Under the pieces are notes generated by a model that saw nothing but the letters and a program-made list of their open reading frames with translations, was not told where the DNA came from and did no database searches. A DNA stretch of 64,000 bases from assembly GCF_004014875.1 (NCBI RefSeq), contig NZ_CP034929.1, forward strand, positions 186,001-250,000, in the 5' to 3' direction. Made by a program: the position numbers and the translations under genes. The DNA comes from Nocardioides yefusunii. GTDB taxonomy: Bacteria > Actinomycetota > Actinomycetes > Propionibacteriales > Nocardioidaceae. Positions 1 through 64,000 of this stretch are shown here, piece after piece (the first letter of the stretch is position 1; each line of letters begins with the position of its first letter).

Positions 1-5
1 CAGTC

Positions 6-344
6 ATGACGTCCTACAGCGACAAGATCAAGGCGAAGATCAAGGAGTCCGACGTCGAGGGCAAGCTCGGTGACCTCGTCGACGACGGCGAGAAGCTGGT
101 CAACGAAGCCGTCACGAAGGCCGGAACCCTGGCCCACGACCGGCGCGACGACGTCGTCGGCTGGCTCGACAAGGCCTCGGAGACGGTGAACTCCAAGACC
201 GACGGAAAGTACGCCGACCGGGTCTCGAAGCTGCGCGACGTCCTGCTCGCCGGTCTCGACAAGGTGGCCGACAAGCGCGCCGGCTCCACCTCTGACGACG
301 ACGTCGACCGCGAGCCGCGCGGAGAACTCCCGCCCGTCGAGTAG
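6..344 (+). CDS. MT0933/Rv0909-type antitoxin-like small protein
   Basis: This is a 112-residue, highly charged, mostly helical protein with no membrane segment. The segment NSKTDGKYADRVSKL (about residues 62-76) resembles the KTGGKYSDK-type motif of the actinobacterial MT0933/Rv0909 family, which is annotated as putative antitoxins. That is family knowledge; no toxin gene is visible next to it, although the left neighbour lies outside the window. The ATG is only five bases from the window edge, so no ribosome-binding site can be judged and a longer form is possible. The C-terminus is acidic and probably disordered. The family is fairly likely, the antitoxin role unproven. Confidence 0.6.
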   Translation: MTSYSDKIKAKIKESDVEGKLGDLVDDGEKLVNEAVTKAGTLAHDRRDDVVGWLDKASETVNSKTDGKYADRVSKLRDVLLAGLDKVADKRAGSTSDDDVDREPRGELPPVE

Positions 345-412
345 GTCACGGGCCGATGCCGGGTCGGGAAAGAGCCCTTCACAGCGTCTGGCTACGGGTC
401 TAGCGTCGTCGC

Positions 413-865
413 ATGGCCACGAAGCTCAATCCCTACGTCAACATCCGCGGAGGTCTCGCGCGCGAAGCGCTCGAGTTCTACCGTTCCGTGTTCGGCGGGG
501 AGGTGATGGTCATGACCTTCGGCGAGTTCGGGGGAGAGGGCCGGATCGCCGACCTCGTGATGCACGGTCAACTCATCACCGAGACCGGGCGCAAGCTCAT
601 GGTCGCGGACGCCCCTGAGGAGATCGTCCAGATCACCGTGGGTGACAACGTCTCGATCGCGATCGACGGTGAGGCCGAGGACGCCGAACGTCTGCGCGGC
701 ATCTTCGCCGCCCTCGCCTCCGACGGCGGCCGGATCGAGAATCCGCTGCTGATCGCGCCATGGGGAGACGAGTTCGGTTCCGTGGTGGACCGCTACGAGA
801 TCCACTGGATGCTCAACATCGCCGGCACCGAGCCCGAGGAGCCGTTCCCGGCCGTCGAGGACTGA
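413..865 (+). CDS. VOC family protein (PhnB/glyoxalase-like)
   Basis: The product is 150 residues long, typical of single-chain VOC/PhnB-like proteins built from two beta-alpha-beta-beta-beta halves. The N-terminal pattern NPYVNIRGGLAREALEFYRSVFGGE is characteristic: a strand followed by a helix with A-x-x-F-Y-x-x-x-F-G-G. A second half follows from about residue 80, ending in DRYEIHWMLNI. Members of this superfamily bind metal or small ligands, but many PhnB-like proteins have no known substrate. The ATG fits the family N-terminus. It stands alone on the plus strand, followed by a palindrome at 878-953 that separates it from a convergent gene. Confidence 0.8.
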   Translation: MATKLNPYVNIRGGLAREALEFYRSVFGGEVMVMTFGEFGGEGRIADLVMHGQLITETGRKLMVADAPEEIVQITVGDNVSIAIDGEAEDAERLRGIFAALASDGGRIENPLLIAPWGDEFGSVVDRYEIHWMLNIAGTEPEEPFPAVED

Positions 866-877
866 CCCCGGAGACCT

Positions 878-953
878 CCTGAACGCACCCGCGGGACGTC
901 ATCACGATCGGTTGCCATGGCGACCAGATGTGATGACGTCCCGCGGGTTCAGG
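878..953. repeat. Dispersed palindrome copy 1 (GGACGTCATCAC subtype)
   Basis: Near-perfect inverted repeat between two convergent genes. The arms (878-905 and 930-953) match over CCCGCGGGACGTCATCAC and over CCTGAAC, with three extra bases in the left arm. The 24-base centre, with GGTTGCCATGGCGACC, can fold further. It shares the core GGACGTCAT with copies at 6188, 17041, 32884, 33576 and 44231. It may also act as a bidirectional terminator, but no T-run follows. Confidence 0.75.
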
Positions 954-969
954 CGTCAGCGTCAGCAGA

Positions 970-2547
970 TCACCAGGGGCTGGGCTTGTAGTCCTTCACG
1001 AAGCAGCCGTAGAGGTCCTCGCCGGCCTCGCCCAGGACGATCGGGTCGTAGACGCGCGCAGCACCGTCGACCAGGTCGAGCGGGGCGTGCCAGCCCTCGG
1101 CGGCGATGCGGAGCTTCTCCTGGTGGGGACGCTCGTCGGTGATCCAGCCGGTGTCGACGGCCGTCATCAGGATCTTGTCGGTCTCGAACATCTCGCCCGA
1201 CGAGGTGCGCGTCATCATGTTGAGCGCGGCCTTCGCCATGTTGGTGTGGGGGTGGCCGGGGCCCTTGTAGCGACGCGAGAACTGGCCCTCCATCGCCGAG
1301 ACGTTGACGACGTAGGCACGCCCCGACTTCGCAGCCTTCGCCGCAGCGGCGAGGGCCGGACGCAGGCGCGAGACCAGCAGGAACGGCGCGATCGAGTTGC
1401 ACAGCTGCACCTCGAGGAGCTCGAGCGGGTCGACCTCGCCCATCAGCTGGGTCCACGAGTTGGTGGACTGCAGGTCGGGCAGCAGGCCACCGGCGTCGAC
1501 GGCGGTGCCGGCCAGGTGGGCCTCCAACGACGCGCTTCCGGCCTGGAGTGCCAGGGCGGTCAGGGACGCGGCGTTGTGGGCAGCCAGCGCGGACTCGCCG
1601 GACTCGCCGTCGTGCGCAGCCACGGCGGTGCCGGCCAGGGCACCCGCGATCGCGGCCGGGTGCGCCTCGGAGATGCGCTCGAAGGAGACCATCTCGGGCA
1701 GCGCGATGTTGTCGGGCAGCGGCGCGAGCTCGCCGTCGGTCAGCGGGGTGTAGGAGCCCGGCGAACGACGCACGGTCTGGCAGGCGTTGTTGATGATGAT
1801 GTCGAGCGGACCCGCGGCGGCGACGTCGTCGGCCAGCGAGATCACCTGCGTCGGGTCACGCAGGTCGATGCCGACGATCTTGAGGCGGTGGATCCAGTCG
1901 GCGGAGTCCTCCATCGCGGAGAACCGACGCACGGCGTCCTTGGGGAAACGCGTCGTGATCGTGGTGTGCGCACCGTCGCGGAGCAGGCGCAGCGCGATGT
2001 ACATGCCGATCTTGGCGCGGCCACCGGTGAGCAGGGCGCGCTTGCCCGTCAGGTCGGTGGACTGGTCGCGCTTGGCGTGGCTCATCGCCGCGCACTTGGG
2101 GCAGAGCCAGTGGTAGAAGGCGTCGACCAGGGTGAAGTCCTCCTTGCAGATGTAGCAACCACGCGCGGTGATCAGCTCGCCTGCGAAGGCACCCTTGGTG
2201 TTCGAGACCAGCGGGATGCCGGCGGTCTCGTCGTCGATCCGCATCGGCGAACCGGTGGCGGTGGACTCGATGATCTTCTGGTCGTGGCGGATCTTCTCCT
2301 GACGGATCTCCGCGCGACGCGACTTCTTGACCAGCTTGTACATGTACGACGCCTCGCGCTTCATGAGGCGGACGTCGGGGTGGTCAGGACCCAGGGGCGG
2401 CAGGGACCGCAGGACCTTGATCGCGATGGCGAACTCGTCGGGGTCGATGCCCGGACCGAACTCGTTGCCGTCGGCATCGATCGTGATCGCCTTCGCCTCG
2501 GCGATGGCTTCCTCGGGGGTGGGCCTCTTGTCCTGCTCGTCACTCAC
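970..2547 (-). CDS. SDR-fold oxidoreductase with N-terminal zinc knuckle
   Basis: The 525-residue product has an SDR-like Rossmann domain from about residue 168 (ALLTGGRAKIGMYIALRLL, then DIIINNA), preceded by a CX2C-X14-CX2C motif at Cys131, 134, 149 and 152 that probably binds zinc. It is much longer than a typical SDR (about 250). An Ala-rich insertion sits near residues 290-370. The usual catalytic Tyr-x-x-x-Lys is replaced by Thr435-N-M-A-Lys439, so classical SDR chemistry is doubtful. The start is GTG at 2547, which gives a 4-bp GTGA overlap with the upstream MFS gene and implies co-translation; the frame stays open upstream but without family-like sequence. Substrate unknown. Confidence 0.75.
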   Translation of the reverse strand: MSDEQDKRPTPEEAIAEAKAITIDADGNEFGPGIDPDEFAIAIKVLRSLPPLGPDHPDVRLMKREASYMYKLVKKSRRAEIRQEKIRHDQKIIESTATGSPMRIDDETAGIPLVSNTKGAFAGELITARGCYICKEDFTLVDAFYHWLCPKCAAMSHAKRDQSTDLTGKRALLTGGRAKIGMYIALRLLRDGAHTTITTRFPKDAVRRFSAMEDSADWIHRLKIVGIDLRDPTQVISLADDVAAAGPLDIIINNACQTVRRSPGSYTPLTDGELAPLPDNIALPEMVSFERISEAHPAAIAGALAGTAVAAHDGESGESALAAHNAASLTALALQAGSASLEAHLAGTAVDAGGLLPDLQSTNSWTQLMGEVDPLELLEVQLCNSIAPFLLVSRLRPALAAAAKAAKSGRAYVVNVSAMEGQFSRRYKGPGHPHTNMAKAALNMMTRTSSGEMFETDKILMTAVDTGWITDERPHQEKLRIAAEGWHAPLDLVDGAARVYDPIVLGEAGEDLYGCFVKDYKPSPW

Positions 2548-4082
2548 GCGGCAGAGTCTCCCACCACCCGTTGCCGCTCTCCGATTCCTCGTCCCAGCGT
2601 CGTGGTGCCCCTGCGGGAGGCTGCCGCGGGCGGGATGAACGCAGCCGTGACGGCCGCCACGAGACTGAGGACGCCGCACGTCAGGAAGCCGACGGTGAAC
2701 GCCGACGTCGAGGCGTGGGTGGTGGCAACGCCGTCAACGACGTGGGTGGTGGTGAGTCCGGCGAGGAGGGCGGCGATTCCGGCGCTGGCCCCGGCCATGC
2801 CGATCGAGCGCATCAGCGAGTTGATCCCGTTGGCGCTGGCGGTCTCGTCGGGACGCGCGGAGGCCATCACGAGCACCGGCATCGCGGCGAACGACATCGC
2901 CGCGCCGATCCCGCAGAGCGTCGTGGCGACGACGACCTGGGTGACGTCCGCGGCCAGGAGCGGCCGCGTCAGGTAGGAGACGGCCATGACGAGGGCGCCG
3001 ACCAGGAGCGTCCCGCGTCCGCCGACCCGGTTCAGCATCCGTCCCGAGACCGGCGCGAAGACCACCATCGCCAGGCCCGACGGGATCATCACGAGCCCGG
3101 CGCCCATCACCGAGATGCCGAACCCGTGACCGGTGGCCTCGGGCGCCTCGACGAACGGGATCGTGAGCAGGTTGTTGGCCATCATCCCCACTGTCAGCAG
3201 CACCGAGGCGACGTTGGTGAGCAGCATCGGACGTCGGGAGAAGGTGCGCAGGTCGACCATCGGGGTCTCGCGCCGCAACTGCGACGGCACCCACGCCGCG
3301 AACGTGACGACGCTGGCCACGAGCAGACCGAGCGTCACCGGGGACGCCCATCCCCAGCTGCCGCCCTTGGAGACGAAGAGCATCAGCGTCACCAACGCGA
3401 ACGAGAGCACCAGGGCACCGACCAGGTCGAAGCTGCCGCGGGCCCTGGTCCGGGACTCCGGCACCCCGATCGCGACCGCGACGAGGATCAGTGCGGTGAA
3501 CGAGCCCGTCACCCAGAACAGCGACGACCACCCCGACGTCTCGTAGAGGATTCCTGACAGCGGCAGCCCGAGTGCGCCGCCGATCCCGAGCGTCGTCGAC
3601 ATCAGGGCGATCCCGAACCCCACCCGGTGCGGCGGGAGTTCGTCGCGCAGGATCGAGATGCCGATCGGGATGATCGCGGCGGCGAGCCCCTGCAGCCCGC
3701 GTCCGACCATCGCGGCCACCAGTGACGTGGTGACGGCCAGCACCAGCGAACCGAGCGTCATGACGCTCATCGCGACCAGCGCCATCCGGCGTTTGCCGTA
3801 CAGGTCGGCCAGGCGGGTGAGGACCGGTGTGGCGACGGCGCCGGAGAGCAGCGTGACGGTGAGCAGCCACGACGCCGTGTCGGGGCTGGTGTCGAAGGCT
3901 TCGGGCAGCACCGGAACGAGCGGGATGACGAGCGTCTGTTGCAAGGAGACGGCCATGCCAGCGGCGGCGAGCACACCGGTGACGAGCCACGCCGGACGAC
4001 GTCGGGGGCTGTTGCCGGGGGTGTCGACGGCGTTGTTCGGAAGCAGTGAGGTGGGCGAGGTAGAAGGCGGCGTCACCTTCAA
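2544..4082 (-). CDS. MFS transporter, DHA2-like (EmrB/QacA type)
   Basis: A membrane protein of about 512 residues with roughly 14 hydrophobic segments, as in the 14-helix drug:proton antiporters. Motif A appears after helix 2 as RLADLYGKRRM, and an R-G-x-Q-G motif (VGRGLQGLAAA) lies in helix 4. It probably exports a hydrophobic or cationic compound by proton antiport; the substrate cannot be inferred. The first in-frame start is TTG at 4082, with a GTG at 4076 as alternative, so the N-terminus is uncertain. It shares a 4-bp overlap with the downstream SDR gene, suggesting the SDR acts on or produces the exported compound. Confidence 0.8.
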   Translation of the reverse strand: MKVTPPSTSPTSLLPNNAVDTPGNSPRRRPAWLVTGVLAAAGMAVSLQQTLVIPLVPVLPEAFDTSPDTASWLLTVTLLSGAVATPVLTRLADLYGKRRMALVAMSVMTLGSLVLAVTTSLVAAMVGRGLQGLAAAIIPIGISILRDELPPHRVGFGIALMSTTLGIGGALGLPLSGILYETSGWSSLFWVTGSFTALILVAVAIGVPESRTRARGSFDLVGALVLSFALVTLMLFVSKGGSWGWASPVTLGLLVASVVTFAAWVPSQLRRETPMVDLRTFSRRPMLLTNVASVLLTVGMMANNLLTIPFVEAPEATGHGFGISVMGAGLVMIPSGLAMVVFAPVSGRMLNRVGGRGTLLVGALVMAVSYLTRPLLAADVTQVVVATTLCGIGAAMSFAAMPVLVMASARPDETASANGINSLMRSIGMAGASAGIAALLAGLTTTHVVDGVATTHASTSAFTVGFLTCGVLSLVAAVTAAFIPPAAASRRGTTTLGRGIGERQRVVGDSAA

Positions 4083-4111
4083 TGTCTATCATTTCGACTG
4101 GGTTAATTAAC
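4081..4111 (-). promoter_or_regulatory. Candidate operator upstream of MFS gene
   Basis: The short AT-rich stretch just upstream of the MFS start contains a perfect 10-bp palindrome, GTTAATTAAC (4102-4111). Next to it is a looser inverted repeat AATG-N5-CATT (4081-4093). AT-rich palindromes stand out strongly in this GC-rich sequence and are typical of MarR/TetR sites. No regulator gene is adjacent, so the assignment is only suggestive. Confidence 0.35.
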
Positions 4112-4224
4112 TTTGCGTCCGTGTGACACCGAAGTGGCGATCAGGCTCCTGCTCGTGAGGTGGTGATCGAGGTCGCGCTGTCCGCGAATCTCGTCACACT
4201 CATGAAAAGGACTACCGTGGAGGC

Positions 4225-6090
4225 ATGAGTGACCCTGCCCCGGAATCCGCCCTCGCGCACGAGGCAGCCCCCGCGTCCGAGCCGGAGACCATCAAGTTCT
4301 CCGACCTCGACCTCGACCCCCGTGTCCTGAAGGCGATCACCGAGGTGGGTTATGAGACCCCCTCCCCGATCCAGGCCGCCACCATCCCCTCGCTGCTCGA
4401 AGGCCGCGACGTCGTTGGACTGGCACAGACCGGAACGGGCAAGACCGCTGCATTCGCGCTGCCGGTGCTCAGCAACATCGACCCTGACCAGAAGACCCCC
4501 CAGGCTCTGGTCCTCGCCCCGACCCGCGAGCTCGCGCTCCAGGTCTCCGAGGCGTTCGAGAAGTACGCCTCCCACATGCCCAAGGTCCGCGTCCTGCCCG
4601 TCTACGGCGGCCAGGGCTACGGCGTCCAGCTGTCCGCGCTCCGTCGCGGCGTCCAGGTCGTCGTCGGTACCCCCGGCCGCATCATGGACCACCTGGAGAA
4701 GGGCACGCTCGACCTGAGCGAGCTCCGCTTCCTGGTCCTCGACGAGGCCGACGAGATGCTCAAGATGGGCTTCGCTGAGGACGTCGAGACGATCCTCGCC
4801 GACACCCCCGCGACCAAGCAGGTCGCGCTGTTCTCGGCCACCATGCCGGCCCAGATCCGCCGCATCTCCAAGAAGCACCTCAACAACCCGATCGAGGTGA
4901 CGGTCAAGAACAAGACCACCACCTCGGCCAACATCACCCAGCGCTACCTGATGGTGTCGTACCCGCAGAAGGTCGACGCCCTCACCCGCATCCTCGAGGT
5001 CGAGAACTTCGAGGGCATGATCATCTTCGTCCGCACCAAGCAGGTGACCGAGGCGCTCGCCGAGAAGTTGCGCGCCCGTGGCTTCTCCGCCGCCGCGATC
5101 AACGGTGACGTCGCCCAGAACCAGCGTGAGCGCACGATCAACCAGCTGCGTGACGGCAAGCTCGACATCCTCGTCGCCACCGACGTCGCTGCTCGTGGTC
5201 TCGACGTGGAGCGCATCTCCCACGTCGTCAACTTCGACATCCCGACCGACACCGAGTCCTACGTCCACCGCATCGGTCGTACCGGCCGCGCCGGTCGCCA
5301 CGGTGACTCGATCGCCTTCGTGACCCCGCGTGAGCGCCACCTGCTCCGCGCGATCGAGAAGGCGACCCGTCAGCCGCTGACCCAGATGCAGCTGCCGTCG
5401 GTCGACGACGTCAACAAGAAGCGCCTCTCCGCGTTCGACGAGGGCATCACCGCCGCTCTCTCCGACAACGAGAAGATCGACTTCTTCCGCGACGTCGTCA
5501 AGCACTACGTGGACGAGTACAACGTCCCCGAGGTCGACGTGGCTGCTGCCATCGCTGCTGTCATGCACGGTGACAACCCGCTGACCCTCACCCCGGAGCA
5601 GGAAGTCCTGCACACCCCGCGCAACGACGACCGTGGTGGTCGTGACGACCGCGGCCGTGGACGCAACGACCGCGGCGACCGCGGCGACCGTGGTGACCGT
5701 CGTGCCCCGCGTCGTGCCGGTGCTGACGCCGACCTTGCCACCTACCGCATCTCGGTGGGTCGCCGTCACAAGGTGGAGCCCCGCCAGATCGTCGGCGCTC
5801 TCGCCAACGAGGGTGGCCTGGGCCGCAACGACTTCGGCAAGATCGACATCCGCATGGACCACTCGCTGGTCGACCTCCCGGCGAACCTGCCGGCCGGTGC
5901 CGTGGAGGCCCTCGCGGCCACCCGCATCTCGGGTCAGCTCATCGAGCTCACCAAGGACAACGGCCCGCGCCGTGCGTCCGGTGGCGACCGTGGCGGTTAC
6001 AAGGGTGGTGACCGTGGTGGCTACAAGGGTGGCGACCGCGAGGACCGTCCCCGTCGCGACTTCGACCGCAAGCCGCGTCACAAGGACTGA
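4225..6090 (+). CDS. deaD: DEAD-box ATP-dependent RNA helicase (DeaD/CsdA type)
   Basis: 621 residues. All helicase motifs are visible: Q-motif (FSDLDLDPRVLKAI...PIQ), motif I AQTGTGKT (67-74), PTRELALQ, TPGRIMD, DEAD (173-176), SAT, ARGLDV and HRIGRTGRAGR. A DbpA/CsdA-type RNA-binding domain follows at about 505-585 (YRISVGRRHKVEP...), flanked by Asp/Arg/Gly-rich runs and a tail with repeated GGYKGGDR units. Such proteins unwind structured RNA in ribosome assembly and mRNA decay, especially in the cold. The ATG lies after an AG-rich stretch (GGAGGC). The gene is monocistronic and followed by a strong hairpin at 6123-6159. Confidence 0.93.
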   Translation: MSDPAPESALAHEAAPASEPETIKFSDLDLDPRVLKAITEVGYETPSPIQAATIPSLLEGRDVVGLAQTGTGKTAAFALPVLSNIDPDQKTPQALVLAPTRELALQVSEAFEKYASHMPKVRVLPVYGGQGYGVQLSALRRGVQVVVGTPGRIMDHLEKGTLDLSELRFLVLDEADEMLKMGFAEDVETILADTPATKQVALFSATMPAQIRRISKKHLNNPIEVTVKNKTTTSANITQRYLMVSYPQKVDALTRILEVENFEGMIIFVRTKQVTEALAEKLRARGFSAAAINGDVAQNQRERTINQLRDGKLDILVATDVAARGLDVERISHVVNFDIPTDTESYVHRIGRTGRAGRHGDSIAFVTPRERHLLRAIEKATRQPLTQMQLPSVDDVNKKRLSAFDEGITAALSDNEKIDFFRDVVKHYVDEYNVPEVDVAAAIAAVMHGDNPLTLTPEQEVLHTPRNDDRGGRDDRGRGRNDRGDRGDRGDRRAPRRAGADADLATYRISVGRRHKVEPRQIVGALANEGGLGRNDFGKIDIRMDHSLVDLPANLPAGAVEALAATRISGQLIELTKDNGPRRASGGDRGGYKGGDRGGYKGGDREDRPRRDFDRKPRHKD

Positions 6091-6122
6091 TCTGCTGATC
6101 TGATCAGCATCTGATCCACGCA

Positions 6123-6159
6123 CGAGACCCCGCCGATCCTGATGGTCGGCGGGGTCTCG
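6123..6159 (+). terminator. Hairpin terminator after the DEAD-box helicase
   Basis: Perfect 14-bp arms CGAGACCCCGCCGA and TCGGCGGGGTCTCG with a 9-base loop, starting 32 bases after the helicase stop codon, followed by a short T-containing stretch (TCGTATTTCG). The layout is that of an intrinsic terminator in a high-GC genome. Confidence 0.75.
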
Positions 6160-6187
6160 TCGTATTTCGGGCCCCCCTCAAACGCCG

Positions 6188-6250
6188 GGACGTCATAGGA
6201 ATCGCGGGCCAGGGGCCCCGATTCCTATGACGTCCGAGAGCGGAGCGACG
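6188..6250. repeat. Dispersed palindrome copy 2 (GGACGTCATAGGAATC subtype)
   Basis: Arms GGACGTCATAGGAATCG (6188-6204) and its exact complement (6219-6235) enclose an inner GGGCC-AGG-GGCCC stem. The right flank GAGCGGAGCGACG (6238-6250) is shared with copy 6 inside the AtuA-like gene, showing that the repeated unit extends past the palindrome. It lies between the helicase terminator and the 3' end of the YceI gene. Confidence 0.8.
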
Positions 6251-6274
6251 TCCGCGAGGTGAAACGGGCAGGCG

Positions 6275-6868
6275 TCAGGCGGTCTTGATCGCCGAGATGT
6301 CGAAGTCGAGCTTGATCTTCTCCGAGACGAGGACGCCGCCGGTCTCGAGTGCGGCGTTCCAGGTGAGGCCGAAGTCCTTGCGGTTGATCGAGGTCTGGCC
6401 CTCGAAGCCGATGCGCGTGTTGCCGAACGGGTCCTGGGCGGAGCCGGTGAGCTCGAACGGGATCGACACCTGCTGGGTGATGCCCTTGATCGTGAGGTCG
6501 CCCGTGATCGTCCACTCGTCGCCGTCGGCCTCGACCTGGGTGGAGGCGAACGTGATCGTCGGGAACGCGGCGGCGTCGAAGAAGTCGGCCGAGACCAGGT
6601 GCGCGTCGCGGTCGGCGGAGCCGGTGTCGACGCTGGCGGTCTGGATCGTGAGGTTGACGCGCGAGTTGGCCGGGGAGGCGGTGTTGACCTCGGCGGTTCC
6701 CTCGAAGTCGCCGAACTGGCCGCGGACAGTGGTCACCATCGCGTGGCGGGCCGAGAAGCCCAGGCGGGTGTGGCTCGCGTCCAGTGCGTAGGAGCCGGAG
6801 ATGTCGGTGACGGCCTGGGTGGGCGCGTCGAAGGAGTCGGCGTTCTTGTTGCGGTTGAAGATTCCCAT
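6275..6868 (-). CDS. YceI family protein (lipocalin-like isoprenoid binding)
   Basis: 197 residues. The YceI fold is recognisable by SYALDASHTRLGFSARHAMVTTVRGQFGDFEG near residues 26-57 and by the ASTQV...ITGDLTIKGITQQV stretch typical of the second half. Family members form a lipocalin-like barrel binding polyisoprenoids or related amphiphiles. No signal peptide is visible, so this copy appears cytoplasmic, as in many actinobacterial members. ATG at 6868 was chosen because GGAG lies eight bases upstream; a GTG four codons earlier would overlap that ribosome-binding site. Confidence 0.88.
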   Translation of the reverse strand: MGIFNRNKNADSFDAPTQAVTDISGSYALDASHTRLGFSARHAMVTTVRGQFGDFEGTAEVNTASPANSRVNLTIQTASVDTGSADRDAHLVSADFFDAAAFPTITFASTQVEADGDEWTITGDLTIKGITQQVSIPFELTGSAQDPFGNTRIGFEGQTSINRKDFGLTWNAALETGGVLVSEKIKLDFDISAIKTA

Positions 6869-7030
6869 GGTGCGCTCCACTCAGAAGTAGTTCAAGGTTC
6901 AACTAGGTAACGACGGGCGTGCGCGATTCATTCCCTCCGGCGCGCCTCGCTCCACACACTGCCATTCGGAAGCGGTTTGCAACAGGGGGTGGCCCGTCCG
7001 AACTGAACTCTTCGACACGCCCCGCAAAGC

Positions 7031-7070
7031 CGAGAGCCCCCTGCTGCATGGGGTCAGCAAGGAGCTCTCG
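7031..7070 (-). terminator. Hairpin downstream of pirin gene
   Basis: 16-base arms (7031-7046 and 7055-7070, outer CGAGAGC/GCTCTCG) pair with two mismatches around an 8-base loop, 80 bases downstream of the pirin stop on the minus strand. Apart from this, the gap between the YceI and pirin genes shows nothing recognisable. Confidence 0.5.
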
Positions 7071-7149
7071 TCCCAGAGATAGTACGAGGAGTGAGGGACC
7101 TCGGCAGCCGCTCTCGGAATCTTGTGCCTCCGGTGCGGACCAGTGCCTC

Positions 7150-7857
7150 TCAGGCCGAGCGGAACGTCCAGAGCAGGATCTCGGCGGAGGAGCCCACCGC
7201 AGTCACCGTCATCTCCACGTCGTCGGCCTCCAGGATCCGGGCGGCGTCCCCGTCGGCGAGCTCGACCACCTCGTCCGGCGTCGTGAGCAGCACCGCTCCG
7301 GCGACCACGAAGAGGTGGTGCGCCGCACAGACCGGCAGTGCGGTCGGCGACTCGGGCGCGGGACGGCCGAACCACAACGTTGCCCCCTGTGTTCCCACCG
7401 GCACCTGGGCGCCCTCGCCGGCCACCGGGTGCAGGGCCTCGGCGTCCATCGCCTCGGCGACGTACCGCGCCGGGGGAGCGTCGACGTCGTCGGAGACCAA
7501 CCAGGTCTGCAGGAATCGTGTCGGTTCCGCGCCGGTGTCGGCGTGCTCCGCGTGCCGGATGCCCGGACCCGTGGACTGCACTGCCACCGTTCCGGCCGGC
7601 AGACGTTCGGTGCGGCCCGCGTCGTCGGCGTGCACGAGCGTCCCGTGGGCCACCCAGGTCACCAGCTCGACCGCGGAATGCTTGTGCTCGTCGAACCCCG
7701 CGCCCCAGGCCAGTCGGTGGTCGTCGAAGGCACGCATCGGGCCGAAGGCCAGATTCTCGGGATCGTAGTGGTGGCCGAACGAGAACGAGTGCGCCGTGAC
7801 CCGGTCAGGTTGCGGCTCGATATACCTCTGGGAAGCGGGACACACGCGCAGCAGCAT
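7150..7857 (-). CDS. Pirin family protein
   Basis: A bicupin protein of 235 residues. The pirin metal site is intact: HKH (His58, His60) in GFDEHKHSAVELVTWV and His102/Glu104 in GIRHAEHAD. Pirins bind iron in the N-terminal cupin; some have quercetinase-type or redox-sensing activity, and the role here is unknown. ATG at 7857 was chosen over an upstream in-frame start at 7893 because it avoids overlap with the divergent glycosidase gene (GTG at 7875). Only 17 bases separate the two starts, so the genes share a very compact divergent promoter region. Confidence 0.85.
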   Translation of the reverse strand: MLLRVCPASQRYIEPQPDRVTAHSFSFGHHYDPENLAFGPMRAFDDHRLAWGAGFDEHKHSAVELVTWVAHGTLVHADDAGRTERLPAGTVAVQSTGPGIRHAEHADTGAEPTRFLQTWLVSDDVDAPPARYVAEAMDAEALHPVAGEGAQVPVGTQGATLWFGRPAPESPTALPVCAAHHLFVVAGAVLLTTPDEVVELADGDAARILEADDVEMTVTAVGSSAEILLWTFRSA

Positions 7858-7874
7858 CCGGCTATGGTCGCGGG

Positions 7875-9272
7875 GTGACGAGCCCACGAACAAACCGGGA
7901 CGCCGCAGGCTTGCCTCTGCTCCCGGCAGGCTTCCGGTTCGGAACCAGCGATTCAGCCCACCAGACGGAGGGGGCCGTCGACGTGGACGGACGCGGACGC
8001 ACGATCTGGGACACGTTCGCCGAGACCCCCGGACGCATCGACCGGGGCGAGACCGGTGCCCGTGGCGCCGACTCCTACCGGCGTTGGCCCGAGGACGTCG
8101 CGCTCCTGCGCGACCTCGGTGTCACCTCGCACCGCTTCTCCGTCGCGTGGTCGCGAGTCGTGCCCGAAGGCCGTGGAGCGGTCAACACGCGCGGACTCGA
8201 CCACTACGACCGCTACGTCGACGCGCTCCTCGAGGCAGGCGTCGAACCCATGCTGACGCTCTACCACTGGGACCTGCCCCAAGCGTTGGAGGACGACGGC
8301 GGCTGGCTCAACCGCGCCACCGCCGAGGCGTTCGCCGAGTACGCCGGGGTGGTGGCCGAGCGCCTCGTCGACCGGGTAGCGCACTGGATCCCGGTCAACG
8401 ACCCCAACGTCGCCAGCATCCTGGGCTACGGCATGGGCTCGCACGCCCCCGGCAAACGACTCGTCTTCGACTGTCTCCCGGCTGCCCACCACATGCTGCT
8501 CGGCCACGGCCTGGCCACCCAGGTGCTGCGTGCTGCCGGAGCCACGAGCGTCGGGTCTGCGACCAACCACGCCCCGGTCTGGCCGCGCAGCGACGAACCG
8601 GAGGACACCGGTGCCTCGAAGCTGTTCGACATGCTCTGGAACGGGGCCTTCGCCGAGCCGATCCTGCTGGGCCGCTACCCGTTCCCGCTCCTCCCGTTGC
8701 TCGACGACGTCCTGCGTCCCGGCGACCTCGCCACCATCCGACAGCCCCTCGACTTCTACGGCGTCAACTTCTACGGACCCGTCCGGGTCGGCGCGTCCCC
8801 GGAGGGGAACGAGGTCCCGTTCGAGTTCCGCGAGGTCCTCGGGCACGAGGTCACCGACCTGGGCTGGCCGATCGTTCCCGAGGCGTTGTGCGAGTGGCTC
8901 GTCATGTTCCGGGCCCGCTACCGCGCCGCCCTGCCGCCACTGATGGTGACTGAGTCCGGGTGCGCCTACGACTCTCCCGTCGCGCCCGACGGCACGGTCG
9001 CCGACCCGCAGCGGATCGCCTACCTCGACGCCCACCTCGCGGCCGTCTCCCAGGCTGTCGACCGGGGAGTCGACGTGCGCGGTTTCCACGTCGCGTCCCT
9101 GCTCGACAACTTCCACTGGCAGGACGGCTACGAGCCCGGACAGGGTCTCGTCCACGTCGACCGCACCACCAACGACCGCACCCCCAAACAGTCCTTCGAC
9201 TGGTTGAAGCGGGTCCTGCAGGCCCAGCCGGACGCGATGAACGAGTCCCCCGACGGCGCAGCCACCGACTGA
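7875..9272 (+). CDS. Glycoside hydrolase family 1 protein with altered active site
   Basis: 465 residues, the usual GH1 length, with FRFGTSDSAHQTEGA at the N-terminus, HWDLPQAL (131-138) and the nucleophile motif VTESG with Glu360. The usual acid/base motif N-E-P is N175-D176-P177 here. The sugar-binding NFEW motif is NFHW (His414), and the usual Trp-Ser before LLDN is Ala-Ser. The fold is clear, but ordinary beta-glucosidase activity is doubtful; an Asp acid/base would be shorter, and the glycone site is remodelled. The GTG start is preceded by a GGGG-rich stretch. It is divergent from a pirin gene. Substrate unknown. Confidence 0.85.
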   Translation: MTSPRTNRDAAGLPLLPAGFRFGTSDSAHQTEGAVDVDGRGRTIWDTFAETPGRIDRGETGARGADSYRRWPEDVALLRDLGVTSHRFSVAWSRVVPEGRGAVNTRGLDHYDRYVDALLEAGVEPMLTLYHWDLPQALEDDGGWLNRATAEAFAEYAGVVAERLVDRVAHWIPVNDPNVASILGYGMGSHAPGKRLVFDCLPAAHHMLLGHGLATQVLRAAGATSVGSATNHAPVWPRSDEPEDTGASKLFDMLWNGAFAEPILLGRYPFPLLPLLDDVLRPGDLATIRQPLDFYGVNFYGPVRVGASPEGNEVPFEFREVLGHEVTDLGWPIVPEALCEWLVMFRARYRAALPPLMVTESGCAYDSPVAPDGTVADPQRIAYLDAHLAAVSQAVDRGVDVRGFHVASLLDNFHWQDGYEPGQGLVHVDRTTNDRTPKQSFDWLKRVLQAQPDAMNESPDGAATD

Positions 9273-9354
9273 GCGCACCCTCACGCGCGATTCCAGGCGA
9301 TCATGAAGGCGTCGTCTGAAGTGTCCGACGGAGCACGCAGGTAGCATCGAACCC

Positions 9355-11280
9355 ATGCGTCAGGCCCTCCGTGAGCTTCCCCGTCGACTGCGCGCCCACG
9401 CGCACCGACTCGCGGACGAAGCCGTCCTCAGCACCTTCGGTTTCGAGGTGCCGGTCGGGCCCACTCTGGTGATCGTGGCCGACGCCGGTTCGCGCTCCGA
9501 GCTGCCGATCGACGTCCAGCAGATCCCCTCGGGCGAGACCCGCGGCCTGGTCACCCTGGTCGAGGTCGATGATCAGGCCACGCACCCGGTCCACATCGAC
9601 CGTGCCTGGGAGTCGGTGGTCCTGGTCGCCGCCGACCGCGCCGGCCTGCGTCGGGTGGTCGGAGCGATCCCGCGCTTCGGACTGATGCGTCAGATCGCGG
9701 TCCTGCTCACCTCCGCCGAACGCCCCCTGGGCATCCACCCGCGCGGTGAATGGCCGCGGATGGCCGAACTGGAGTCGCGTCGCTTCCGTCCCGACGGACC
9801 GGGCGTGCTGCTGCGGGTCAAGTTCCACCACCGCGCCACCGCGCGCGCCGTGCTGGTCGAGATCGCCGTCCAGAACGGCACCACTCGTCCTTCGCACCCC
9901 GGCCTCTTCACCGGCTACCTGCACCAGATGCCCGAACAGGGCCTTGACGCGGGCGCCCGGATCTTCGCCTCCGCACAGGACACCGTCGAGCACGAACTCG
10001 TCGTCCCCGTCGACGTCCTGGTCGCTGCGACAGATGCCCCTGCGGCGACTCTGCGGATCGAAGGTGAGCACCACGTCCTGGGGCGTGCCCCCGTGGTGGT
10101 GGCCGAGGCGCAGGTCCAGCCCGTCGACGAAGGCGTCTTCAACCCGGTCCGCTGGGTCAAGCGCCCCGACCGCCCGGCCGTCGATCTTGCCGACCTCGTG
10201 GTGCCCGGACGCCGGGTCACCGAGTCCGACCTGTACCACGCCCGCTACCACCACCACGTCGACGCCGACCTGGCCACCGCCGACGTCCAGGACGTGCTGC
10301 GTCTGGCGATGGGCGGCGTCCCGGTGCAGGCCCGCGGCCTCGAGGAGGCCCGCGCTGCCGGCCGTCTCGCCGGTGTCGCCGACACCGTCCTGGACACCCT
10401 TGCCGAAGCCTCGTCGACCGGGTGGGTGGACCTCTCCGACGCGCTGGAGCGCGAGGAGTACTCGCTGCGCCTGCGCCGCGCCACCTTCGACGCTCACTCC
10501 ACGCTCGCGCACCGCGCCGCCCGTTCGGCCGTGGCCGGCGTGGAGCGTCAGCGCGCCGCCACCGCCGGCCTCCCGGCGATCTCGCTGCTCCTGGCCACCC
10601 GCCGTGAGCACGAGCTGCCCAACGCGATCGCCAACGTCCGCAAGCAGATCGGCGTCGAGATCGAGCTCGTCGTCGCCACCCACGGGTTCTCCGCCGACGA
10701 GACCAAGCTGCGCGACATGCTCGGCGACGAGCACGGCCTGACCGTCCTCGGCTTCGACGCCGACGCCCGTTTCGGCGACGTCCTCACCGCTGCTGCGCAG
10801 GCCGCGGCCCACGACGTCCTGATGAAGATGGACGACGACGACTGGTACTCCCCGCACGCGGTCCACGACCTGCTGATGGCACGCCACTACTCCGGCGCCG
10901 ACCTCGTCGGCATGCCCACGGAGTTCGTCCACCTCGTCGGTTTCGACCAGACGGTGTGGCGCCGCGAACCGTCGGAGACCTTCGCGGTCCACGTCGCCGG
11001 TGGCACGATGACGCTGTCGAAGGACCTGCTGCGTGAGGTCGGCTGGTTCCGTCCCGTGCGTCGCTGGGTCGACGCCCAGCTGCTGGCCGCGGTGGCCGCG
11101 CTCGGTGGTTCCGCGTACCGCACCCACGGCCTGGGCTACGTCCTGGTGCGCCACGAGGAGGGCCACACCTGGACCCTCGATCCCGAGGAGTTCCGTCGTC
11201 ACGACCAGGTCGAGAGACTCTTCGACGGCTTCCGGCCGCCCGGTTCGGGACGCCCCGTCGTTCCCGGTGCCTCGGCATGA
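9355..11280 (+). CDS. Glycosyltransferase family 2-like protein, large N-terminal region
   Basis: 641 residues. The C-terminal part (about 400-620) is a GT-A domain: ISLLLATRREHELPNAI opens the nucleotide-binding strand, KMDDDDWYSP near residue 492 holds the metal-binding DxD, and VAGGTMTLSKDLLREVGWF resembles the acceptor segment. The first ~390 residues have alpha/beta character and no membrane segments but match nothing I recognise. It likely transfers a sugar to a cell-surface polysaccharide or polymer. Its stop overlaps the next glycosyltransferase start (ATGA), so the two are translated together; ugd lies convergently downstream. Confidence 0.75.
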   Translation: MRQALRELPRRLRAHAHRLADEAVLSTFGFEVPVGPTLVIVADAGSRSELPIDVQQIPSGETRGLVTLVEVDDQATHPVHIDRAWESVVLVAADRAGLRRVVGAIPRFGLMRQIAVLLTSAERPLGIHPRGEWPRMAELESRRFRPDGPGVLLRVKFHHRATARAVLVEIAVQNGTTRPSHPGLFTGYLHQMPEQGLDAGARIFASAQDTVEHELVVPVDVLVAATDAPAATLRIEGEHHVLGRAPVVVAEAQVQPVDEGVFNPVRWVKRPDRPAVDLADLVVPGRRVTESDLYHARYHHHVDADLATADVQDVLRLAMGGVPVQARGLEEARAAGRLAGVADTVLDTLAEASSTGWVDLSDALEREEYSLRLRRATFDAHSTLAHRAARSAVAGVERQRAATAGLPAISLLLATRREHELPNAIANVRKQIGVEIELVVATHGFSADETKLRDMLGDEHGLTVLGFDADARFGDVLTAAAQAAAHDVLMKMDDDDWYSPHAVHDLLMARHYSGADLVGMPTEFVHLVGFDQTVWRREPSETFAVHVAGGTMTLSKDLLREVGWFRPVRRWVDAQLLAAVAALGGSAYRTHGLGYVLVRHEEGHTWTLDPEEFRRHDQVERLFDGFRPPGSGRPVVPGASA

Positions 11281-12917
11281 CCCGCGTGCGCCACAACGAC
11301 TGGCGTCCTCTGACCCCGCCGGCCCTCGGCGAGTGGACCCCCACCAAGACCGTCAGCGTCGTGCTCCCCGCCTGGGGTGGCCGCGACCTGTCCCCGGTGA
11401 TGGCCGCGCTGGCCGCACAGACCTACCCGGCGCACCTGATGGAGGTCGTCGTCGTCGACGACGGCAACCCGGTCCCGGTGGTGCTGCCCGAGCTGCGCCC
11501 GGAGAACTCCCGTGTCATCCGCGTGACCGAAGGATGGGGACGTGCTGGCGCCACCCAGCTCGGGATGGACGCCACCGACGGCGAGATCATGGTCTGGCTC
11601 GACGACGACATGCTCCCGTTCGCCGAGCACGTCGAGGCCCACGCCCGCTGGCACCACCTCAACGACTTCACCGTCGTCATGGGGGTGAAGCGATTCGTCG
11701 ACCCCGAGATCACGATGACGCCGCAGCAGGTCCACGACGCCGTCGCCGACGGGTCGATCGCGTCCCTGCACGACTGGGACACCGCGACCCCGCACACCTG
11801 GATCGACGAGATCTGGGAGTCCACCGACGACCTCGTCACCGCGGGCACCGCCGGGTTCCGCTGTTTCGTCTCCGCGACCGCGTCGATGAGTCGCGCGATG
11901 GTCGATGCTGCTGGCGGGATGCGCACCTCGATGCGTCTGGGCGAGGACACCGAGTACGGCCACAAGCTGGCCCAGGCCGGTGGCCTGCTGGTGCCCGAGT
12001 ACGCCGCGAAGGCGTGGCACCTGGGCAACAGCCACGCGATGGAACACGCCGAGAACGTCATCCGCTACAACCAGCCCGCGTTCGCCGACCACGTCCCGAC
12101 GCTGCGCAGCCGCCGCGCCAAGCGCGGCCGTGTGTACGCCGTCCCCTACCTGCAGGTCGTGCTGCCCACCACGGGTTCACTGCGTGAGGTGATGCGCAGC
12201 GCTGACGCCGTCCTCGACTCCGACCTCACCGACGTGCAGGTGCTGCTGGTCGGTGCGTGGGACCAGATCCACGACGGCCGGGTCTCGCCGCTCAAGGACC
12301 CGCTGCGCGACCTCGGCGTCCTGTACCGCCGCTACGTCAACGACCCGCGGGTGCGTCTGGTCACTCCCGACGACGCCGCGCTCTCCTCGCGTCCCGAGGC
12401 CGTCCACCGACTCGTGGTGGCCGGCAACGACCGCGTCCCCGTGGCGGGTGCACTGCGCGCCTGGACCGAGGACGCCGACCGCAGCCGCAACGGCCTGCGG
12501 ATCTTCGTCGACGGCGACCTCGACGACGGCGCCGTCCCGTACGCCCGGTTGGAGCGGATCTCCGCGTTCGCCCGGGTCGAGTGGACCGACGGCGACTTCT
12601 TCTCCCGGCCTGCTTCGGTGCAGCCCTCCCCGCTCGACGTCGCGGTGGCCGAGGCGTTCGGCGCCGCGACCGTCCCGGTCAAGAACACCGGCTGGGTGCA
12701 CTGGCGTCGCCGTGTGGTGCCGCGCGAGCGTCGCCACGACATCGTCCAGATGGACGCCGCGGAGTCGTGGCGGCTCGCCCTGGAGTCGCTGGGTCTCGCT
12801 GAGCGTCCTGCGCTGGAGACGCCTGGTCGTCCGGTGCCGGTCGCGGTGGCCGACTCGTTGGCCGGTGCGGTGAAGGAGCGCGGTCAGAAGGCGCTGCGTC
12901 GCCTGCGCCGACGCTGA
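11277..12917 (+). CDS. Glycosyltransferase family 2 protein
   Basis: 546 residues. The N-terminal GT-A domain (about 25-270) shows VSVVLPAWGGRDL, VVVDDGNP, a DxD motif in WLDDDML near 107-110, and GEDTEYGHKL with the conserved acidic pair near 222. The C-terminal ~270 residues form a second alpha/beta region that I cannot assign; it contains VVAGNDRVPVAGALRAW and may be a degenerate second transferase domain. No membrane helices are seen, so it probably works at the cytoplasmic face. It overlaps the preceding transferase by 4 bp. Confidence 0.8.
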   Translation: MTRVRHNDWRPLTPPALGEWTPTKTVSVVLPAWGGRDLSPVMAALAAQTYPAHLMEVVVVDDGNPVPVVLPELRPENSRVIRVTEGWGRAGATQLGMDATDGEIMVWLDDDMLPFAEHVEAHARWHHLNDFTVVMGVKRFVDPEITMTPQQVHDAVADGSIASLHDWDTATPHTWIDEIWESTDDLVTAGTAGFRCFVSATASMSRAMVDAAGGMRTSMRLGEDTEYGHKLAQAGGLLVPEYAAKAWHLGNSHAMEHAENVIRYNQPAFADHVPTLRSRRAKRGRVYAVPYLQVVLPTTGSLREVMRSADAVLDSDLTDVQVLLVGAWDQIHDGRVSPLKDPLRDLGVLYRRYVNDPRVRLVTPDDAALSSRPEAVHRLVVAGNDRVPVAGALRAWTEDADRSRNGLRIFVDGDLDDGAVPYARLERISAFARVEWTDGDFFSRPASVQPSPLDVAVAEAFGAATVPVKNTGWVHWRRRVVPRERRHDIVQMDAAESWRLALESLGLAERPALETPGRPVPVAVADSLAGAVKERGQKALRRLRRR

Positions 12918-12920
12918 GCG

Positions 12921-12987
12921 TCAGTCGTTCCGCTCAGTCATTCCCGCTCAGTCATTCCCGCTCAGTCATTCCCGCTCAGTCGTTTCC
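12921..12987. repeat. 14-bp tandem repeat between convergent genes
   Basis: About four and a half copies of TCAGTCATTCCCGC, the first and last slightly diverged (TCAGTCGTT...). The last unit supplies the stop codon of ugd on the minus strand, so that strand reads a series of TGA triplets. It begins three bases after the stop of the convergent glycosyltransferase gene. Confidence 0.85.
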
Positions 12988-14199
12988 GAACAGGTCCCGC
13001 GTGTAGACCTTGTGCTCGACGTCAGCGAGGTCGGGGCTGCGTCGGTTGGTGACCACGAGGTCGGAACGACGCGTGAACTCCTTCAGGTCGGTGACCACTT
13101 CGGAGTTGAAGAAGTGGCTCTCGGTGAACTCCGGCTCGTAGACGATCACCTCGATGCCGCGGGCCTTGAGCCGCTTCATGATTCCCTGCACCGAGGACTC
13201 GCGGAAGTTGTCGCTGCCCGCCTTCATGATCAGGCGGTGGATGCCGACAGTGGCGCTGGTGCCGCCCGTCGGGGTCGGGGACGTCGAGATCCCCAGACGC
13301 CGGCAGATGTCGTCGGCGATGAACGTCTTGCGGGTGTCGTTGGCGTCCACGACGGCCCGGATCAGCGTCTGCGGCACGTCGGCGTAGTTGGCCAGGAGCT
13401 GCTTGGAGTCCTTGGGCAGGCAGTAGCCGCCGTAGCCGAAGGAGGGGTTGTTGTAGTGCTCGCCGATGCGGGGGTCGAGTCCGACGCCGTCGATGATCTG
13501 GCGGGTGTCGAGGCCGCGGGCCAGGGCGAACGAGTCGAGTTCGTTGAAGTAGGCCACGCGCATCGCGAGGTAGGTGTTGGCGAACAGTTTGATCGCTTCG
13601 GCTTCGGTGGGGCCGGTGAGCAGGACGGGGATCTCGGTGCCGTCGGTGCGGGGTTCGGCGCCTTCGAGGAGGAGGTCGGCGAAGCGTCGGGCGCGTTCTG
13701 AGGTTTCTCCGACGACGATGCGTGAGGGGCGGAGGTTGTCGGCGAGTGCCTTGCCTTCGCGGAGGAATTCGGGGGAGAAGATGACGTTCTCGGTGCCCAG
13801 ACGGGCACGGACGTCGGTGACGTAGCCGACGGGGATGGTCGACTTGATGACCATGACGGCGTCGGGGTTGGCGTCGGTGACGGCGCGGATCACGGACTCG
13901 ACCGAGGTGGTGTCGAACGAGTTGGTGTCGGGGTCGTAGTTGGTGGGGGTCGCGATCACGACGTACTCGGCGTCGGCGTACGCGTCGTCGGCCGAGGTGG
14001 TGAACGTCAGGTCGAGGTCGCGGTGGGTGAGGTACTCGCTGATCTCGTCGTCGTGGATCGGTGAGGTCCCGGCGCGGAGCAGCTCGACCTTGCGGGCGTC
14101 GAGCTCGAGCCCGACGACGCGGTGGTGCTGCGCGAGCAGGACGGCCACGGAGAGGCCCACGTATCCGAGGCCGACGACGGTGATGCGGGTCTTCGTCAC
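12976..14199 (-). CDS. ugd: UDP-glucose 6-dehydrogenase family protein
   Basis: 407 residues. N-terminal Rossmann motif [19 protein letters not shown] (8-26), conserved FSPEFLREG (141-149), catalytic Cys260 in [14 protein letters not shown], and a C-terminal NAD/sugar domain. The family oxidises UDP-sugar C6 to the acid in two NAD-dependent steps, giving UDP-glucuronate or a related precursor. The missing arginine/lysine specificity evidence leaves GDP-mannose or UDP-N-acetyl sugars open as substrates. Start is GTG at 14199. Convergent with two glycosyltransferases, consistent with precursor supply for an acidic surface polysaccharide. Confidence 0.88.
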
Positions 14200-14293
14200 T
14201 CGGCGAGTGTAGGTGAGACACCGCCCGGCGCCGCTGATGTCCGGAGGCTGCCCCGGTCGGTCCAGTCAGCCCGGTCACATCGATCCCGGCGGC

Positions 14294-16375
14294 TCAGAGT
14301 TCGGCGGCCCACAGCGTCCCCTGCCTGATCGCGCGCTTCGCGTCGAGCTCGCCCGCGTGCTCGGCGCCACCGATCACGGCCACTGACTCGGCCTTCCCGG
14401 TGCCGGCGAACGCGTCCAGCAGCGGTTGCACCAGGTCGGTCACCGACTCCTGGCCGGCACAGATCACGACGTGGTCGACCGCGATCACCCGCTGTTCCTC
14501 GCCGACGGTGACGTGCAGACCGTCGTCGTCGATCCGGTCGTAGGAGGCGCCGCTGACCTGCGTCACCTGCGACTGCTTGAGCACCGCGCGGTGCGCCCAA
14601 CCCGAGGTCTTGCCCAGGCCCTTGCCGATCTGGGTCTCCTTGCGCTGCAGCAGAGTCACCTCGCGGGCGACCTGACGCGGTGCCGCGGTGATGAGTCCGC
14701 CGCGCTGCGCGGTCGGGTCGTCGACGTCGCCGACACCCCACACGTCGAGCCAGCCGGGCAGGTCGTTCTCGGGTGCGTCGGGGGAGTGGGTCAGGAAGTG
14801 CGAGACGTCGACGCCGATGCCGCCCGCGCCGAGCACCGCGACCCGGCCGCCCACCTGCACGGTCCCGTCGAGGACGTCGTCGTAGCGCACCACGCTGGGA
14901 TGGTCGATCCCGACGATCGCGGGGACCCGCGGGCGGACGCCGGTCGCGATCGCCACCCGGTCGAACTCGGTCAGGCTCGCGACGTCGGCGGAGGTGCCGA
15001 GTCGGACGTCGACGCCGAGCACCTCGAGGCGTCGGGTGAAGTAGCGGATCGTGTCGCGGAAGTCCTCCTTGCCCGGGACCTGCATCGCGAGGCGGAACTG
15101 CCCACCGATCTCGTCGCCAGCCTCGAAGAGGGTGACGTCGAGTCCGCGTTCGGCGGCGCTGGTCGCGGCGGCGAGCCCTGCCGGACCGGCCCCGACGACG
15201 GCGACCCGCAGTCGCTTGCGGGTGGGCGCGAGCACCAGTTCGGTCTCGTGGCAGGCGCGCGGGTTGACCAGACAGGAGGCCCGCTTGGCCTTGAAGGTGT
15301 GGTCCAGGCACGCCTGGTTGCAGGCGATGCAGGTGTTGATCTCGTCCGCACGACCGGCGGCGGCCTTGTTCGCGAAGTCGGGATCGGCCAGCAGCGGTCG
15401 CGCCATCGAGACCAGGTCGGCGTCCCCGGAGGCGATGATCTCCTCGGCCAGTTCAGGGGTGTTGATCCGGTTCGACGCCACCACCGGCACCTCGACGTTG
15501 GCCTTGAAGTGGGCGGTCCACTGCCGCCACGCCCCGCGCGGAACCTGCGTGATGATCGTCGGGATCCGCGCCTCGTGCCACCCGATTCCGGTGTTGAAGA
15601 GCGTCACCCCGGCCGTGGTGAGGCGCTGGCCCAGTTCGACCACCTCGTCGAACGTCTGGCCGTCCTCCACGAGGTCGAGCAGCGAGATCCGGTACATGAT
15701 CGGGAAGTCGCCGACCATCTCGCGGGCACGGCGCACGATCTCGACGGGGAACCGCATCCGCTTGTCGGCGCTGCCGCCCCAGGCGTCGGTGCGGTCGTTG
15801 GTGCGGGGCGCGAGGAACTGGTTGATCAGGTAGCCCTCCGAACCCATGATCTCCACTGCGTCGTACCCGGCGGCCTTGGCCAGCGACACCGACCGGGCGA
15901 AGTCGGTGATGGTCCGGTCGATCTCCTTCGCGCTCAAAGCCTTGGGCTTGAACGGGGTGATCGGGGACTTCTTCGACGACGCCCCCGCGTTGATCGGGGT
16001 GTAGCCGTACCGTCCGGCGTGGATCACCTGCAGAGCGATCGCGCCACCCTCGGCGTGCACCGCGTCGGTGACGGTGAGTGCGCGCCGGGCGTGCTTCGGG
16101 GAACTCATCTCGGAGCCGAACGGCAGCAGCCAACCGCGCTTGTTGACCGAGAAACCGCCGGTCACCAGGAGTCCGGTGCCGCCGGCGGCGCGGGCCGCGA
16201 AGTAGGCAGCGAGCTTGTCGACGTCCTTGGCGCGGTCCTCGAGACCGGTGTGCATTGACCCCATGACGAGGCGGTTGCGCAGGGTCAGCGGACCGAGCGT
16301 CACGGGGGCGAGCAGGTGCGGGAACGGGCCGGCCTCGGGCTGGCCGTCGGGTGCGGTGCTGGGCTGGCTGGTCAT
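14294..16375 (-). CDS. fadH: NADH:flavin oxidoreductase / 2,4-dienoyl-CoA reductase (FadH type)
   Basis: 693 residues, the length of FadH. An N-terminal Old Yellow Enzyme TIM barrel binding FMN (about 15-345) is followed by the 4Fe-4S motif CIACNQACL...ASCLVNP near 352-376. The C-terminal FAD/NAD(P)-binding part begins with VAVVGAGPAGLAAATSAAERG; a second dinucleotide fold starts at VAVLGAGGIGVDVSHFL. Such enzymes reduce 2,4-dienoyl-CoA from unsaturated fatty acids using NADPH; related members act on other enones or amines, so the substrate is inferred. A PadR regulator gene lies directly upstream on the same strand, probably controlling it. Confidence 0.82.
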   Translation of the reverse strand: MTSQPSTAPDGQPEAGPFPHLLAPVTLGPLTLRNRLVMGSMHTGLEDRAKDVDKLAAYFAARAAGGTGLLVTGGFSVNKRGWLLPFGSEMSSPKHARRALTVTDAVHAEGGAIALQVIHAGRYGYTPINAGASSKKSPITPFKPKALSAKEIDRTITDFARSVSLAKAAGYDAVEIMGSEGYLINQFLAPRTNDRTDAWGGSADKRMRFPVEIVRRAREMVGDFPIMYRISLLDLVEDGQTFDEVVELGQRLTTAGVTLFNTGIGWHEARIPTIITQVPRGAWRQWTAHFKANVEVPVVASNRINTPELAEEIIASGDADLVSMARPLLADPDFANKAAAGRADEINTCIACNQACLDHTFKAKRASCLVNPRACHETELVLAPTRKRLRVAVVGAGPAGLAAATSAAERGLDVTLFEAGDEIGGQFRLAMQVPGKEDFRDTIRYFTRRLEVLGVDVRLGTSADVASLTEFDRVAIATGVRPRVPAIVGIDHPSVVRYDDVLDGTVQVGGRVAVLGAGGIGVDVSHFLTHSPDAPENDLPGWLDVWGVGDVDDPTAQRGGLITAAPRQVAREVTLLQRKETQIGKGLGKTSGWAHRAVLKQSQVTQVSGASYDRIDDDGLHVTVGEEQRVIAVDHVVICAGQESVTDLVQPLLDAFAGTGKAESVAVIGGAEHAGELDAKRAIRQGTLWAAEL

Positions 16376-16428
16376 GTCGTCCCCCTGGACGTGTGGCCGG
16401 TGCGGTGTGATCGGTGAGTGGTGGGAGC

Positions 16429-16974
16429 TCAGGTGTCGGCGCCGTAGGCGCGCAGGTAGTCGGTGAGCCAGGCGATCAGGTACTCCTCCATCCGGATCCC
16501 GCCCGACAGCACCAGGTACTGGTCGCGTGTGACGTCGTCGAGCCGGGACAGGTCGGAGAGGTCGCCGTAGGCCGCTTCGAGTTGGCGGTAGTGGGCGAGC
16601 CGGACGCGGTGGTCGTCGCGGGCGGCGGCGACGTTGCGGAGCACCGCCTCGCGGTCGCCGAGGGAGGCGGCGCGCATCTTGACCGCGATGTCGGAGCGCA
16701 GCGTCTCCATCGGGGTGGGGGTGCCGATCCAGTCGGCGATCCAGGCGCGCCCGGCGTCGGTGACGGCGTAGACCTTCTTGTCGGGACGCCCGTCCTGGGC
16801 GACCACCTCGACGTCGAGCAGGCCGTCGGCGACCATCCGGCCCAGGACGCGGTAGATCTGCTGGTGGGTGGCGGCCCAGAAGTACCCGAACGACTTCTCG
16901 AAGCGTCGGGTGAGTTCGAGTCCGGAGCCGGGTTTCTCCACCAGGGCCACCAGGAGTGCGTGTTCAAGTGCCAC
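16429..16974 (-). CDS. PadR family transcriptional regulator
   Basis: 181 residues. An N-terminal winged helix (about 1-85) with ALLVALVEKPGSGLELTRRFEKSFGYFWAATHQQIYRVLGRMVADGLLDVE matches PadR; a helical C-terminal dimerisation domain (PadR_C type) follows, with LRSDIAVKMRAAS. GTG start. An inverted repeat TGCAACGAGTTGCA (16996-17009) sits 22 bases upstream and is the likely autoregulatory site. It precedes the FadH-type gene by 53 bases in the same direction and probably represses it in response to a phenolic or acyl ligand (family knowledge). Confidence 0.88.
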   Translation of the reverse strand: MALEHALLVALVEKPGSGLELTRRFEKSFGYFWAATHQQIYRVLGRMVADGLLDVEVVAQDGRPDKKVYAVTDAGRAWIADWIGTPTPMETLRSDIAVKMRAASLGDREAVLRNVAAARDDHRVRLAHYRQLEAAYGDLSDLSRLDDVTRDQYLVLSGGIRMEEYLIAWLTDYLRAYGADT

Positions 16975-16995
16975 GGCACGACGATGACACGGCTA

Positions 16996-17009
16996 TGCAA
17001 CGAGTTGCA
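16996..17009 (-). promoter_or_regulatory. Likely PadR operator
   Basis: Perfect 6-bp inverted repeat with a 2-base centre, TGCAAC-GA-GTTGCA, 22 bases upstream of the PadR GTG start. The position suits an autorepression site overlapping promoter or transcription start. No copy was noticed at other genes. Confidence 0.5.
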
Positions 17010-17040
17010 AGGGTTCCGGGGCGGGTGTTCGCCTCCGGCC

Positions 17041-17094
17041 GCGGGACGTCATAGGAATCGAGGCTTCCAGCCCTCGATTCCTATGACGTCCCGC
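17041..17094. repeat. Dispersed palindrome copy 3 (GGACGTCATAGGAATC subtype)
   Basis: Perfect 23-bp arms (17041-17063 and 17072-17094), beginning GCGGGACGTCATAGGAATCG, around an 8-base loop. It lies between two divergent genes (PadR and racemase), where a terminator would make little sense. This argues that the family is a repeat element and not simply a set of terminators. Confidence 0.85.
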
Positions 17095-17109
17095 AGAGAA
17101 TCGCGAGCC

Positions 17110-17140
17110 CCTTCCACCGTGACAGTTCTTCTGTCACGAT
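17110..17140 (+). promoter_or_regulatory. MerR-type dyad at the racemase promoter
   Basis: The 19-bp dyad GTGACAGTTCTTCTGTCAC (17119-17137) matches the one at fadA (25486-25504) in outer bases, length and flanks (ACC before, AT shortly after). A -10-like CACGAT ends only 7 bases before the ATG, so the mRNA may be leaderless. The -35 region is weak, as expected for an activator-dependent promoter. Confidence 0.55.
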
Positions 17141-17147
17141 TCCGGTC

Positions 17148-18320
17148 ATGGGCAACGAAGAGGGCATCCAGTTGGGACAGGGAACCGGGCCGCTGTGCGG
17201 GGTCAAGGTGGTCGAGATCGCCGGGATCGGTCCCGGGCCGCACGCCTGCATGACGCTCGCCGACCTCGGCGCCGACGTCATCCGGATCGAACGCTCCAGC
17301 AAGGGAGGCTTCGTCTTCGGCTCCGCCGACGTCGTCCTGCGCGGCAGGCCCAGCGTCGCCCTCGACCTCAAGCAGCCCGCCGCCGTCGAGACCGTCCTCG
17401 CGCTCGTGGCGGAGGCCGACGTCCTGATCGAAGGCATGCGCCCGGGTGTCACCGAACGCCTCGGCCTCGGCCCCGAGGACTGCTTCGCCGTCAACCCCGC
17501 CCTCGTCTACGGACGCATGACGGGCTGGGGTCAGGACGGTCCGCTCGCCGAGGCGGCCGGGCACGACATGAACTACCTCGCGCTGTCCGGCGTCCTGCAC
17601 GGACTGGGCCAGGAGCCCGAGCGCCCGCACTTCCCCTCCAATCTGCTCGGCGACTACGGCGGCGGGTCGACGTACCTCGTCATCGGGGTGCTCGCGGCGC
17701 TGATCGAGGCGAAGACGTCGGGCCGGGGGCAGGTGGTCGACGCCGCGATCGTCGACGGTGCCGCGCACCTCAACGCCATGGGCGCCACCCTCAGCCAGCT
17801 CGGCCTGCAGTCCGAACGACGTGCGGCCGGCCTGCTCGACGGCGGCACCCCGTACTACGACCTCTACGCCACCGCCGACGGTGAGCACGTCTCGGTCGGG
17901 CCGCTCGAGCCGCAGTTCTACGACGTCGCCGTCGAGCTGCTCACGCCGCACCTGGTCGGTGAACTCCCCGACCGCAACGACCCCCGCAACTTCGCCCAAC
18001 TCCGGGAGACGCTGACGGCCACGTTCGCGACGAAGACGCTCGACGAGTGGGCCGCGATCTTCGACGGCACCGACGCCTGCGTCGCGCCGGTCCTTCCGGT
18101 CAAGCGCGCCGCCGAGCACCCGCACCTCGCCGCCCGTGGCACCTACGTCGAACGCGACGGGGTGCTGCAACCGGCGCCCGCACCGAGGTTCTCGCGCACA
18201 CCGGCCGCGATCGACTCCTCCCCGCGTGACCCCGGTGCAGACACCCGAGCCGCGCTGCTGGCCTGGGGGATCGACGACGTCGACGCGCTGATCGCGTCCG
18301 GCGTCGCCGTGCAGACCTGA
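17148..18320 (+). CDS. mcr: Alpha-methylacyl-CoA racemase (CoA-transferase family III fold)
   Basis: 390 residues with the CaiB/BaiF fold. Catalytic residues of alpha-methylacyl-CoA racemases are all present: His139 (GHDMNYLALSG), Asp169 (NLLGDYGGGS) and Glu254 (GPLEPQFYD). True CoA-transferases use a single Asp, so racemase is preferred. It interconverts 2R- and 2S-methylacyl-CoA so that branched chains such as pristanoyl- or sterol side-chain CoA can enter beta-oxidation. A MerR-type dyad shared with fadA lies just upstream, suggesting co-regulation with beta-oxidation. Single gene, convergent with nothing; the helicase gene follows after a ~330-base gap. Confidence 0.88.
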   Translation: MGNEEGIQLGQGTGPLCGVKVVEIAGIGPGPHACMTLADLGADVIRIERSSKGGFVFGSADVVLRGRPSVALDLKQPAAVETVLALVAEADVLIEGMRPGVTERLGLGPEDCFAVNPALVYGRMTGWGQDGPLAEAAGHDMNYLALSGVLHGLGQEPERPHFPSNLLGDYGGGSTYLVIGVLAALIEAKTSGRGQVVDAAIVDGAAHLNAMGATLSQLGLQSERRAAGLLDGGTPYYDLYATADGEHVSVGPLEPQFYDVAVELLTPHLVGELPDRNDPRNFAQLRETLTATFATKTLDEWAAIFDGTDACVAPVLPVKRAAEHPHLAARGTYVERDGVLQPAPAPRFSRTPAAIDSSPRDPGADTRAALLAWGIDDVDALIASGVAVQT

Positions 18321-18648
18321 GCGGGACGGGGCCCGGTCCGTACCGCTCTTCTGGGCGACGCCCGACCTCGCTACGGTGCTGGGACACGCACGTCGTCCCG
18401 TCCGCTCTCCCGGGGGTGGACGGGACGACGATGCAGGTCGGACGAACTGCCGGCCGTAGGGTGGACGATGGACCGCCGTCCAGTCTTGCCTCGGTCGGTC
18501 CGCGAGACCCTCGTCGAGCCGCACCTTCACCGGTGCCCTCCTCCTGCGGCGCTCGCCCTCGCACTCGCGAGGTACGCGACGGCAGAAGCCGTCAGCCCCG
18601 CCGCCGGCGGGATGCGCGTTGGTGAGACACCAACAGATGAGATCGAAC
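18321..18648 (+). promoter_or_regulatory. Long structured leader upstream of second helicase
   Basis: No convincing gene lies in these 328 bases. Two hairpins are clear: 13-bp arms CGTCGTCCCGTCC and GGACGGGACGACG (18391-18403/18418-18430), and GTTGGTG-AGA-CACCAAC (18617-18633) ending 15 bases before the preferred ATG (3 bases before the alternative at 18637). Helicase genes often have long folded 5' leaders used for temperature or autoregulation; the function here is inferred. The first hairpin could instead terminate racemase transcription. Confidence 0.4.
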
Positions 18649-20268
18649 ATGAACTTCGCCGAACTCGGCGTGCCCACTGCACTCGTGAAGGAACTCGAGC
18701 GCCAGGGCATCACCTCTCCCACCCCGATCCAGGAAGCCACGCTTCCCGACTCCTTGGCCGGACGCGACGTCCTGGGCCGCGGTCGTACCGGATCGGGCAA
18801 GACCTACGCCTTCCTGCTCCCGCTGGTGGCCCGCCTCGACGCATCCAAGATGCCCGCGATGCCGAACAAGCCGCGCGCGATCATCCTGGCTCCGACCCGT
18901 GAGCTCGTCACCCAGATCAAGGACTCCCTGGAGCCCCTGGCCAAGGTGCGCGGCCTCAAGATCCAGACCATCTTCGGTGGCGTCGGCCAGAACCCGCAGG
19001 TCCAGGCGCTGCGCCGCGGAATCGACGTCGTCGTCGCCGCTCCGGGCCGCCTCGAGGACCTCATGGGTCAGGGTCACGTCGACCTGTCCGCTGTCGAGGT
19101 CACCATCCTCGACGAGGCCGACCACATGGCTGACCTGGGTTTCCTGCCCGGCGTGAAGCGCATCCTCGACAAGACCCCGCAGTCGGGTCAGCGTCTGCTG
19201 TTCTCGGCGACGCTCGACGGTGCGATCAACGTCCTCGTCAAGCGTTACCTGCACAACCCGGTCACCCACGAGGCCGACTCGGCGCAGTCGCCGGTCGCCA
19301 AGATGACCCACCACGTCCTGCACATCGGTCGCGACGACCGTCTGCCCGTGCTCGTCGACCTCACCGCTGCCCCCGGCCGCACCGTCGTCTTCACGCGCAC
19401 CAAGTACGGCGCCAAGGGCCTGGCCCGTCAGCTCAACCGCAACGGCGTCACCGCGGTCGACCTGCACGGCAACCTGAGCCAGAACGCCCGTACCCGCAAC
19501 ATGGAGGCGTTCCACTCCGGCAAGGCGATGACCCTGGTCGCGACCGACGTCGCCGCCCGCGGCATCCACGTCGACGACGTCGCGCTGGTCATCCACGCCG
19601 ACCCGCCGTCGGAGCACAAGGCGTACCTGCACCGCTCGGGCCGTACGGCTCGCGCCGGCGCCGAGGGCACCGTCGTCACGCTGATGACCGACGACCAGGT
19701 CAAGGACGTCCGTGACCTGACGCGTCAGGCCGGCATCAAGCCGACCACCACCCGCATCACCTCGCTCAAGGACCCGATCCTCGAGAAGCTCGCCCCCGGC
19801 AAGCGCACTCTGATTCCCGGCGGTTACGAGCCCGACGCTCCGGCCCAGCCGCAGCGTTCCTCCACCCCCAAGGAGGGCGGTCGCAACCGTCAGCGTCGTG
19901 CAGAGGGTGGCAACCCCGAGTACACGCGTTCGGGCAAGCCGAAGTACAATGCCGACGGCACCCCCACCGCTGAGGGTCGCCAGTCCGGCGGCGGCGCTCC
20001 CGCTGGCAAGGGCCAGGGCGGCGGCCGTGGCCGTGGCCAGGGCGCTCAGGGCAACGGTGGCGGCCAGGGTGGCCAGCGTCGTTCCGGCGGTCAGGGTGGC
20101 TCCAGCCAGGGTGGCCAGGCTCGTCGTGGTTCCGGCCAGGGCGGCCAGGGTGCGTCGAAGCAGGGTGCTCCCAAGCAGGGCGGCCAGCGTCGTTCCGGTG
20201 GTGCTGGTGGCCGCGCGGGTGGTTCCTCGAGCCACTCGGCGTCGTCGTTCAGCTCCGGTCGCCGCTGA
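18649..20268 (+). CDS. DEAD-box RNA helicase (RhlE-like) with Gly/Gln/Arg-rich tail
   Basis: 539 residues from the preferred ATG (FAELGVPTALVKEL Q-motif directly after); an in-frame ATG at 18637 and GTG at 18619 are alternatives. Motifs: RTGSGKT, PTRELV, GG, APGRLEDL, DEADHM, SAT, FTRTK, ARGIHVDD and HRSGRTARAG. From about residue 415 the chain is basic and low-complexity, with repeated GGQGGQRRSGGQ-like units suited to non-specific RNA binding. No DbpA domain, unlike the helicase at 4225. It probably acts in RNA turnover or ribosome assembly. Followed by a strong terminator. Confidence 0.9.
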   Translation: MNFAELGVPTALVKELERQGITSPTPIQEATLPDSLAGRDVLGRGRTGSGKTYAFLLPLVARLDASKMPAMPNKPRAIILAPTRELVTQIKDSLEPLAKVRGLKIQTIFGGVGQNPQVQALRRGIDVVVAAPGRLEDLMGQGHVDLSAVEVTILDEADHMADLGFLPGVKRILDKTPQSGQRLLFSATLDGAINVLVKRYLHNPVTHEADSAQSPVAKMTHHVLHIGRDDRLPVLVDLTAAPGRTVVFTRTKYGAKGLARQLNRNGVTAVDLHGNLSQNARTRNMEAFHSGKAMTLVATDVAARGIHVDDVALVIHADPPSEHKAYLHRSGRTARAGAEGTVVTLMTDDQVKDVRDLTRQAGIKPTTTRITSLKDPILEKLAPGKRTLIPGGYEPDAPAQPQRSSTPKEGGRNRQRRAEGGNPEYTRSGKPKYNADGTPTAEGRQSGGGAPAGKGQGGGRGRGQGAQGNGGGQGGQRRSGGQGGSSQGGQARRGSGQGGQGASKQGAPKQGGQRRSGGAGGRAGGSSSHSASSFSSGRR

Positions 20269-20285
20269 CGTACACAGGTTTCCTC

Positions 20286-20327
20286 CCACAGGGGGTCAGG
20301 CTCACGCCTGGCCCCCTGTGGCGTTTT
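20286..20327 (+). terminator. Intrinsic terminator after second helicase
   Basis: 16-bp stem CCACAGGGGGTCAGGC / GCCTGGCCCCCTGTGG (one mismatch), 4-base loop TCAC, followed by CGTTTT. Starts 17 bases after the helicase stop. This is the clearest intrinsic terminator in the window. Confidence 0.85.
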
Positions 20328-20374
20328 CTGTGGGCAGGGAGGCGCGGAGGCTCGGTCTGGACCGCGGACCGAAA

Positions 20375-20436
20375 CGACGCATACCCGGTATGCATCTCTG
20401 CTAGACATCTCCCAGATGCATACCGGGTATGCGTCG
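20375..20436 (+). promoter_or_regulatory. Double palindromic operator of the PadR-ABC operon
   Basis: Perfect 23-bp inverted arms (20375-20397 and 20414-20436), 16 bases apart. Each arm is itself a palindrome, GCATACCCGGTATGC or its complement. The spacer holds CTAGACAT, a plausible -10 (TAGACA). Two regulator dimers would flank the -10 element and block transcription of the PadR gene starting at 20449. Confidence 0.7.
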
Positions 20437-20448
20437 GAAGGGGGAACC

Positions 20449-21081
20449 ATGTCCGTTCGTCAGGCCCTGCTCGCGCTGCTCAGCGAGGGCCCCAAGTACG
20501 GCTACCAACTGCGCCAGGAGTTCGAACAACGCACCGGCGCCACCTGGCCACTCAACGTCGGGCAGGTCTACCAGACGTTGACGCGTCTGGAACGCGACGC
20601 ACTCGTGGCAGTCATCGAGGAGAACGTCGGTCACGGGGGCGCCGACGACTCACAGGCCGCCAGCGACCGCAGCCACGTCAGCTACGCGATCACCGACGCC
20701 GGACGGGCCGAGGTCGACGAGTGGTTCGCCGCACCGGTGCCGCGCACCGCGCCGCCACGCGACGAGCTCGCGATCAAACTGGCCATCGCGGTCACGCTGC
20801 CGGGCGTCGACGTCGGACGGCTCGTCCAGGCCCAACGCACGGCCACCATGCAGGCGATGCAGGCCCACGCGAAGACCCGACGTGAGGCCGCATCGTCGAC
20901 GGAGGCGGACGCCGAGTCGCTGGCTCGCGGGCTGGTGCTCGACTCGCTCTTCTTCGACGCCGAGGCCGAGCTCCGGTGGCTCGACCACTGCGAGACCCGC
21001 CTGCGCCGCGCTGCCGCACACCACGACATCGCCCTGCCCGGCACCACCACCACTCACCACCACGAAGTCATGGGGGACTGA
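20449..21081 (+). CDS. PadR family regulator of an ABC exporter
   Basis: 210 residues. The N-terminal winged helix SVRQALLALLSEGPKYGYQLRQEFEQRTGATWPLNVGQVYQTLTRLERDALV is diagnostic of PadR; the C-terminal part is helical and ends His-rich. ATG at 20449 was chosen because GGAAGGGGGAACC precedes it; an upstream in-frame ATG at 20416 lies inside the operator arm. It is the first gene of a three-gene operon with an ABC ATPase (2-base gap) and a permease (4-bp overlap). By analogy with similar loci it represses its own operon until the exporter substrate binds. Confidence 0.9.
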   Translation: MSVRQALLALLSEGPKYGYQLRQEFEQRTGATWPLNVGQVYQTLTRLERDALVAVIEENVGHGGADDSQAASDRSHVSYAITDAGRAEVDEWFAAPVPRTAPPRDELAIKLAIAVTLPGVDVGRLVQAQRTATMQAMQAHAKTRREAASSTEADAESLARGLVLDSLFFDAEAELRWLDHCETRLRRAAAHHDIALPGTTTTHHHEVMGD

Positions 21082-21083
21082 CG

Positions 21084-21854
21084 ATGACCAAGCAGCACGC
21101 CACAGACACCACCACGCCGCCCGCCCGTCACGACGGGCCGGTGCTCAGTATCCGCGGTGCGCACCGCGTCCACGGGGCGGGGGAGGCTCGCGTCGTCGCG
21201 CTCGCCGGTGTCGACCTCGATGTCGCCCCGGGCGAGTTCGTCGCGCTCATGGGCCCCTCGGGTTCGGGCAAGTCGACCCTGCTCAATCTGGCCGGAGGCC
21301 TTGACACCCCGACCCACGGGAAGGTTGTGGTCGAGGGCCAGGATCTCTCCGAGCTCAGCCGCGACCAGCGGGCCCGGGTGCGTCGCACGTCGGTCGGCTA
21401 CGTCTTCCAGTCCTACAACCTGGTGCCGGCGTTGACCGCGGTCGAGAACGTGGCCCTGCCACGTGAACTCGACGGCGTCCCGCCCGCAGCGGCCCGCGCC
21501 GACGCCCTGGCTGCACTGGAGGAGGTCTGCATCGCCCACCTCGCGCGGCGCTTCCCCGACGAGATGTCGGGTGGTCAGCAGCAGCGCGTCGCGATCGCCC
21601 GCGGAGTCGTGGGTGAACGACGCCTGATCCTGGCTGACGAGCCCACTGGTGCGCTCGACACCGAGTCGGGTGAGGAGGTCCTGGCGCTGCTGCGCGGGTT
21701 CGCCGACGGTGGCGTCTCGGTCGTGCTGGTCACGCATGAGGCGCGGCACGCGTCCTGGGCCGACCGGGTGGTCTTCCTGCGTGACGGCCGGATCGTGGAC
21801 GAGGCCAGTGTCTCGGGCGCCTACGGTCTGATGGAGCCGGGGAGCGTCCTGTGA
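21084..21854 (+). CDS. ABC transporter ATP-binding protein (MacB/LolD-like)
   Basis: 256 residues. Walker A GPSGSGKS, Q-loop VFQSYNLVP, signature [14 protein letters not shown], Walker B LILADEPTGALD and H-loop VTHEARH are all intact. The MacB/LolD-type order (PTGALDTESG after Walker B) fits pairing with the FtsX-like permease encoded next. Its GTGA overlap with the permease start supports a complex. It powers export or extraction of a peptide, antibiotic or lipid; substrate unknown. Under control of the PadR operator at 20375-20436. Confidence 0.92.
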   Translation: MTKQHATDTTTPPARHDGPVLSIRGAHRVHGAGEARVVALAGVDLDVAPGEFVALMGPSGSGKSTLLNLAGGLDTPTHGKVVVEGQDLSELSRDQRARVRRTSVGYVFQSYNLVPALTAVENVALPRELDGVPPAAARADALAALEEVCIAHLARRFPDEMSGGQQQRVAIARGVVGERRLILADEPTGALDTESGEEVLALLRGFADGGVSVVLVTHEARHASWADRVVFLRDGRIVDEASVSGAYGLMEPGSVL

Positions 21855-24544
21855 GGGGCGGTCGCCGGGCGGTCCTGAGGATCGCTGCGCGCGATGCCCG
21901 TCGCCACCCGTGGCGCAGCCTGCTGGTACTGCTCCTGATCGGGCTGCCCGTGGCCGTGGCCTCGGGAGTGATGGTGCTGGTGAGCACCTTCGAGATCTCC
22001 GGCGCAGAACGGGCCGCACGAGTGCTGGCCGGTGCCGACGCCCAGGTGTGGGGCGGGGGCGCCGGCAACGGCAACTCCTACGGTGACGACCTCCCTGGGC
22101 GCAGCGTTTGGGAGGTCCGAGACGCTGCCTACGCCTACGACGACCTCGACGACGCAATGTCGCCCGACGCAGTGGCCGCTGCCGTCACCTCGCGGTGGGG
22201 CGATGACGCGCGTCTGGTCCGGTGGGACGACGGTTCGACGGTCGACGTCCGTGACGGTGACGGTTCCCGGGAGGCCCGGCTGCTCCAGGGTGACCTGTCC
22301 GACCCCCTCGTCGCGGCGCAGTACCGCCTCGTCGAGGGGACGGTCCCTGCCGCGAGCGGTGAGGCACTCGTCTCCGTGGGGTTGCGGGCCCGGGGCATCG
22401 ACGTGGGCGATCGGGTCCAGACGTCGCTCACCGACGCCCCCGTCACGGTGGTCGGGGTGGCCGATGACGTTGCCGCCGTCGCCGTCGCCGACAGGGCGCT
22501 GCTGGTGGCGCCCGGGACCGTCGACCTCCCGGCGGTCGCCAGTAGTTGGCTGGTCGAACGCCCCGGCGGAGTCTCCGAAGAGGAGGTGACGGATCTCGCG
22601 GAGGTCGGGGTCACCGTTCTGTCCGGGGTGGTCGCGGAGGCGTCCCAGAACCACGGTTTCGGCGTGAGCGCCGACGACATCGCCGTCCTGATCCTCGTGG
22701 TGACGATGATCCTGATCGAGATCGCGTTGCTGGCCGGGCCGGCGTTCGCGGTAACGGCCCGGCAGCAGGCCCGTGCGGTCGCGCTCCTGACCGTCAACGG
22801 TGCGACCCCGGTTCAGGCGCGTCGCGTGGTCACGTTCGCGGCAGGTGTGCTGGGTGCGATGGCGAGCATCGGAGGCGTTGTGCTCGGGGTGGGCTCGGCG
22901 TGGGCGCTGGTGCCGCGCATCGAACGCTGGAGTGACTCGCTGGCGGGTCCGTTCGGCGTGCCATGGCTGCTGGTCCTGGTCGCGGCGCTATTCGGGGTGG
23001 TGTGCGCGATGCTGGCTGCAGCGGTGCCGGCATGGAACGTGTCGCGTCAGGATCCAGTCGCCGTCATGGCCGGGCGGCGTACCGCCCGCGCGGGGTCGTT
23101 GGTGACGTCGGTGAGCGCTGTCGCGGGTGCGGTGGCGCTGGTGCTCGGCGTCCTCATCACGGCGGCGTCGACCGCTCCGGCGGCGTCGGTCGGGAGTTCT
23201 GCGGCGGGCATCACCGTCGGTGTGGTGACGGTGGTGACGGGGATGGTGCTGGTGATCCCGGCGTTGCTCGGGTTGCTGGCCAGGAGCCTGGAAGGGCGTT
23301 CGTTTTCGTTGCGGTTCGCAGCCGGTGACGCGGTGCGGCACCGTTCCCGGACGGTGCCTGCAGTAGCTGCGGTGGCGGCGACGGTCGCTGGTGTCGTCGC
23401 CCTGGGGATAGCGAACGCCTCCGACGCCTCGGAGTACTCGTCGGGCTCGTACGGCACGCTCGGCCGGGACGAGGGGCGGGCGACCGTGCATTGGGCTCCG
23501 CAGTTGTGGGACGCCGATCAGGCGGCTCGCTTGGAGGGGACCTGGGGCCAGATCGAGCAGGAGGCACGGGACCTCGGAGCCACGTCGGTGACGTCTCTGG
23601 TGACGCTGTCACGCGAGGACCTGGGGCACTTCGGCTACTACGGCAGCGAACCGCTTCCCGACGTCTTGGGATGGGCCTACGGTGCAGCCACCAGCCGTGT
23701 CACGGTGGTTGGCGACGACGTTGACCTCGCGACGTTGCGGGTGGCCGAGGAGGACCGTCCGGACGTTGCGCGGGCGCTGGCCGCCGGCCACGCCGTGCAG
23801 TTCGTCGTGGACTACCGCCCGGAGCCCCTCGAGACACCCGGCATGGACGTGGGGGAGTTTCCCCGCAGCGAACGCCTCTCCCTGGGGGTGCCCGGAGCGG
23901 GTGCGTCGGCGGAGAAGGAGACGCTGGAGGTCGACGCGCTGCTGGTCCTGATCCGTCCGGAACTCGAAGGCGAGATGTTCTCCCCCGCCCTCCTGCCGGA
24001 GCGGACGGCTCGGGAGCTGGGGCTGGAGTTCCAGAGGTCGGCGCTGGTCGCCGAGGGGTTGCCCTCGGCCGAGGACGTGCATGCGTTCAGTGACGCCGTG
24101 GTCGCTCTCGCGCCCACCGCCTCCGTCGACTCCGCACTGGGGTACGACTACGGCCGGAGCGGGGAAGCCGCGATCGTCATGCTCGTGATCGCGGTCGGTG
24201 GTGCGCTGCTGATGGTGATCGGAGCGGTGACGGCCACGGCGCTCGCGCTCCAGGACGCCGCTCCGGATCTCGCCACCCTCCAAGCGGTGGGTGCTGGGCC
24301 GCGGCTGCGTCGCCGGGTCGCGATCGCGCACACGTTGGTGATCACCGGAGTGGGTGCGGTGCTCGGTGTGTTGGTCGGGTTCGTCCCGGGCGTCGCAGGG
24401 GCGAGGGCAATGGCGGGGCTGTCCAACCTGACGATCCCGTGGCTCGAACTGGGGCTGGTCGTCGTGGTGGTCCCGCTGGTGACCGCACTCGTCGTCGGTG
24501 GTTTCTCGCGCAGTCGGATAGACCTGACCCGTCCGGTGGAGTGA
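21851..24544 (+). CDS. FtsX-like ABC transporter permease
   Basis: 897 residues, GTG start overlapping the ATPase stop. One helix near the N-terminus (SLLVLLLIGLPVAVASGVMVLV), a large extracytoplasmic region, a triple-helix FtsX core (about 275-400), further helices (about 415-520), a second external region and a final FtsX core (about 770-890). This is the duplicated layout of long actinobacterial FtsX-like permeases. Mechanotransmission rather than channel transport is the usual mode of the family. It completes the PadR-ATPase-permease operon and ends at the inverted repeat 24558-24620. Confidence 0.88.
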   Translation: MRGGRRAVLRIAARDARRHPWRSLLVLLLIGLPVAVASGVMVLVSTFEISGAERAARVLAGADAQVWGGGAGNGNSYGDDLPGRSVWEVRDAAYAYDDLDDAMSPDAVAAAVTSRWGDDARLVRWDDGSTVDVRDGDGSREARLLQGDLSDPLVAAQYRLVEGTVPAASGEALVSVGLRARGIDVGDRVQTSLTDAPVTVVGVADDVAAVAVADRALLVAPGTVDLPAVASSWLVERPGGVSEEEVTDLAEVGVTVLSGVVAEASQNHGFGVSADDIAVLILVVTMILIEIALLAGPAFAVTARQQARAVALLTVNGATPVQARRVVTFAAGVLGAMASIGGVVLGVGSAWALVPRIERWSDSLAGPFGVPWLLVLVAALFGVVCAMLAAAVPAWNVSRQDPVAVMAGRRTARAGSLVTSVSAVAGAVALVLGVLITAASTAPAASVGSSAAGITVGVVTVVTGMVLVIPALLGLLARSLEGRSFSLRFAAGDAVRHRSRTVPAVAAVAATVAGVVALGIANASDASEYSSGSYGTLGRDEGRATVHWAPQLWDADQAARLEGTWGQIEQEARDLGATSVTSLVTLSREDLGHFGYYGSEPLPDVLGWAYGAATSRVTVVGDDVDLATLRVAEEDRPDVARALAAGHAVQFVVDYRPEPLETPGMDVGEFPRSERLSLGVPGAGASAEKETLEVDALLVLIRPELEGEMFSPALLPERTARELGLEFQRSALVAEGLPSAEDVHAFSDAVVALAPTASVDSALGYDYGRSGEAAIVMLVIAVGGALLMVIGAVTATALALQDAAPDLATLQAVGAGPRLRRRVAIAHTLVITGVGAVLGVLVGFVPGVAGARAMAGLSNLTIPWLELGLVVVVVPLVTALVVGGFSRSRIDLTRPVE

Positions 24545-24557
24545 CCCATCCCTGACG

Positions 24558-24620
24558 CCGCACCCCACCGGTTCGGGTCGTGATTTCCTCCGGAACACGA
24601 CCCGAACCGGTGGGGTGCGG
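24558..24620. terminator. Perfect 25-bp inverted repeat between convergent genes
   Basis: Arms 24558-24582 and 24596-24620 are perfectly complementary (outer CCGCACCCCACCGG), with a 13-base loop. It starts 13 bases after the permease stop and ends 6 bases before the MerR stop on the other strand, so it can serve both as a terminator. It lacks the GGACGTCAT core of the dispersed palindromes. Confidence 0.75.
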
Positions 24621-24626
24621 GTGATT

Positions 24627-25370
24627 TCAGGCGTTGGCGCGGCGCTTGATGCCTTCACGACGACGCTCGTCCATCGCCTCTTCGTAGGCGCGCACGAGTG
24701 AGGCGACCGAGAGCGGCTTGAGGCGTTCGACGACCTCGGCCAGACGTTCCGAACTCATCCCCGACTCGCGGTACTTGGGCCACACCGCGGTGCGGAACAG
24801 TTCGTAGAGTTCGTCGGCGATCTCCTGGCCGTGACGCCGGTAGAGGTCCTGGGCGGCGGCCGCTGCCTCGGCGGGGTAGCCGAGTTCGAGCAGCCCGAAG
24901 CCGACCGAGAGCTGCGTCGGTGCGACCCGGTACCGCCCCTCGCCCACAGAGGTGGCGATGTCGAGGGCGTGCAGGACGTCGAGGTCGTCGTCGGTCAGGG
25001 GGCGTCCGGCGCGTGACTCCAACTGCTCGCGCGTCATCAGCACCGGCTGCTCGGCCATCCACGGCGCCAGCAGGGTGCGGGTCAGGGAGACGTCCTCGGC
25101 GGAGGCGTCGGCGGGCATCGTGGCGAGGTACTTCTCGATCGCGGCGAGCGTGAACCCGTGGCCCTGAAGTTCTTGGACGAGTTCGAGACGAGCGACGTGC
25201 TCGGCGGAGTAGTAGCCCGAACGGCCCCGACGGATCGGCGGCGGGACGAGCCCCTTGGTCGTGTAGAAGCGGACGTTGCGCACGCTCATCCCCACGCGGG
25301 CGGTGAGTTCGTCGAGGGTGAGCAGGTCGGCTGCGGCCTGGCTCGGGTCGTTCTCGCGTGGTGTGTCCAC
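24627..25370 (-). CDS. MerR family transcriptional regulator
   Basis: 247 residues. The MerR helix-turn-helix and wing lie at about 16-85 (LTLDELTARVGMSVRNVRFYTTKGLVPPPIRRGRSGYY...VARLELVQELQGHGFTLAAI); a ~150-residue C-terminal domain of unknown ligand follows. The GTG at 25370 has GGGAG just upstream; an upstream extension of the frame has no family-like sequence. It is divergent from fadA, whose promoter has the 19-bp spacer and dyad typical of MerR activation, so it probably controls fadA-fadB and possibly the racemase. The ligand is likely an acyl-CoA, by context only. Confidence 0.88.
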   Translation of the reverse strand: MDTPRENDPSQAAADLLTLDELTARVGMSVRNVRFYTTKGLVPPPIRRGRSGYYSAEHVARLELVQELQGHGFTLAAIEKYLATMPADASAEDVSLTRTLLAPWMAEQPVLMTREQLESRAGRPLTDDDLDVLHALDIATSVGEGRYRVAPTQLSVGFGLLELGYPAEAAAAAQDLYRRHGQEIADELYELFRTAVWPKYRESGMSSERLAEVVERLKPLSVASLVRAYEEAMDERRREGIKRRANA

Positions 25371-25476
25371 GTCTCCCTCTCGTCCGGTGGGTGTGCGGTG
25401 GGGCGGTCGTACGGGTGGACACATTCTCGTCCGCGCCTGTCTCGCGACGTGATCCGGCCGAATCACCGGCAAACCC

Positions 25477-25507
25477 TTGACTACCGTGACAGCGATGGTG
25501 TCACAAT
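25477..25507 (+). promoter_or_regulatory. fadA promoter with MerR-type 19-bp spacer and dyad
   Basis: -35 TTGACT (25477-25482) and -10 CACAAT (25502-25507) are separated by 19 bases instead of 17, the hallmark of MerR-activated promoters. The dyad GTGACAGCGATGGTGTCAC (25486-25504) fills the spacer. A MerR gene is divergent next door. The predicted 5' leader to the ATG at 25564 is about 50 bases. Confidence 0.65.
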
Positions 25508-25563
25508 CGGCCCACGAGTTCCACGCACAGAACCCACGAGCACATCCAGATCCAAGGACGGTC

Positions 25564-26775
25564 ATGGCAGAAGCATTCGTGTACGACCACTTCCGTACGC
25601 CGCGCGGTCGCGGCAAGGCGACCGGCTCCCTCCACGAGGTGAAGCCGATCCAGTTGGCCACCGGCCTGCTGACCGCGGCGCTGGACCGCAACCCGGGCCT
25701 CGACCCGGCGCGCGTCGACGACGTCGTCATGGGCATCGTCTCGCCCACCGGCGAGCAGGGATCGGTCCTGCCGAAGGCTGCAGCCCTGGCCGCTGGTTAC
25801 CCCGACACCGTCTCGGGCGTGCAGCTCAACCGCTTCTGCGCCTCCGGTCTCGAGGCCGTCAACCAGGCCGCCCAGCGCATCCGCTCCGGCTTCGAGGACC
25901 TCATCTTCGCCGGCGGCGTCGAGTCGATGTCGCGCGTCCCGATGGGCTCCGACGGCGGCCCCTGGTCGCAGGACCCGGCCACCGGTTTCGCTGCTCCGTT
26001 CGTCCCCCAGGGCATCGGCGCCGACCTCATCGCCACGATCGAGGGCTGGTCGCGCACCGACGTCGACACCTACGCCGCGCAGTCGCACGCCCGTGCCGCC
26101 GCGGCTTGGGCCGACGGTCGCTTCGACCGCGCGATCGTCCCGGTCCGCGGCGTCGACGGCAACGTCATCCTCGACCGCGACGAGACGATCCGCCCGGACA
26201 CCTCCGCGGAGTCGCTGAGCAAGCTCAAGCCGTCGTTCGCCCAGATCGGTCGCGACGCCGGCTTCGACGAGACCGCGCTGCAGAAGTACCACTGGCTCGA
26301 GCGCATCGAGCACGTCCACCACGCCGGTAACTCCTCCGGCATCGTCGACGGCGCCGCGCTGCTGGCGATCGGTTCCGAGCAGGTCGGCAAGGACCTCGGC
26401 CTCACCCCGCGTGCCCGGATCATCTCCACAGCCGTCTCCGGCGCCGACCCGGTCATCATGCTCACCGGCCCTGCCCCGGCCGCCCGCAAGGCCCTCGCCA
26501 AGGCCGGCCTGAGCGTCGACGACATCGACCTCTTCGAGATCAACGAGGCGTTCGCCGCCGTCGCGATGCGTTTCATGCGTGACATGGGCATCGACCACTC
26601 CATCACCAACGTCAACGGCGGCGCCATTGCGATGGGCCACCCGCTGGGTGCCACCGGCGCGATGATCGTCGGCACGCTGATCGACGAGCTGGAGCGTCAG
26701 GGCAAGCGCCGCGGCCTCGCCACGCTCTGCGTCGGTGGCGGCATGGGCATCGCGACCATCGTCGAGCTGGTCTGA
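25564..26775 (+). CDS. fadA: Acetyl-CoA C-acyltransferase (thiolase), FadA type
   Basis: 403 residues, standard thiolase length. Catalytic residues: nucleophile Cys92 ([11 protein letters not shown]), His359 ([14 protein letters not shown]) and Cys389 (LCVGGGMG). It cleaves 3-ketoacyl-CoA with CoA in the last step of beta-oxidation. ATG at 25564 has AAGGA seven bases upstream; in-frame TTG/ATG triplets further upstream lie within the promoter dyad. It forms an operon with fadB, 34 bases downstream, encoding the two parts of a fatty acid oxidation complex. Confidence 0.93.
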
Positions 26776-26809
26776 GCACGGACGACAGAGAACAGAGGAC
26801 TTGAGCACA

Positions 26810-29023
26810 GTGAGCACCCAGACCCAGACCCAGACCGCCGTCCGTTACGACAAGGACGCCGACGGCATCGTCACCCTCACGATGGACGACCCCAACCAGT
26901 CGGCCAACACCATGAACGAGCTCTACTCCGCCTCGATGAAGGCCGTTGTGGAGCGTCTCGCCGCGGAGATCGAGGCCGACGCCTCCAGCGTCACCGGCGT
27001 CGTCATCACCTCGGCGAAGAAGACCTTCTTCGCCGGTGGCGACCTGAAGAACATGATGAAGGTCGGCAAGGACGACGCCGAGCGCATGTTCGCCCACGTC
27101 GAGAGCATCAAGGCCGTGCTGCGCCAGCTCGAGAAGCTGCCGGTGCCGGTGGTCGCCGCGATCAACGGCGCCGCCCTGGGCGGTGGTCTCGAGATCGCCC
27201 TGGCTGCCAACCACCGCATCGCCGTCGACGCGAGCAACGTCCAGATCGGACTGCCCGAGTCGACCCTCGGCCTGCTGCCCGGTGGCGGCGGCGTCACCCG
27301 CACCGTGCGCATGTTCGGCATCCAGGACGCCCTGATGACGTTCCTGCTGCCCGGCACCCGCTTCAAGGCCTCGGCCGCGAAGGAGAAGGGTCTGGTCGAC
27401 GCCCTCGTCGCCACCCAGGACGAGCTCGTCCCCGCCGCGAAGGCGTGGATCGCCTCGGCCAAGGGCGACGAGAACGCCGGCGTCCAGCCGTGGGACCGTC
27501 CCGGATTCAAGCTGCCCGGCGGGACCCCGGCCCAGCTCAAGGGCTTCCTGCCGGCGTTCCCCTCGATCCTGCGTCAGCAGACCAAGGGCGCCGACTACCC
27601 GGCGCAGAAGGCGATCATGTCGGCCGCCGTCGAGGGAGCCCTGGTCGACTTCGACACCGCCTCGCGCGTGGAGTCGCGCTGGTTCACCAAGCTCGTGACC
27701 GGCCAGAACGCCAAGAACATGATCCAGGCGTTCTTCTTCGACCTCTCCGCCATCAACTCCGGGTCGCTGCGGCCGGACGGCATCGAGAAGTTCAAGCCCA
27801 CCAAGGTCGTCGTCCTCGGCGCCGGCATGATGGGTGCGGGCATCGCCTACGCCTGTGCGAAGTCCGGCTGGGAGGTCGTCCTCAAGGACGTCTCTCTCGA
27901 GAACGCCGAGCGCGGCAAGGCCTACTCGGAGAAGATCAACGCCAAGGCCGTCTCCCGCGGCAAGCTGTCGCAGGAGAAGTCCGACGAGCTGCTGGCCCGG
28001 ATCACCCCGACCGCCGACCCGGCCGCCGCTGCCGGCGCTGACGTCGTGATCGAGGCCGTCTTCGAGGACCCGGAGCTGAAGAAGAAGGTCTTCGCCGAGA
28101 TCGCGCCGCACATCAAGCCCGACGCGGTGCTCTGCTCCAACACCTCGACCCTGCCGATCAGCACGCTGGCCGAGGGCGTCGACCGTCCGGCCGACTTCAT
28201 CGGTCTGCACTTCTTCTCGCCCGTCGACAAGATGCAGCTCGTGGAGATCATCCGGGGCAAGGAGACCACCGACGAGGCGCTGGCCAAGGCCTACGACATC
28301 GTCCTGGGCATGCGGAAGATCCCGATCGTCGTCAACGACGCCCGTGGCTTCTACACCTCGCGCGTCATCGGCGTGCAGATCAACGAGGGTCTCGCGATGC
28401 TCGGCGAGGGCGTCCTGCCGATGACGATCGAGCGTGCCGCCACCTCGGCCGGTTTCCCGGTCGGTCCGCTGCAGATCACCGACGAGCTCAACATGGAGCT
28501 GATGGTCAAGATCCGCAAGCAGACCATCGCCGCCGCCGAGGCCGCCGGTCAGCCGGTGCCGCAGGACGGCTCCTACGCCGTCATCGACGAGATGATCGAG
28601 CGTGGACGTTCCTCGCGCCTCAAGGGCGCGGGCTTCTACAACTACTCCGAGGAAGGCAAGCGCGCCGGCCTCTGGGACGGCATCACGGAGGCGTTCCCGC
28701 CGGCGGAGACCCAGATCCCGTTCGTCGACGTCCAGGAGCGGATGCTGTTCGCCGAGGCTCTGGAGACCGCGAAGACCTTCGAGGAGGGCGTCATCACCTC
28801 GGCGGCCGCGGCCAACATCGGCTCGATCTTCGGTATTGGCTTCCCGGCCCGTCTGGGTGGCGCTGCGCAGTTCATCACCGGCTACGAGGCCGCTGACGGC
28901 TCCGTCGGCATCGACGCGTTCATCGCACGCGCCGACTCCCTCGCCGACACCTACGGCGAGAAGTTCCGCCCGACGCAGTACCTGCGTGACCTGGCGGCGA
29001 AGGGCGAGGGCTTCCCTGCCTGA
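26810..29023 (+). CDS. fadB: Fatty acid oxidation complex subunit alpha (enoyl-CoA hydratase / 3-hydroxyacyl-CoA dehydrogenase)
   Basis: 737 residues. The N-terminal crotonase domain contains AINGAALGGGLEIALA and catalytic Glu in LPESTLGLLPGGGG. The NAD-binding domain starts near 330 with VVVLGAGMMGAGIAYACAKSG, and HFFSPVDKMQLVEII holds the catalytic His of the dehydrogenase; the C-terminal HCDH domains follow. It hydrates enoyl-CoA and oxidises 3-hydroxyacyl-CoA, then hands over to FadA. GTG at 26810 is chosen because AGAGGA precedes it by about 10 bases. Followed by a terminator hairpin at 29082-29117, which also marks the edge of the AT-rich island. Confidence 0.92.
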   Translation: MSTQTQTQTAVRYDKDADGIVTLTMDDPNQSANTMNELYSASMKAVVERLAAEIEADASSVTGVVITSAKKTFFAGGDLKNMMKVGKDDAERMFAHVESIKAVLRQLEKLPVPVVAAINGAALGGGLEIALAANHRIAVDASNVQIGLPESTLGLLPGGGGVTRTVRMFGIQDALMTFLLPGTRFKASAAKEKGLVDALVATQDELVPAAKAWIASAKGDENAGVQPWDRPGFKLPGGTPAQLKGFLPAFPSILRQQTKGADYPAQKAIMSAAVEGALVDFDTASRVESRWFTKLVTGQNAKNMIQAFFFDLSAINSGSLRPDGIEKFKPTKVVVLGAGMMGAGIAYACAKSGWEVVLKDVSLENAERGKAYSEKINAKAVSRGKLSQEKSDELLARITPTADPAAAAGADVVIEAVFEDPELKKKVFAEIAPHIKPDAVLCSNTSTLPISTLAEGVDRPADFIGLHFFSPVDKMQLVEIIRGKETTDEALAKAYDIVLGMRKIPIVVNDARGFYTSRVIGVQINEGLAMLGEGVLPMTIERAATSAGFPVGPLQITDELNMELMVKIRKQTIAAAEAAGQPVPQDGSYAVIDEMIERGRSSRLKGAGFYNYSEEGKRAGLWDGITEAFPPAETQIPFVDVQERMLFAEALETAKTFEEGVITSAAAANIGSIFGIGFPARLGGAAQFITGYEAADGSVGIDAFIARADSLADTYGEKFRPTQYLRDLAAKGEGFPA

Positions 29024-29081
29024 TCCTGATGCAGCCTGACGCGCTGAGCTGACCAGCGCACTGCTTCTGCACGAGCAAGCC

Positions 29082-29117
29082 CGGGCGGGCGGTCCCTTGA
29101 TGGGGGCCGCCCGCCCG
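29082..29117 (+). terminator. Terminator of fadA-fadB
   Basis: An 11-bp perfect stem CGGGCGGGCGG / CCGCCCGCCCG, extended by CCC/GGG, with a short loop, 58 bases after the fadB stop. Base composition drops sharply just after it. Confidence 0.75.
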
Positions 29118-29176
29118 AGCCGTTTCGTAAGGCGAATTTGGGAGAACTGGATCCAAAATTATGAGATCATCTGTAC

Positions 29177-30883
29177 ATGAAGTGGTCTGTTTCGGATTTC
29201 AAGGGAATAGGATTCGGGGAAATCAACCTCGACCCAGGTGTGGCTACGCTACTGACGGGCGTAAATAGCAGTGGCAAGTCCTCACTAATTCAAACACTTC
29301 TATTGGCTGCTCAGAGCATAAACTCTTCGACGGGGATTGTTCTCAATGGTCCCCTTGTGAGACTCGGGCGCGCGAAAGATCTGATTCGCGAGGGCGCGGC
29401 AGGCGAAGAAATGAAAATCGGGATGAATTTTGGTCCCACGGGAATTGAAATCCAGGCGCAAATCACACTCGCTCCCTCGAGCACTGTGGAGGGCATGAAG
29501 GTTACAGAGGTGAGCATCTCGGGTCCTGAGGGCGAGTTCATGGCTTCCGTTGCCAATGCGCGCAGCGCGGATGGAATACTGGCCCTCGAGGCACTATCGA
29601 CGCTAGGTGCCACTTCAGTGTTGCACGTAAAAGCGGTGATCTCAGGGGAGCGGGTCCTTCGGACATATCTTGGAATGAGGGGACTTATACCGGTCGGTCT
29701 TACAAAGATTCAGTCGTCGACTGCCCTGGGGGTCTCTTACTCTCGGGAACTGCGGTCCATAATCCTCGAGGCGTCGAGGAACCCGGGAAGGTGGTACTTC
29801 GACGATGAAGCATGGACTTCCCTGCACTCGATGATGGCGGAAGTCCGGCGCCTCTCCGCGGATTTGCCGCGGCTTTCGAGTGATGAGGATGGGGAGCGTG
29901 GAATTCTCTCGGTTGCGTCAATTCCCGAAACCTTTATTGAAGATTGGTCCAGTCTGCCCGTAGATCGCATGAAGGAAATTCAGGAATCCTTGGGTGCGGC
30001 GAGGGCCCAGGGTGACGCAGTGATTGTTGGAATTGCGCATGGAGGATCAAGGCTGCGCTCGGGAGGGATTCTCGAGAAGAGATTTAGAAAGGAGCGAGAC
30101 TCTGACTGTCTCGCCCTAGCGGAGTTGGCGGGCGAATTAGGCCGGCTTGGGGCTAGGGTCCACTACTTGGGGCCATTGAGAGACGAACCTAGGGTCGTCT
30201 GGAATCACTGGAATGAGGTTCAGCCCAGTCTCCCCGTGGGCGCAAGGGGAGAGTACTCTGCAGCCGTTCTTTCCAAGAATGGTTCGCAGCCCGTCTCGTT
30301 CTGGGACGGCAAAGAGCAGATTCGGTGCGATCTGGCCGGGGCGGTCGACTACTGGATCGCGAGGCTCGGCATGGGTGGAGCGGTGCGACCTGAGGATCGA
30401 CACAAGATGGGGGTCGGGCTTGCGGTCGAGGTCTCTGGAGGGATGCGGGATTTAACCTCAATTGGCGTCGGCGTTAGCCAGGCGCTGCCGCTGATTGTTG
30501 CCTTCCTGTCGATCGAATCGGATGCCGTCTTCGTGGTTGAGCAGCCAGAGCTGCATCTCCATCCCCGAGTCCAAGCCAATTTGGCAGATTTTCTTACGTT
30601 GGCGCGCCCCGATGTGACCGTGGTGATTGAGTCTCATAGCGAGGCTATGGTTAATAGGCTCAGGTTGCGAGTGGCCGAGGGGAAAATTCAACGCGAAAAT
30701 CTGGAAATTGTATTTGTTGAACCCCAAGGGGATGGTTCATCTTCGTCCGAAGTAATCCGAATTAACGAATTTGGAGATCTTGATCGTTGGCCGAAGGGCT
30801 TCATGGCCACTGATATCGGGGACCTAGATGCGATGTTCAGACTCAACCTGAATCGCCTTTCGGAGGCGGCCCAAGATGACTAA
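29177..30883 (+). CDS. AAA ATPase with DUF3696-type C-terminus (candidate defence ATPase)
   Basis: 568 residues. Walker A GVNSSGKSS (28-36) opens an SMC/ABC-like ATPase; a long divergent insert follows; a signature-like stretch SIGVGVSQALPLI lies near 427-439; Walker B VFVVEQPELHLHP is near 451-463; the H-loop VVIESHSEAMVN is near 483-494. The C-terminus, with INEFGDLDRWPKGFM, matches the DUF3696 tail. It lacks a TOPRIM domain, so it is not a GajA/OLD nuclease. Such ATPases commonly sit in two-gene anti-phage systems. One 60-base line of it (30661-30720) is 45% GC by hand count versus 77% for a line of fadB (27121-27180). It overlaps the next gene by 8 bp. Confidence 0.85.
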   Translation: MKWSVSDFKGIGFGEINLDPGVATLLTGVNSSGKSSLIQTLLLAAQSINSSTGIVLNGPLVRLGRAKDLIREGAAGEEMKIGMNFGPTGIEIQAQITLAPSSTVEGMKVTEVSISGPEGEFMASVANARSADGILALEALSTLGATSVLHVKAVISGERVLRTYLGMRGLIPVGLTKIQSSTALGVSYSRELRSIILEASRNPGRWYFDDEAWTSLHSMMAEVRRLSADLPRLSSDEDGERGILSVASIPETFIEDWSSLPVDRMKEIQESLGAARAQGDAVIVGIAHGGSRLRSGGILEKRFRKERDSDCLALAELAGELGRLGARVHYLGPLRDEPRVVWNHWNEVQPSLPVGARGEYSAAVLSKNGSQPVSFWDGKEQIRCDLAGAVDYWIARLGMGGAVRPEDRHKMGVGLAVEVSGGMRDLTSIGVGVSQALPLIVAFLSIESDAVFVVEQPELHLHPRVQANLADFLTLARPDVTVVIESHSEAMVNRLRLRVAEGKIQRENLEIVFVEPQGDGSSSSEVIRINEFGDLDRWPKGFMATDIGDLDAMFRLNLNRLSEAAQDD

Positions 30884-31799
30884 GCTCTGGATAGACCCGG
30901 AAATTGTGGTTCCATCGGAAAGCGGGGTTCGAAGCCCGGAGTTCTGGACCCGCTTCCTTGAGTGGTCGGCGCTCGATGACTATAAAATGACGCCGGATTC
31001 ATTTAAAATTCTGGGCAGCTTTCTGAATAGCGACCCTGCCTTGCCGGGGAGTTTAAAGAACAGTCTCTATGAGTTATATGGCAGGTTTGCGAGTCGCGTG
31101 GCTCACCTGGATCCGTCGGGATGCTCGGGTTGCTTTGAAGGGTACTCCCCCTTGATGGGTAGCCCTAGTAATGGCGACTCGATTAACGGCTTGATGCACG
31201 ATGTGCGTTGCGGTGAATCATTTCTTGGCACTGATTCACGGGTGTGGAAGTCAACTAGTTCGAGTTGCCCCGAATGCGGCCCCTGGGGTGGGCGGCTCGC
31301 TGCGGACAAAAGGGGGCTCCCGGGATTCTGGGCTCATGTTGGGATTGGGCGATTAAGGAGGGATGAATTCCTGGATAGAGCCAAGTTTACGTTTGTAGAT
31401 TTGAAGCAATGCGCCAGTGAGATGTTCCCGCATTGTGTTTTCTCCTCTAGTGCATGGGATGAGACCGGAAAACTTCAGGGGGGGGAGGCAGATCTCGTCC
31501 GCGACCTAGTTGCCTCAATCGGCGTCCTTAATGACTATGCTCCCGAGATCTGGGCAGGCTTCTTGGATACCGAAGAGCGCGAGCGTCGGCTCAGACTTAT
31601 GGGGGTTGAGGCATCCGTAGAAGGAAATAAGACCAAGAAAAAGAGGGGCCTTATGGAGTTGCGGGACTTCAGATTCGACAAGAAGGTAGTGCGTTGCGAG
31701 TGGCATTTGAAGCTGTCTTGGAATGTAAATAGAGTGCATTTTTCCCCGAGTGGCGAAAAGGTATTTATTGGACTAATTACAGACCACTTGCCTGTCTGA
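30876..31799 (+). CDS. Unknown partner protein of the DUF3696-type ATPase
   Basis: 307 residues, start overlapping the ATPase end by 8 bp, so the two are one translational unit. I do not recognise a family. Visible features: paired cysteines CSGC (about 86-89) and CPEC (about 129-132), which with His and Cys between them could form a metal site; a Lys-rich stretch NKTKKKRG (about 250-257); and a C-terminal motif CEWHLKL ... NRVHF ... IGLITDHL. No signal peptide or membrane helices. AT-rich like its partner. An effector nuclease or toxin triggered by the ATPase is a reasonable guess from context only. Its last 23 bp overlap the convergent esterase gene. Confidence 0.7.
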   Translation: MTKLWIDPEIVVPSESGVRSPEFWTRFLEWSALDDYKMTPDSFKILGSFLNSDPALPGSLKNSLYELYGRFASRVAHLDPSGCSGCFEGYSPLMGSPSNGDSINGLMHDVRCGESFLGTDSRVWKSTSSSCPECGPWGGRLAADKRGLPGFWAHVGIGRLRRDEFLDRAKFTFVDLKQCASEMFPHCVFSSSAWDETGKLQGGEADLVRDLVASIGVLNDYAPEIWAGFLDTEERERRLRLMGVEASVEGNKTKKKRGLMELRDFRFDKKVVRCEWHLKLSWNVNRVHFSPSGEKVFIGLITDHLPV

Positions 31800-32868
31800 T
31801 TCGTGGCATTGCCTTCCGTGAGAACGCGAAGCTCCGTTCCATCGCTGGCGCGAAGTCGGCATCGAACGAATGACCTTCGCCGTACCACTCGAGTTCGACG
31901 TCGACGCCCGCCCGGCGCATCGCGTCGTACGTCTCCTCGGCCCACGCCGGCGGGCACACGTCGTCGGTGCGTCCGTGCACGATCAGCACCGGGGCGGTGA
32001 TCCGGTCGAAGAAGGGACGCGTCGAGACACCTTCCCAGAACTCGGGGTCTTCCTCCGGGGTCGCGAGCCGCGACGTGAACGCCTTCGTCCGGGCGTCGGT
32101 CAGACCCACGAACCAGTCCACGTTCTCTGCCTCCAGCGACGAGACCGCCGCCCACATGACACCCACACCGAACGCGTCCGGGGCAATCTGCAGGACCTTC
32201 TGGGCGATGCCACCACCCATCGAACGTCCGAAGACGGCAGCGCGATCGACGTCGAGACCAGCGAGTTGGGAGTCGTCGGAGGTGCGGAGCGCATCTAGTG
32301 CAGCGATCACGTCGACGGCGTATCCGAGTCGGACATCCGCGCCGTGCGTCGGGTCCTCGTCGGAGGCGGCATGGCCCCGATAGTCGGTGTGCAGCGTCGC
32401 CCAGCCGCGTTCGCCGAGCCACTTCCGTTCCCGGGTCATGCCCTGCCCGGTGACGTACTTCGCCGGATCGATGTAGCCGTGGGCGAGCACCGCCACGGGG
32501 AACGGGCCGTCGCCGTCCGGGATCGTGAGGACCCCCGAGATCGTCAACGGGTCGGTGTACGCGCCCGGACCTTCGCTGTGGGCCGAGTAGCTGACGTCGT
32601 ACGTCGTCCATCCGGCGCCGCGCTCGCGGATGGCGCCGATTCTCATGTCGGAGCCGTGGTGGGTCTGGGCGGCGAACCCGGGCACCGACGTCACCTCGAC
32701 GCTCGGTGTCTCCGCAGGTGTGCCGCTGGGGGAGGGGTCACCGGAGCCCGACGGCGGCGCTGGTCGTTGCGTCGGGCCGGACGCGTCGTCGGTGCATCCC
32801 GACGCCAGCGCGAGCAGCGATCCACCCGCGATGCCCCGCAGCAGTGAGCCTCGACTGATTGCTGTCAT
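31777..32868 (-). CDS. Alpha/beta hydrolase lipoprotein (prolyl oligopeptidase-like fold)
   Basis: 363 residues. The N-terminal signal ends in lipobox LALASGC, followed by a Pro/Ser/Gly-rich linker, so it is a membrane-anchored lipoprotein. The hydrolase core shows VAVLAHGYID (oxyanion region), nucleophile elbow GRSMGGG, the acid in HGRTDDVCPP and the His in GEGHSFDA, as in dienelactone hydrolase/S9-type esterases and peptidases. Substrate unknown. ATG at 32868 has GGGTGG upstream; a GTG three codons earlier is possible. Its last codons and stop lie in AT-rich sequence at the edge of the ATPase island, so its C-terminus may have been altered by that insertion. Confidence 0.83.
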   Translation of the reverse strand: MTAISRGSLLRGIAGGSLLALASGCTDDASGPTQRPAPPSGSGDPSPSGTPAETPSVEVTSVPGFAAQTHHGSDMRIGAIRERGAGWTTYDVSYSAHSEGPGAYTDPLTISGVLTIPDGDGPFPVAVLAHGYIDPAKYVTGQGMTRERKWLGERGWATLHTDYRGHAASDEDPTHGADVRLGYAVDVIAALDALRTSDDSQLAGLDVDRAAVFGRSMGGGIAQKVLQIAPDAFGVGVMWAAVSSLEAENVDWFVGLTDARTKAFTSRLATPEEDPEFWEGVSTRPFFDRITAPVLIVHGRTDDVCPPAWAEETYDAMRRAGVDVELEWYGEGHSFDADFAPAMERSFAFSRKAMPRIRQASGL

Positions 32869-32883
32869 GCCGGCCACCCTGCC

Positions 32884-32940
32884 CTGCGGGACGTCATCAC
32901 ATGTGGCTGTTCCAGCGACCGGAAGTCTGAAGTCCCGCAG
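32884..32940. repeat. Dispersed palindrome copy 4 (degenerate)
   Basis: Left arm CTGCGGGACGTCATCAC (32884-32900) keeps the family core; the right arm TGAAGTCCCGCAG (32928-32940) has decayed, leaving 12 of 13 pairs at the ends. It is closest to copy 1, with ATCAC instead of AGGAATC. Lies between two tandem minus-strand genes. Confidence 0.6.
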
Positions 32941-32949
32941 GAGACCGGG

Positions 32950-33540
32950 TCAGGCGGGTCGTACGGCGGGGTTCGGAACCTCAACGGTGTGCTGGAGCCA
33001 GTTCGTGCCGGCGTCGCAGTCAGGTCCGTTCGGGTAGTCCTGCATCAACGCGAAGACCTCCGAGTGCTTGAACACCTGGGAGCCGTCAGCTGCCGTCCCC
33101 ACCACGGTCACGGTGGTGCCGGGGGCAGCGGTCCATGCGTCACCCAGATCAGCGCGTGGGTGGAGTGGCAGGTGGACGAGGTTGTTGTAGTCCCCGACGA
33201 GGGTCGTGAGCTTCTCGGGGTCGACGTCGGCAGGGAGTGACCCGGACTCGGCGAGCACGGTGAGATCCCAGTCATGGGCGGCGTCGACGATCACCGGTTG
33301 TCGTCGAGACGATCGGCACTCGCCGTCCTGACAGAGCTCGACGTCCAAGGTCTCGACGCCGTCGACGACGTCGGTGGGAAGCGCGACGGTCAACGCACTC
33401 GAACTCCCGATCATCGTGCAGGCGCGGGCGGGTCCGTCAGGCAGTGCAAGGAGGACGACGCCGCCGATCACTGCTGCGCCGATCACCGCGAACCCCCAGG
33501 CGCGTCGGCGCCGAGGAGAGCCACCCGTGTGCTGAGTCAT
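32950..33540 (-). CDS. Hypothetical secreted or membrane-anchored protein
   Basis: 196 residues. After a basic start (MTQHTGGSPRRRR) a single hydrophobic helix spans about 16-34, followed directly by ARACTMIGSSS, so it is either an uncleaved signal anchor or a signal peptide ending near the Ala-Arg-Ala. The external part contains five cysteines (CTM, CQDGEC, a pair near DC), suggesting disulfides, and Asp-rich loops. No family recognised. ATG at 33540 fits this N-terminus better than an upstream in-frame start within palindrome copy 5. Confidence 0.65.
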   Translation of the reverse strand: MTQHTGGSPRRRRAWGFAVIGAAVIGGVVLLALPDGPARACTMIGSSSALTVALPTDVVDGVETLDVELCQDGECRSSRRQPVIVDAAHDWDLTVLAESGSLPADVDPEKLTTLVGDYNNLVHLPLHPRADLGDAWTAAPGTTVTVVGTAADGSQVFKHSEVFALMQDYPNGPDCDAGTNWLQHTVEVPNPAVRPA

Positions 33541-33575
33541 GGTGCGGGATCTGCCCCACCCCACCAACGACGCCG

Positions 33576-33623
33576 GGACGTCGTAGGAATCGAGGGTCAC
33601 AACCCTCGATTCCTATGACGTCC
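33576..33623. repeat. Dispersed palindrome copy 5 (GGACGTCATAGGAATC subtype)
   Basis: 22-base arms (33576-33597 and 33602-33623) with a 4-base CACA loop. Core GGACGTC(G)TAGGAATCG pairs with CGATTCCTATGACGTCC; the single difference is a G opposite T, which still pairs as a wobble in RNA. Lies between divergent genes, again not a terminator position. Confidence 0.82.
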
Positions 33624-33692
33624 GGGGGGAGCACGGCACCCGATCACGCGTTTCCCGGGTGAACCACGGCGCGCTGCCCGAGAATCGCCGGT

Positions 33693-34454
33693 GTGAGCGC
33701 ACCCACTCCCGGTACGACCCCCGGCCCCCAGCCCGTCCTGCCGTCCCCGGCCGACGTCGCCGTCCTCGTCGACGACCTCCACGTCCGGTTCGGGACCGTC
33801 GAGGCCGTCACCGGCGTCTCGTTCGCTGCCCCCGGCGGCGCGTCCACTGCGCTGCTGGGGCGCAACGGTGCCGGCAAGTCGACCACCATGCGGGTCCTGG
33901 CCGGAGTCGTCCCGCCCACCGAGGGACGTGTCCACGTCGCCGGGATCGACGTCGCGCGTGACCCGCTCGGCGTGAAGCGGGCCGTGGGTTACTGCCCCGA
34001 CGTCGGCGGTCTCGTCCCGCGCGCCACCCCGTGGGAGCACCTCCAACTCGCGGCGACCCTGCGCCGGATGACCGGCTGGGAGGACCGCGCCACCCACCTG
34101 CTCGAACTCTTCGAACTCTCCGGCGTCGCGCACCGCACCACCACCGGTTTCTCCCACGGCATGGGCCGACGCCTCTCGGTGCTGCTCGCTGCGTTCCACG
34201 AACCCGACGTGCTGCTGCTCGACGAACCCTTCGACGGCGTCGACCCCACCGGCGTCGAGGCCACCTTCGACGTCGTGCGCGAAGCGACCGAGCGTGGCGC
34301 TGCCGTCCTGCTCTCCACCCACCTGCGCGAGCTCGCCGTCGAGGCCTGCTCCACCGCACTGGTACTGCGCGGCGGCGCACGCGTGGCCGACATGGAGACC
34401 TATGACCTCAAGGGTGAGGAGGGAGCGCGTGCCTACCGTGCCCTCCTCGACTGA
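33693..34454 (+). CDS. ABC-2 type transporter ATP-binding protein
   Basis: 253 residues. Walker A GRNGAGKS, Walker B VLLLDEPFDGVDP and H-loop STHLRE are clear. The signature motif is degenerate: FSHGMGRRLS replaces LSGGQ, as seen in some NodI/CcmA-like exporters. N-terminal ~20 residues are Pro-rich. It pairs with the large permease encoded next, whose start lies within its last 26 bases. Together they probably form an ABC-2-like exporter; substrate unknown. Start is GTG at 33693. Confidence 0.87.
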   Translation: MSAPTPGTTPGPQPVLPSPADVAVLVDDLHVRFGTVEAVTGVSFAAPGGASTALLGRNGAGKSTTMRVLAGVVPPTEGRVHVAGIDVARDPLGVKRAVGYCPDVGGLVPRATPWEHLQLAATLRRMTGWEDRATHLLELFELSGVAHRTTTGFSHGMGRRLSVLLAAFHEPDVLLLDEPFDGVDPTGVEATFDVVREATERGAAVLLSTHLRELAVEACSTALVLRGGARVADMETYDLKGEEGARAYRALLD

Positions 34455-36072
34455 CCCGGTCCGGCTCCCCACCGGCTACCGCGGCCAGATCCCGTCGGTG
34501 CGCGCCACCGGCGGTGTCCCCGCCACCGGAGCGAGCCTTCCGGCCTGGCACCCCGTCGAGGTGCGTCGGGCCTGGGACGACACCGCCCACCTGGTGCGGT
34601 TCTCGATCGGGACGGTCCGCAACCCCAAGGTGCTGCCGATCGTCCTCGGGGTCCTGTCCGTGATCACGCTGGCTGCCTGGGTGGGGCCGCTGTTCTCCCC
34701 GTTGGCCGGTGACGCCGACACGATCGCGTTCGACACCCTGCTCCTGCTGCCCAGCCTCATGATCGGTTTCCTGGGGCTGACGATCGCCTCCGGCATCGCC
34801 TCGGGCGGTGGCCGTGAGCTCCTGTCGAAGGAGAACGCCGCGGCGTTCCCGGTCTCGGCGACCACCGACCACTTCGGTGCGTTGCTGCTGGCCCCGTTCA
34901 ACATTGCGTGGATGCTTCAGTCCTGGTTCCTGCTGGGCGCGGCGTCGTTCGCGATGGGGCTGTCCGCGTTCCCCTACCTGCAGACGCTGATGGTGCTGTG
35001 GATCCTCACCACCACCGTGCTCGCCCAGGCAGTCGCGTGGTGGGTCGAGGTGGTGCGTCGTGGCCCCGGCGGGGTCTGGGTCGTGCGCGGCATCGGTCTC
35101 GCGCTGGCCGCCCTCGCGGCGTGGATCCAGCTCAGCGGCCACACGGGTGACGTCTTCGACGCCGCCCCGACGCTCGAGGTCGTCGCGGCCGGCGTCCAGG
35201 GGTTCTCCCCGGCGTTCGTGCTGGCGGTGGTGGCGATGCTGGCGATCACCGTCGTGTCCCTCTACCTGGGCGGCTGGGCGGCCAACGTCGCTGCCCGACG
35301 TAGCACCCACGACGAGGCCAAGGCCGAGACGCGTCACCACCAGCCCTCCCCGAACCCGCGCACGGTCACGGCGATGCTGCGGCGTCTGGACCGCGCCTCG
35401 GTGTGGCGTGCGGTGCCGATGCGTCGTGGCATCACCGTCCTGGCCGTCGGCCCCGGTCTGGTCGCGCTCGCCGGTGGTCTGCCGTGGGAGAACGTGATGA
35501 TCCTGCCCGGCCTGGTGGTCTCCGGCGGCGTGCTGCTGTTCGGCGTCAACGCGTGGTCGTTGGACGGTCGCGGTGGCCTGTGGCGCGAGAGCCTGCCCGT
35601 GGACGCCGGCAAGGTGTTCGACGTCCGGGCCTGGGTGATGACCGAATGGCTGCTGCTGGCCTGCGCGATCACGCTCCTCCTCGCCTCGGTGCGGGCCGGC
35701 ACCCCCACGGGTGCCGAACTGCTCGCGGTCGCGGTGACGGTGGCCGTGGTGACGTTGCAGGTGGTCGCGGTCGCGATGACGTGGTCGGTGCGCAAGCCGT
35801 TCGCGGTCAACCTGCGTTCGGCGCGTGCCACCCCCGCACCGCCGTCGGTGATGGTGGGCTACTCGGCGAAGTTGGCCCTCTCCACGACGCTCACCGCGAT
35901 GGTCTTCTCCACCACCGCCTCGATCGTCGTCCAGACCGGGGGCCCGTTCTGGATCGTGCTGGCCGAGGCCGTTCCGTTCGTCGTCTGGTCGGGTGTGCGG
36001 CTGCGGCGGGCCCGTCGTGCATGGGTCGATCCGATCCGTCGTGCGGCAGTCGTCACCACCGTCGCAGCGTGA
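34429..36072 (+). CDS. ABC transporter permease (multi-span membrane protein)
   Basis: 547 residues with about 12 hydrophobic segments from residue 62 on (VLPIVLGVLSVITLAAWVGPL and others) and no large external domain, a layout found in ABC-2 or EcsB-like permeases. The GTG at 34429 has GAGGAGGGAG just upstream and overlaps the ATPase gene by 26 bp; a GTG three codons later is possible. Positive charges at loops (RRSTHDEAKAETRHH) suit cytoplasmic placement. Forms an exporter with the preceding ATPase. Not clearly assignable beyond that. Confidence 0.78.
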   Translation: MPTVPSSTDPVRLPTGYRGQIPSVRATGGVPATGASLPAWHPVEVRRAWDDTAHLVRFSIGTVRNPKVLPIVLGVLSVITLAAWVGPLFSPLAGDADTIAFDTLLLLPSLMIGFLGLTIASGIASGGGRELLSKENAAAFPVSATTDHFGALLLAPFNIAWMLQSWFLLGAASFAMGLSAFPYLQTLMVLWILTTTVLAQAVAWWVEVVRRGPGGVWVVRGIGLALAALAAWIQLSGHTGDVFDAAPTLEVVAAGVQGFSPAFVLAVVAMLAITVVSLYLGGWAANVAARRSTHDEAKAETRHHQPSPNPRTVTAMLRRLDRASVWRAVPMRRGITVLAVGPGLVALAGGLPWENVMILPGLVVSGGVLLFGVNAWSLDGRGGLWRESLPVDAGKVFDVRAWVMTEWLLLACAITLLLASVRAGTPTGAELLAVAVTVAVVTLQVVAVAMTWSVRKPFAVNLRSARATPAPPSVMVGYSAKLALSTTLTAMVFSTTASIVVQTGGPFWIVLAEAVPFVVWSGVRLRRARRAWVDPIRRAAVVTTVAA

Positions 36073-36090
36073 GGACCTAGCATTCACGCC

Positions 36091-36960
36091 ATGCGTACTC
36101 GTCGAACCGTTGCTCTGGCCACCCTTCCGTTCCTGCTGGCGCTCGGCGCCTGTGGCGTCGAGGAGAGCGAGCCGGGCGACGGCAACACGGTCACCGCCGA
36201 CGACGCGAAGACCTGCGCGGAGTCCGCGGTGCTGGCCGAGGACGGCGCTGATCTCGTCATCGCCACCGACTCCCCGGCGTTCGAGCCGTGGTTCGTCGAC
36301 GACGACCCGACCAACGCCAAGGGATTCGAGTCGGCGGTGGCCTACGAGGTCGCCGAGCGTCTGGGCTTCGACGACGACGCCGTCTCCTGGACCACCGTCC
36401 CGTTCGACAACATCTACGCACCCGGCACCAAGAAGTTCGACTTCGCGATCAACCAGGTCTCCATCTCGGCCGACCGCGCCAAGGCCGTCGACTTCTCCAC
36501 CGGCTACTACTCCGCCGCGCAGGCCGCGATCGTCCTCAAGGACGGTGCGGTCCAGGTGAAGTCCCTCGGTGACCTGACCGACCTCAAGATCGGTGCCCAG
36601 ACCGGCACGACGTCGCTGACCGCGATCCGTGAGGTCATCAAGCCGAAGGCGAAGGAGATGGTCTTCGAGACCACGAACGCCGCCAAGCAGGCTCTCCTCA
36701 ACGGTCAGGTCGACGCGATCATCGCCGACCTTCCCACCGCCTTCTACATCACCGCGGTCGAGATCCCCGAGGCCGAGCTCGTCGGCCAGTTCCAGCCCGA
36801 CACCGCCGACCAGGAGAAGTTCGGTCTGGTCCTGGGCAAGGGCAGCAAGCTGACCCCGTGCGTGAACGCTGCGCTCGAGGAGATGATCGCCGACGGTTCC
36901 CTCGCCGACATCGAGAACGAGTGGCTCTCGCAGGTCGTCGGCGTTCCCGCCCTCGACTGA
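36091..36960 (+). CDS. Polar amino acid ABC transporter substrate-binding lipoprotein
   Basis: 289 residues. Signal peptide with lipobox LALGAC near residues 16-21, then a type II periplasmic-binding fold (SBP_bac_3): DLVIATDSPAFEPWF, GFESAVAYEVAERLG, the hinge region FDFAINQVSISADRAKAVDFSTGYY, and IGAQTGTTS. These bind amino acids outside the membrane and deliver them to the permease encoded 8 bases after its stop. Ligand unknown; the family covers Gln, Glu, Arg, His and others. Start 18 bases after the preceding permease, but likely its own transcription unit by function. Confidence 0.9.
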   Translation: MRTRRTVALATLPFLLALGACGVEESEPGDGNTVTADDAKTCAESAVLAEDGADLVIATDSPAFEPWFVDDDPTNAKGFESAVAYEVAERLGFDDDAVSWTTVPFDNIYAPGTKKFDFAINQVSISADRAKAVDFSTGYYSAAQAAIVLKDGAVQVKSLGDLTDLKIGAQTGTTSLTAIREVIKPKAKEMVFETTNAAKQALLNGQVDAIIADLPTAFYITAVEIPEAELVGQFQPDTADQEKFGLVLGKGSKLTPCVNAALEEMIADGSLADIENEWLSQVVGVPALD

Positions 36961-36968
36961 TCGCGACG

Positions 36969-37883
36969 GTGGACTTCTCGGGACACCCGACCGTGACGCC
37001 GGACGCGCCGGGCACCGCACCTGCCCCCGGAGCCGGGGGCACGTGGCGGCCCAGTGAGCACGAACTGGAACGACGCAGGGTCCGCGCGACCCTGCGTCGC
37101 CGGTCGTTGGTGGTCGCCTCCGTCGTGACGGTGCTCTTCTTCGTCGCCGTCGCGTTCGGCGTCACCCAACTGCCCGGCTGGGAGCGCGTCAAGGAGACGT
37201 TCTTCTCCGCCGAGCACGCTCGGGAGTCGTTCCCGCAGATCCTCTCGGGGTTCTGGCTCAACGTGAAGATGTTCCTGATCGCGGAGCCGCTGATCCTGCT
37301 GCTCGGCCTGGCGGTGGCGTTGACGCGTCAGTCGCGTTCGGCGCTGATGACCCCGGTCCGGCTCCTGGCGACGGCGTACACCGACCTCTTCCGGGGCGTC
37401 CCGACGATCCTGTTGGTGCTGCTGTGCGGCTTCGGCATCCCGGCACTGGGGTTGGTCGGCGTCACCAACGACCTCTTCTTCTGGGCGCTGGTCGCGCTGG
37501 TGCTCTCCTACGGTGCGTACGTCGCGGAGGTGTTCCGGGCCGGCATCGAGTCGATCCACCCCTCGCAGTGGGCCAGTGCGGAGGCGCTCGGTCTGAGCCG
37601 GTTCCAGGCGATGCGACACGTGATCGTCCCGCAGGCGATCCGTCGGGTCGGGCCGCCGCTGCTCAACGACTTCGTGTCGCTGCAGAAGGACACTGCACTG
37701 GTCTCGACGATCGGCATCTTCGACGCCGTCTTCTCGGCCCGCGACTACGGCAACTACCACTTCAACTACACCGCGATGGTGGTCGTGGCGTGCTTCTTCG
37801 TGGTCATCACGATCCCGTTGGCACGCCTCACTGACCACCTGCAGCGACGCACCGTCGAGCGGGAGAGGGCAGGTGCCCGATGA
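36969..37883 (+). CDS. Polar amino acid ABC transporter permease
   Basis: 304 residues. A Pro/Gly-rich N-terminus of ~40 residues precedes five or six helices. The HisM/GlnP-type features are present: SGFWLNVKMFLIAEPL and the EAA loop EALGLSRFQAMRHVIVPQAIRRVGPPLLNDFVSLQKDTAL that contacts the ATPase. GTG at 36969 was chosen; a GTG at 36993 is an alternative, and neither has a strong ribosome-binding site, suggesting coupling to the gene before. Overlaps the ATPase gene by 4 bp (ATGA). Confidence 0.88.
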   Translation: MDFSGHPTVTPDAPGTAPAPGAGGTWRPSEHELERRRVRATLRRRSLVVASVVTVLFFVAVAFGVTQLPGWERVKETFFSAEHARESFPQILSGFWLNVKMFLIAEPLILLLGLAVALTRQSRSALMTPVRLLATAYTDLFRGVPTILLVLLCGFGIPALGLVGVTNDLFFWALVALVLSYGAYVAEVFRAGIESIHPSQWASAEALGLSRFQAMRHVIVPQAIRRVGPPLLNDFVSLQKDTALVSTIGIFDAVFSARDYGNYHFNYTAMVVVACFFVVITIPLARLTDHLQRRTVERERAGAR

Positions 37884-38671
37884 CGGATGCTGCTGGGACG
37901 CCCACCCCCGAGACGCCCGCCTCTGAGGCACCTGCGCCGCTGCTGCAGGTCCGTGGTCTGCGCAAGACCTACCGCGACCGCGTCGTGCTCGACGACGTCG
38001 ACCTCGACGTCTCTGCCGGCGACGTCGTCTGCCTGATCGGTGCGTCGGGTTCGGGGAAGTCGACGCTGCTGCGGTGCCTCAACCTGCTCGAACAGGTCGA
38101 CGACGGCACCATCCACCTCGAGGGCGCCGAGATCACCGACCCGCACGTCGACGCCCGTGCGGTGAAGGCCCGGATCGGAACCGTCTTCCAGGCCTACAAC
38201 CTGTTCCCGCACCTCTCGGTGATCGACAACGTCACCCTCGCGCCGCGCCGGGTTCACGGCATCGCGAAGAAGGACGCTGAGGCGCAGGCCCGCGACCTCC
38301 TGGCCCGCTTCGGTCTGGCCGACAAGGCCGACGCGCACCCCGACCAACTCTCCGGCGGCCAGCAGCAGCGCGTCGCCCTGGTGCGTGCCCTCGCGACCCG
38401 CCCCACGCTGTTGCTGCTCGACGAGATCACCGCAGCCCTCGACCCGCAGCTCGTCGGGGACGTCCTACGAGCGGTCCGTGAACTGGCCGCGCAGGGCACC
38501 ACGATGGTGCTCGCCACCCACGAGATGGACTTCGCCCGCGAGGTCGCCACGAAGGTCTGCTTCCTGGAGGCCGGACGCGTCCTCGAACAGGGGCCCCCGT
38601 CGCAGATCTTCACCGCACCACGCGAGGACCGCACCCGCGAGTTCCTGGCCCGAGTTCTGGAAAGAGGCTGA
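37880..38671 (+). CDS. Polar amino acid ABC transporter ATP-binding protein
   Basis: 263 residues. Walker [10 protein letters not shown]-loop [13 protein letters not shown], signature [15 protein letters not shown], Walker [14 protein letters not shown] and H-loop ATHEMDF fit the HisP/GlnQ family, including the typical NLFPH and EMxFA motifs. The D-loop has Ile-Thr-Ala-Ala in place of Pro-Thr-Ser-Ala, a minor variation. Completes a three-gene uptake system (binding protein, permease, ATPase). Pro/Ala-rich first 20 residues are atypical but common in this genome. Confidence 0.92.
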
Positions 38672-38675
38672 GCCC

Positions 38676-39305
38676 ATGGGGCAGGTACTGCTCGTCCGCC
38701 ACGGTCAGGCGTCCTTCGGGACGTCCGACTACGACCGACTCTCGACGACCGGCGAACACCAGGCAGGGCTCGTCGGTGCTGCACTCGCAGCGTCCGGCGT
38801 CGTCCCTGACCGGATCGTCCACGGGGGTCTGCGCCGCCAGCGGGACACCGCCGCACTGGCGATCGCTGCCGCCGGGTGGGACGTCCCCGTCGCGGTGGAC
38901 GAGCGGTGGGACGAGTTCGAACTCATCGGCTCGGCCGAACGCATGGACACCACCGCTCCGGACGGCGCCCGCCTCTTCCAGACCTGGTACGAGGAGGCCA
39001 CCGATCGCTGGTTGGCAGGCGACGACGAGCCGGGCCAGGAGTCACGCGACGCCTTCGAGTCGAGGGTCCTCGCCGCGTTGGCTGACGCCTCAGGGTCGGG
39101 GACGACGCTCGTGGTCACCTCCGGCGGACCGATCGCGACCGTCGCCGCACACCTCGTCGACGGTGGCCGCCCTGCCTACCGCAAGCTGATGCCGGCGATG
39201 GTCAACACCTCCGTCACGACGGTCCTGTCGGGACGGCGTGGGCTGACGTTGGTCAGTTGGAACACCCACGTCCACCTGACGCGGGAGCAGACCACCTACC
39301 GCTGA
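38676..39305 (+). CDS. Histidine phosphatase family protein
   Basis: 209 residues. The RHG motif [11 protein letters not shown] is at 5-15; second-half features include the Glu in DEFELIG and the second catalytic His, which is replaced: [17 protein letters not shown] has Ser-Gly-Gly where phosphoglycerate mutases have SHGG. The loss of that His is common in some branches and reduces or alters activity. ATG at 38676 has AGAGG nine bases upstream, 5 bases after the amino acid ATPase stop, so it may be read through from that operon. Substrate unknown. Confidence 0.83.
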
Positions 39306-39354
39306 GCCGTTGAGCCGATGAGCCGCTGAGCGGTAGCACGGCGCCGCAGATGCG

Positions 39355-40128
39355 TCAGACGAGTTTCCGGACGACGCCGAGCGGTGCGTGCCGCAGCACG
39401 AACCCGACCGGGACCCACGGCCAGGCCGGGACGGTGGCGTGCTTCTTCTCCGCGAGGATCGCGGCGACCATGCTCCGCACACCCTTCTCGGTGGAGACCA
39501 TCAACGGACTGCCGCCCTCCTTGGTGCCGCTCATCTCGGAGGCGATGTAGCCGGGGTGCAGCACCGTGAAGCGGAACTGCGGCTTGCCGTGGAGTTCGGT
39601 GCGCAGGCCCTCGGCGAGCATTGCGACGCCCGCCTTGGAAGCGGCGTAGGCGGTCATCGCCTTCGGCATCCCACGCATCGCGGAGACGCTGGAGACCACC
39701 ACCAGATGGCCGCCGTCCTGGGCCCGGAACACCTCCATCGCGGCCTCGACCTGGGCGAGAGCGGAGACGAAGTTGGTGGTCGCGGTCTGCTTGTTGACGT
39801 CGAACCGGCCGGTGCCCAACGGGGCGCCCTTGCCGAGCCCGGCGTTGACGACGACGCGGTCCAGCGTCCGACCCAAGGCGGCGAAGTCATCGCGGAAGGC
39901 GCGCACCACTGCGAAGACGGCGTCGTGGTCGTCGACGTCGAGGGCCCGCACCAGCACGGTCCGTCCGGGGTGCGCGGCGAGGATCTCGGTGCGCAGTGCG
40001 TCGAGGCGCTCGGTGCGGCGGGCGCAGAGGGCGAGGTCATGGCCGGCAGCGGCGAGTTGGCGGGCCATCTCCGCCCCGAGCCCGGACGAGGCGCCGGTGA
40101 CCAGAACCGTCGAGGGCTTGCCGGACAT
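39355..40128 (-). CDS. SDR family NAD(P)-dependent oxidoreductase
   Basis: 257 residues. Classical SDR motifs: TGASSGLG (cofactor loop), NAG (VVVNAGLG), catalytic Ser in VVSSVSAMRG and Tyr-x-x-x-Lys in YAASKAG. An Arg-rich region after beta-2 (CARRTERL) favours NADP(H). A hydrophobic C-terminal region (VPAWPWVPVGFVLRHAPLG) suggests membrane association, as in acyl-reducing SDRs. ATG at 40128 is preferred because a strong hairpin (40133-40188) separating it from the upstream gene ends just before it; ATG at 40161 would place the hairpin across the start. Substrate unknown. Confidence 0.85.
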   Translation of the reverse strand: MSGKPSTVLVTGASSGLGAEMARQLAAAGHDLALCARRTERLDALRTEILAAHPGRTVLVRALDVDDHDAVFAVVRAFRDDFAALGRTLDRVVVNAGLGKGAPLGTGRFDVNKQTATTNFVSALAQVEAAMEVFRAQDGGHLVVVSSVSAMRGMPKAMTAYAASKAGVAMLAEGLRTELHGKPQFRFTVLHPGYIASEMSGTKEGGSPLMVSTEKGVRSMVAAILAEKKHATVPAWPWVPVGFVLRHAPLGVVRKLV

Positions 40129-40132
40129 GCGG

Positions 40133-40188
40133 GACGGGGACGTGCCACGGGCGGTCTTCATGGCCGCCGAGTGTGGCACGTCCCCGTC
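40133..40188 (-). terminator. Hairpin between membrane protein and SDR genes
   Basis: Perfect 16-bp arms GACGGGGACGTGCCAC (40133-40148) and GTGGCACGTCCCCGTC (40173-40188), 24-base loop. On the minus strand it begins 24 bases after the membrane protein stop (40212) and ends 4 bases before the SDR ATG. Probably a terminator; a translation-control hairpin for the SDR is the alternative. Confidence 0.55.
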
Positions 40189-40211
40189 GTCGTTGAAAGG
40201 GGGTTGATGCG

Positions 40212-41105
40212 TCAGCCGACGATCGGTTCTCCGCGCAGTGCCTGGAAGGCGTGGGCCAGAGCGAGGGTCGTGATCGGGTAGGCGACCAAGAATCCGACGC
40301 CGCAGGCGCAGACGCCTGCCGTCACGACGAGCACCGAGAGCAACAGCAGCAGGATGACCTGCCCCGGGGCGCCCTTGACCAGGTTGACCGACGTCTTGAG
40401 CGCGGCGATCGCGTTGTCGCCTGCACCGACCACGGCGTAGACGGCGAAGCAGAGCAGCACCGCGGCAATGATGCCCGGCAGGACGCACAGCACGATGCCG
40501 ATCATGGTGATCACCGAGGTCAGCAGCGAGACCAGGAAGACCTGGACCCAGTTGATGTCGGTGAACAGGTCGCCGAACTTCAGGCGGTGGCCGCGCGTGG
40601 CCAGGATGCCGGCCTTCGCGAACGCTGCGGTGAAGAGCAGCGAGATCAGCATCGTTAGGACGTTCCCGATCATGCTGGCGAGGCTGAAGCCGCCCGAAGC
40701 GCCGGTGCTGTCGAGGTTGGTGAGCTCGTCGAAGCCGCCGTCGGCGATCACGCTGCCGACGCTGACGCCACCGGTGAGCAGACCCATGAGCAGGGTCAGC
40801 AGGACCAGCACGCCCCAGTTGCCCTTGAACGCGCGCCAGGCCCAGCCGAACGAGTCGGTCGCGCTCCAGCGCTGGAGCGGCTGGGTGCCGTCGTACTGCG
40901 CCTTGCCCTGCGGCTGGCCGTAGGGCTGCTGGCCGTACGGGTTCTGGCCGTAGGGGTTCTGGCCGTACTGGGGCTGGGAGTAGGGGTCCTGCGGCGGGAT
41001 CGGGCGTCCGTGCGGGTCCTGCGGGGGCTGCTGGCCGTACGGGTCCTGGCCGTACGGATTCTGGCCGTCGGGAGTGTTGGGGTCGTCGGGCGGAGTCGAA
41101 GACAT
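40212..41105 (-). CDS. Membrane protein with NPYGQ-repeat N-terminus
   Basis: 297 residues. The first ~70 are low-complexity (Pro, Tyr, Gly, Gln; repeated NPYGQ and DPYGQ), then a short linker with WSATDSFGWAWRAFKGN and five to six hydrophobic helices (about 98-120, 145-165, 195-225, 228-245, 255-280). Actinobacterial proteins of this layout are common, often with DUF-type helical cores of unknown function. The N-terminal repeats are probably cytoplasmic and disordered. It is divergent from the TetR gene and shares the intergenic operator at 41177-41214. Confidence 0.75.
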   Translation of the reverse strand: MSSTPPDDPNTPDGQNPYGQDPYGQQPPQDPHGRPIPPQDPYSQPQYGQNPYGQNPYGQQPYGQPQGKAQYDGTQPLQRWSATDSFGWAWRAFKGNWGVLVLLTLLMGLLTGGVSVGSVIADGGFDELTNLDSTGASGGFSLASMIGNVLTMLISLLFTAAFAKAGILATRGHRLKFGDLFTDINWVQVFLVSLLTSVITMIGIVLCVLPGIIAAVLLCFAVYAVVGAGDNAIAALKTSVNLVKGAPGQVILLLLLSVLVVTAGVCACGVGFLVAYPITTLALAHAFQALRGEPIVG

Positions 41106-41176
41106 GGGCCGAACTCTAGGCAGTACGGCGCGAGGGCGCGACCTGGGTCACATCTCGAACTGGACGAGACCGGCGT

Positions 41177-41214
41177 GAACAAACAAACAGACAGGCTTGA
41201 CTGTTTGTTTGTTC
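41177..41214. promoter_or_regulatory. 38-bp TetR-type operator
   Basis: Perfect 14-bp arms GAACAAACAAACAG and CTGTTTGTTTGTTC with a 10-base spacer. It ends 17 bases before the TetR GTG start and is 71 bases upstream of the divergent membrane protein gene. TTGACT inside the spacer could be a -35, which would make binding repress the TetR gene itself. Confidence 0.7.
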
Positions 41215-41231
41215 GGGTCCACGCTGTTCCT

Positions 41232-41840
41232 GTGACCAGCACCACCGCCCCCCGCGTCCCCCAGGAGGAACGCACCCGCGCCATGCGGGCCCGCCTCATG
41301 GAAGCCACCGTCGAGCTCCTCGTCGAGAAGGGCTTCTCCGGCACCTCCACCACCCTCGTCAGCCAGCGCGCAGGAGTCTCCCGCGGCGCTCAGCTGCACC
41401 ACTTCCCCACCAAGAACGACCTCGTCGTCGCCGCCGTCGAACACATCGCCGACACCCGCGGCGCCGAACTCACCGCGGCCCTCGCCGACGCCCCCACCGG
41501 TCCCGGACGCACCCGCGCGGTCCTGGAGTTGCTCGCCGAGCACTTCACCGCCCCGATCTTCGCCGCCGCCCTCGAACTCTGGGTCGCGGCCCGCACCGAA
41601 CCCCAGCTCCACGAGGCCGTCGAACTGCTCGAGGAGAAGGTCGGACGCCAGACCCACTTCCTCACGGCCACCGCGCTCGGTGTCGACGGGAACGAGCGCG
41701 GCCCCCGCGAGCTCGTCCAGGCCACCCTCGACCTCCTGCGCGGACTCGGACTGGCCAACACCGTCACCGACGACGCTCGACGCCGGGCCCGCGTCCTCGA
41801 CGCCTGGGCCGCCACGGTCGACGCCCAACTCGGGCGCTGA
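41232..41840 (+). CDS. TetR family transcriptional regulator
   Basis: 202 residues. The N-terminal TetR helix-turn-helix spans about 15-65 (RAMRARLMEATVELLVEKGFSGTSTTLVSQRAGVSRGAQLHHFPTKNDLV), followed by a helical ligand-binding domain. GTG at 41232 immediately follows the palindromic operator at 41177-41214, indicating autoregulation. The next genes on the same strand are an operon for branched acyl-CoA catabolism. In Pseudomonas the acyclic terpene (atu) genes are under a TetR repressor (AtuR), so a similar role is plausible here, inferred from order only. Confidence 0.88.
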   Translation: MTSTTAPRVPQEERTRAMRARLMEATVELLVEKGFSGTSTTLVSQRAGVSRGAQLHHFPTKNDLVVAAVEHIADTRGAELTAALADAPTGPGRTRAVLELLAEHFTAPIFAAALELWVAARTEPQLHEAVELLEEKVGRQTHFLTATALGVDGNERGPRELVQATLDLLRGLGLANTVTDDARRRARVLDAWAATVDAQLGR

Positions 41841-41892
41841 CACCCGGCACCCGCACCAGCCAGCACCACCCGGCAGTACCCACACAGACCAA

Positions 41893-41923
41893 CCGGCGTC
41901 CCGCGGAGGGAGCGAGACGCCGG
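41893..41923 (+). terminator. Hairpin after TetR gene
   Basis: 8-bp arms CCGGCGTC (41893-41900) and GACGCCGG (41916-41923) in the gap between the TetR gene and the catabolic operon. It may attenuate read-through, so the operon at 42002 probably has its own promoter. No clear promoter hexamers were seen in the rest of the gap. Confidence 0.45.
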
Positions 41924-42001
41924 TACGGATCCACCACCCCCACCACCCCCACGAACACCTCACCATCACTCAGCAGGCAGCACAGAAACAGGGAGAAACC
42001 C

Positions 42002-42799
42002 GTGCTCGACGACGTGCTCACCGACCTCGCAGCCGAGGGCGACCGCCTCGAGGCGCTCGTCGCCCCGCTCACCGCGGAGCAGTGGCGCACCGCCACCCCC
42101 GCCGCAGGTTGGGACATCGCCACCACCATCGCCCACCTCGCCTGGACCGACGAGGTCGCCGTCCACGCGGCCACCGACAAGGAAGCCTGGGACGCCCAGG
42201 TCATGGGCGCGATCATGAACCCCACCGGCTACGTCGACGAGCAGGCAGCCGAAGGTGCCGCCGTCGAGCCGGCCCAGTTGCTGGCCCGCTGGCAGACCGC
42301 CCGTCCGGCGCTCGCCAAGACCCTGGCCGAGTTCCCGACCGGCGAGAAGATCATGTGGTTCGGCCCGCCGATGTCGCCGGCCTCGATGGCGTCGGCCCGG
42401 TTCATGGAGACCTGGGCCCACGGCCTGGACGTCGCCGACGCGCTCGGCGTCGAGCTCGAGAAGACCGACCGGATCAAGCACGTCGCCCACATCGGCGTCC
42501 GCACCCGCAACTACGCCTTCACCAACGCCGGGTTCGAGAAGCCGACCGAGGAGTTCCGGGTCGAGCTGACCGCACCCTCAGGTGAGGTCTGGACCTACGG
42601 TCCCGACGACGCCGCCCAGAAGGTCACCGGATCCGCCGACGACTTCTGCCGGCTGGTCACCCAGCGCGTCCACCGCGACGACACCGACCTGACCGCCGTC
42701 GGCGCCGACGCCGAGCAGTGGCTGCGGATCGCGCAGGCCTTCGCCGGGCCCGCGGGTGGCGGACGTCCGCCGAAGGCCACGCAGAGCGAAGGGAACTGA
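42002..42799 (+). CDS. TIGR03084-family protein (DinB/maleylpyruvate isomerase-like)
   Basis: 265 residues. The N-terminal four-helix bundle resembles DinB/MDMPI enzymes: GWDIATTIAHLAWTDEVAVHA carries the first His of a metal site, and METWAHGLDVADALG the second. The C-terminal part is a smaller beta-rich domain. The family name marks a conserved actinobacterial group without assigned reaction. It is the first gene of an operon with an AtuA-like protein and acyl-CoA enzymes (3-base gap), so it probably contributes to that pathway, perhaps thiol- or CoA-dependent. Start GTG with GGGAGAAACCC upstream. Confidence 0.82.
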   Translation: MLDDVLTDLAAEGDRLEALVAPLTAEQWRTATPAAGWDIATTIAHLAWTDEVAVHAATDKEAWDAQVMGAIMNPTGYVDEQAAEGAAVEPAQLLARWQTARPALAKTLAEFPTGEKIMWFGPPMSPASMASARFMETWAHGLDVADALGVELEKTDRIKHVAHIGVRTRNYAFTNAGFEKPTEEFRVELTAPSGEVWTYGPDDAAQKVTGSADDFCRLVTQRVHRDDTDLTAVGADAEQWLRIAQAFAGPAGGGRPPKATQSEGN

Positions 42800-42802
42800 G
42801 CC

Positions 42803-44653
42803 ATGAGCGACAAGGGGACTGTCGCCTCCAGCAGCCAGGGCCGCGCCGCCCGCATCGGCAACATGTCCGGCTTCTACGGAGACCGGCTCTCGGCCATGCA
42901 CGAGATGCTCGCCCGCGCCACGTCTGAATCTGAGAGCCTCGACTACCTGACCGGCGACTACCTCGCCGAGCTCACCTTGCTGATCCTGGGCAAGGACACC
43001 TTCAAGGACCCGAACCTCGGCTACGCCCGCACCTTCGTGCGTCAGGCCGAGCAGAGCCTCGGTCTCGCCCTGGAGAAGGGCGTCAAGATCGTCGTCAACG
43101 CCGGTGGCCTCAACCCGACCGGCCTGGTCGAGAAGCTCCGCGAGGTCGCGTCCGGTCTCGGGCTCGCACCGCGGATCGCCACTGTCGTCGGCGACGACCT
43201 GCGCGCCTCGGCCAAGGAACTCGGCTGGGACAACGCTCTCACCGCCAACGCCTACCTGGGCGCCTTCGGCATCACCTCTGCCCTGAGCGCAGGTGCCGAC
43301 GTCGTCGTCACCGGTCGCGTCACCGACGCCTCCCTCGTGGTCGGGCCGGCTGCGCACTTCCACGGCTGGACGCCCGACCAGTACGACGCCCTCGCCGGTG
43401 CGGTCGTGGCCGGACACGTCATCGAGTGCGGCACCCAGGCCACCGGCGGCAACTTCTCCGGTTTCATGTCGCTGCCCGCCGCCGCGCGGGAGCAGAAGAT
43501 GGGCTTTCCGCTCGCCGAGATCGCCGCCGACGGATCCAGCGTGATCACCAAGCACGCCGGCACCGGGGGAGCGGTCACCGTCGACACCGTCACCGCGCAG
43601 CTGGTCTACGAGATCCAGTCCGCGCACTACCTCAACCCCGACGTGACCACGCACCTCGAGTCGATCGCGATCGCGCAGGAGTCCGAGGACCGCGTCGCGA
43701 TCAGCGGCGTCACCGGATCGGCGCCGCCGGAGCAGCTCAAGGTCTGCCTCAACGAGCTCGGTGGGTTCCGCAACAGCATCGAGTTCCTCGTGACCGGCCT
43801 CGACGTCGACGCCAAGGTCGCGTGGGCGAAGGCGCAGCTGGAAGCTGCGTGGGCCGCGTCGGGCAAGCGTCCGGCGAAGGTCCAGTGGGCGCTCACCAGT
43901 GTCCCCGCCGAGGACCCGGCCACGATGGAGGCCGCCTCCTGCGTGCTGCGCTGCTCGGTGCTCGACCCCGACGGCAAGGTCGCCGGCAAGGGCCTCACCG
44001 CCCCGGCGGTCGAGTTCGGGCTCGCGTCCTACCCCGGTTTCACGCTCACGGCGCCGCCGTCGCCGGCCACCCCGTATGGCATCTACCGGCCCGAGTACGT
44101 GGCCCGCACCGCCGTCGAGCACACGGTCGTCCACCACGACGGACGACGTGAGGTCATCGCCGACCCCACCGACCTCGCCACCACCGATGCCCTCGCTGCT
44201 CACCGCACAGCCGGCGTCACCCCTTCCGCGGGACGTCATAAGAATCCGGGGGCAGAGGCCCCGATTCTTATGACGTCCGGGAGCGGAGCGACGGTGAAGA
44301 GGCCGCTCGGCACCTTCGTCCACGCCCGCTCGGGCGACAAGGGTGGCGACGCCAACATCGGCCTCTGGGTCGCGAACACGAGCGACGCTACGTCTGATTC
44401 CGGGCTGCGCAAGGCCCGCGTCGACTGGCTGCTCGACCTCATCACCCCCGACGTCGTGCGTGACCTCGTCCCCGAGGCCGCCGACCTGGACGTGGACGTC
44501 TACGCCCTGCCCAACCTGGGCGCCGTCAACGTCGTCGTCCGTGGCCTTCTCGGAGCCGGTGTGGCCGCCGGCACCCGCACCGACCCCCAGGCCAAGGCCC
44601 TGGGCGAATGGGTCCGTGCCCGCCACGCCGAGATTCCCGAGGAGCTCCTGTGA
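42803..44653 (+). CDS. AtuA-like fusion protein (DUF1446 plus small C-terminal domain) carrying an in-frame palindrome
   Basis: 616 residues. The N-terminal ~460 residues are the acyclic terpene utilisation (AtuA/DUF1446) domain: RIGNMSGFYGDRLSAM at the start, and NAGGLNP, TGRVTDASLV and GHVIECGTQATGGNFSGF inside. A smaller AtuA-like domain (about 499-616, PLGTFVHARSGDKGGDANIGLWV) is encoded by separate genes in some species. Between them, residues 475-497 are translated from dispersed palindrome copy 6 (44225-44293), 23 codons with no stop. The biochemical role of AtuA is not established; it is required for citronellol/geraniol growth in Pseudomonas. The next gene starts in its stop codon (GTGA). 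Confidence 0.83.
   Translation: MSDKGTVASSSQGRAARIGNMSGFYGDRLSAMHEMLARATSESESLDYLTGDYLAELTLLILGKDTFKDPNLGYARTFVRQAEQSLGLALEKGVKIVVNAGGLNPTGLVEKLREVASGLGLAPRIATVVGDDLRASAKELGWDNALTANAYLGAFGITSALSAGADVVVTGRVTDASLVVGPAAHFHGWTPDQYDALAGAVVAGHVIECGTQATGGNFSGFMSLPAAAREQKMGFPLAEIAADGSSVITKHAGTGGAVTVDTVTAQLVYEIQSAHYLNPDVTTHLESIAIAQESEDRVAISGVTGSAPPEQLKVCLNELGGFRNSIEFLVTGLDVDAKVAWAKAQLEAAWAASGKRPAKVQWALTSVPAEDPATMEAASCVLRCSVLDPDGKVAGKGLTAPAVEFGLASYPGFTLTAPPSPATPYGIYRPEYVARTAVEHTVVHHDGRREVIADPTDLATTDALAAHRTAGVTPSAGRHKNPGAEAPILMTSGSGATVKRPLGTFVHARSGDKGGDANIGLWVANTSDATSDSGLRKARVDWLLDLITPDVVRDLVPEAADLDVDVYALPNLGAVNVVVRGLLGAGVAAGTRTDPQAKALGEWVRARHAEIPEELL
44225..44293. repeat. Dispersed palindrome copy 6, in frame inside the AtuA-like gene
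   Basis: Arms GGACGTCATAAGAATC (44231-44246) and GATTCTTATGACGTCC (44263-44278) with an inner GGGG/CCCC stem. Compared with copies 2, 3 and 5 a base pair has changed on both arms (AGG to AAG, CCT to CTT), keeping the pairing. The right flank GAGCGGAGCGACG is shared with copy 2. Codons read S-A-G-R-H-K-N-P-G-A ... M-T-S-G-S-G-A-T. Confidence 0.85.
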
Positions 44654-45852
44654 CCACCACCGTGAACGACACCGCCAGCACCACTGACCTGCACGCGAGC
44701 GAATCGACCGCCGAGGACCGCGAGGCCCTCAAGGCCGCTGCCGCCGAGTTCGCCCGACGCGAGATCTTCCCCCACATCCAGCAGTGGGAGGACGAGGGCG
44801 CCCTGCCCCGCGAACTCCACAAGAAGACCGCCGAGGCCGGCCTCATGGGCATCGGTCTCCCTGAGTCGGTCGGTGGTGACGGCGGCGGCCTGCTCGACAC
44901 CATCGCCGTCCAGGAAGGGCTCTTCTCCGAAGGTGCCACGTCCGGTCTCGTGTCGGCGCTCTTCACCCATGGCATCGCCTGCCCGCACATCGCGGCGCAC
45001 GGCTCCGACCACCTGGTCGACACCTACGTCCGCCCGACGCTGGCCGGCGACATGATCGGTTCGCTCGGCATCACCGAGCCCGGTGGTGGTTCCGACGTCG
45101 CCAACATCCGCACCACCGCGGTGCGTGACGGAGATGCGTGGGTCATCAACGGCACCAAGACTTTCATCACCTCCTCCACCCGCGCCGACTTCATCACCGT
45201 CGCCGCCCGCACCGGTGGGCCGGGCGCGGGCGGCATCTCGCTGATCGTCGTGCCCACCTCGACGCCCGGGTTCCAGGTGGACCGCAAGCTCGCCAAGATG
45301 GGCTGGCACTGCTCCGACACCGGCGAGATCTCGTTCGTCGACGTTCGGGTGCCGATCGAGAACCTCGTCGGCGACGAGAACGCCGGTTTCTGGTACATCG
45401 CCGAGCAGTTCGTCGTCGAGCGGATGGCGTTGGCCGTCCACGGTTACGGGATCGCTGAGCGTTCGCTCCGGCTGACCGTGGAGTACTGCCGTCAGCGCGA
45501 CACGTTCGGCAAGCCGCTCATCACCCGTCAGGTGGTGCGCCACAAGCTCGTCGAGATGCGTCGCCAGGTGGAGGCCGCGAAGGCGTACACGCACCTGGTC
45601 GGCCAGATGTACACCGCTGCCGGGGGCCCGAACGAGCAGGTCATCGCCCAGGCCTGTCTGGCCAAGGAGACCGCCTGCAACGCCGCGACCTACGTCTGCG
45701 ACCAGGCCGTCCAGCTGCACGGCGGCACCGGCTACATGCACGGCACCGAGGTGGAACGCCACTACCGCGACGCCCGCCTGCTGCCGATCGGCGGCGGCGC
45801 CACCGAGGTCCTCACCGACCTCGCGGCCAAGCTCCTGGGCTACGCCTCATGA
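44650..45852 (+). CDS. Acyl-CoA dehydrogenase
   Basis: 400 residues. Three-domain acyl-CoA dehydrogenase: helical N-domain with LMGIGLPESVGGDGGG, middle beta domain GSLGITEPGGGSDVANIRTTA and FITSSTRADF, and C-terminal helices with YCRQRDTFGKPL and VQLHGGTGYMHGTEVERHYRDARLLPIGGGATEV. It introduces a 2,3 double bond into an acyl-CoA using FAD. In this operon it is a candidate for citronellyl-CoA or isovaleryl/short branched acyl-CoA oxidation. GTG start overlaps the stop of the AtuA-like gene. Confidence 0.9.
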   Translation: MTTTVNDTASTTDLHASESTAEDREALKAAAAEFARREIFPHIQQWEDEGALPRELHKKTAEAGLMGIGLPESVGGDGGGLLDTIAVQEGLFSEGATSGLVSALFTHGIACPHIAAHGSDHLVDTYVRPTLAGDMIGSLGITEPGGGSDVANIRTTAVRDGDAWVINGTKTFITSSTRADFITVAARTGGPGAGGISLIVVPTSTPGFQVDRKLAKMGWHCSDTGEISFVDVRVPIENLVGDENAGFWYIAEQFVVERMALAVHGYGIAERSLRLTVEYCRQRDTFGKPLITRQVVRHKLVEMRRQVEAAKAYTHLVGQMYTAAGGPNEQVIAQACLAKETACNAATYVCDQAVQLHGGTGYMHGTEVERHYRDARLLPIGGGATEVLTDLAAKLLGYAS

Positions 45853-45939
45853 CGATCACCAGCACCACGCACGTCAGCACCACGCACACCAGCAGCACGA
45901 CCACGCAGAGCACTGCAGTCCACGACCAGGAGGGGAACC

Positions 45940-47568
45940 GTGACTGACACCGTCATCGAGAACGAGGCTGTCGAGCAGCCCGAGCTCACCACTGAGGAGG
46001 CGCGTCGCGCGAACCTCCTCGGCAAGCTCGCCGACCTCGACGCCGAGCACGCCAAGGCGGTCGCCGGTGGCGGCGAGAAGTACGCCGAACGCCACAAGAA
46101 GCGCGGCAAGCTGCTCCCGCGTGAGCGGATCGAGCTCCTCATCGACGAGGGCTCCGCGTTCCTCGAGCTCTCCCCTCTGGCCGGGTACGGCTCCGACTTC
46201 ACCGTCGGCGCCTCCACCGTCTGCGGCATCGGCGTCGTCGAGGGCGTCGAGTGCATGATCTCGGCCAACGACCCCACCGTGAAGGGTGGCGCGTCGAACC
46301 CGTGGACGTTGAAGAAGACCTTCCGGGCCGCGCAGATCGCCCAGGAGAACAACCTGCCGCAGATCTCGCTGGTCGAGTCCGCGGGTGCCGACCTGCCGAC
46401 GCAGAAGGACATCTTCATCCCCGGCGGCAAGATCTTCCGCGACCTCGCCCGCGCCTCGGGCCGTCGTCAGCCCACGATCGCGCTGGTCTTCGGCAACTCC
46501 ACCGCCGGTGGCGCCTACGTCCCCGGCCTGAGCGACTACACCGTCATGGTCAAGGAGCAGGCGAAGGTCTTCCTGGCCGGTCCGCCGCTGGTGAAGATGG
46601 CCACCGGTGAGGAGACCGACGACGAGGAGCTCGGTGGCGCCGAGATGCACGCCCGCATCTCGGGTCTGGCCGACTACCTGGCCGAGGACGAGCGCGACGC
46701 GATCCGGATCGGACGTCGCATCGTGGCGCGTCTGAACTGGAAGAAGGCGCGCCCCGAGGGCGAGCGCACCTACGCAGAGCCCGAGCACGACCCCGAGTCG
46801 ATCCTCGAACTGATCCCGACCGACCTCAAGGAGCCCTTCGACCCGCGCGACGTGATCGTCCGGATCGTCGACGGCGTCAGCCTCGACAACGAGGTCGTCT
46901 TCGACGAGTTCAAGCCGCTCTACGGCTCCTCGCTCGTCACCGGCTGGGCCAAGCTGCACGGACGCGAGATCGGCATCCTCGCCAACGCCCAGGGAGTGCT
47001 GTTCTCCGAGGAGGCGCAGAAGGCGACGCAGTTCATCCAGCTCGCCAACGCCAAGGACACTCCGCTGCTGTTCCTGCACAACACCACCGGCTACATGGTC
47101 GGCAAGGAGTACGAGCAGGGCGGCATCATCAAGCACGGCGCGTCGATGATCAACGCGGTCTCCAACTCGACCGTCCCGCACATCTCGATCCTGATCGGTG
47201 CCTCCTACGGCGCCGGCAACTACGGCATGAACGGACGTGCCTACGACCCGCGCTTCCTGTTCACCTGGCCCAACGCGAAGTCGGCCGTCATGGGCCCGGC
47301 CCAGCTCGCCGGCGTGATCTCGATCGTGTCGCGTGCCGCAGCCGAGGCGAAGGGCAAGCCGTTCGACGAGGAGGCCGATGCCGGGATGCGTGCGTTCGTC
47401 GAGCAGATGGTCGAGGAGCAGTCCCTGCCGTACGTGCTGAGCGGAATGCTCTACGACGACGGCGTCATCGACCCCCGCGACACCCGCACGATCCTCGGGA
47501 TCGCCTTCTCCGCCATCGACACCGTGCCGACCGAGGGCACCGACCGCTTCGGCGTCTTCCGCCTGTGA
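45940..47568 (+). CDS. Acyl-CoA carboxylase, carboxyltransferase (beta) subunit
   Basis: 542 residues, typical of beta subunits of methylcrotonyl-/geranyl-/propionyl-CoA carboxylases. Crotonase-like N- and C-domains with LLPRERIELLIDEGSAFLEL, oxyanion Gly-Gly in NSTAGGAYVPGLSDY and GASYGAGNYGMNGRAY. The pattern FLAGPPLVKMATGEETDDEELGGAEMH is closer to methylcrotonyl/geranyl-type than to AccD of fatty acid synthesis. Transfers carboxyl from biotin to the acyl-CoA. GTG start with AGGAGGGG upstream. The 87-base gap before it has short repeats of AGCACCACGCA. Pairs with the biotin carboxylase encoded next. Confidence 0.88.
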   Translation: MTDTVIENEAVEQPELTTEEARRANLLGKLADLDAEHAKAVAGGGEKYAERHKKRGKLLPRERIELLIDEGSAFLELSPLAGYGSDFTVGASTVCGIGVVEGVECMISANDPTVKGGASNPWTLKKTFRAAQIAQENNLPQISLVESAGADLPTQKDIFIPGGKIFRDLARASGRRQPTIALVFGNSTAGGAYVPGLSDYTVMVKEQAKVFLAGPPLVKMATGEETDDEELGGAEMHARISGLADYLAEDERDAIRIGRRIVARLNWKKARPEGERTYAEPEHDPESILELIPTDLKEPFDPRDVIVRIVDGVSLDNEVVFDEFKPLYGSSLVTGWAKLHGREIGILANAQGVLFSEEAQKATQFIQLANAKDTPLLFLHNTTGYMVGKEYEQGGIIKHGASMINAVSNSTVPHISILIGASYGAGNYGMNGRAYDPRFLFTWPNAKSAVMGPAQLAGVISIVSRAAAEAKGKPFDEEADAGMRAFVEQMVEEQSLPYVLSGMLYDDGVIDPRDTRTILGIAFSAIDTVPTEGTDRFGVFRL

Positions 47569-47588
47569 TGCGAGGAATGACTACTTCC

Positions 47589-49643
47589 ATGACTGAGACC
47601 ACTGCTCCTGCCACGACCGTGATCACGAAGATCCTGGTCGCCAACCGCGGCGAGATCGCCCGACGCGTCTTCACTACCGCCCGTCGTCTGGGGATCGGCA
47701 CTGTCGCCGTCCACTCCGACGCCGACGCGGCCCTGCCGTTCGTCGCCGAGGCCGACCAGGCCGTGCGCCTGCCGGGCAACACCCCGGCCGAGACGTACCT
47801 GCGTGGCGAGCTCGTGATCGAGGCCGCGAAGAAGACCGGCGCCGACGCGATCCACCCCGGCTACGGCTTCCTTTCCGAGAACGCCGACTTCGCCCGCGCC
47901 GTGATCGAGGCCGGGATCACCTGGCTCGGCCCGGACCCGTCCTCGATCGACTCGATGGGTTCGAAGATCGAGTCGAAGAAGCTGATGGAGGCCGCCGGTG
48001 TCCCGGTGCTCGCCGACCTCGGCACCACCGCGACCGAAGCCGACCTGCCGTTGCTGGTGAAGGCCAGCGCCGGCGGTGGCGGTCGCGGTATGCGGATCGT
48101 TCGCGACCTGGCCGCACTGGCCAGTGAGGTCGACCTCGCCTCCAACGAGGCCGCGTCCGCGTTCGGTGACGGCACCGTCTTCGTCGAGCCGTACGTCGAG
48201 CACGGCCGCCACGTCGAGGTGCAGGTCGTGGGTGACCGTCACGGCAACGTCGCCGTCTTCGGTGAGCGCGACTGCTCGATCCAGCGGCGCCACCAGAAGG
48301 TGGTCGAGGAGGCCCCGGCCCCGGGGCTGGACGACGCCACCCGCACCGCCCTGCACGACGCTGCCCGCCTGGCTGCGTCCGCGATCGACTACGTCGGTGC
48401 CGGCACCGTCGAGTTCCTCGTCGACGCCAACGACCCGTCGCGGTTCTGGTTCCTGGAGATGAACACCCGCCTCCAGGTGGAGCACCCGGTCAGTGAGGCG
48501 ATCTTCGGAGTCGACCTGGTCGAGCAGCAGATCAACGTCGCCGAGGGCCACCCCGTCTCCACCGCCGTGGGGGAGCCGAACGGTCACGCCGTCGAGGTCC
48601 GCCTCTACGCCGAGGACCCCGCCAACGACTGGCAGCCGCAGTCGGGCACGCTCACGTCGTTCGAGATCCCGGGCGTCGTCACCGAGTTCGAGCTTCCTGC
48701 CGCGGGCAACTCCGGATGGCTTCGTCTCGACACCGGCTTCGTGGCCGGTTCCGAGGTCGGCACCCACTACGACGCGATGCTCGCCAAGGTGATCGTGTGG
48801 GCCCCGACCCGTGCCCAGGCGCTGCGTCAGCTCGCCGGTGCGCTGGAGAAGGCGACGCTGCACGGCCTCACCACCAACCGCGACCTGTTGGTCGAGGTGC
48901 TGCGTCACCCGGTGTTCGCCGCCGGTGACGTCTCCACCGACTTCTTCGAGATCCAGCATCTGGCAGCACGCGCGTCCTCGTTCGACGCGGAGACGGTGCG
49001 TCTGGCCTCCTTCGCCGCGACCGTCGCGCTGCAGGAGAAGTACCGCGCCGAGCGTCGGGTCCAGAAGGGTTCGCCGATCGGCTGGCGCAACGTCGTCTCC
49101 GCCCCGCAGGTCACCGAGTTCACTCTCGACGGAATCGAGCCGCACGTGCAGGTGGAGTGGTTCGGTGGCCGTGACGGTGTCACGTCCCACGGGCTCTCGG
49201 TGTCCCGCACGCTGCAGACCACGGCGACGTCCTGGGACGTGACCGTGGAGTCCGACGGGGTCGCGACCACCTACGCCGTCGTCGTCGACACCGCAGCGGG
49301 CAGCCTCAGCGCCCCGGTCGTCCACGTCGACAGCGCAGGCGGCTACGTGAAGCTCACCAAGGTGCCGCGCTTCGTCGACCCGTCCGAGCAGGTCGCGGTC
49401 GGTTCGCTCCTCGCACCGATGCCGGGCGCCGTGATCTCGGTGTCCGTCGCCGAGGGCGACGCCGTCACCGCCGGTCAGACCATCCTCGTGATGGAGGCCA
49501 TGAAGATGCAGCACACCATCACTGCGCCGGTCTACGGCGTCGTGTCCAGCCTCCCGGTCACGGCCGGGAGCCAGGTCGGTGCCGGTGACGTCCTCGCCGT
49601 CGTCGACTCTGCCGACGACGCAGCCGCAGAGGGAGAGAACTGA
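47589..49643 (+). CDS. Acyl-CoA carboxylase, biotin carboxylase/BCCP (alpha) subunit
   Basis: 684 residues from ATG 47589 (earlier in-frame starts at 47565, 47568 and 47577 are possible; the 47565 GTG overlaps the previous stop). ATP-grasp biotin carboxylase: ILVANRGEIARRVF, HPGYGFLSENADFA, KASAGGGGRGMR, EMNTRLQVEHPVSE. The C-terminal BCCP domain carries the biotinyl Lys639 in VMEAMKMQH. With the preceding subunit it carboxylates an acyl-CoA at the expense of ATP and bicarbonate. Context suggests methylcrotonyl-CoA or geranyl-CoA, but the sequence alone cannot choose. Confidence 0.9.
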   Translation: MTETTAPATTVITKILVANRGEIARRVFTTARRLGIGTVAVHSDADAALPFVAEADQAVRLPGNTPAETYLRGELVIEAAKKTGADAIHPGYGFLSENADFARAVIEAGITWLGPDPSSIDSMGSKIESKKLMEAAGVPVLADLGTTATEADLPLLVKASAGGGGRGMRIVRDLAALASEVDLASNEAASAFGDGTVFVEPYVEHGRHVEVQVVGDRHGNVAVFGERDCSIQRRHQKVVEEAPAPGLDDATRTALHDAARLAASAIDYVGAGTVEFLVDANDPSRFWFLEMNTRLQVEHPVSEAIFGVDLVEQQINVAEGHPVSTAVGEPNGHAVEVRLYAEDPANDWQPQSGTLTSFEIPGVVTEFELPAAGNSGWLRLDTGFVAGSEVGTHYDAMLAKVIVWAPTRAQALRQLAGALEKATLHGLTTNRDLLVEVLRHPVFAAGDVSTDFFEIQHLAARASSFDAETVRLASFAATVALQEKYRAERRVQKGSPIGWRNVVSAPQVTEFTLDGIEPHVQVEWFGGRDGVTSHGLSVSRTLQTTATSWDVTVESDGVATTYAVVVDTAAGSLSAPVVHVDSAGGYVKLTKVPRFVDPSEQVAVGSLLAPMPGAVISVSVAEGDAVTAGQTILVMEAMKMQHTITAPVYGVVSSLPVTAGSQVGAGDVLAVVDSADDAAAEGEN

Positions 49644-50809
49644 TGACCCAGACCATGTTCACCGAGCCCGAGGAGCGCATCGCGCTGCGTGAGGCCGTCG
49701 CGAAGCTGGCCGGCAAGTACGGCCGTGAGTACGTCGAGAAGCAGGCCGCGGAGGGTGGCAAGACCACCGAGCTGTGGCAGGAGATGGGTGCCAACGGCTT
49801 CCTGGGCGTCAACATCGCCGAGGAGTACGGCGGCGGTGGAGGCGGCATGTCCGACCTCGCCGCAGTCCTCGAGGAGTGCGCGGCCGCGGGTGCGCCGCTG
49901 CTCATGATGGTGGTCTCCCAGGCCATCTGCGGCTCGATCATCTCCCGATACGGAACCGAGGAGCAGAAGCAGCGCTGGCTCCCCGGCATCGCCGAAGGCG
50001 CGATCACGATGGCCTTCGGCATCACCGAGGCCGACGCCGGTTCCAACTCCCACCAGATCACCACCACCGCCTCGCGCGACGGTGAGGAGTGGGTGCTGAA
50101 GGGACAGAAGACCTTCATCTCCGGTGTCGACGAGGCCCAGCTGGTGCTGATCGTCGCTCGTGCCGAGGACGCGAAGACCGGCAAGCTCAAGCCGTGCCTC
50201 TTCGTCGTCCCGACCGACGCGGCCGGTTTCTCCAAGCAGGTCATCCCGATGGCCTGGTCGGCCCCGGAGAAGCAGTTCACGCTCTTCCTCGACGACGTCC
50301 GCCTTCCCGCCGACGCTCTCGTCGGTGACGAGGACGCCGGTCTGGTGCAGCTCTTCGCGGGCCTCAACCCCGAGCGCATCATGGGTGCGGCGTTCTCCTG
50401 CGGCATGGCGAAGTTCGCCCTCGACCGCGCGGTCGAGTACGCCAAGGTCCGCACCGTCTGGAAGGCGCCGATCGGTACCCACCAGGGCATCGCACACCCG
50501 CTGGCGAAGGCCAAGATCGAGCTCGAGCAGGCACGTCTGCTGTGGCAGAAGGCGGCGGCCCTCTACGACGCCGGCGACGACTTCGGTGCCGGTGAGTACG
50601 CCAACATGGCCAAGTACGCCGGCGGCGAGATCGCCTGCAACGCCACGGACGTCGCGGTCCACACCCACGGCGGCAACGGTCTGACGGTCGAGTACGGCCT
50701 GGCCAACATGATGGTCGCGGCTCGTCTGGGCCGGATCGCTCCGGTGAGCCGGGAGATGATCCTCAACTTCGTGGCGATGCACTCGCTGGGTCTGCCCAAG
50801 TCGTACTGA
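49643..50809 (+). CDS. Acyl-CoA dehydrogenase (second copy in operon)
   Basis: 388 residues. Motifs: GFLGVNIAEEYGGGGGGMSDL, MAFGITEADAGSNSHQITTTA, GQKTFISGVDEAQL and the C-terminal THGGNGLTVEYGLANMMVAARLGRIAPVS. It differs clearly from the copy at 44650, so the two probably oxidise different intermediates, as AtuD and AtuG or LiuA and AtuD do in Pseudomonas. ATG shares one base with the carboxylase stop (TGATG). Last gene of the operon, followed by a 19-bp-arm terminator. Confidence 0.88.
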   Translation: MTQTMFTEPEERIALREAVAKLAGKYGREYVEKQAAEGGKTTELWQEMGANGFLGVNIAEEYGGGGGGMSDLAAVLEECAAAGAPLLMMVVSQAICGSIISRYGTEEQKQRWLPGIAEGAITMAFGITEADAGSNSHQITTTASRDGEEWVLKGQKTFISGVDEAQLVLIVARAEDAKTGKLKPCLFVVPTDAAGFSKQVIPMAWSAPEKQFTLFLDDVRLPADALVGDEDAGLVQLFAGLNPERIMGAAFSCGMAKFALDRAVEYAKVRTVWKAPIGTHQGIAHPLAKAKIELEQARLLWQKAAALYDAGDDFGAGEYANMAKYAGGEIACNATDVAVHTHGGNGLTVEYGLANMMVAARLGRIAPVSREMILNFVAMHSLGLPKSY

Positions 50810-50828
50810 CCCTCGTACTGACCACAGG

Positions 50829-50870
50829 CATGACGAAGCCCCGGACCACTCGGTCCGGGGCTTCGTCATG
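50829..50870. terminator. Bidirectional hairpin between acyl-CoA operon and rskA
   Basis: Perfect 19-bp arms CATGACGAAGCCCCGGACC and complement with a 4-base ACTC loop, between convergent genes: 19 bases after the dehydrogenase stop and 2 bases from the rskA stop. Confidence 0.8.
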
Positions 50871-50872
50871 CG

Positions 50873-51634
50873 TCAGTCGTCGCTCAGGTCGAACAGCACG
50901 ATCGGGTCCGATGTCGGTGCTGCGGAGCCACCCACGGGTTCGACGGTGATGCCCACGCCGATCGCCTCGCCGGCTGCGCCGTCGAGCAGGATCGTCTGGT
51001 CGGGGACCACGTCCATGACCGCGGCTGGGACCATGTCGTCGGCCGGGGTCTGGAGCCACACCTGGTAGACGGAGCCCTCGGGCGGGGCGACCATGTCCTC
51101 GGTGACGAGCACGGCGCGGTCCTCGGTGACGGACCGGATCACGGTGGCCCGTCCTGCGGCCCCGAGGTCGACGAACTCGCGTTGGGCGTCGTCAGCCACC
51201 AGCACCAGTTCGGTGACGCTGCGGGTCGGCTCGTCCTTCCACGGACTCCAGACGGTGACGCCGACACCGGCCACGACCACGGCAGCCGCCGCGACCAGGC
51301 CGACGAACCGACGACGACGCGCACGTGGAGCGAGCGGGACGACGACGTCGTGCGCCTGCCCGTCCTCGGCAGGAGAGTCGAAGGTGTCCGCGGGCTCCGG
51401 GACGAGTGGCGGCAGCGGCCGCACTGTCGAGATCGCGCCCAGCACCTGCGCACGCAGGGCAGCGGGAGGCGCGACGGTCTCGCTGGCAGCGAGACGGGCG
51501 GTGACCTCCATGAACGAGGTGATCTCTTCGGCGCAGTCGGGGCAGCGCGTCAGGTGCGACTCGAACTCTGCGTCCTCGAGCGGGTCGAGGGCGTCCAGCA
51601 CGTAGGCCCCGGTCAGCAGGTGGATGTCGTTCAT
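50873..51634 (-). CDS. rskA: Anti-sigma-K factor RskA family
   Basis: 253 residues. The N-terminal zinc-associated anti-sigma domain has His-x3-Cys-x2-Cys in HLTRCPDCAEE. One membrane helix near 110-128 (FVGLVAAAAVVVAGVGVTVW) separates it from an external RskA C-terminal domain (SVYQVWLQTPADDMVPAAVMDV). It holds the sigma factor inactive at the membrane until regulated proteolysis. ATG at 51634 overlaps the sigma gene stop by 4 bp (ATGA), the standard stoichiometric coupling of sigma/anti-sigma pairs. Confidence 0.9.
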   Translation of the reverse strand: MNDIHLLTGAYVLDALDPLEDAEFESHLTRCPDCAEEITSFMEVTARLAASETVAPPAALRAQVLGAISTVRPLPPLVPEPADTFDSPAEDGQAHDVVVPLAPRARRRRFVGLVAAAAVVVAGVGVTVWSPWKDEPTRSVTELVLVADDAQREFVDLGAAGRATVIRSVTEDRAVLVTEDMVAPPEGSVYQVWLQTPADDMVPAAVMDVVPDQTILLDGAAGEAIGVGITVEPVGGSAAPTSDPIVLFDLSDD

Positions 51635-52269
51635 CGGAGCACCCCCAGGGCGTCGCGCAGCCGGATCAGGCCGTCTCGGATTCGGGTCTTGGCGGTGCCG
51701 AGCGGCACCTCCAGCATCGTCGCGACCTCGGTATGGGTGTAGCCACCGAAGTAGGCCAGAGCCACTGCCTCGCGCTGCACCGGCGTCAGGCCGGCGACGG
51801 CCGCCCGTACCCGTCGTCGTTCGAGGGCGTCCTCGACCGCTTCGGCGGTCTGGTCGGTCCCGGACGCCGGGGCCTGCGCCTCGACGCTCTGCTGCTCCCA
51901 CGCGTGTTCGCGTCGGGTCGCGCTCTCGGTGGAGCGGACCCGGTCGACGGCCGCGCGGTGCACGATCGTCAGCAGCCAGCCGCGGGCCGATCCGCGTGAG
52001 GCGTCGAAGCGGGCACCGTGGCGCCACACCTCCAGATAGGCCTCCTGGGTCACCTCCTGGGCGTGGCTGGGATTGCGGACCACCCGCAGGGCCAGGCCGT
52101 GGGCCTGCGCGACGGTGGCGTCGTAGAACTCGCCGAACGCGGTCTCGTCGCCGCGCGCAGCACGGCGCAACAACGACGTCAGGTCGTCCGGTGCGGGGAT
52201 GGGGAGGCCGGACCCCGGGACCGCCGCAGGTGCGGCGGCCCCGGGGGGAACGGGCCGGAGGTGGTCCAC
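51631..52269 (-). CDS. sigK: ECF RNA polymerase sigma factor, SigK-like
   Basis: 212 residues. Region 2 (ARGDETAFGEFYDATVAQAHGLALRVVRNPSHAQEVTQEAYLEVWRHGARFD) and region 4 (LTPVQREAVALAYFGGYTHTEVATMLEVPLGTAKTRIRDGLIRLR) are complete, joined by a Gln/Ala-rich linker. GTG at 52269 has GAGGA six bases upstream; an upstream extension of the frame is poor in sigma features. The neighbours, an RskA anti-sigma factor and a fasciclin lipoprotein, reproduce the SigK locus of mycobacteria, where SigK drives mpt70/mpt83. That makes SigK the best name. Confidence 0.88.
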   Translation of the reverse strand: MDHLRPVPPGAAAPAAVPGSGLPIPAPDDLTSLLRRAARGDETAFGEFYDATVAQAHGLALRVVRNPSHAQEVTQEAYLEVWRHGARFDASRGSARGWLLTIVHRAAVDRVRSTESATRREHAWEQQSVEAQAPASGTDQTAEAVEDALERRRVRAAVAGLTPVQREAVALAYFGGYTHTEVATMLEVPLGTAKTRIRDGLIRLRDALGVLR

Positions 52270-52303
52270 GTCAGTCCTCGTCGGTGTCGGTGACGTCGTG
52301 GGC

Positions 52304-52942
52304 TCAGGGCATGAGCACGGTGTCGATGACGTACACCTTCGCATTCTTCGTGTCGACGTCGCCGCAGAGCACCGCAGCACCGTCGACCTCGTAGTCGTCG
52401 CCCGACGCGGTGACCTTCACGGTGTCCATGTTGAGGGTCTCGTGCTCGGCGACAACGGCGTCGCGGTCAGCTGCGGCGCCGACGACGTGGTGGGTCAGCA
52501 CCTTGGTCAGGGCTTCCTTGTCGGCGAGCAGGGCCTTGAGGTCGTCGGCGGGGATCTTGGCGAACGCGTCGTTGGTGGGCGCGAAGACGGTGAGGGCCTC
52601 GGCATCGTTGAGGGTGTCGACCAGTCCGGCGGCCTCGACAGCGGTGGCGAGCGTGGTCAGCAGCGGGTTGCCGGCTGCGGCGGTGGCGACCGGCTGGGTG
52701 GCCATCTTCGCCGCCGATCCGTCACCGGACTCGGGGAGCGAGGCGCAGGCCGGGCCGAACGGCGAGGAGCCGCTCGTGGCGTCCTCGGTCGCGGCGTCGG
52801 TGGCGGAGGGGCTGGGGGTCGTCGTCATGGTCTCCTGGGGAGTCGTCGACTCCGAGGAGTCGTCGTCGCCGCAGGCCGAGAGTCCCAGCGCGAGCGTGAG
52901 GGCGAGAGCAGCCAGCGGTGCGGTGCGGGAGATGCGCTTCAT
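52304..52942 (-). CDS. Fasciclin (FAS1) domain lipoprotein, MPT83-like
   Basis: 212 residues. Lipobox LGLSAC near 19-24, then an Asp/Ser/Thr-rich linker (about 25-60) and one FAS1 domain (about 80-212): NPLLTTLATAVEAAGLVDTLNDAEALTVFAPTNDAFAKIP and LTHHVVG, ending VYVIDTVLMP. The order lipoprotein-linker-FAS1 is that of mycobacterial MPT83, a cell-surface adhesion-type lipoprotein. It is 34 bases upstream of sigK in the same direction, so it is probably part of the SigK regulon and read with sigK-rskA. Two cysteines flank the linker end (PACASLPES, VLCGDV), as in MPT70/83. Confidence 0.9.
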   Translation of the reverse strand: MKRISRTAPLAALALTLALGLSACGDDDSSESTTPQETMTTTPSPSATDAATEDATSGSSPFGPACASLPESGDGSAAKMATQPVATAAAGNPLLTTLATAVEAAGLVDTLNDAEALTVFAPTNDAFAKIPADDLKALLADKEALTKVLTHHVVGAAADRDAVVAEHETLNMDTVKVTASGDDYEVDGAAVLCGDVDTKNAKVYVIDTVLMP

Positions 52943-52994
52943 GTCGGTGCCTTTCGTGTGGTCGCTGAGAGCGACTGACCAGTGCCGTGACGAC

Positions 52995-53021
52995 CACTCG
53001 TGTGGTTGCCGTCACAGATGG
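52995..53021 (-). promoter_or_regulatory. Candidate SigK promoter of the fasciclin operon
   Basis: On the minus strand, CCATCT (53021-53016) followed after 15 bases by CGAGTG (53000-52995) resembles the mycobacterial SigK consensus (-35 CCATCC, -10 near CGAAT), about 50 bases upstream of the lipoprotein ATG. The spacing is slightly short, so this is tentative. Confidence 0.35.
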
Positions 53022-53224
53022 TTCGGTGCCGTGGCGCGCACGGATTGGTCCCTCGCGAAAAAAATTCCGGGGACGACGCAGCGGAGCCTCGGGAGGCGCC
53101 GCACCACCGCGTCAGACGCCTCATTCCCCGAGGATGAGGACCAGTGGTCCGGACCAGTCGCCGACCGGGCGTGAAGAGGGCACATGCGTTTCAACGTCGT
53201 CTCCTTTGCCCCGATCGCCCAGTC

Positions 53225-53249
53225 CTGCGGCTGTTGCGACGAGCCGCAG
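53225..53249 (-). terminator. Short hairpin after small membrane protein gene
   Basis: 7-bp arms CTGCGGC and GCCGCAG with an 11-base loop, 19 bases after the stop of the minus-strand gene at 53268. No T-run; weak. Confidence 0.3.
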
Positions 53250-53267
53250 ACGCCCGTGGACCGACGC

Positions 53268-53675
53268 TCAGGAGCGAGAGTTCGTGCGGCGCCAGCCCTG
53301 GGGCAGGCGCATGTCGAACAGGCGCCCCAACCCCACCAGCGCGACCGCACCCAGCACGACGGGCACGGTCAGCACCGCCGCCTGCTTCAACGAGAGAACG
53401 TCCCCGCGCAGGAACCACACCGTCACGACCCACCCCACGAGCAGCAGCGCTGCGAGCCCGAACCCGATCAGCTGCCCCAGGGGCCACTTCGACCCCTTCG
53501 GCACACCGGAAACGAAGTCGGCGACGTCGCCGAACTGGTCCTGGGCACTGAACCCGGTGCGACGCAGGTCGCGTCGCAGGTCGCGGAGCACGAGGACGAT
53601 CTGCTCGTCCTCCACATGACGCCACCGCAGCGCGCCGGTGACTCGCTTGAGGTACCGCAGGTCGCTCTGGTGCAC
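53268..53675 (-). CDS. Small two-helix membrane protein, unknown
   Basis: 135 residues. A basic/acidic amphipathic N-terminus (about 1-65, RDLRRDLRRTGFSAQDQFGDVADFVSG) precedes two hydrophobic helices (about 70-90, LIGFGLAALLLVGWVVTVWF, and 97-118). The N-terminal part is reminiscent of HAAS-type membrane proteins but too short to assign. Start is GTG. The gene is supported by the strong charge/hydrophobic layout; the opposite strand carries an unlikely low-complexity frame. The ~250 bases between it and the SigK module contain an A-run and little else. Confidence 0.6.
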   Translation of the reverse strand: MHQSDLRYLKRVTGALRWRHVEDEQIVLVLRDLRRDLRRTGFSAQDQFGDVADFVSGVPKGSKWPLGQLIGFGLAALLLVGWVVTVWFLRGDVLSLKQAAVLTVPVVLGAVALVGLGRLFDMRLPQGWRRTNSRS

Positions 53676-53773
53676 GTCACTCCTCAGGTCGGTGGGGTCA
53701 TGAACCTAGAAGGTGTCTCGGGCCGGGGGAACGGTGCGTCTCGGGATTCGTCCCTACAGGGCACCGGTGCGCC

Positions 53774-54355
53774 TCAGGTGGTGCGGTGCAGGGTCCACAC
53801 GTCGGGTCCGGCGCCGTCCGGAGTGCTTGATGCAGGGCGGTGCGCCGCGGTCGTGAACCCGTAACGACCGTAGAACTTCAGGTTCCGGGGGTCGGAGGTC
53901 GTGACCGTGGTGGGCGCTCCGATCGCACGCATCCGCAGCAGTGCCTGCACCACCAGGGCGCTGCCGATCCCGAGCCGGGTGTGCTCGGGGTGCACACCCA
54001 GACTCTCGACGTTCCAGGCGCCGGCGAGGGAGGGCGCTGGCGTCTCGAGGGAGAGCCGGTCGACGTGCTCGCCGTGTAGGTCCAGGATCCGGTCCACGAC
54101 GTCGTCGTTGGGGTCGGGAGCGTCGGTGGGCAGCAACGCGATCGCTCCGGTGCCCTGCGGCGTCGTCAGCACCAGTCCGTGCTCGAGGGCGTGGCGCAGG
54201 TAGAGCCGCTGGAGTTCGTAGAGGCGCTCGAGGCGGTTCTTGGCCGGGATCACCCACGTCGCCCACGGGTTGTGCTCGTAGGCAAGAGCCAGCGACTCGG
54301 CGGCGGCGTCAACGTCCTTCGCGCGGGCGGCGAGGACGGAGAGCGTGGTCGACAT
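53774..54355 (-). CDS. GNAT family N-acetyltransferase
   Basis: 193 residues. The acetyl-CoA pyrophosphate loop is visible as SLGVHPEHTRLGIGSALVVQALLRM, the R-x-x-G-x-G motif being R-L-G-I-G; the following strand and DPRNLKFYGRYGF match the usual C-terminal GNAT part. N-terminal helices contain HNPWATWVIPAKNRLERLYEL, a pattern common in actinobacterial GNATs of unknown substrate. Single gene, divergent from the secreted protein gene. Confidence 0.85.
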   Translation of the reverse strand: MSTTLSVLAARAKDVDAAAESLALAYEHNPWATWVIPAKNRLERLYELQRLYLRHALEHGLVLTTPQGTGAIALLPTDAPDPNDDVVDRILDLHGEHVDRLSLETPAPSLAGAWNVESLGVHPEHTRLGIGSALVVQALLRMRAIGAPTTVTTSDPRNLKFYGRYGFTTAAHRPASSTPDGAGPDVWTLHRTT

Positions 54356-54515
54356 GGATCCAGCATGGCGGGGGAGGCCGGTGCCTGTACCCAGAATGCG
54401 CTGGTTCGTCGGGGGTCATCGCAGGTCAGGGATGTTTTCGCAGCCAGCCGATTTCGCCACTGCTCAGCTCAGGAAGACCCTTTTCCGGGTGCTCCACGGG
54501 ATGTCACGGTGGAGC

Positions 54516-55397
54516 ATGACCACGCCTTCATCCTCACGCGCGGCCAGGTTCGCCGCGTTCTCGCTGGGAGTTGCCCTGGTGGCTGCTCCTTCCGCCACGG
54601 CCGCTCCTGCGGTCCCCGGATCCGCTCCTGTTCTCACGCACGGGGTCGGCCTCACCCCGCCGGTCACGCCCACCGCGACGGCGACGGCCAGGGCGAAACT
54701 CAAGGTGACGATCAAGCGCACCTCGGGCTACCGACTCCAGACCGGCACGAGGTCGACGTTCACCGGGACAGCGCCCCGCAAGACCTTCAAGGGCAACAAG
54801 GTGACCCTGCAGCGCAAGGTCGGCAACGGCGCGTGGGTCAACGTCGCCTCAGCCAAGGTCAGCAGCAAGGGCACGTACAGCGTCTCCGGCATCACCACCG
54901 GCGTCGGGGTCAACAGTTGGCGCACGTTCGGTGTCGTGCCGAAGACCAAGAAGAAGAAGGCGTACAACGTCGTCTCGCCGGTGCAGGCGATGTGGTCGCT
55001 GCAGTGGTTCTACCTCTACGACCTCGGCCGGGTGAACTCGTACGGCTGGAGTCATGCGTCAACGTCGATCGCTGGCCGGGCGTTCAGCAGGTCGGTCGGC
55101 TCGTACTACGACAGGCGCAGCGGTTGGGGCGAGTACAACCTCGGGTACAAGTGCGACGAGTTCCGGGCGGAGATCGGGCTGCGTGACGACAGCGAGACCG
55201 GAGCGGTTCGTCGCTTCGTGGCTTCGCTCGACGGCGCGGAGACCTCGCTCGGCGACAAGGGGCTCGGCTCCGTCACGTCCGTGCGGATCGACACCAGGAC
55301 GAGGTTCCGGCTGCGGTTGGACGTCGTGGACGTCTCGAACCCCGACGGCTGGGGGTACTACGGCAACGCCCGGATCCTCTGCCAGTCCAAGCCCTGA
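54516..55397 (+). CDS. Secreted protein with beta-sandwich and NPCBM-like domain
   Basis: 293 residues. An N-terminal signal peptide (RAARFAAFSLGVALVAAPSATAAPA) is followed by an Ig-like region (about 55-145, KLKVTIKRTSGYRLQTGTRSTFTGTA and VTLQRKVGNGAW), a pattern common in actinobacterial extracellular proteins. The C-terminal part (about 165-293) resembles NPCBM carbohydrate-binding domains: FRAEIGLRDDSETGAVRRF, VRIDTRTRFRLRLDVVD and the end GYYGNARILC. No catalytic motif is seen. The start could also be ATG 54501; both give a sensible signal peptide. Likely binds cell-wall or environmental polysaccharide. Confidence 0.65.
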   Translation: MTTPSSSRAARFAAFSLGVALVAAPSATAAPAVPGSAPVLTHGVGLTPPVTPTATATARAKLKVTIKRTSGYRLQTGTRSTFTGTAPRKTFKGNKVTLQRKVGNGAWVNVASAKVSSKGTYSVSGITTGVGVNSWRTFGVVPKTKKKKAYNVVSPVQAMWSLQWFYLYDLGRVNSYGWSHASTSIAGRAFSRSVGSYYDRRSGWGEYNLGYKCDEFRAEIGLRDDSETGAVRRFVASLDGAETSLGDKGLGSVTSVRIDTRTRFRLRLDVVDVSNPDGWGYYGNARILCQSKP

Positions 55398-55467
55398 ATC
55401 ACGGCCTCTTCCGACGTCCGCGTCGCACGGGTGGGCTCTCACGCGAGGGCCCACCTAGGCTGGCCGG

Positions 55468-57117
<1,650 letters not shown>

Positions 57118-57198
57118 CCGACGTCACACCTCATGAGGGTGGACGTCGCGGCAGCCGGGGAGCACACTTGCGCAGGATCTGACTGCAGGGAGTGGACG

Positions 57199-57459
57199 AT
57201 GAAGACCAGCACGCGGTGTGTCGTGACGGGCGCCGAGAAGGGTGCCTGTGTCGGTGCTGCCCTCGTGGTGCTCGCCGGAGCGGTGGTGCTCGCGGTGGCC
57301 GTCCTAGGGCCGAACACCGTCGATCTCGGCCTCTTCCGTGCCCAGTTCGACGACGCGGGCCGGGAGCTCAGTGCGTCCCTGCAGGCGTCGTGGCTGTTGT
57401 GGCTGGTGCCGCTGGCCGGGGCAGCCGTGGGCGGGTTCCTCGCCCGCCGCACGGCCTGA
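57199..57459 (+). CDS. Small membrane protein, unknown
   Basis: 86 residues with two hydrophobic helices (about 14-35, CVGAALVVLAGAVVLAVAVLG, and 63-82) linked by an external loop. ATG at 57199 has AGGGAG upstream. No family recognised. Upstream bases 57118-57198 contain the end of the ABC-F gene region and no clear promoter. Confidence 0.5.
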   Translation: MKTSTRCVVTGAEKGACVGAALVVLAGAVVLAVAVLGPNTVDLGLFRAQFDDAGRELSASLQASWLLWLVPLAGAAVGGFLARRTA

Positions 57460-57465
57460 AGCTGA

Positions 57466-57497
57466 CTCAGGCGCTCAGGCGCTCAGGCGCTCAGGCG
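57466..57497. repeat. 8-bp tandem repeat (CTCAGGCG x4)
   Basis: Four exact copies between two convergent small genes. The last copy contains the stop codon of the DUF3054 gene on the minus strand, the same arrangement as the 14-bp tandem repeat at the end of ugd. Confidence 0.85.
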
Positions 57498-57856
57498 TTG
57501 CGGCGCTGCAGCGCGAGTGCGACGAGCCGCCAGCCCACGAGGGTGGCGAGGTTGAAGAGCGTCGCCACGACGACGAACGAGAACGCCGTCCCTTCGTCGG
57601 TGGCCTGACGCAGCAGCATGCCGATGGCGACGGTGCCGAGCCAGGCGGTCAGCCCGAACTGCAGCGACCACGGGCGTCGTGCCACCGCGTGGACGACGCC
57701 GAGGCCGACGAGGAACGGCCAGGCCACGTCCGCGACGTGGCTCAGGGACAGCCCGCCCTCGTGGGTGCGGGACCCGAGCGTCGCGAACACGACGACGAGG
57801 ACGACGTCGAGTGCGAACGGGCCGAGACGACGGAGGTAGGGGCTGTCGCTGTTCAT
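57491..57856 (-). CDS. DUF3054 family membrane protein
   Basis: 121 residues, four hydrophobic helices. The DUF3054 pattern is visible: DVVLVVVFATLGSRTHEGGLS, VADVAWPFLVGLGVVHAV, LTAWLGTVAIGMLLRQATDEGTAFSFVVVATLFN and VGWR. The function of the family is unknown. ATG at 57856. It stands alone, facing the small membrane protein gene. Confidence 0.8.
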   Translation of the reverse strand: MNSDSPYLRRLGPFALDVVLVVVFATLGSRTHEGGLSLSHVADVAWPFLVGLGVVHAVARRPWSLQFGLTAWLGTVAIGMLLRQATDEGTAFSFVVVATLFNLATLVGWRLVALALQRRNA

Positions 57857-58039
57857 GCACCGATGCTCCCACTCCGCGCCACGGTGGCGCAGGAGGGCTT
57901 GGCTGAGGGAGCGGGCCCCAGCCCGCTTTCAGAAAAGTCAGGACGAGAAACCCGTTGGCCTGTTTCCTTTCGTGCTGTCTCCTGAGACTGTGAACTGAGA
58001 CACACCGTCGCTGTTCATTCCTCGTCGTCGGGAGGCACC

Positions 58040-58633
58040 ATGCACGTATCCGCGCACACTGCGGGACGCCTGGCGCTCACCGCTGCCCTCCCGTTCCTCC
58101 TGGTGGCGGCCCTCTCCGGGTGCGGCGCGGACCCAGCAGAGCCGAAGCCCCGCGCTGCCGCCGAACTGGTGGGCGCCGCTGGTGGCCGGTCCACCACGAC
58201 GCCGCAGCCCGCGGCGACGCTGCCCAGCGCACCGGTCGACGACGCCGTGGACGGGAACACGTCCACGACGGTGCCGGCTTCCTTCCCGCAGGCGCTCCCG
58301 GTGCCTGAGGGTGCGGAGATCCAGCGAGGGGCAGGGGAGTGTCGCCTGACGTGGCTGGCTTCGGGGGCAGAGCTCAGCGCGACGGCCGCCGACGTCAGCG
58401 CTCAGGCACGGACGAATGGTCTCAGGACCAAGCACCAGTCCGCTTCCGTCCCCGGGGCCCCGGTTCCCACCGTCGACGCGTGGGGCAGTCCGACGCTCAG
58501 CCCGGGCCCGGCGGTGGAGACGGTCTCCTTCACCTTCTCCGGTGACGTCGACGCTTCCTTGGCGCTGACGGTCCCCGCTCCCGGCGTGGTGCTGGGGGAG
58601 TACTCGGTCCGGACGCCGGCCTGCGCCTCGTGA
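58040..58633 (+). CDS. Hypothetical lipoprotein
   Basis: 197 residues. Signal peptide with lipobox AALSGC near 24-29, a Pro/Ala/Thr-rich linker (about 30-85), then a small domain with two cysteines (GECRLTW and a final TPAC). No family recognised. ATG at 58040 has GGGAGG upstream. Expressed downstream of the DUF3054 gene on the other strand; the intergenic region 57857-58039 has nothing clear. Confidence 0.65.
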   Translation: MHVSAHTAGRLALTAALPFLLVAALSGCGADPAEPKPRAAAELVGAAGGRSTTTPQPAATLPSAPVDDAVDGNTSTTVPASFPQALPVPEGAEIQRGAGECRLTWLASGAELSATAADVSAQARTNGLRTKHQSASVPGAPVPTVDAWGSPTLSPGPAVETVSFTFSGDVDASLALTVPAPGVVLGEYSVRTPACAS

Positions 58634-58693
58634 GTGCTGCTCCACCGACAGTCTCTGGCTGACGAGGTTTCTCGGCGCGGGCACAATGCAGTC

Positions 58694-59146
58694 ATGAGTG
58701 TCTTCCGACCCGGCTGGGACGCGATCCCGCACAAGATCGTCGAGTTCTACGACGAGTACCAGATCAACACCCTCACCACGATCCGTCCGAACGGACGCCC
58801 GCACGTGGTTCCGGTGGGCCTGACCCTCGACGTCGAGAACGAGTGTGCCTGGATCATCACCCGCGACGGATCCCGCAAGGTCGCCAACATCCGTGAGGCT
58901 GCCCTGTCCGACGACGGCGCCCGCGTCGCGTTGTGCCAAGTGGACGGTCCTCGTTGGTCGACGATCGAGGGAACCGCGAAGGTCGTCACCGACGAGGCCC
59001 AGGTGAATCGCGCGATCGAGCTCTACACGGCTCGCTACAAGCGTCCTGCGGAGAACGGAACCTCTCGCGTGGCGATCCGCATCGAGGTGGATCGCATCGT
59101 CCACTCGCCCATGCTGCTCGACAACCCGCCGGCGTTTGCCCACTGA
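58694..59146 (+). CDS. Pyridoxamine 5'-phosphate oxidase-like protein (PPOX class, probable F420 or flavin binding)
   Basis: 150 residues, matching the short split-barrel PPOX class common in actinobacteria. Features: EYQINTLTTIRPNGRPHVVPVGLTLDVEN, WIITRDGSRKVANIR, GPRWSTIEGTAKVV and a C-terminal VAIRIEVDRIVHSP. Such proteins reduce substrates with F420H2 or bind flavin or heme; which one cannot be decided here. ATG at 58694 is preferred because the upstream extension of the frame is not family-like. Last protein gene before the rRNA operon. Confidence 0.83.
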   Translation: MSVFRPGWDAIPHKIVEFYDEYQINTLTTIRPNGRPHVVPVGLTLDVENECAWIITRDGSRKVANIREAALSDDGARVALCQVDGPRWSTIEGTAKVVTDEAQVNRAIELYTARYKRPAENGTSRVAIRIEVDRIVHSPMLLDNPPAFAH

Positions 59147-59589
59147 CCTGCGCGAACGGCCTCAAGTGGCCGCCGATTGGCCTTGGAGGGCGCATTCGGC
59201 CTAAAGTTCTTCTTGTCGCCGCAAGGGACACGGACACAGCCCAGAAGGGTTGCTTGACCGGGTCTTGTTGCCAGGCGGCCACTTGATCAAAGAGAGACTT
59301 AGGTTTCTCGGAAATCGCCTGAATCGCTCGGTTTGACTGAGAGATTCACACCGACTAAGTTTAGTCGGGTTGCTCCAGAACGAAGTAGCCGCTCGAAAGA
59401 GTGGGTGCGGGATCTGGATGTGCTTGATCCTTGAGAACTCAACAGTGTGTCATAGTCGACGAATTAGTTTGATATGCCCCGTCGACTGGTCTTCTTCGGA
59501 AGAACAGTTAACGGATTTCTTTTGACAATAAATTCTGACAACAACATTGTCGGGGTTTGTTCTGTCGGGAATTGGCTTTTCTTTGAAAT
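59147..59589 (+). promoter_or_regulatory. rRNA operon promoter and leader region
   Basis: No protein gene. The clearest promoter is TTGACT (59333-59338), a 17-base spacer and TAAGTT (59356-59361); the palindrome CCGACTAA-GT-TTAGTCGG (59351-59368) covers the -10. A second TTGACA lies at 59522. The leader contains TTGAGAACTCAACAGTGTG (59431-59449), similar to the box A antitermination sequence, echoed in the spacer at 61392-61412. The segment 59547-59562 is complementary to 61115-61130 and can form the RNase III processing stem around 16S. Confidence 0.65.

Positions 59590-64000
<4,411 letters not shown>

Follow-up and report, generated by a model that had tools for sequence, protein, structure and literature searches.

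Closest described systems

The closest described relatives of the locus analysed here are the three-gene defence system Menshen (NsnA-NsnB-NsnC) and ptuXYZ. As described in PMC11980606 (mBio 2025), ptuXYZ is a three-gene module, shown for 17 operons, in which the gene of a DUF262 protein comes first and is accompanied by an ATPase and a PIN'-YoeB partner; the head of PtuZ is described there as lacking essential catalytic residues. This composition is that of Menshen NsnABC. Another paper (PMC10952713) places an OLD-type TOPRIM on one Menshen component. We found no TOPRIM family in NsnB of the Menshen loci L082 or L083, which puts TOPRIM in doubt as a Menshen feature, and none in the two proteins studied here.

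Those two proteins are encoded in a 64-kb stretch of Nocardioides yefusunii DNA (the window). As in Menshen, a DUF3696 AAA_15/21 ATPase precedes a partner that matches NsnC over its last ~140 residues, and the genes are tightly coupled; as in ptuXYZ, the ATPase goes with a PIN'-YoeB (BECR-fold) partner in our models. The window has two genes where ptuXYZ, as described, has three, and unlike Menshen the pair has no NsnA beside it or in its genome. The NsnA profile (PDLC03877) returned no match in the genome at E <= 1 and was found in 7 of 14 control genomes, and tblastn with three NsnA (DUF262/GmrSD_N) queries against the window gave nothing at 1e-3. We give about an even chance to the reading that these two genes came in by horizontal transfer and form an anti-phage module, a relative of Menshen that is free of NsnA and acts by ATPase-gated RelE-like mRNA cleavage.

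The missing NsnA, together with the presence of Menshen in the same genus, might also point to a degenerate Menshen remnant whose function is gone. This is very improbable given that both ORFs are open with conserved motifs and that the NsnA-less pair is also open in L004, L005, L006, L010, and L011. The ATPases of these five loci form a group with that of the window (95/95), apart from NsnB; in the tree, the three Menshen NsnB sequences form their own group (100/100) with the window ATPase outside it. The first-pass annotation had suggested a type not yet described. That fails for the combination of PIN'-YoeB, ATPase, and DUF262, published as ptuXYZ in PMC11980606, and may hold for the NsnA-less two-gene form and a swapped C-terminus (see below), neither of which was found in the openly licensed papers searched.

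A foreign insert downstream of fadB

The pair occupies an insert of ~2.7 kb (29121..31821, no strand assigned) with two long genes, delimited by a drop in GC and by the empty site in loci L121 and L122; it starts somewhere from 29026 to 29176 and ends somewhere from 31800 to 31834. At the left edge, 3' of fadB, stands a plus-strand hairpin (29079..29120; 18-nt arms, 6 nt between them), a probable terminator. At the other end, the tail (31777..31800) of the minus-strand esterase ORF (31777..32877) shares sequence with the last part of the partner gene, so that the esterase ORF extends into the insert.

Base composition sets the insert apart: GC is 0.558 in the ATPase gene and 0.524 in the partner gene against 0.677 in the window, and GC3 is 0.60 and 0.58, respectively, against 0.933 in the fadB ORF. 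Elsewhere in the window, 1-kb GC falls below 0.6 only at 59-64 kb, which contains the 16S and 23S rRNA genes. The AT-richness reported at first reading was thus real, and its hand counts (27 of 60 at 30661-30720; 46 of 60 in fadB at 27121-27180) were exact on recounting. In genomes G474 and G054 the same esterase comes after fadB with no island in between. At E <= 1e-50, ATPase homologues occur in at least 2 of the 391 genomes from the order; the true number may be higher, since only a few first-look candidates were scored. The partner profile matched in 5 of the 391. The empty site and the rarity of the ATPase support horizontal transfer, as the first-pass annotation had proposed. The surroundings of the island (metabolic or transport genes in 6 of 7 scanned neighbours) would suit a housekeeping function, with a cellular stress or DNA-repair ATPase and an RNase partner; we regard this as the most improbable reading of all, since the genes are rare and patchy, foreign in composition, and missing from the corresponding site in sister genomes.

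The ATPase and its Walker B substitution

The first gene (29177..30883, plus strand) encodes an NsnB-like DUF3696 ABC/OLD-type ATPase of 568 aa and, as first reported, shares 8 bp with the second (30876..31799). Its assignment as a DUF3696-type AAA ATPase without TOPRIM was borne out by Pfam (AAA_21, 6.6e-17; AAA_15, 2.9e-12; DUF3696, 3.7e-5, above the DUF3696 cut-off), with TOPRIM absent from the eight matches. A DUF3696 tail (30686..30802, plus strand; residues 504-542, Pfam) stands in place of the C-terminal TOPRIM, which separates the protein from Gabija and the OLD nucleases. Among PADLOC profiles NsnB scored best (205 bits, E = 5.4e-61), followed by the candidates HEC-03B (156 bits, 5.3e-46) and PDC-M55A (131 bits, 1.7e-38); no component of HEC-03 or PDC-M55 was matched by the partner. 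Septu (PtuA-PtuB) likewise has two genes for an ATPase and a nuclease partner, and is reported to cut tRNA-Tyr (PMC13096335), but PtuA profiles score far below NsnB and the partner here lacks the HNH family of PtuB.

Walker A (GVNSSGKSS, residues 28-36, 29258..29284) and Walker B (VVEQPELHLHP, residues 453-463, 30533..30565) are both present on the plus strand. A catalytic glutamate is usual at the Walker B position that Q456 fills, and the EQ pair occurs in 120 of 120 proteins listed, the window's own included. The protein is longer than the ATPases of Menshen loci L082, L083, and L126 (359-367 aa), and the extra length, roughly 200 residues, sits between Walker A and Walker B.

A PIN-like head and a RelE-like C-terminus in the partner

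The partner (30876..31799, plus strand, 307 aa) had been described as showing no recognizable effector signature. Pfam indeed gave no family at E <= 1, HNH included, but HMM and fold comparisons revise that description: all seven PADLOC matches are to NsnC (PDLC03914, E = 1.9e-36), and the C-terminal domain is RelE/YoeB-like. The NsnC profile spans just residues 167-307 and leaves the head unmatched; conversely, a profile of the heads from two-gene partners gave no match to the Menshen NsnC of L082.

The modelled head (30876..31316, plus strand; residues 1-147, with low model confidence at 121-147) adopts the fold of PIN-domain RNases (VapC). Such enzymes have three to four conserved acidic residues. 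The active site here is incomplete: D7 is present in 13 of 13 aligned heads and D109 in 12, with no further conserved acidic column seen among the 13.

Residues 182-307 (31419..31796, plus strand) are modelled with the BECR fold of the RelE/ParE superfamily, close to RelE/YoeB/YafQ. H277, K279, R286, and H304 are invariant in 10 of 10 partners, and the ten invariant positions include the RelE-arginine counterparts. Their spacing is 2-7-18, against 2-7-20 for RelE K52, K54, R61, and R81, a correspondence drawn from spacing and fold rather than from superposed coordinates. No residue of the window partner stands at the spacing of RelE Y87, because H304 is followed only by L305, P306, V307, and the protein end. 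The fold and the R61 and R81 positions are shared with the RelE/YoeB/YafQ mRNA interferases and with Cami1, a CRISPR-linked RelE-type effector; the window domain differs from all of them in being fused behind a PIN-like head, paired with an ATPase, and devoid of a Y87-spaced residue.

RelE and PIN folds are classic toxins of toxin-antitoxin systems, and a small mobile cassette of two coupled genes would suit a self-maintaining addiction module, in which the ATPase neutralises a PIN'-RelE toxin and phage defence is secondary. Among ORFs of 80 aa or more, the insert holds no other candidate antitoxin. We consider this reading possible though rather unlikely: the nucleotide-binding motifs are kept, which is more than a neutraliser needs, and the same effector family serves in a defence system of three genes.

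Conserved pairing and an exchangeable C-terminus

Each of the 11 best-scoring ATPase loci among the matches listed has the partner as the next gene downstream, so the independent scattering of the two genes that would have spoken against a functional pair was not seen. The first-pass interpretation is partly supported overall, the relatedness to Menshen being among the points in its favour. Of ten of these loci that were sampled, four have restriction-modification, HipA, or Fic genes no more than 6 kb away, a count taken with no control set.

Between lineages of the pair the C-terminus varies while head and ATPase stay constant; in a sister lineage it is a Rossmann-like domain (DUF2325/MID-like), unrelated to the RelE-like one. 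Such swapping could also be expected of a sensor. The RelE-like domain might then dock on or sense ribosomes or RNA, with killing left to the PIN-like head or to some host protein that the ATPase brings in. Under that alternative, the Rossmann-like C-terminus would be another sensor. The unfillable Y87 spacing and the retention of D7 and D109 are in its favour, but the head shows no second pair of conserved acidic columns, the RelE-arginine positions belong to the ten invariant ones, and the PtuZ description cited above also argues against a catalytic head. We judge it unlikely.

Proposed mechanism

In the preferred reading, ATP would dimerize the ATPase, which may switch slowly with its bound nucleotide and not run as a fast motor, given its natural E-to-Q change in Walker B. 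The partner would attach through its PIN-like head, as this head is common to both types of partner that go with this ATPase lineage. In the insert no separate antitoxin gene is seen, and the resting complex would itself restrain the RelE-like domain. A phage cue, presumably sensed by the ATPase or its extra residues because NsnA is missing, would free the domain to enter the ribosomal A site and cleave mRNA, with R286 and H304 acting as R61 and R81 do in E. coli RelE. Translation and infection would be halted, probably at the cost of the cell's life.

Implications

More tentatively, and with somewhat less than an even chance, we suggest that actinobacteria have a defence family free of NsnA, where an E-to-Q DUF3696 ATPase lineage controls PIN-headed partners with an exchangeable C-terminus, either an antitoxin-free RelE-type interferase or, in the sister branch, the Rossmann-like domain. 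In such a family, the ATPase-PIN' core would be a general device that senses directly and releases plug-in effectors. PADLOC NsnB and NsnC profiles can match a locus short of a complete Menshen operon. The sister branch, with the same head and another C-terminus, is a natural domain-swap experiment. If our reading is right, Menshen-type immunity would shrink to a two-protein core, in which phage sensing by an ATPase without DUF262, and silencing of a RelE-type RNase without an antitoxin, become testable.

Organization and insertion of the two-gene island

The island between fadB and the esterase gene holds an ATPase ORF (29177..30883, 568 aa) and a partner ORF on the same strand (30876..31799, 307 aa), which overlap by 8 bp and have GC contents of 0.558 and 0.524, respectively, against 0.677 for the window (GC3: 0.60 and 0.58). 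The two overlapping, AT-rich genes of the first-pass annotation are thus borne out, and its hand counts (27/60 and 46/60 GC) were correct on recount. The other AT-rich part of the window, at 59–64 kb, is unrelated to the island and contains rRNA genes (16S: 59591–61107, in the AT-rich stretch 59591–64000; 23S: from 61506 past the window end at 64000). ARAGORN returned one tRNA-like gene on the minus strand (42994–43083, tRNA-???, anticodon unclear), which may be a false call.

The island is an insertion, as the claim of a transferred module had it, and the empty site is found in G474 and G054, the two genomes with the best fadB match in the genus (82% and 81% identity, respectively). In both, the same esterase comes next after fadB, with a gap between the two matches of 170 and 116 bp, respectively, compared with ~2.8 kb in the window. 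Genomes G471 and G190 carry an ABC-transporter gene (that at 33.7 kb of the window) ~0.2 kb after fadB, with neither island nor esterase between, and fadB was the sole match in the stretch compared for G166 and G228. The left edge of the insert comes after a hairpin behind fadB (29079–29120); at the right edge, the esterase ORF now terminates within the partner gene, at its 3′ end. No other long gene (e.g., an integrase) was apparent in the insert from the ORF list, and no direct repeats of ≥14 bases were found to flank it.

The ATPase and its relation to Menshen

The ATPase matches the Pfam families AAA_21, AAA_15, and DUF3696, and its lowest PADLOC E-value is for the Menshen ATPase NsnB (5.4e-61), followed by HEC-03B (5.3e-46) and PDC-M55A (1.7e-38). 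Walker A spans residues 28–36, and Walker B reads VVEQPELHLHP, where glutamine follows the acidic residue (E-Q, not an acidic pair) in 120/120 DUF3696 ATPases listed (P0003–P0122, with the window's own) out of 3458 matches at E 0.001. The same position is S, N, and N in three Menshen NsnB sequences, and glutamate in the OLD/Gabija type. Because a change from E to Q there is the classical way of slowing hydrolysis in ABC ATPases, the natural E-Q suggests that this ATPase acts as an ATP switch.

We built a tree of 22 ATPases, in which long branches make the deep joins unsure. The six ATPases of the window's type, whose partners end in a RelE-like domain, formed one group (support 95/95), as did six of the seven whose partners have a Rossmann-like C-terminus (95/96), with that of locus L008 outside; the join of the two types reached only 80/76, and the three Menshen NsnB, at the end of a long branch, grouped together with 100/100 support. 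This grouping argues that the two-gene systems are not simply Menshen after a recent loss of NsnA; they seem instead to be an ATPase lineage of their own with an effector family in common with Menshen. Run against the entire genome, the PADLOC NsnA profile had no match at E ≤ 1 (the control search was positive in 7 of 14 control genomes), and tblastn with three NsnA proteins (1e-3) found none in the window, in the two-gene loci L004–L014, or in L125. Complete Menshen operons were found in G172 (L082), on an Ensifer plasmid (L083), in G423 (L126) and, as judged by eye on the part stored, in G677 (L130). L082 and L126 adjoin type I RM genes; at L126 (G423:C30:9000-25000) the operon adjoins HsdM and a phage-type integrase, and a large relaxase-like ORF was seen there by eye.

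The partner protein

The partner had been described as lacking a recognizable effector, which does not hold, for a RelE-like domain is recognizable. Ten residues (F184, P185, F189, D220, R263, W276, H277, K279, R286, and H304) are invariant in 10/10 sequences, comprising seven two-gene partners (the window's included) and three Menshen NsnC. According to the accessible text of PMC2807027, K52, K54, R61, and R81 of E. coli RelE surround the scissile phosphate, and cleavage is reduced by R61A, R81A, and Y87A, with K52A and K54A having no significant effect. The spacing of the basic residues is 2-7-18 in the partner and 2-7-20 in E. coli RelE, and no residue can fill the Y87 spacing because the partner ends three residues past H304, which counts against the RelE reading. 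The histidine at the place of R81 resembles YoeB H83. Within the PIN-like head, 13/13 partners retain D7 and 12/13 retain D109 (exception P0002), with no additional conserved acidic column among the 13; the head is therefore probably structural, as is also said of the PtuZ head in the available part of PMC11980606.

Two-gene relatives, rarity, and neighbors

Scanning alignments of genome contigs with the ATPase gave at least 78 loci (L004–L081). All of the best 11 by E-value (L004–L014) have a partner ORF starting at most ~20 bp from the ATPase stop, with a RelE-like C-terminus in five (L004, L005, L006, L010, and L011) and a Rossmann-like one in six (L007, L008, L009, L012, L013, and L014). 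For this second type, four partners scanned matched DUF2325 below the cut-off (E 0.0023–0.17), and the same four had no PADLOC match. A profile from second-type partners alone (four) matched 5/6 first-type partners (1.2e-7 to 4.7e-11; window 1.2e-7), that of L011 not being matched; the heads of both types are therefore homologous. A head profile from seven partners picked up L004, L005, L013, and L011, all outside the profile, but neither L008 nor the NsnC of Menshen locus L082; at E ≤ 10 it matched none of the 67 remaining loci. G033 holds a further second-type locus, and P0002 and ATPase P0109 are probably another pair, since both are listed with a longest contig of 17547.

Six second-type partners (L009, L012, L013, L014, L007, and L125) have a PIN-like head and a Rossmann-like end, and their full-length alignment contains 30 invariant columns; their top VIA rows were Argonaute/PIWI proteins and MID domains, level with other Rossmann-like folds. 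At L008:7707-8545, from an uncultured Kocuria assembly, the second-type partner gene is split between two ORFs.

The system is rare, all counts being lower bounds: the NsnC profile PDLC03914 matched in 2/245 genomes of the family and 6/396 of the phylum (four weak), the profile of the partner in 5/391 genomes of the order (among them G172 and G423 with Menshen, G033 head-only, and G347 weak), and the ATPase at 1e-50 in 2/391. Restriction-modification, HipA, or Fic genes lie near 4 of 10 two-gene loci (L006, L010, L011, and L012) and not near the other six; this evidence for a defense neighborhood is weak because the 16 chosen ORFs, from 10 of the 11 loci, had no control set. No defense family was found among seven neighbors scanned in the window.

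Relation to published systems

Menshen reportedly stems from Millman et al. 2022, and its domain polymorphism is said to be treated by Li et al. 2025. The accessible part of PMC10952713 links Menshen to a DUF262 gene and to a TOPRIM-containing protein predicted to be an OLD nuclease. By Pfam, TOPRIM is absent from the window's ATPase and from the NsnB proteins of L082 and L083. The ptuXYZ operon, as described in the available part of PMC11980606, matches Menshen in its three-gene make-up; that paper does not use the word "Menshen" in its main text, and the equation of the two, by domain lists, is our own. Menshen is placed among systems of unknown mechanism in the part of PMC12926258 available, and PIN-domain defense systems of other make-up are reported in that of PMC13092281. 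We found no description of the two-gene form in the openly licensed literature searched. The N. yefusunii module, whose function is a prediction, is related to Menshen/ptuXYZ but has two genes and a recognizable RelE-like domain; the first-pass annotation, which saw a real transferred module, had its class right.
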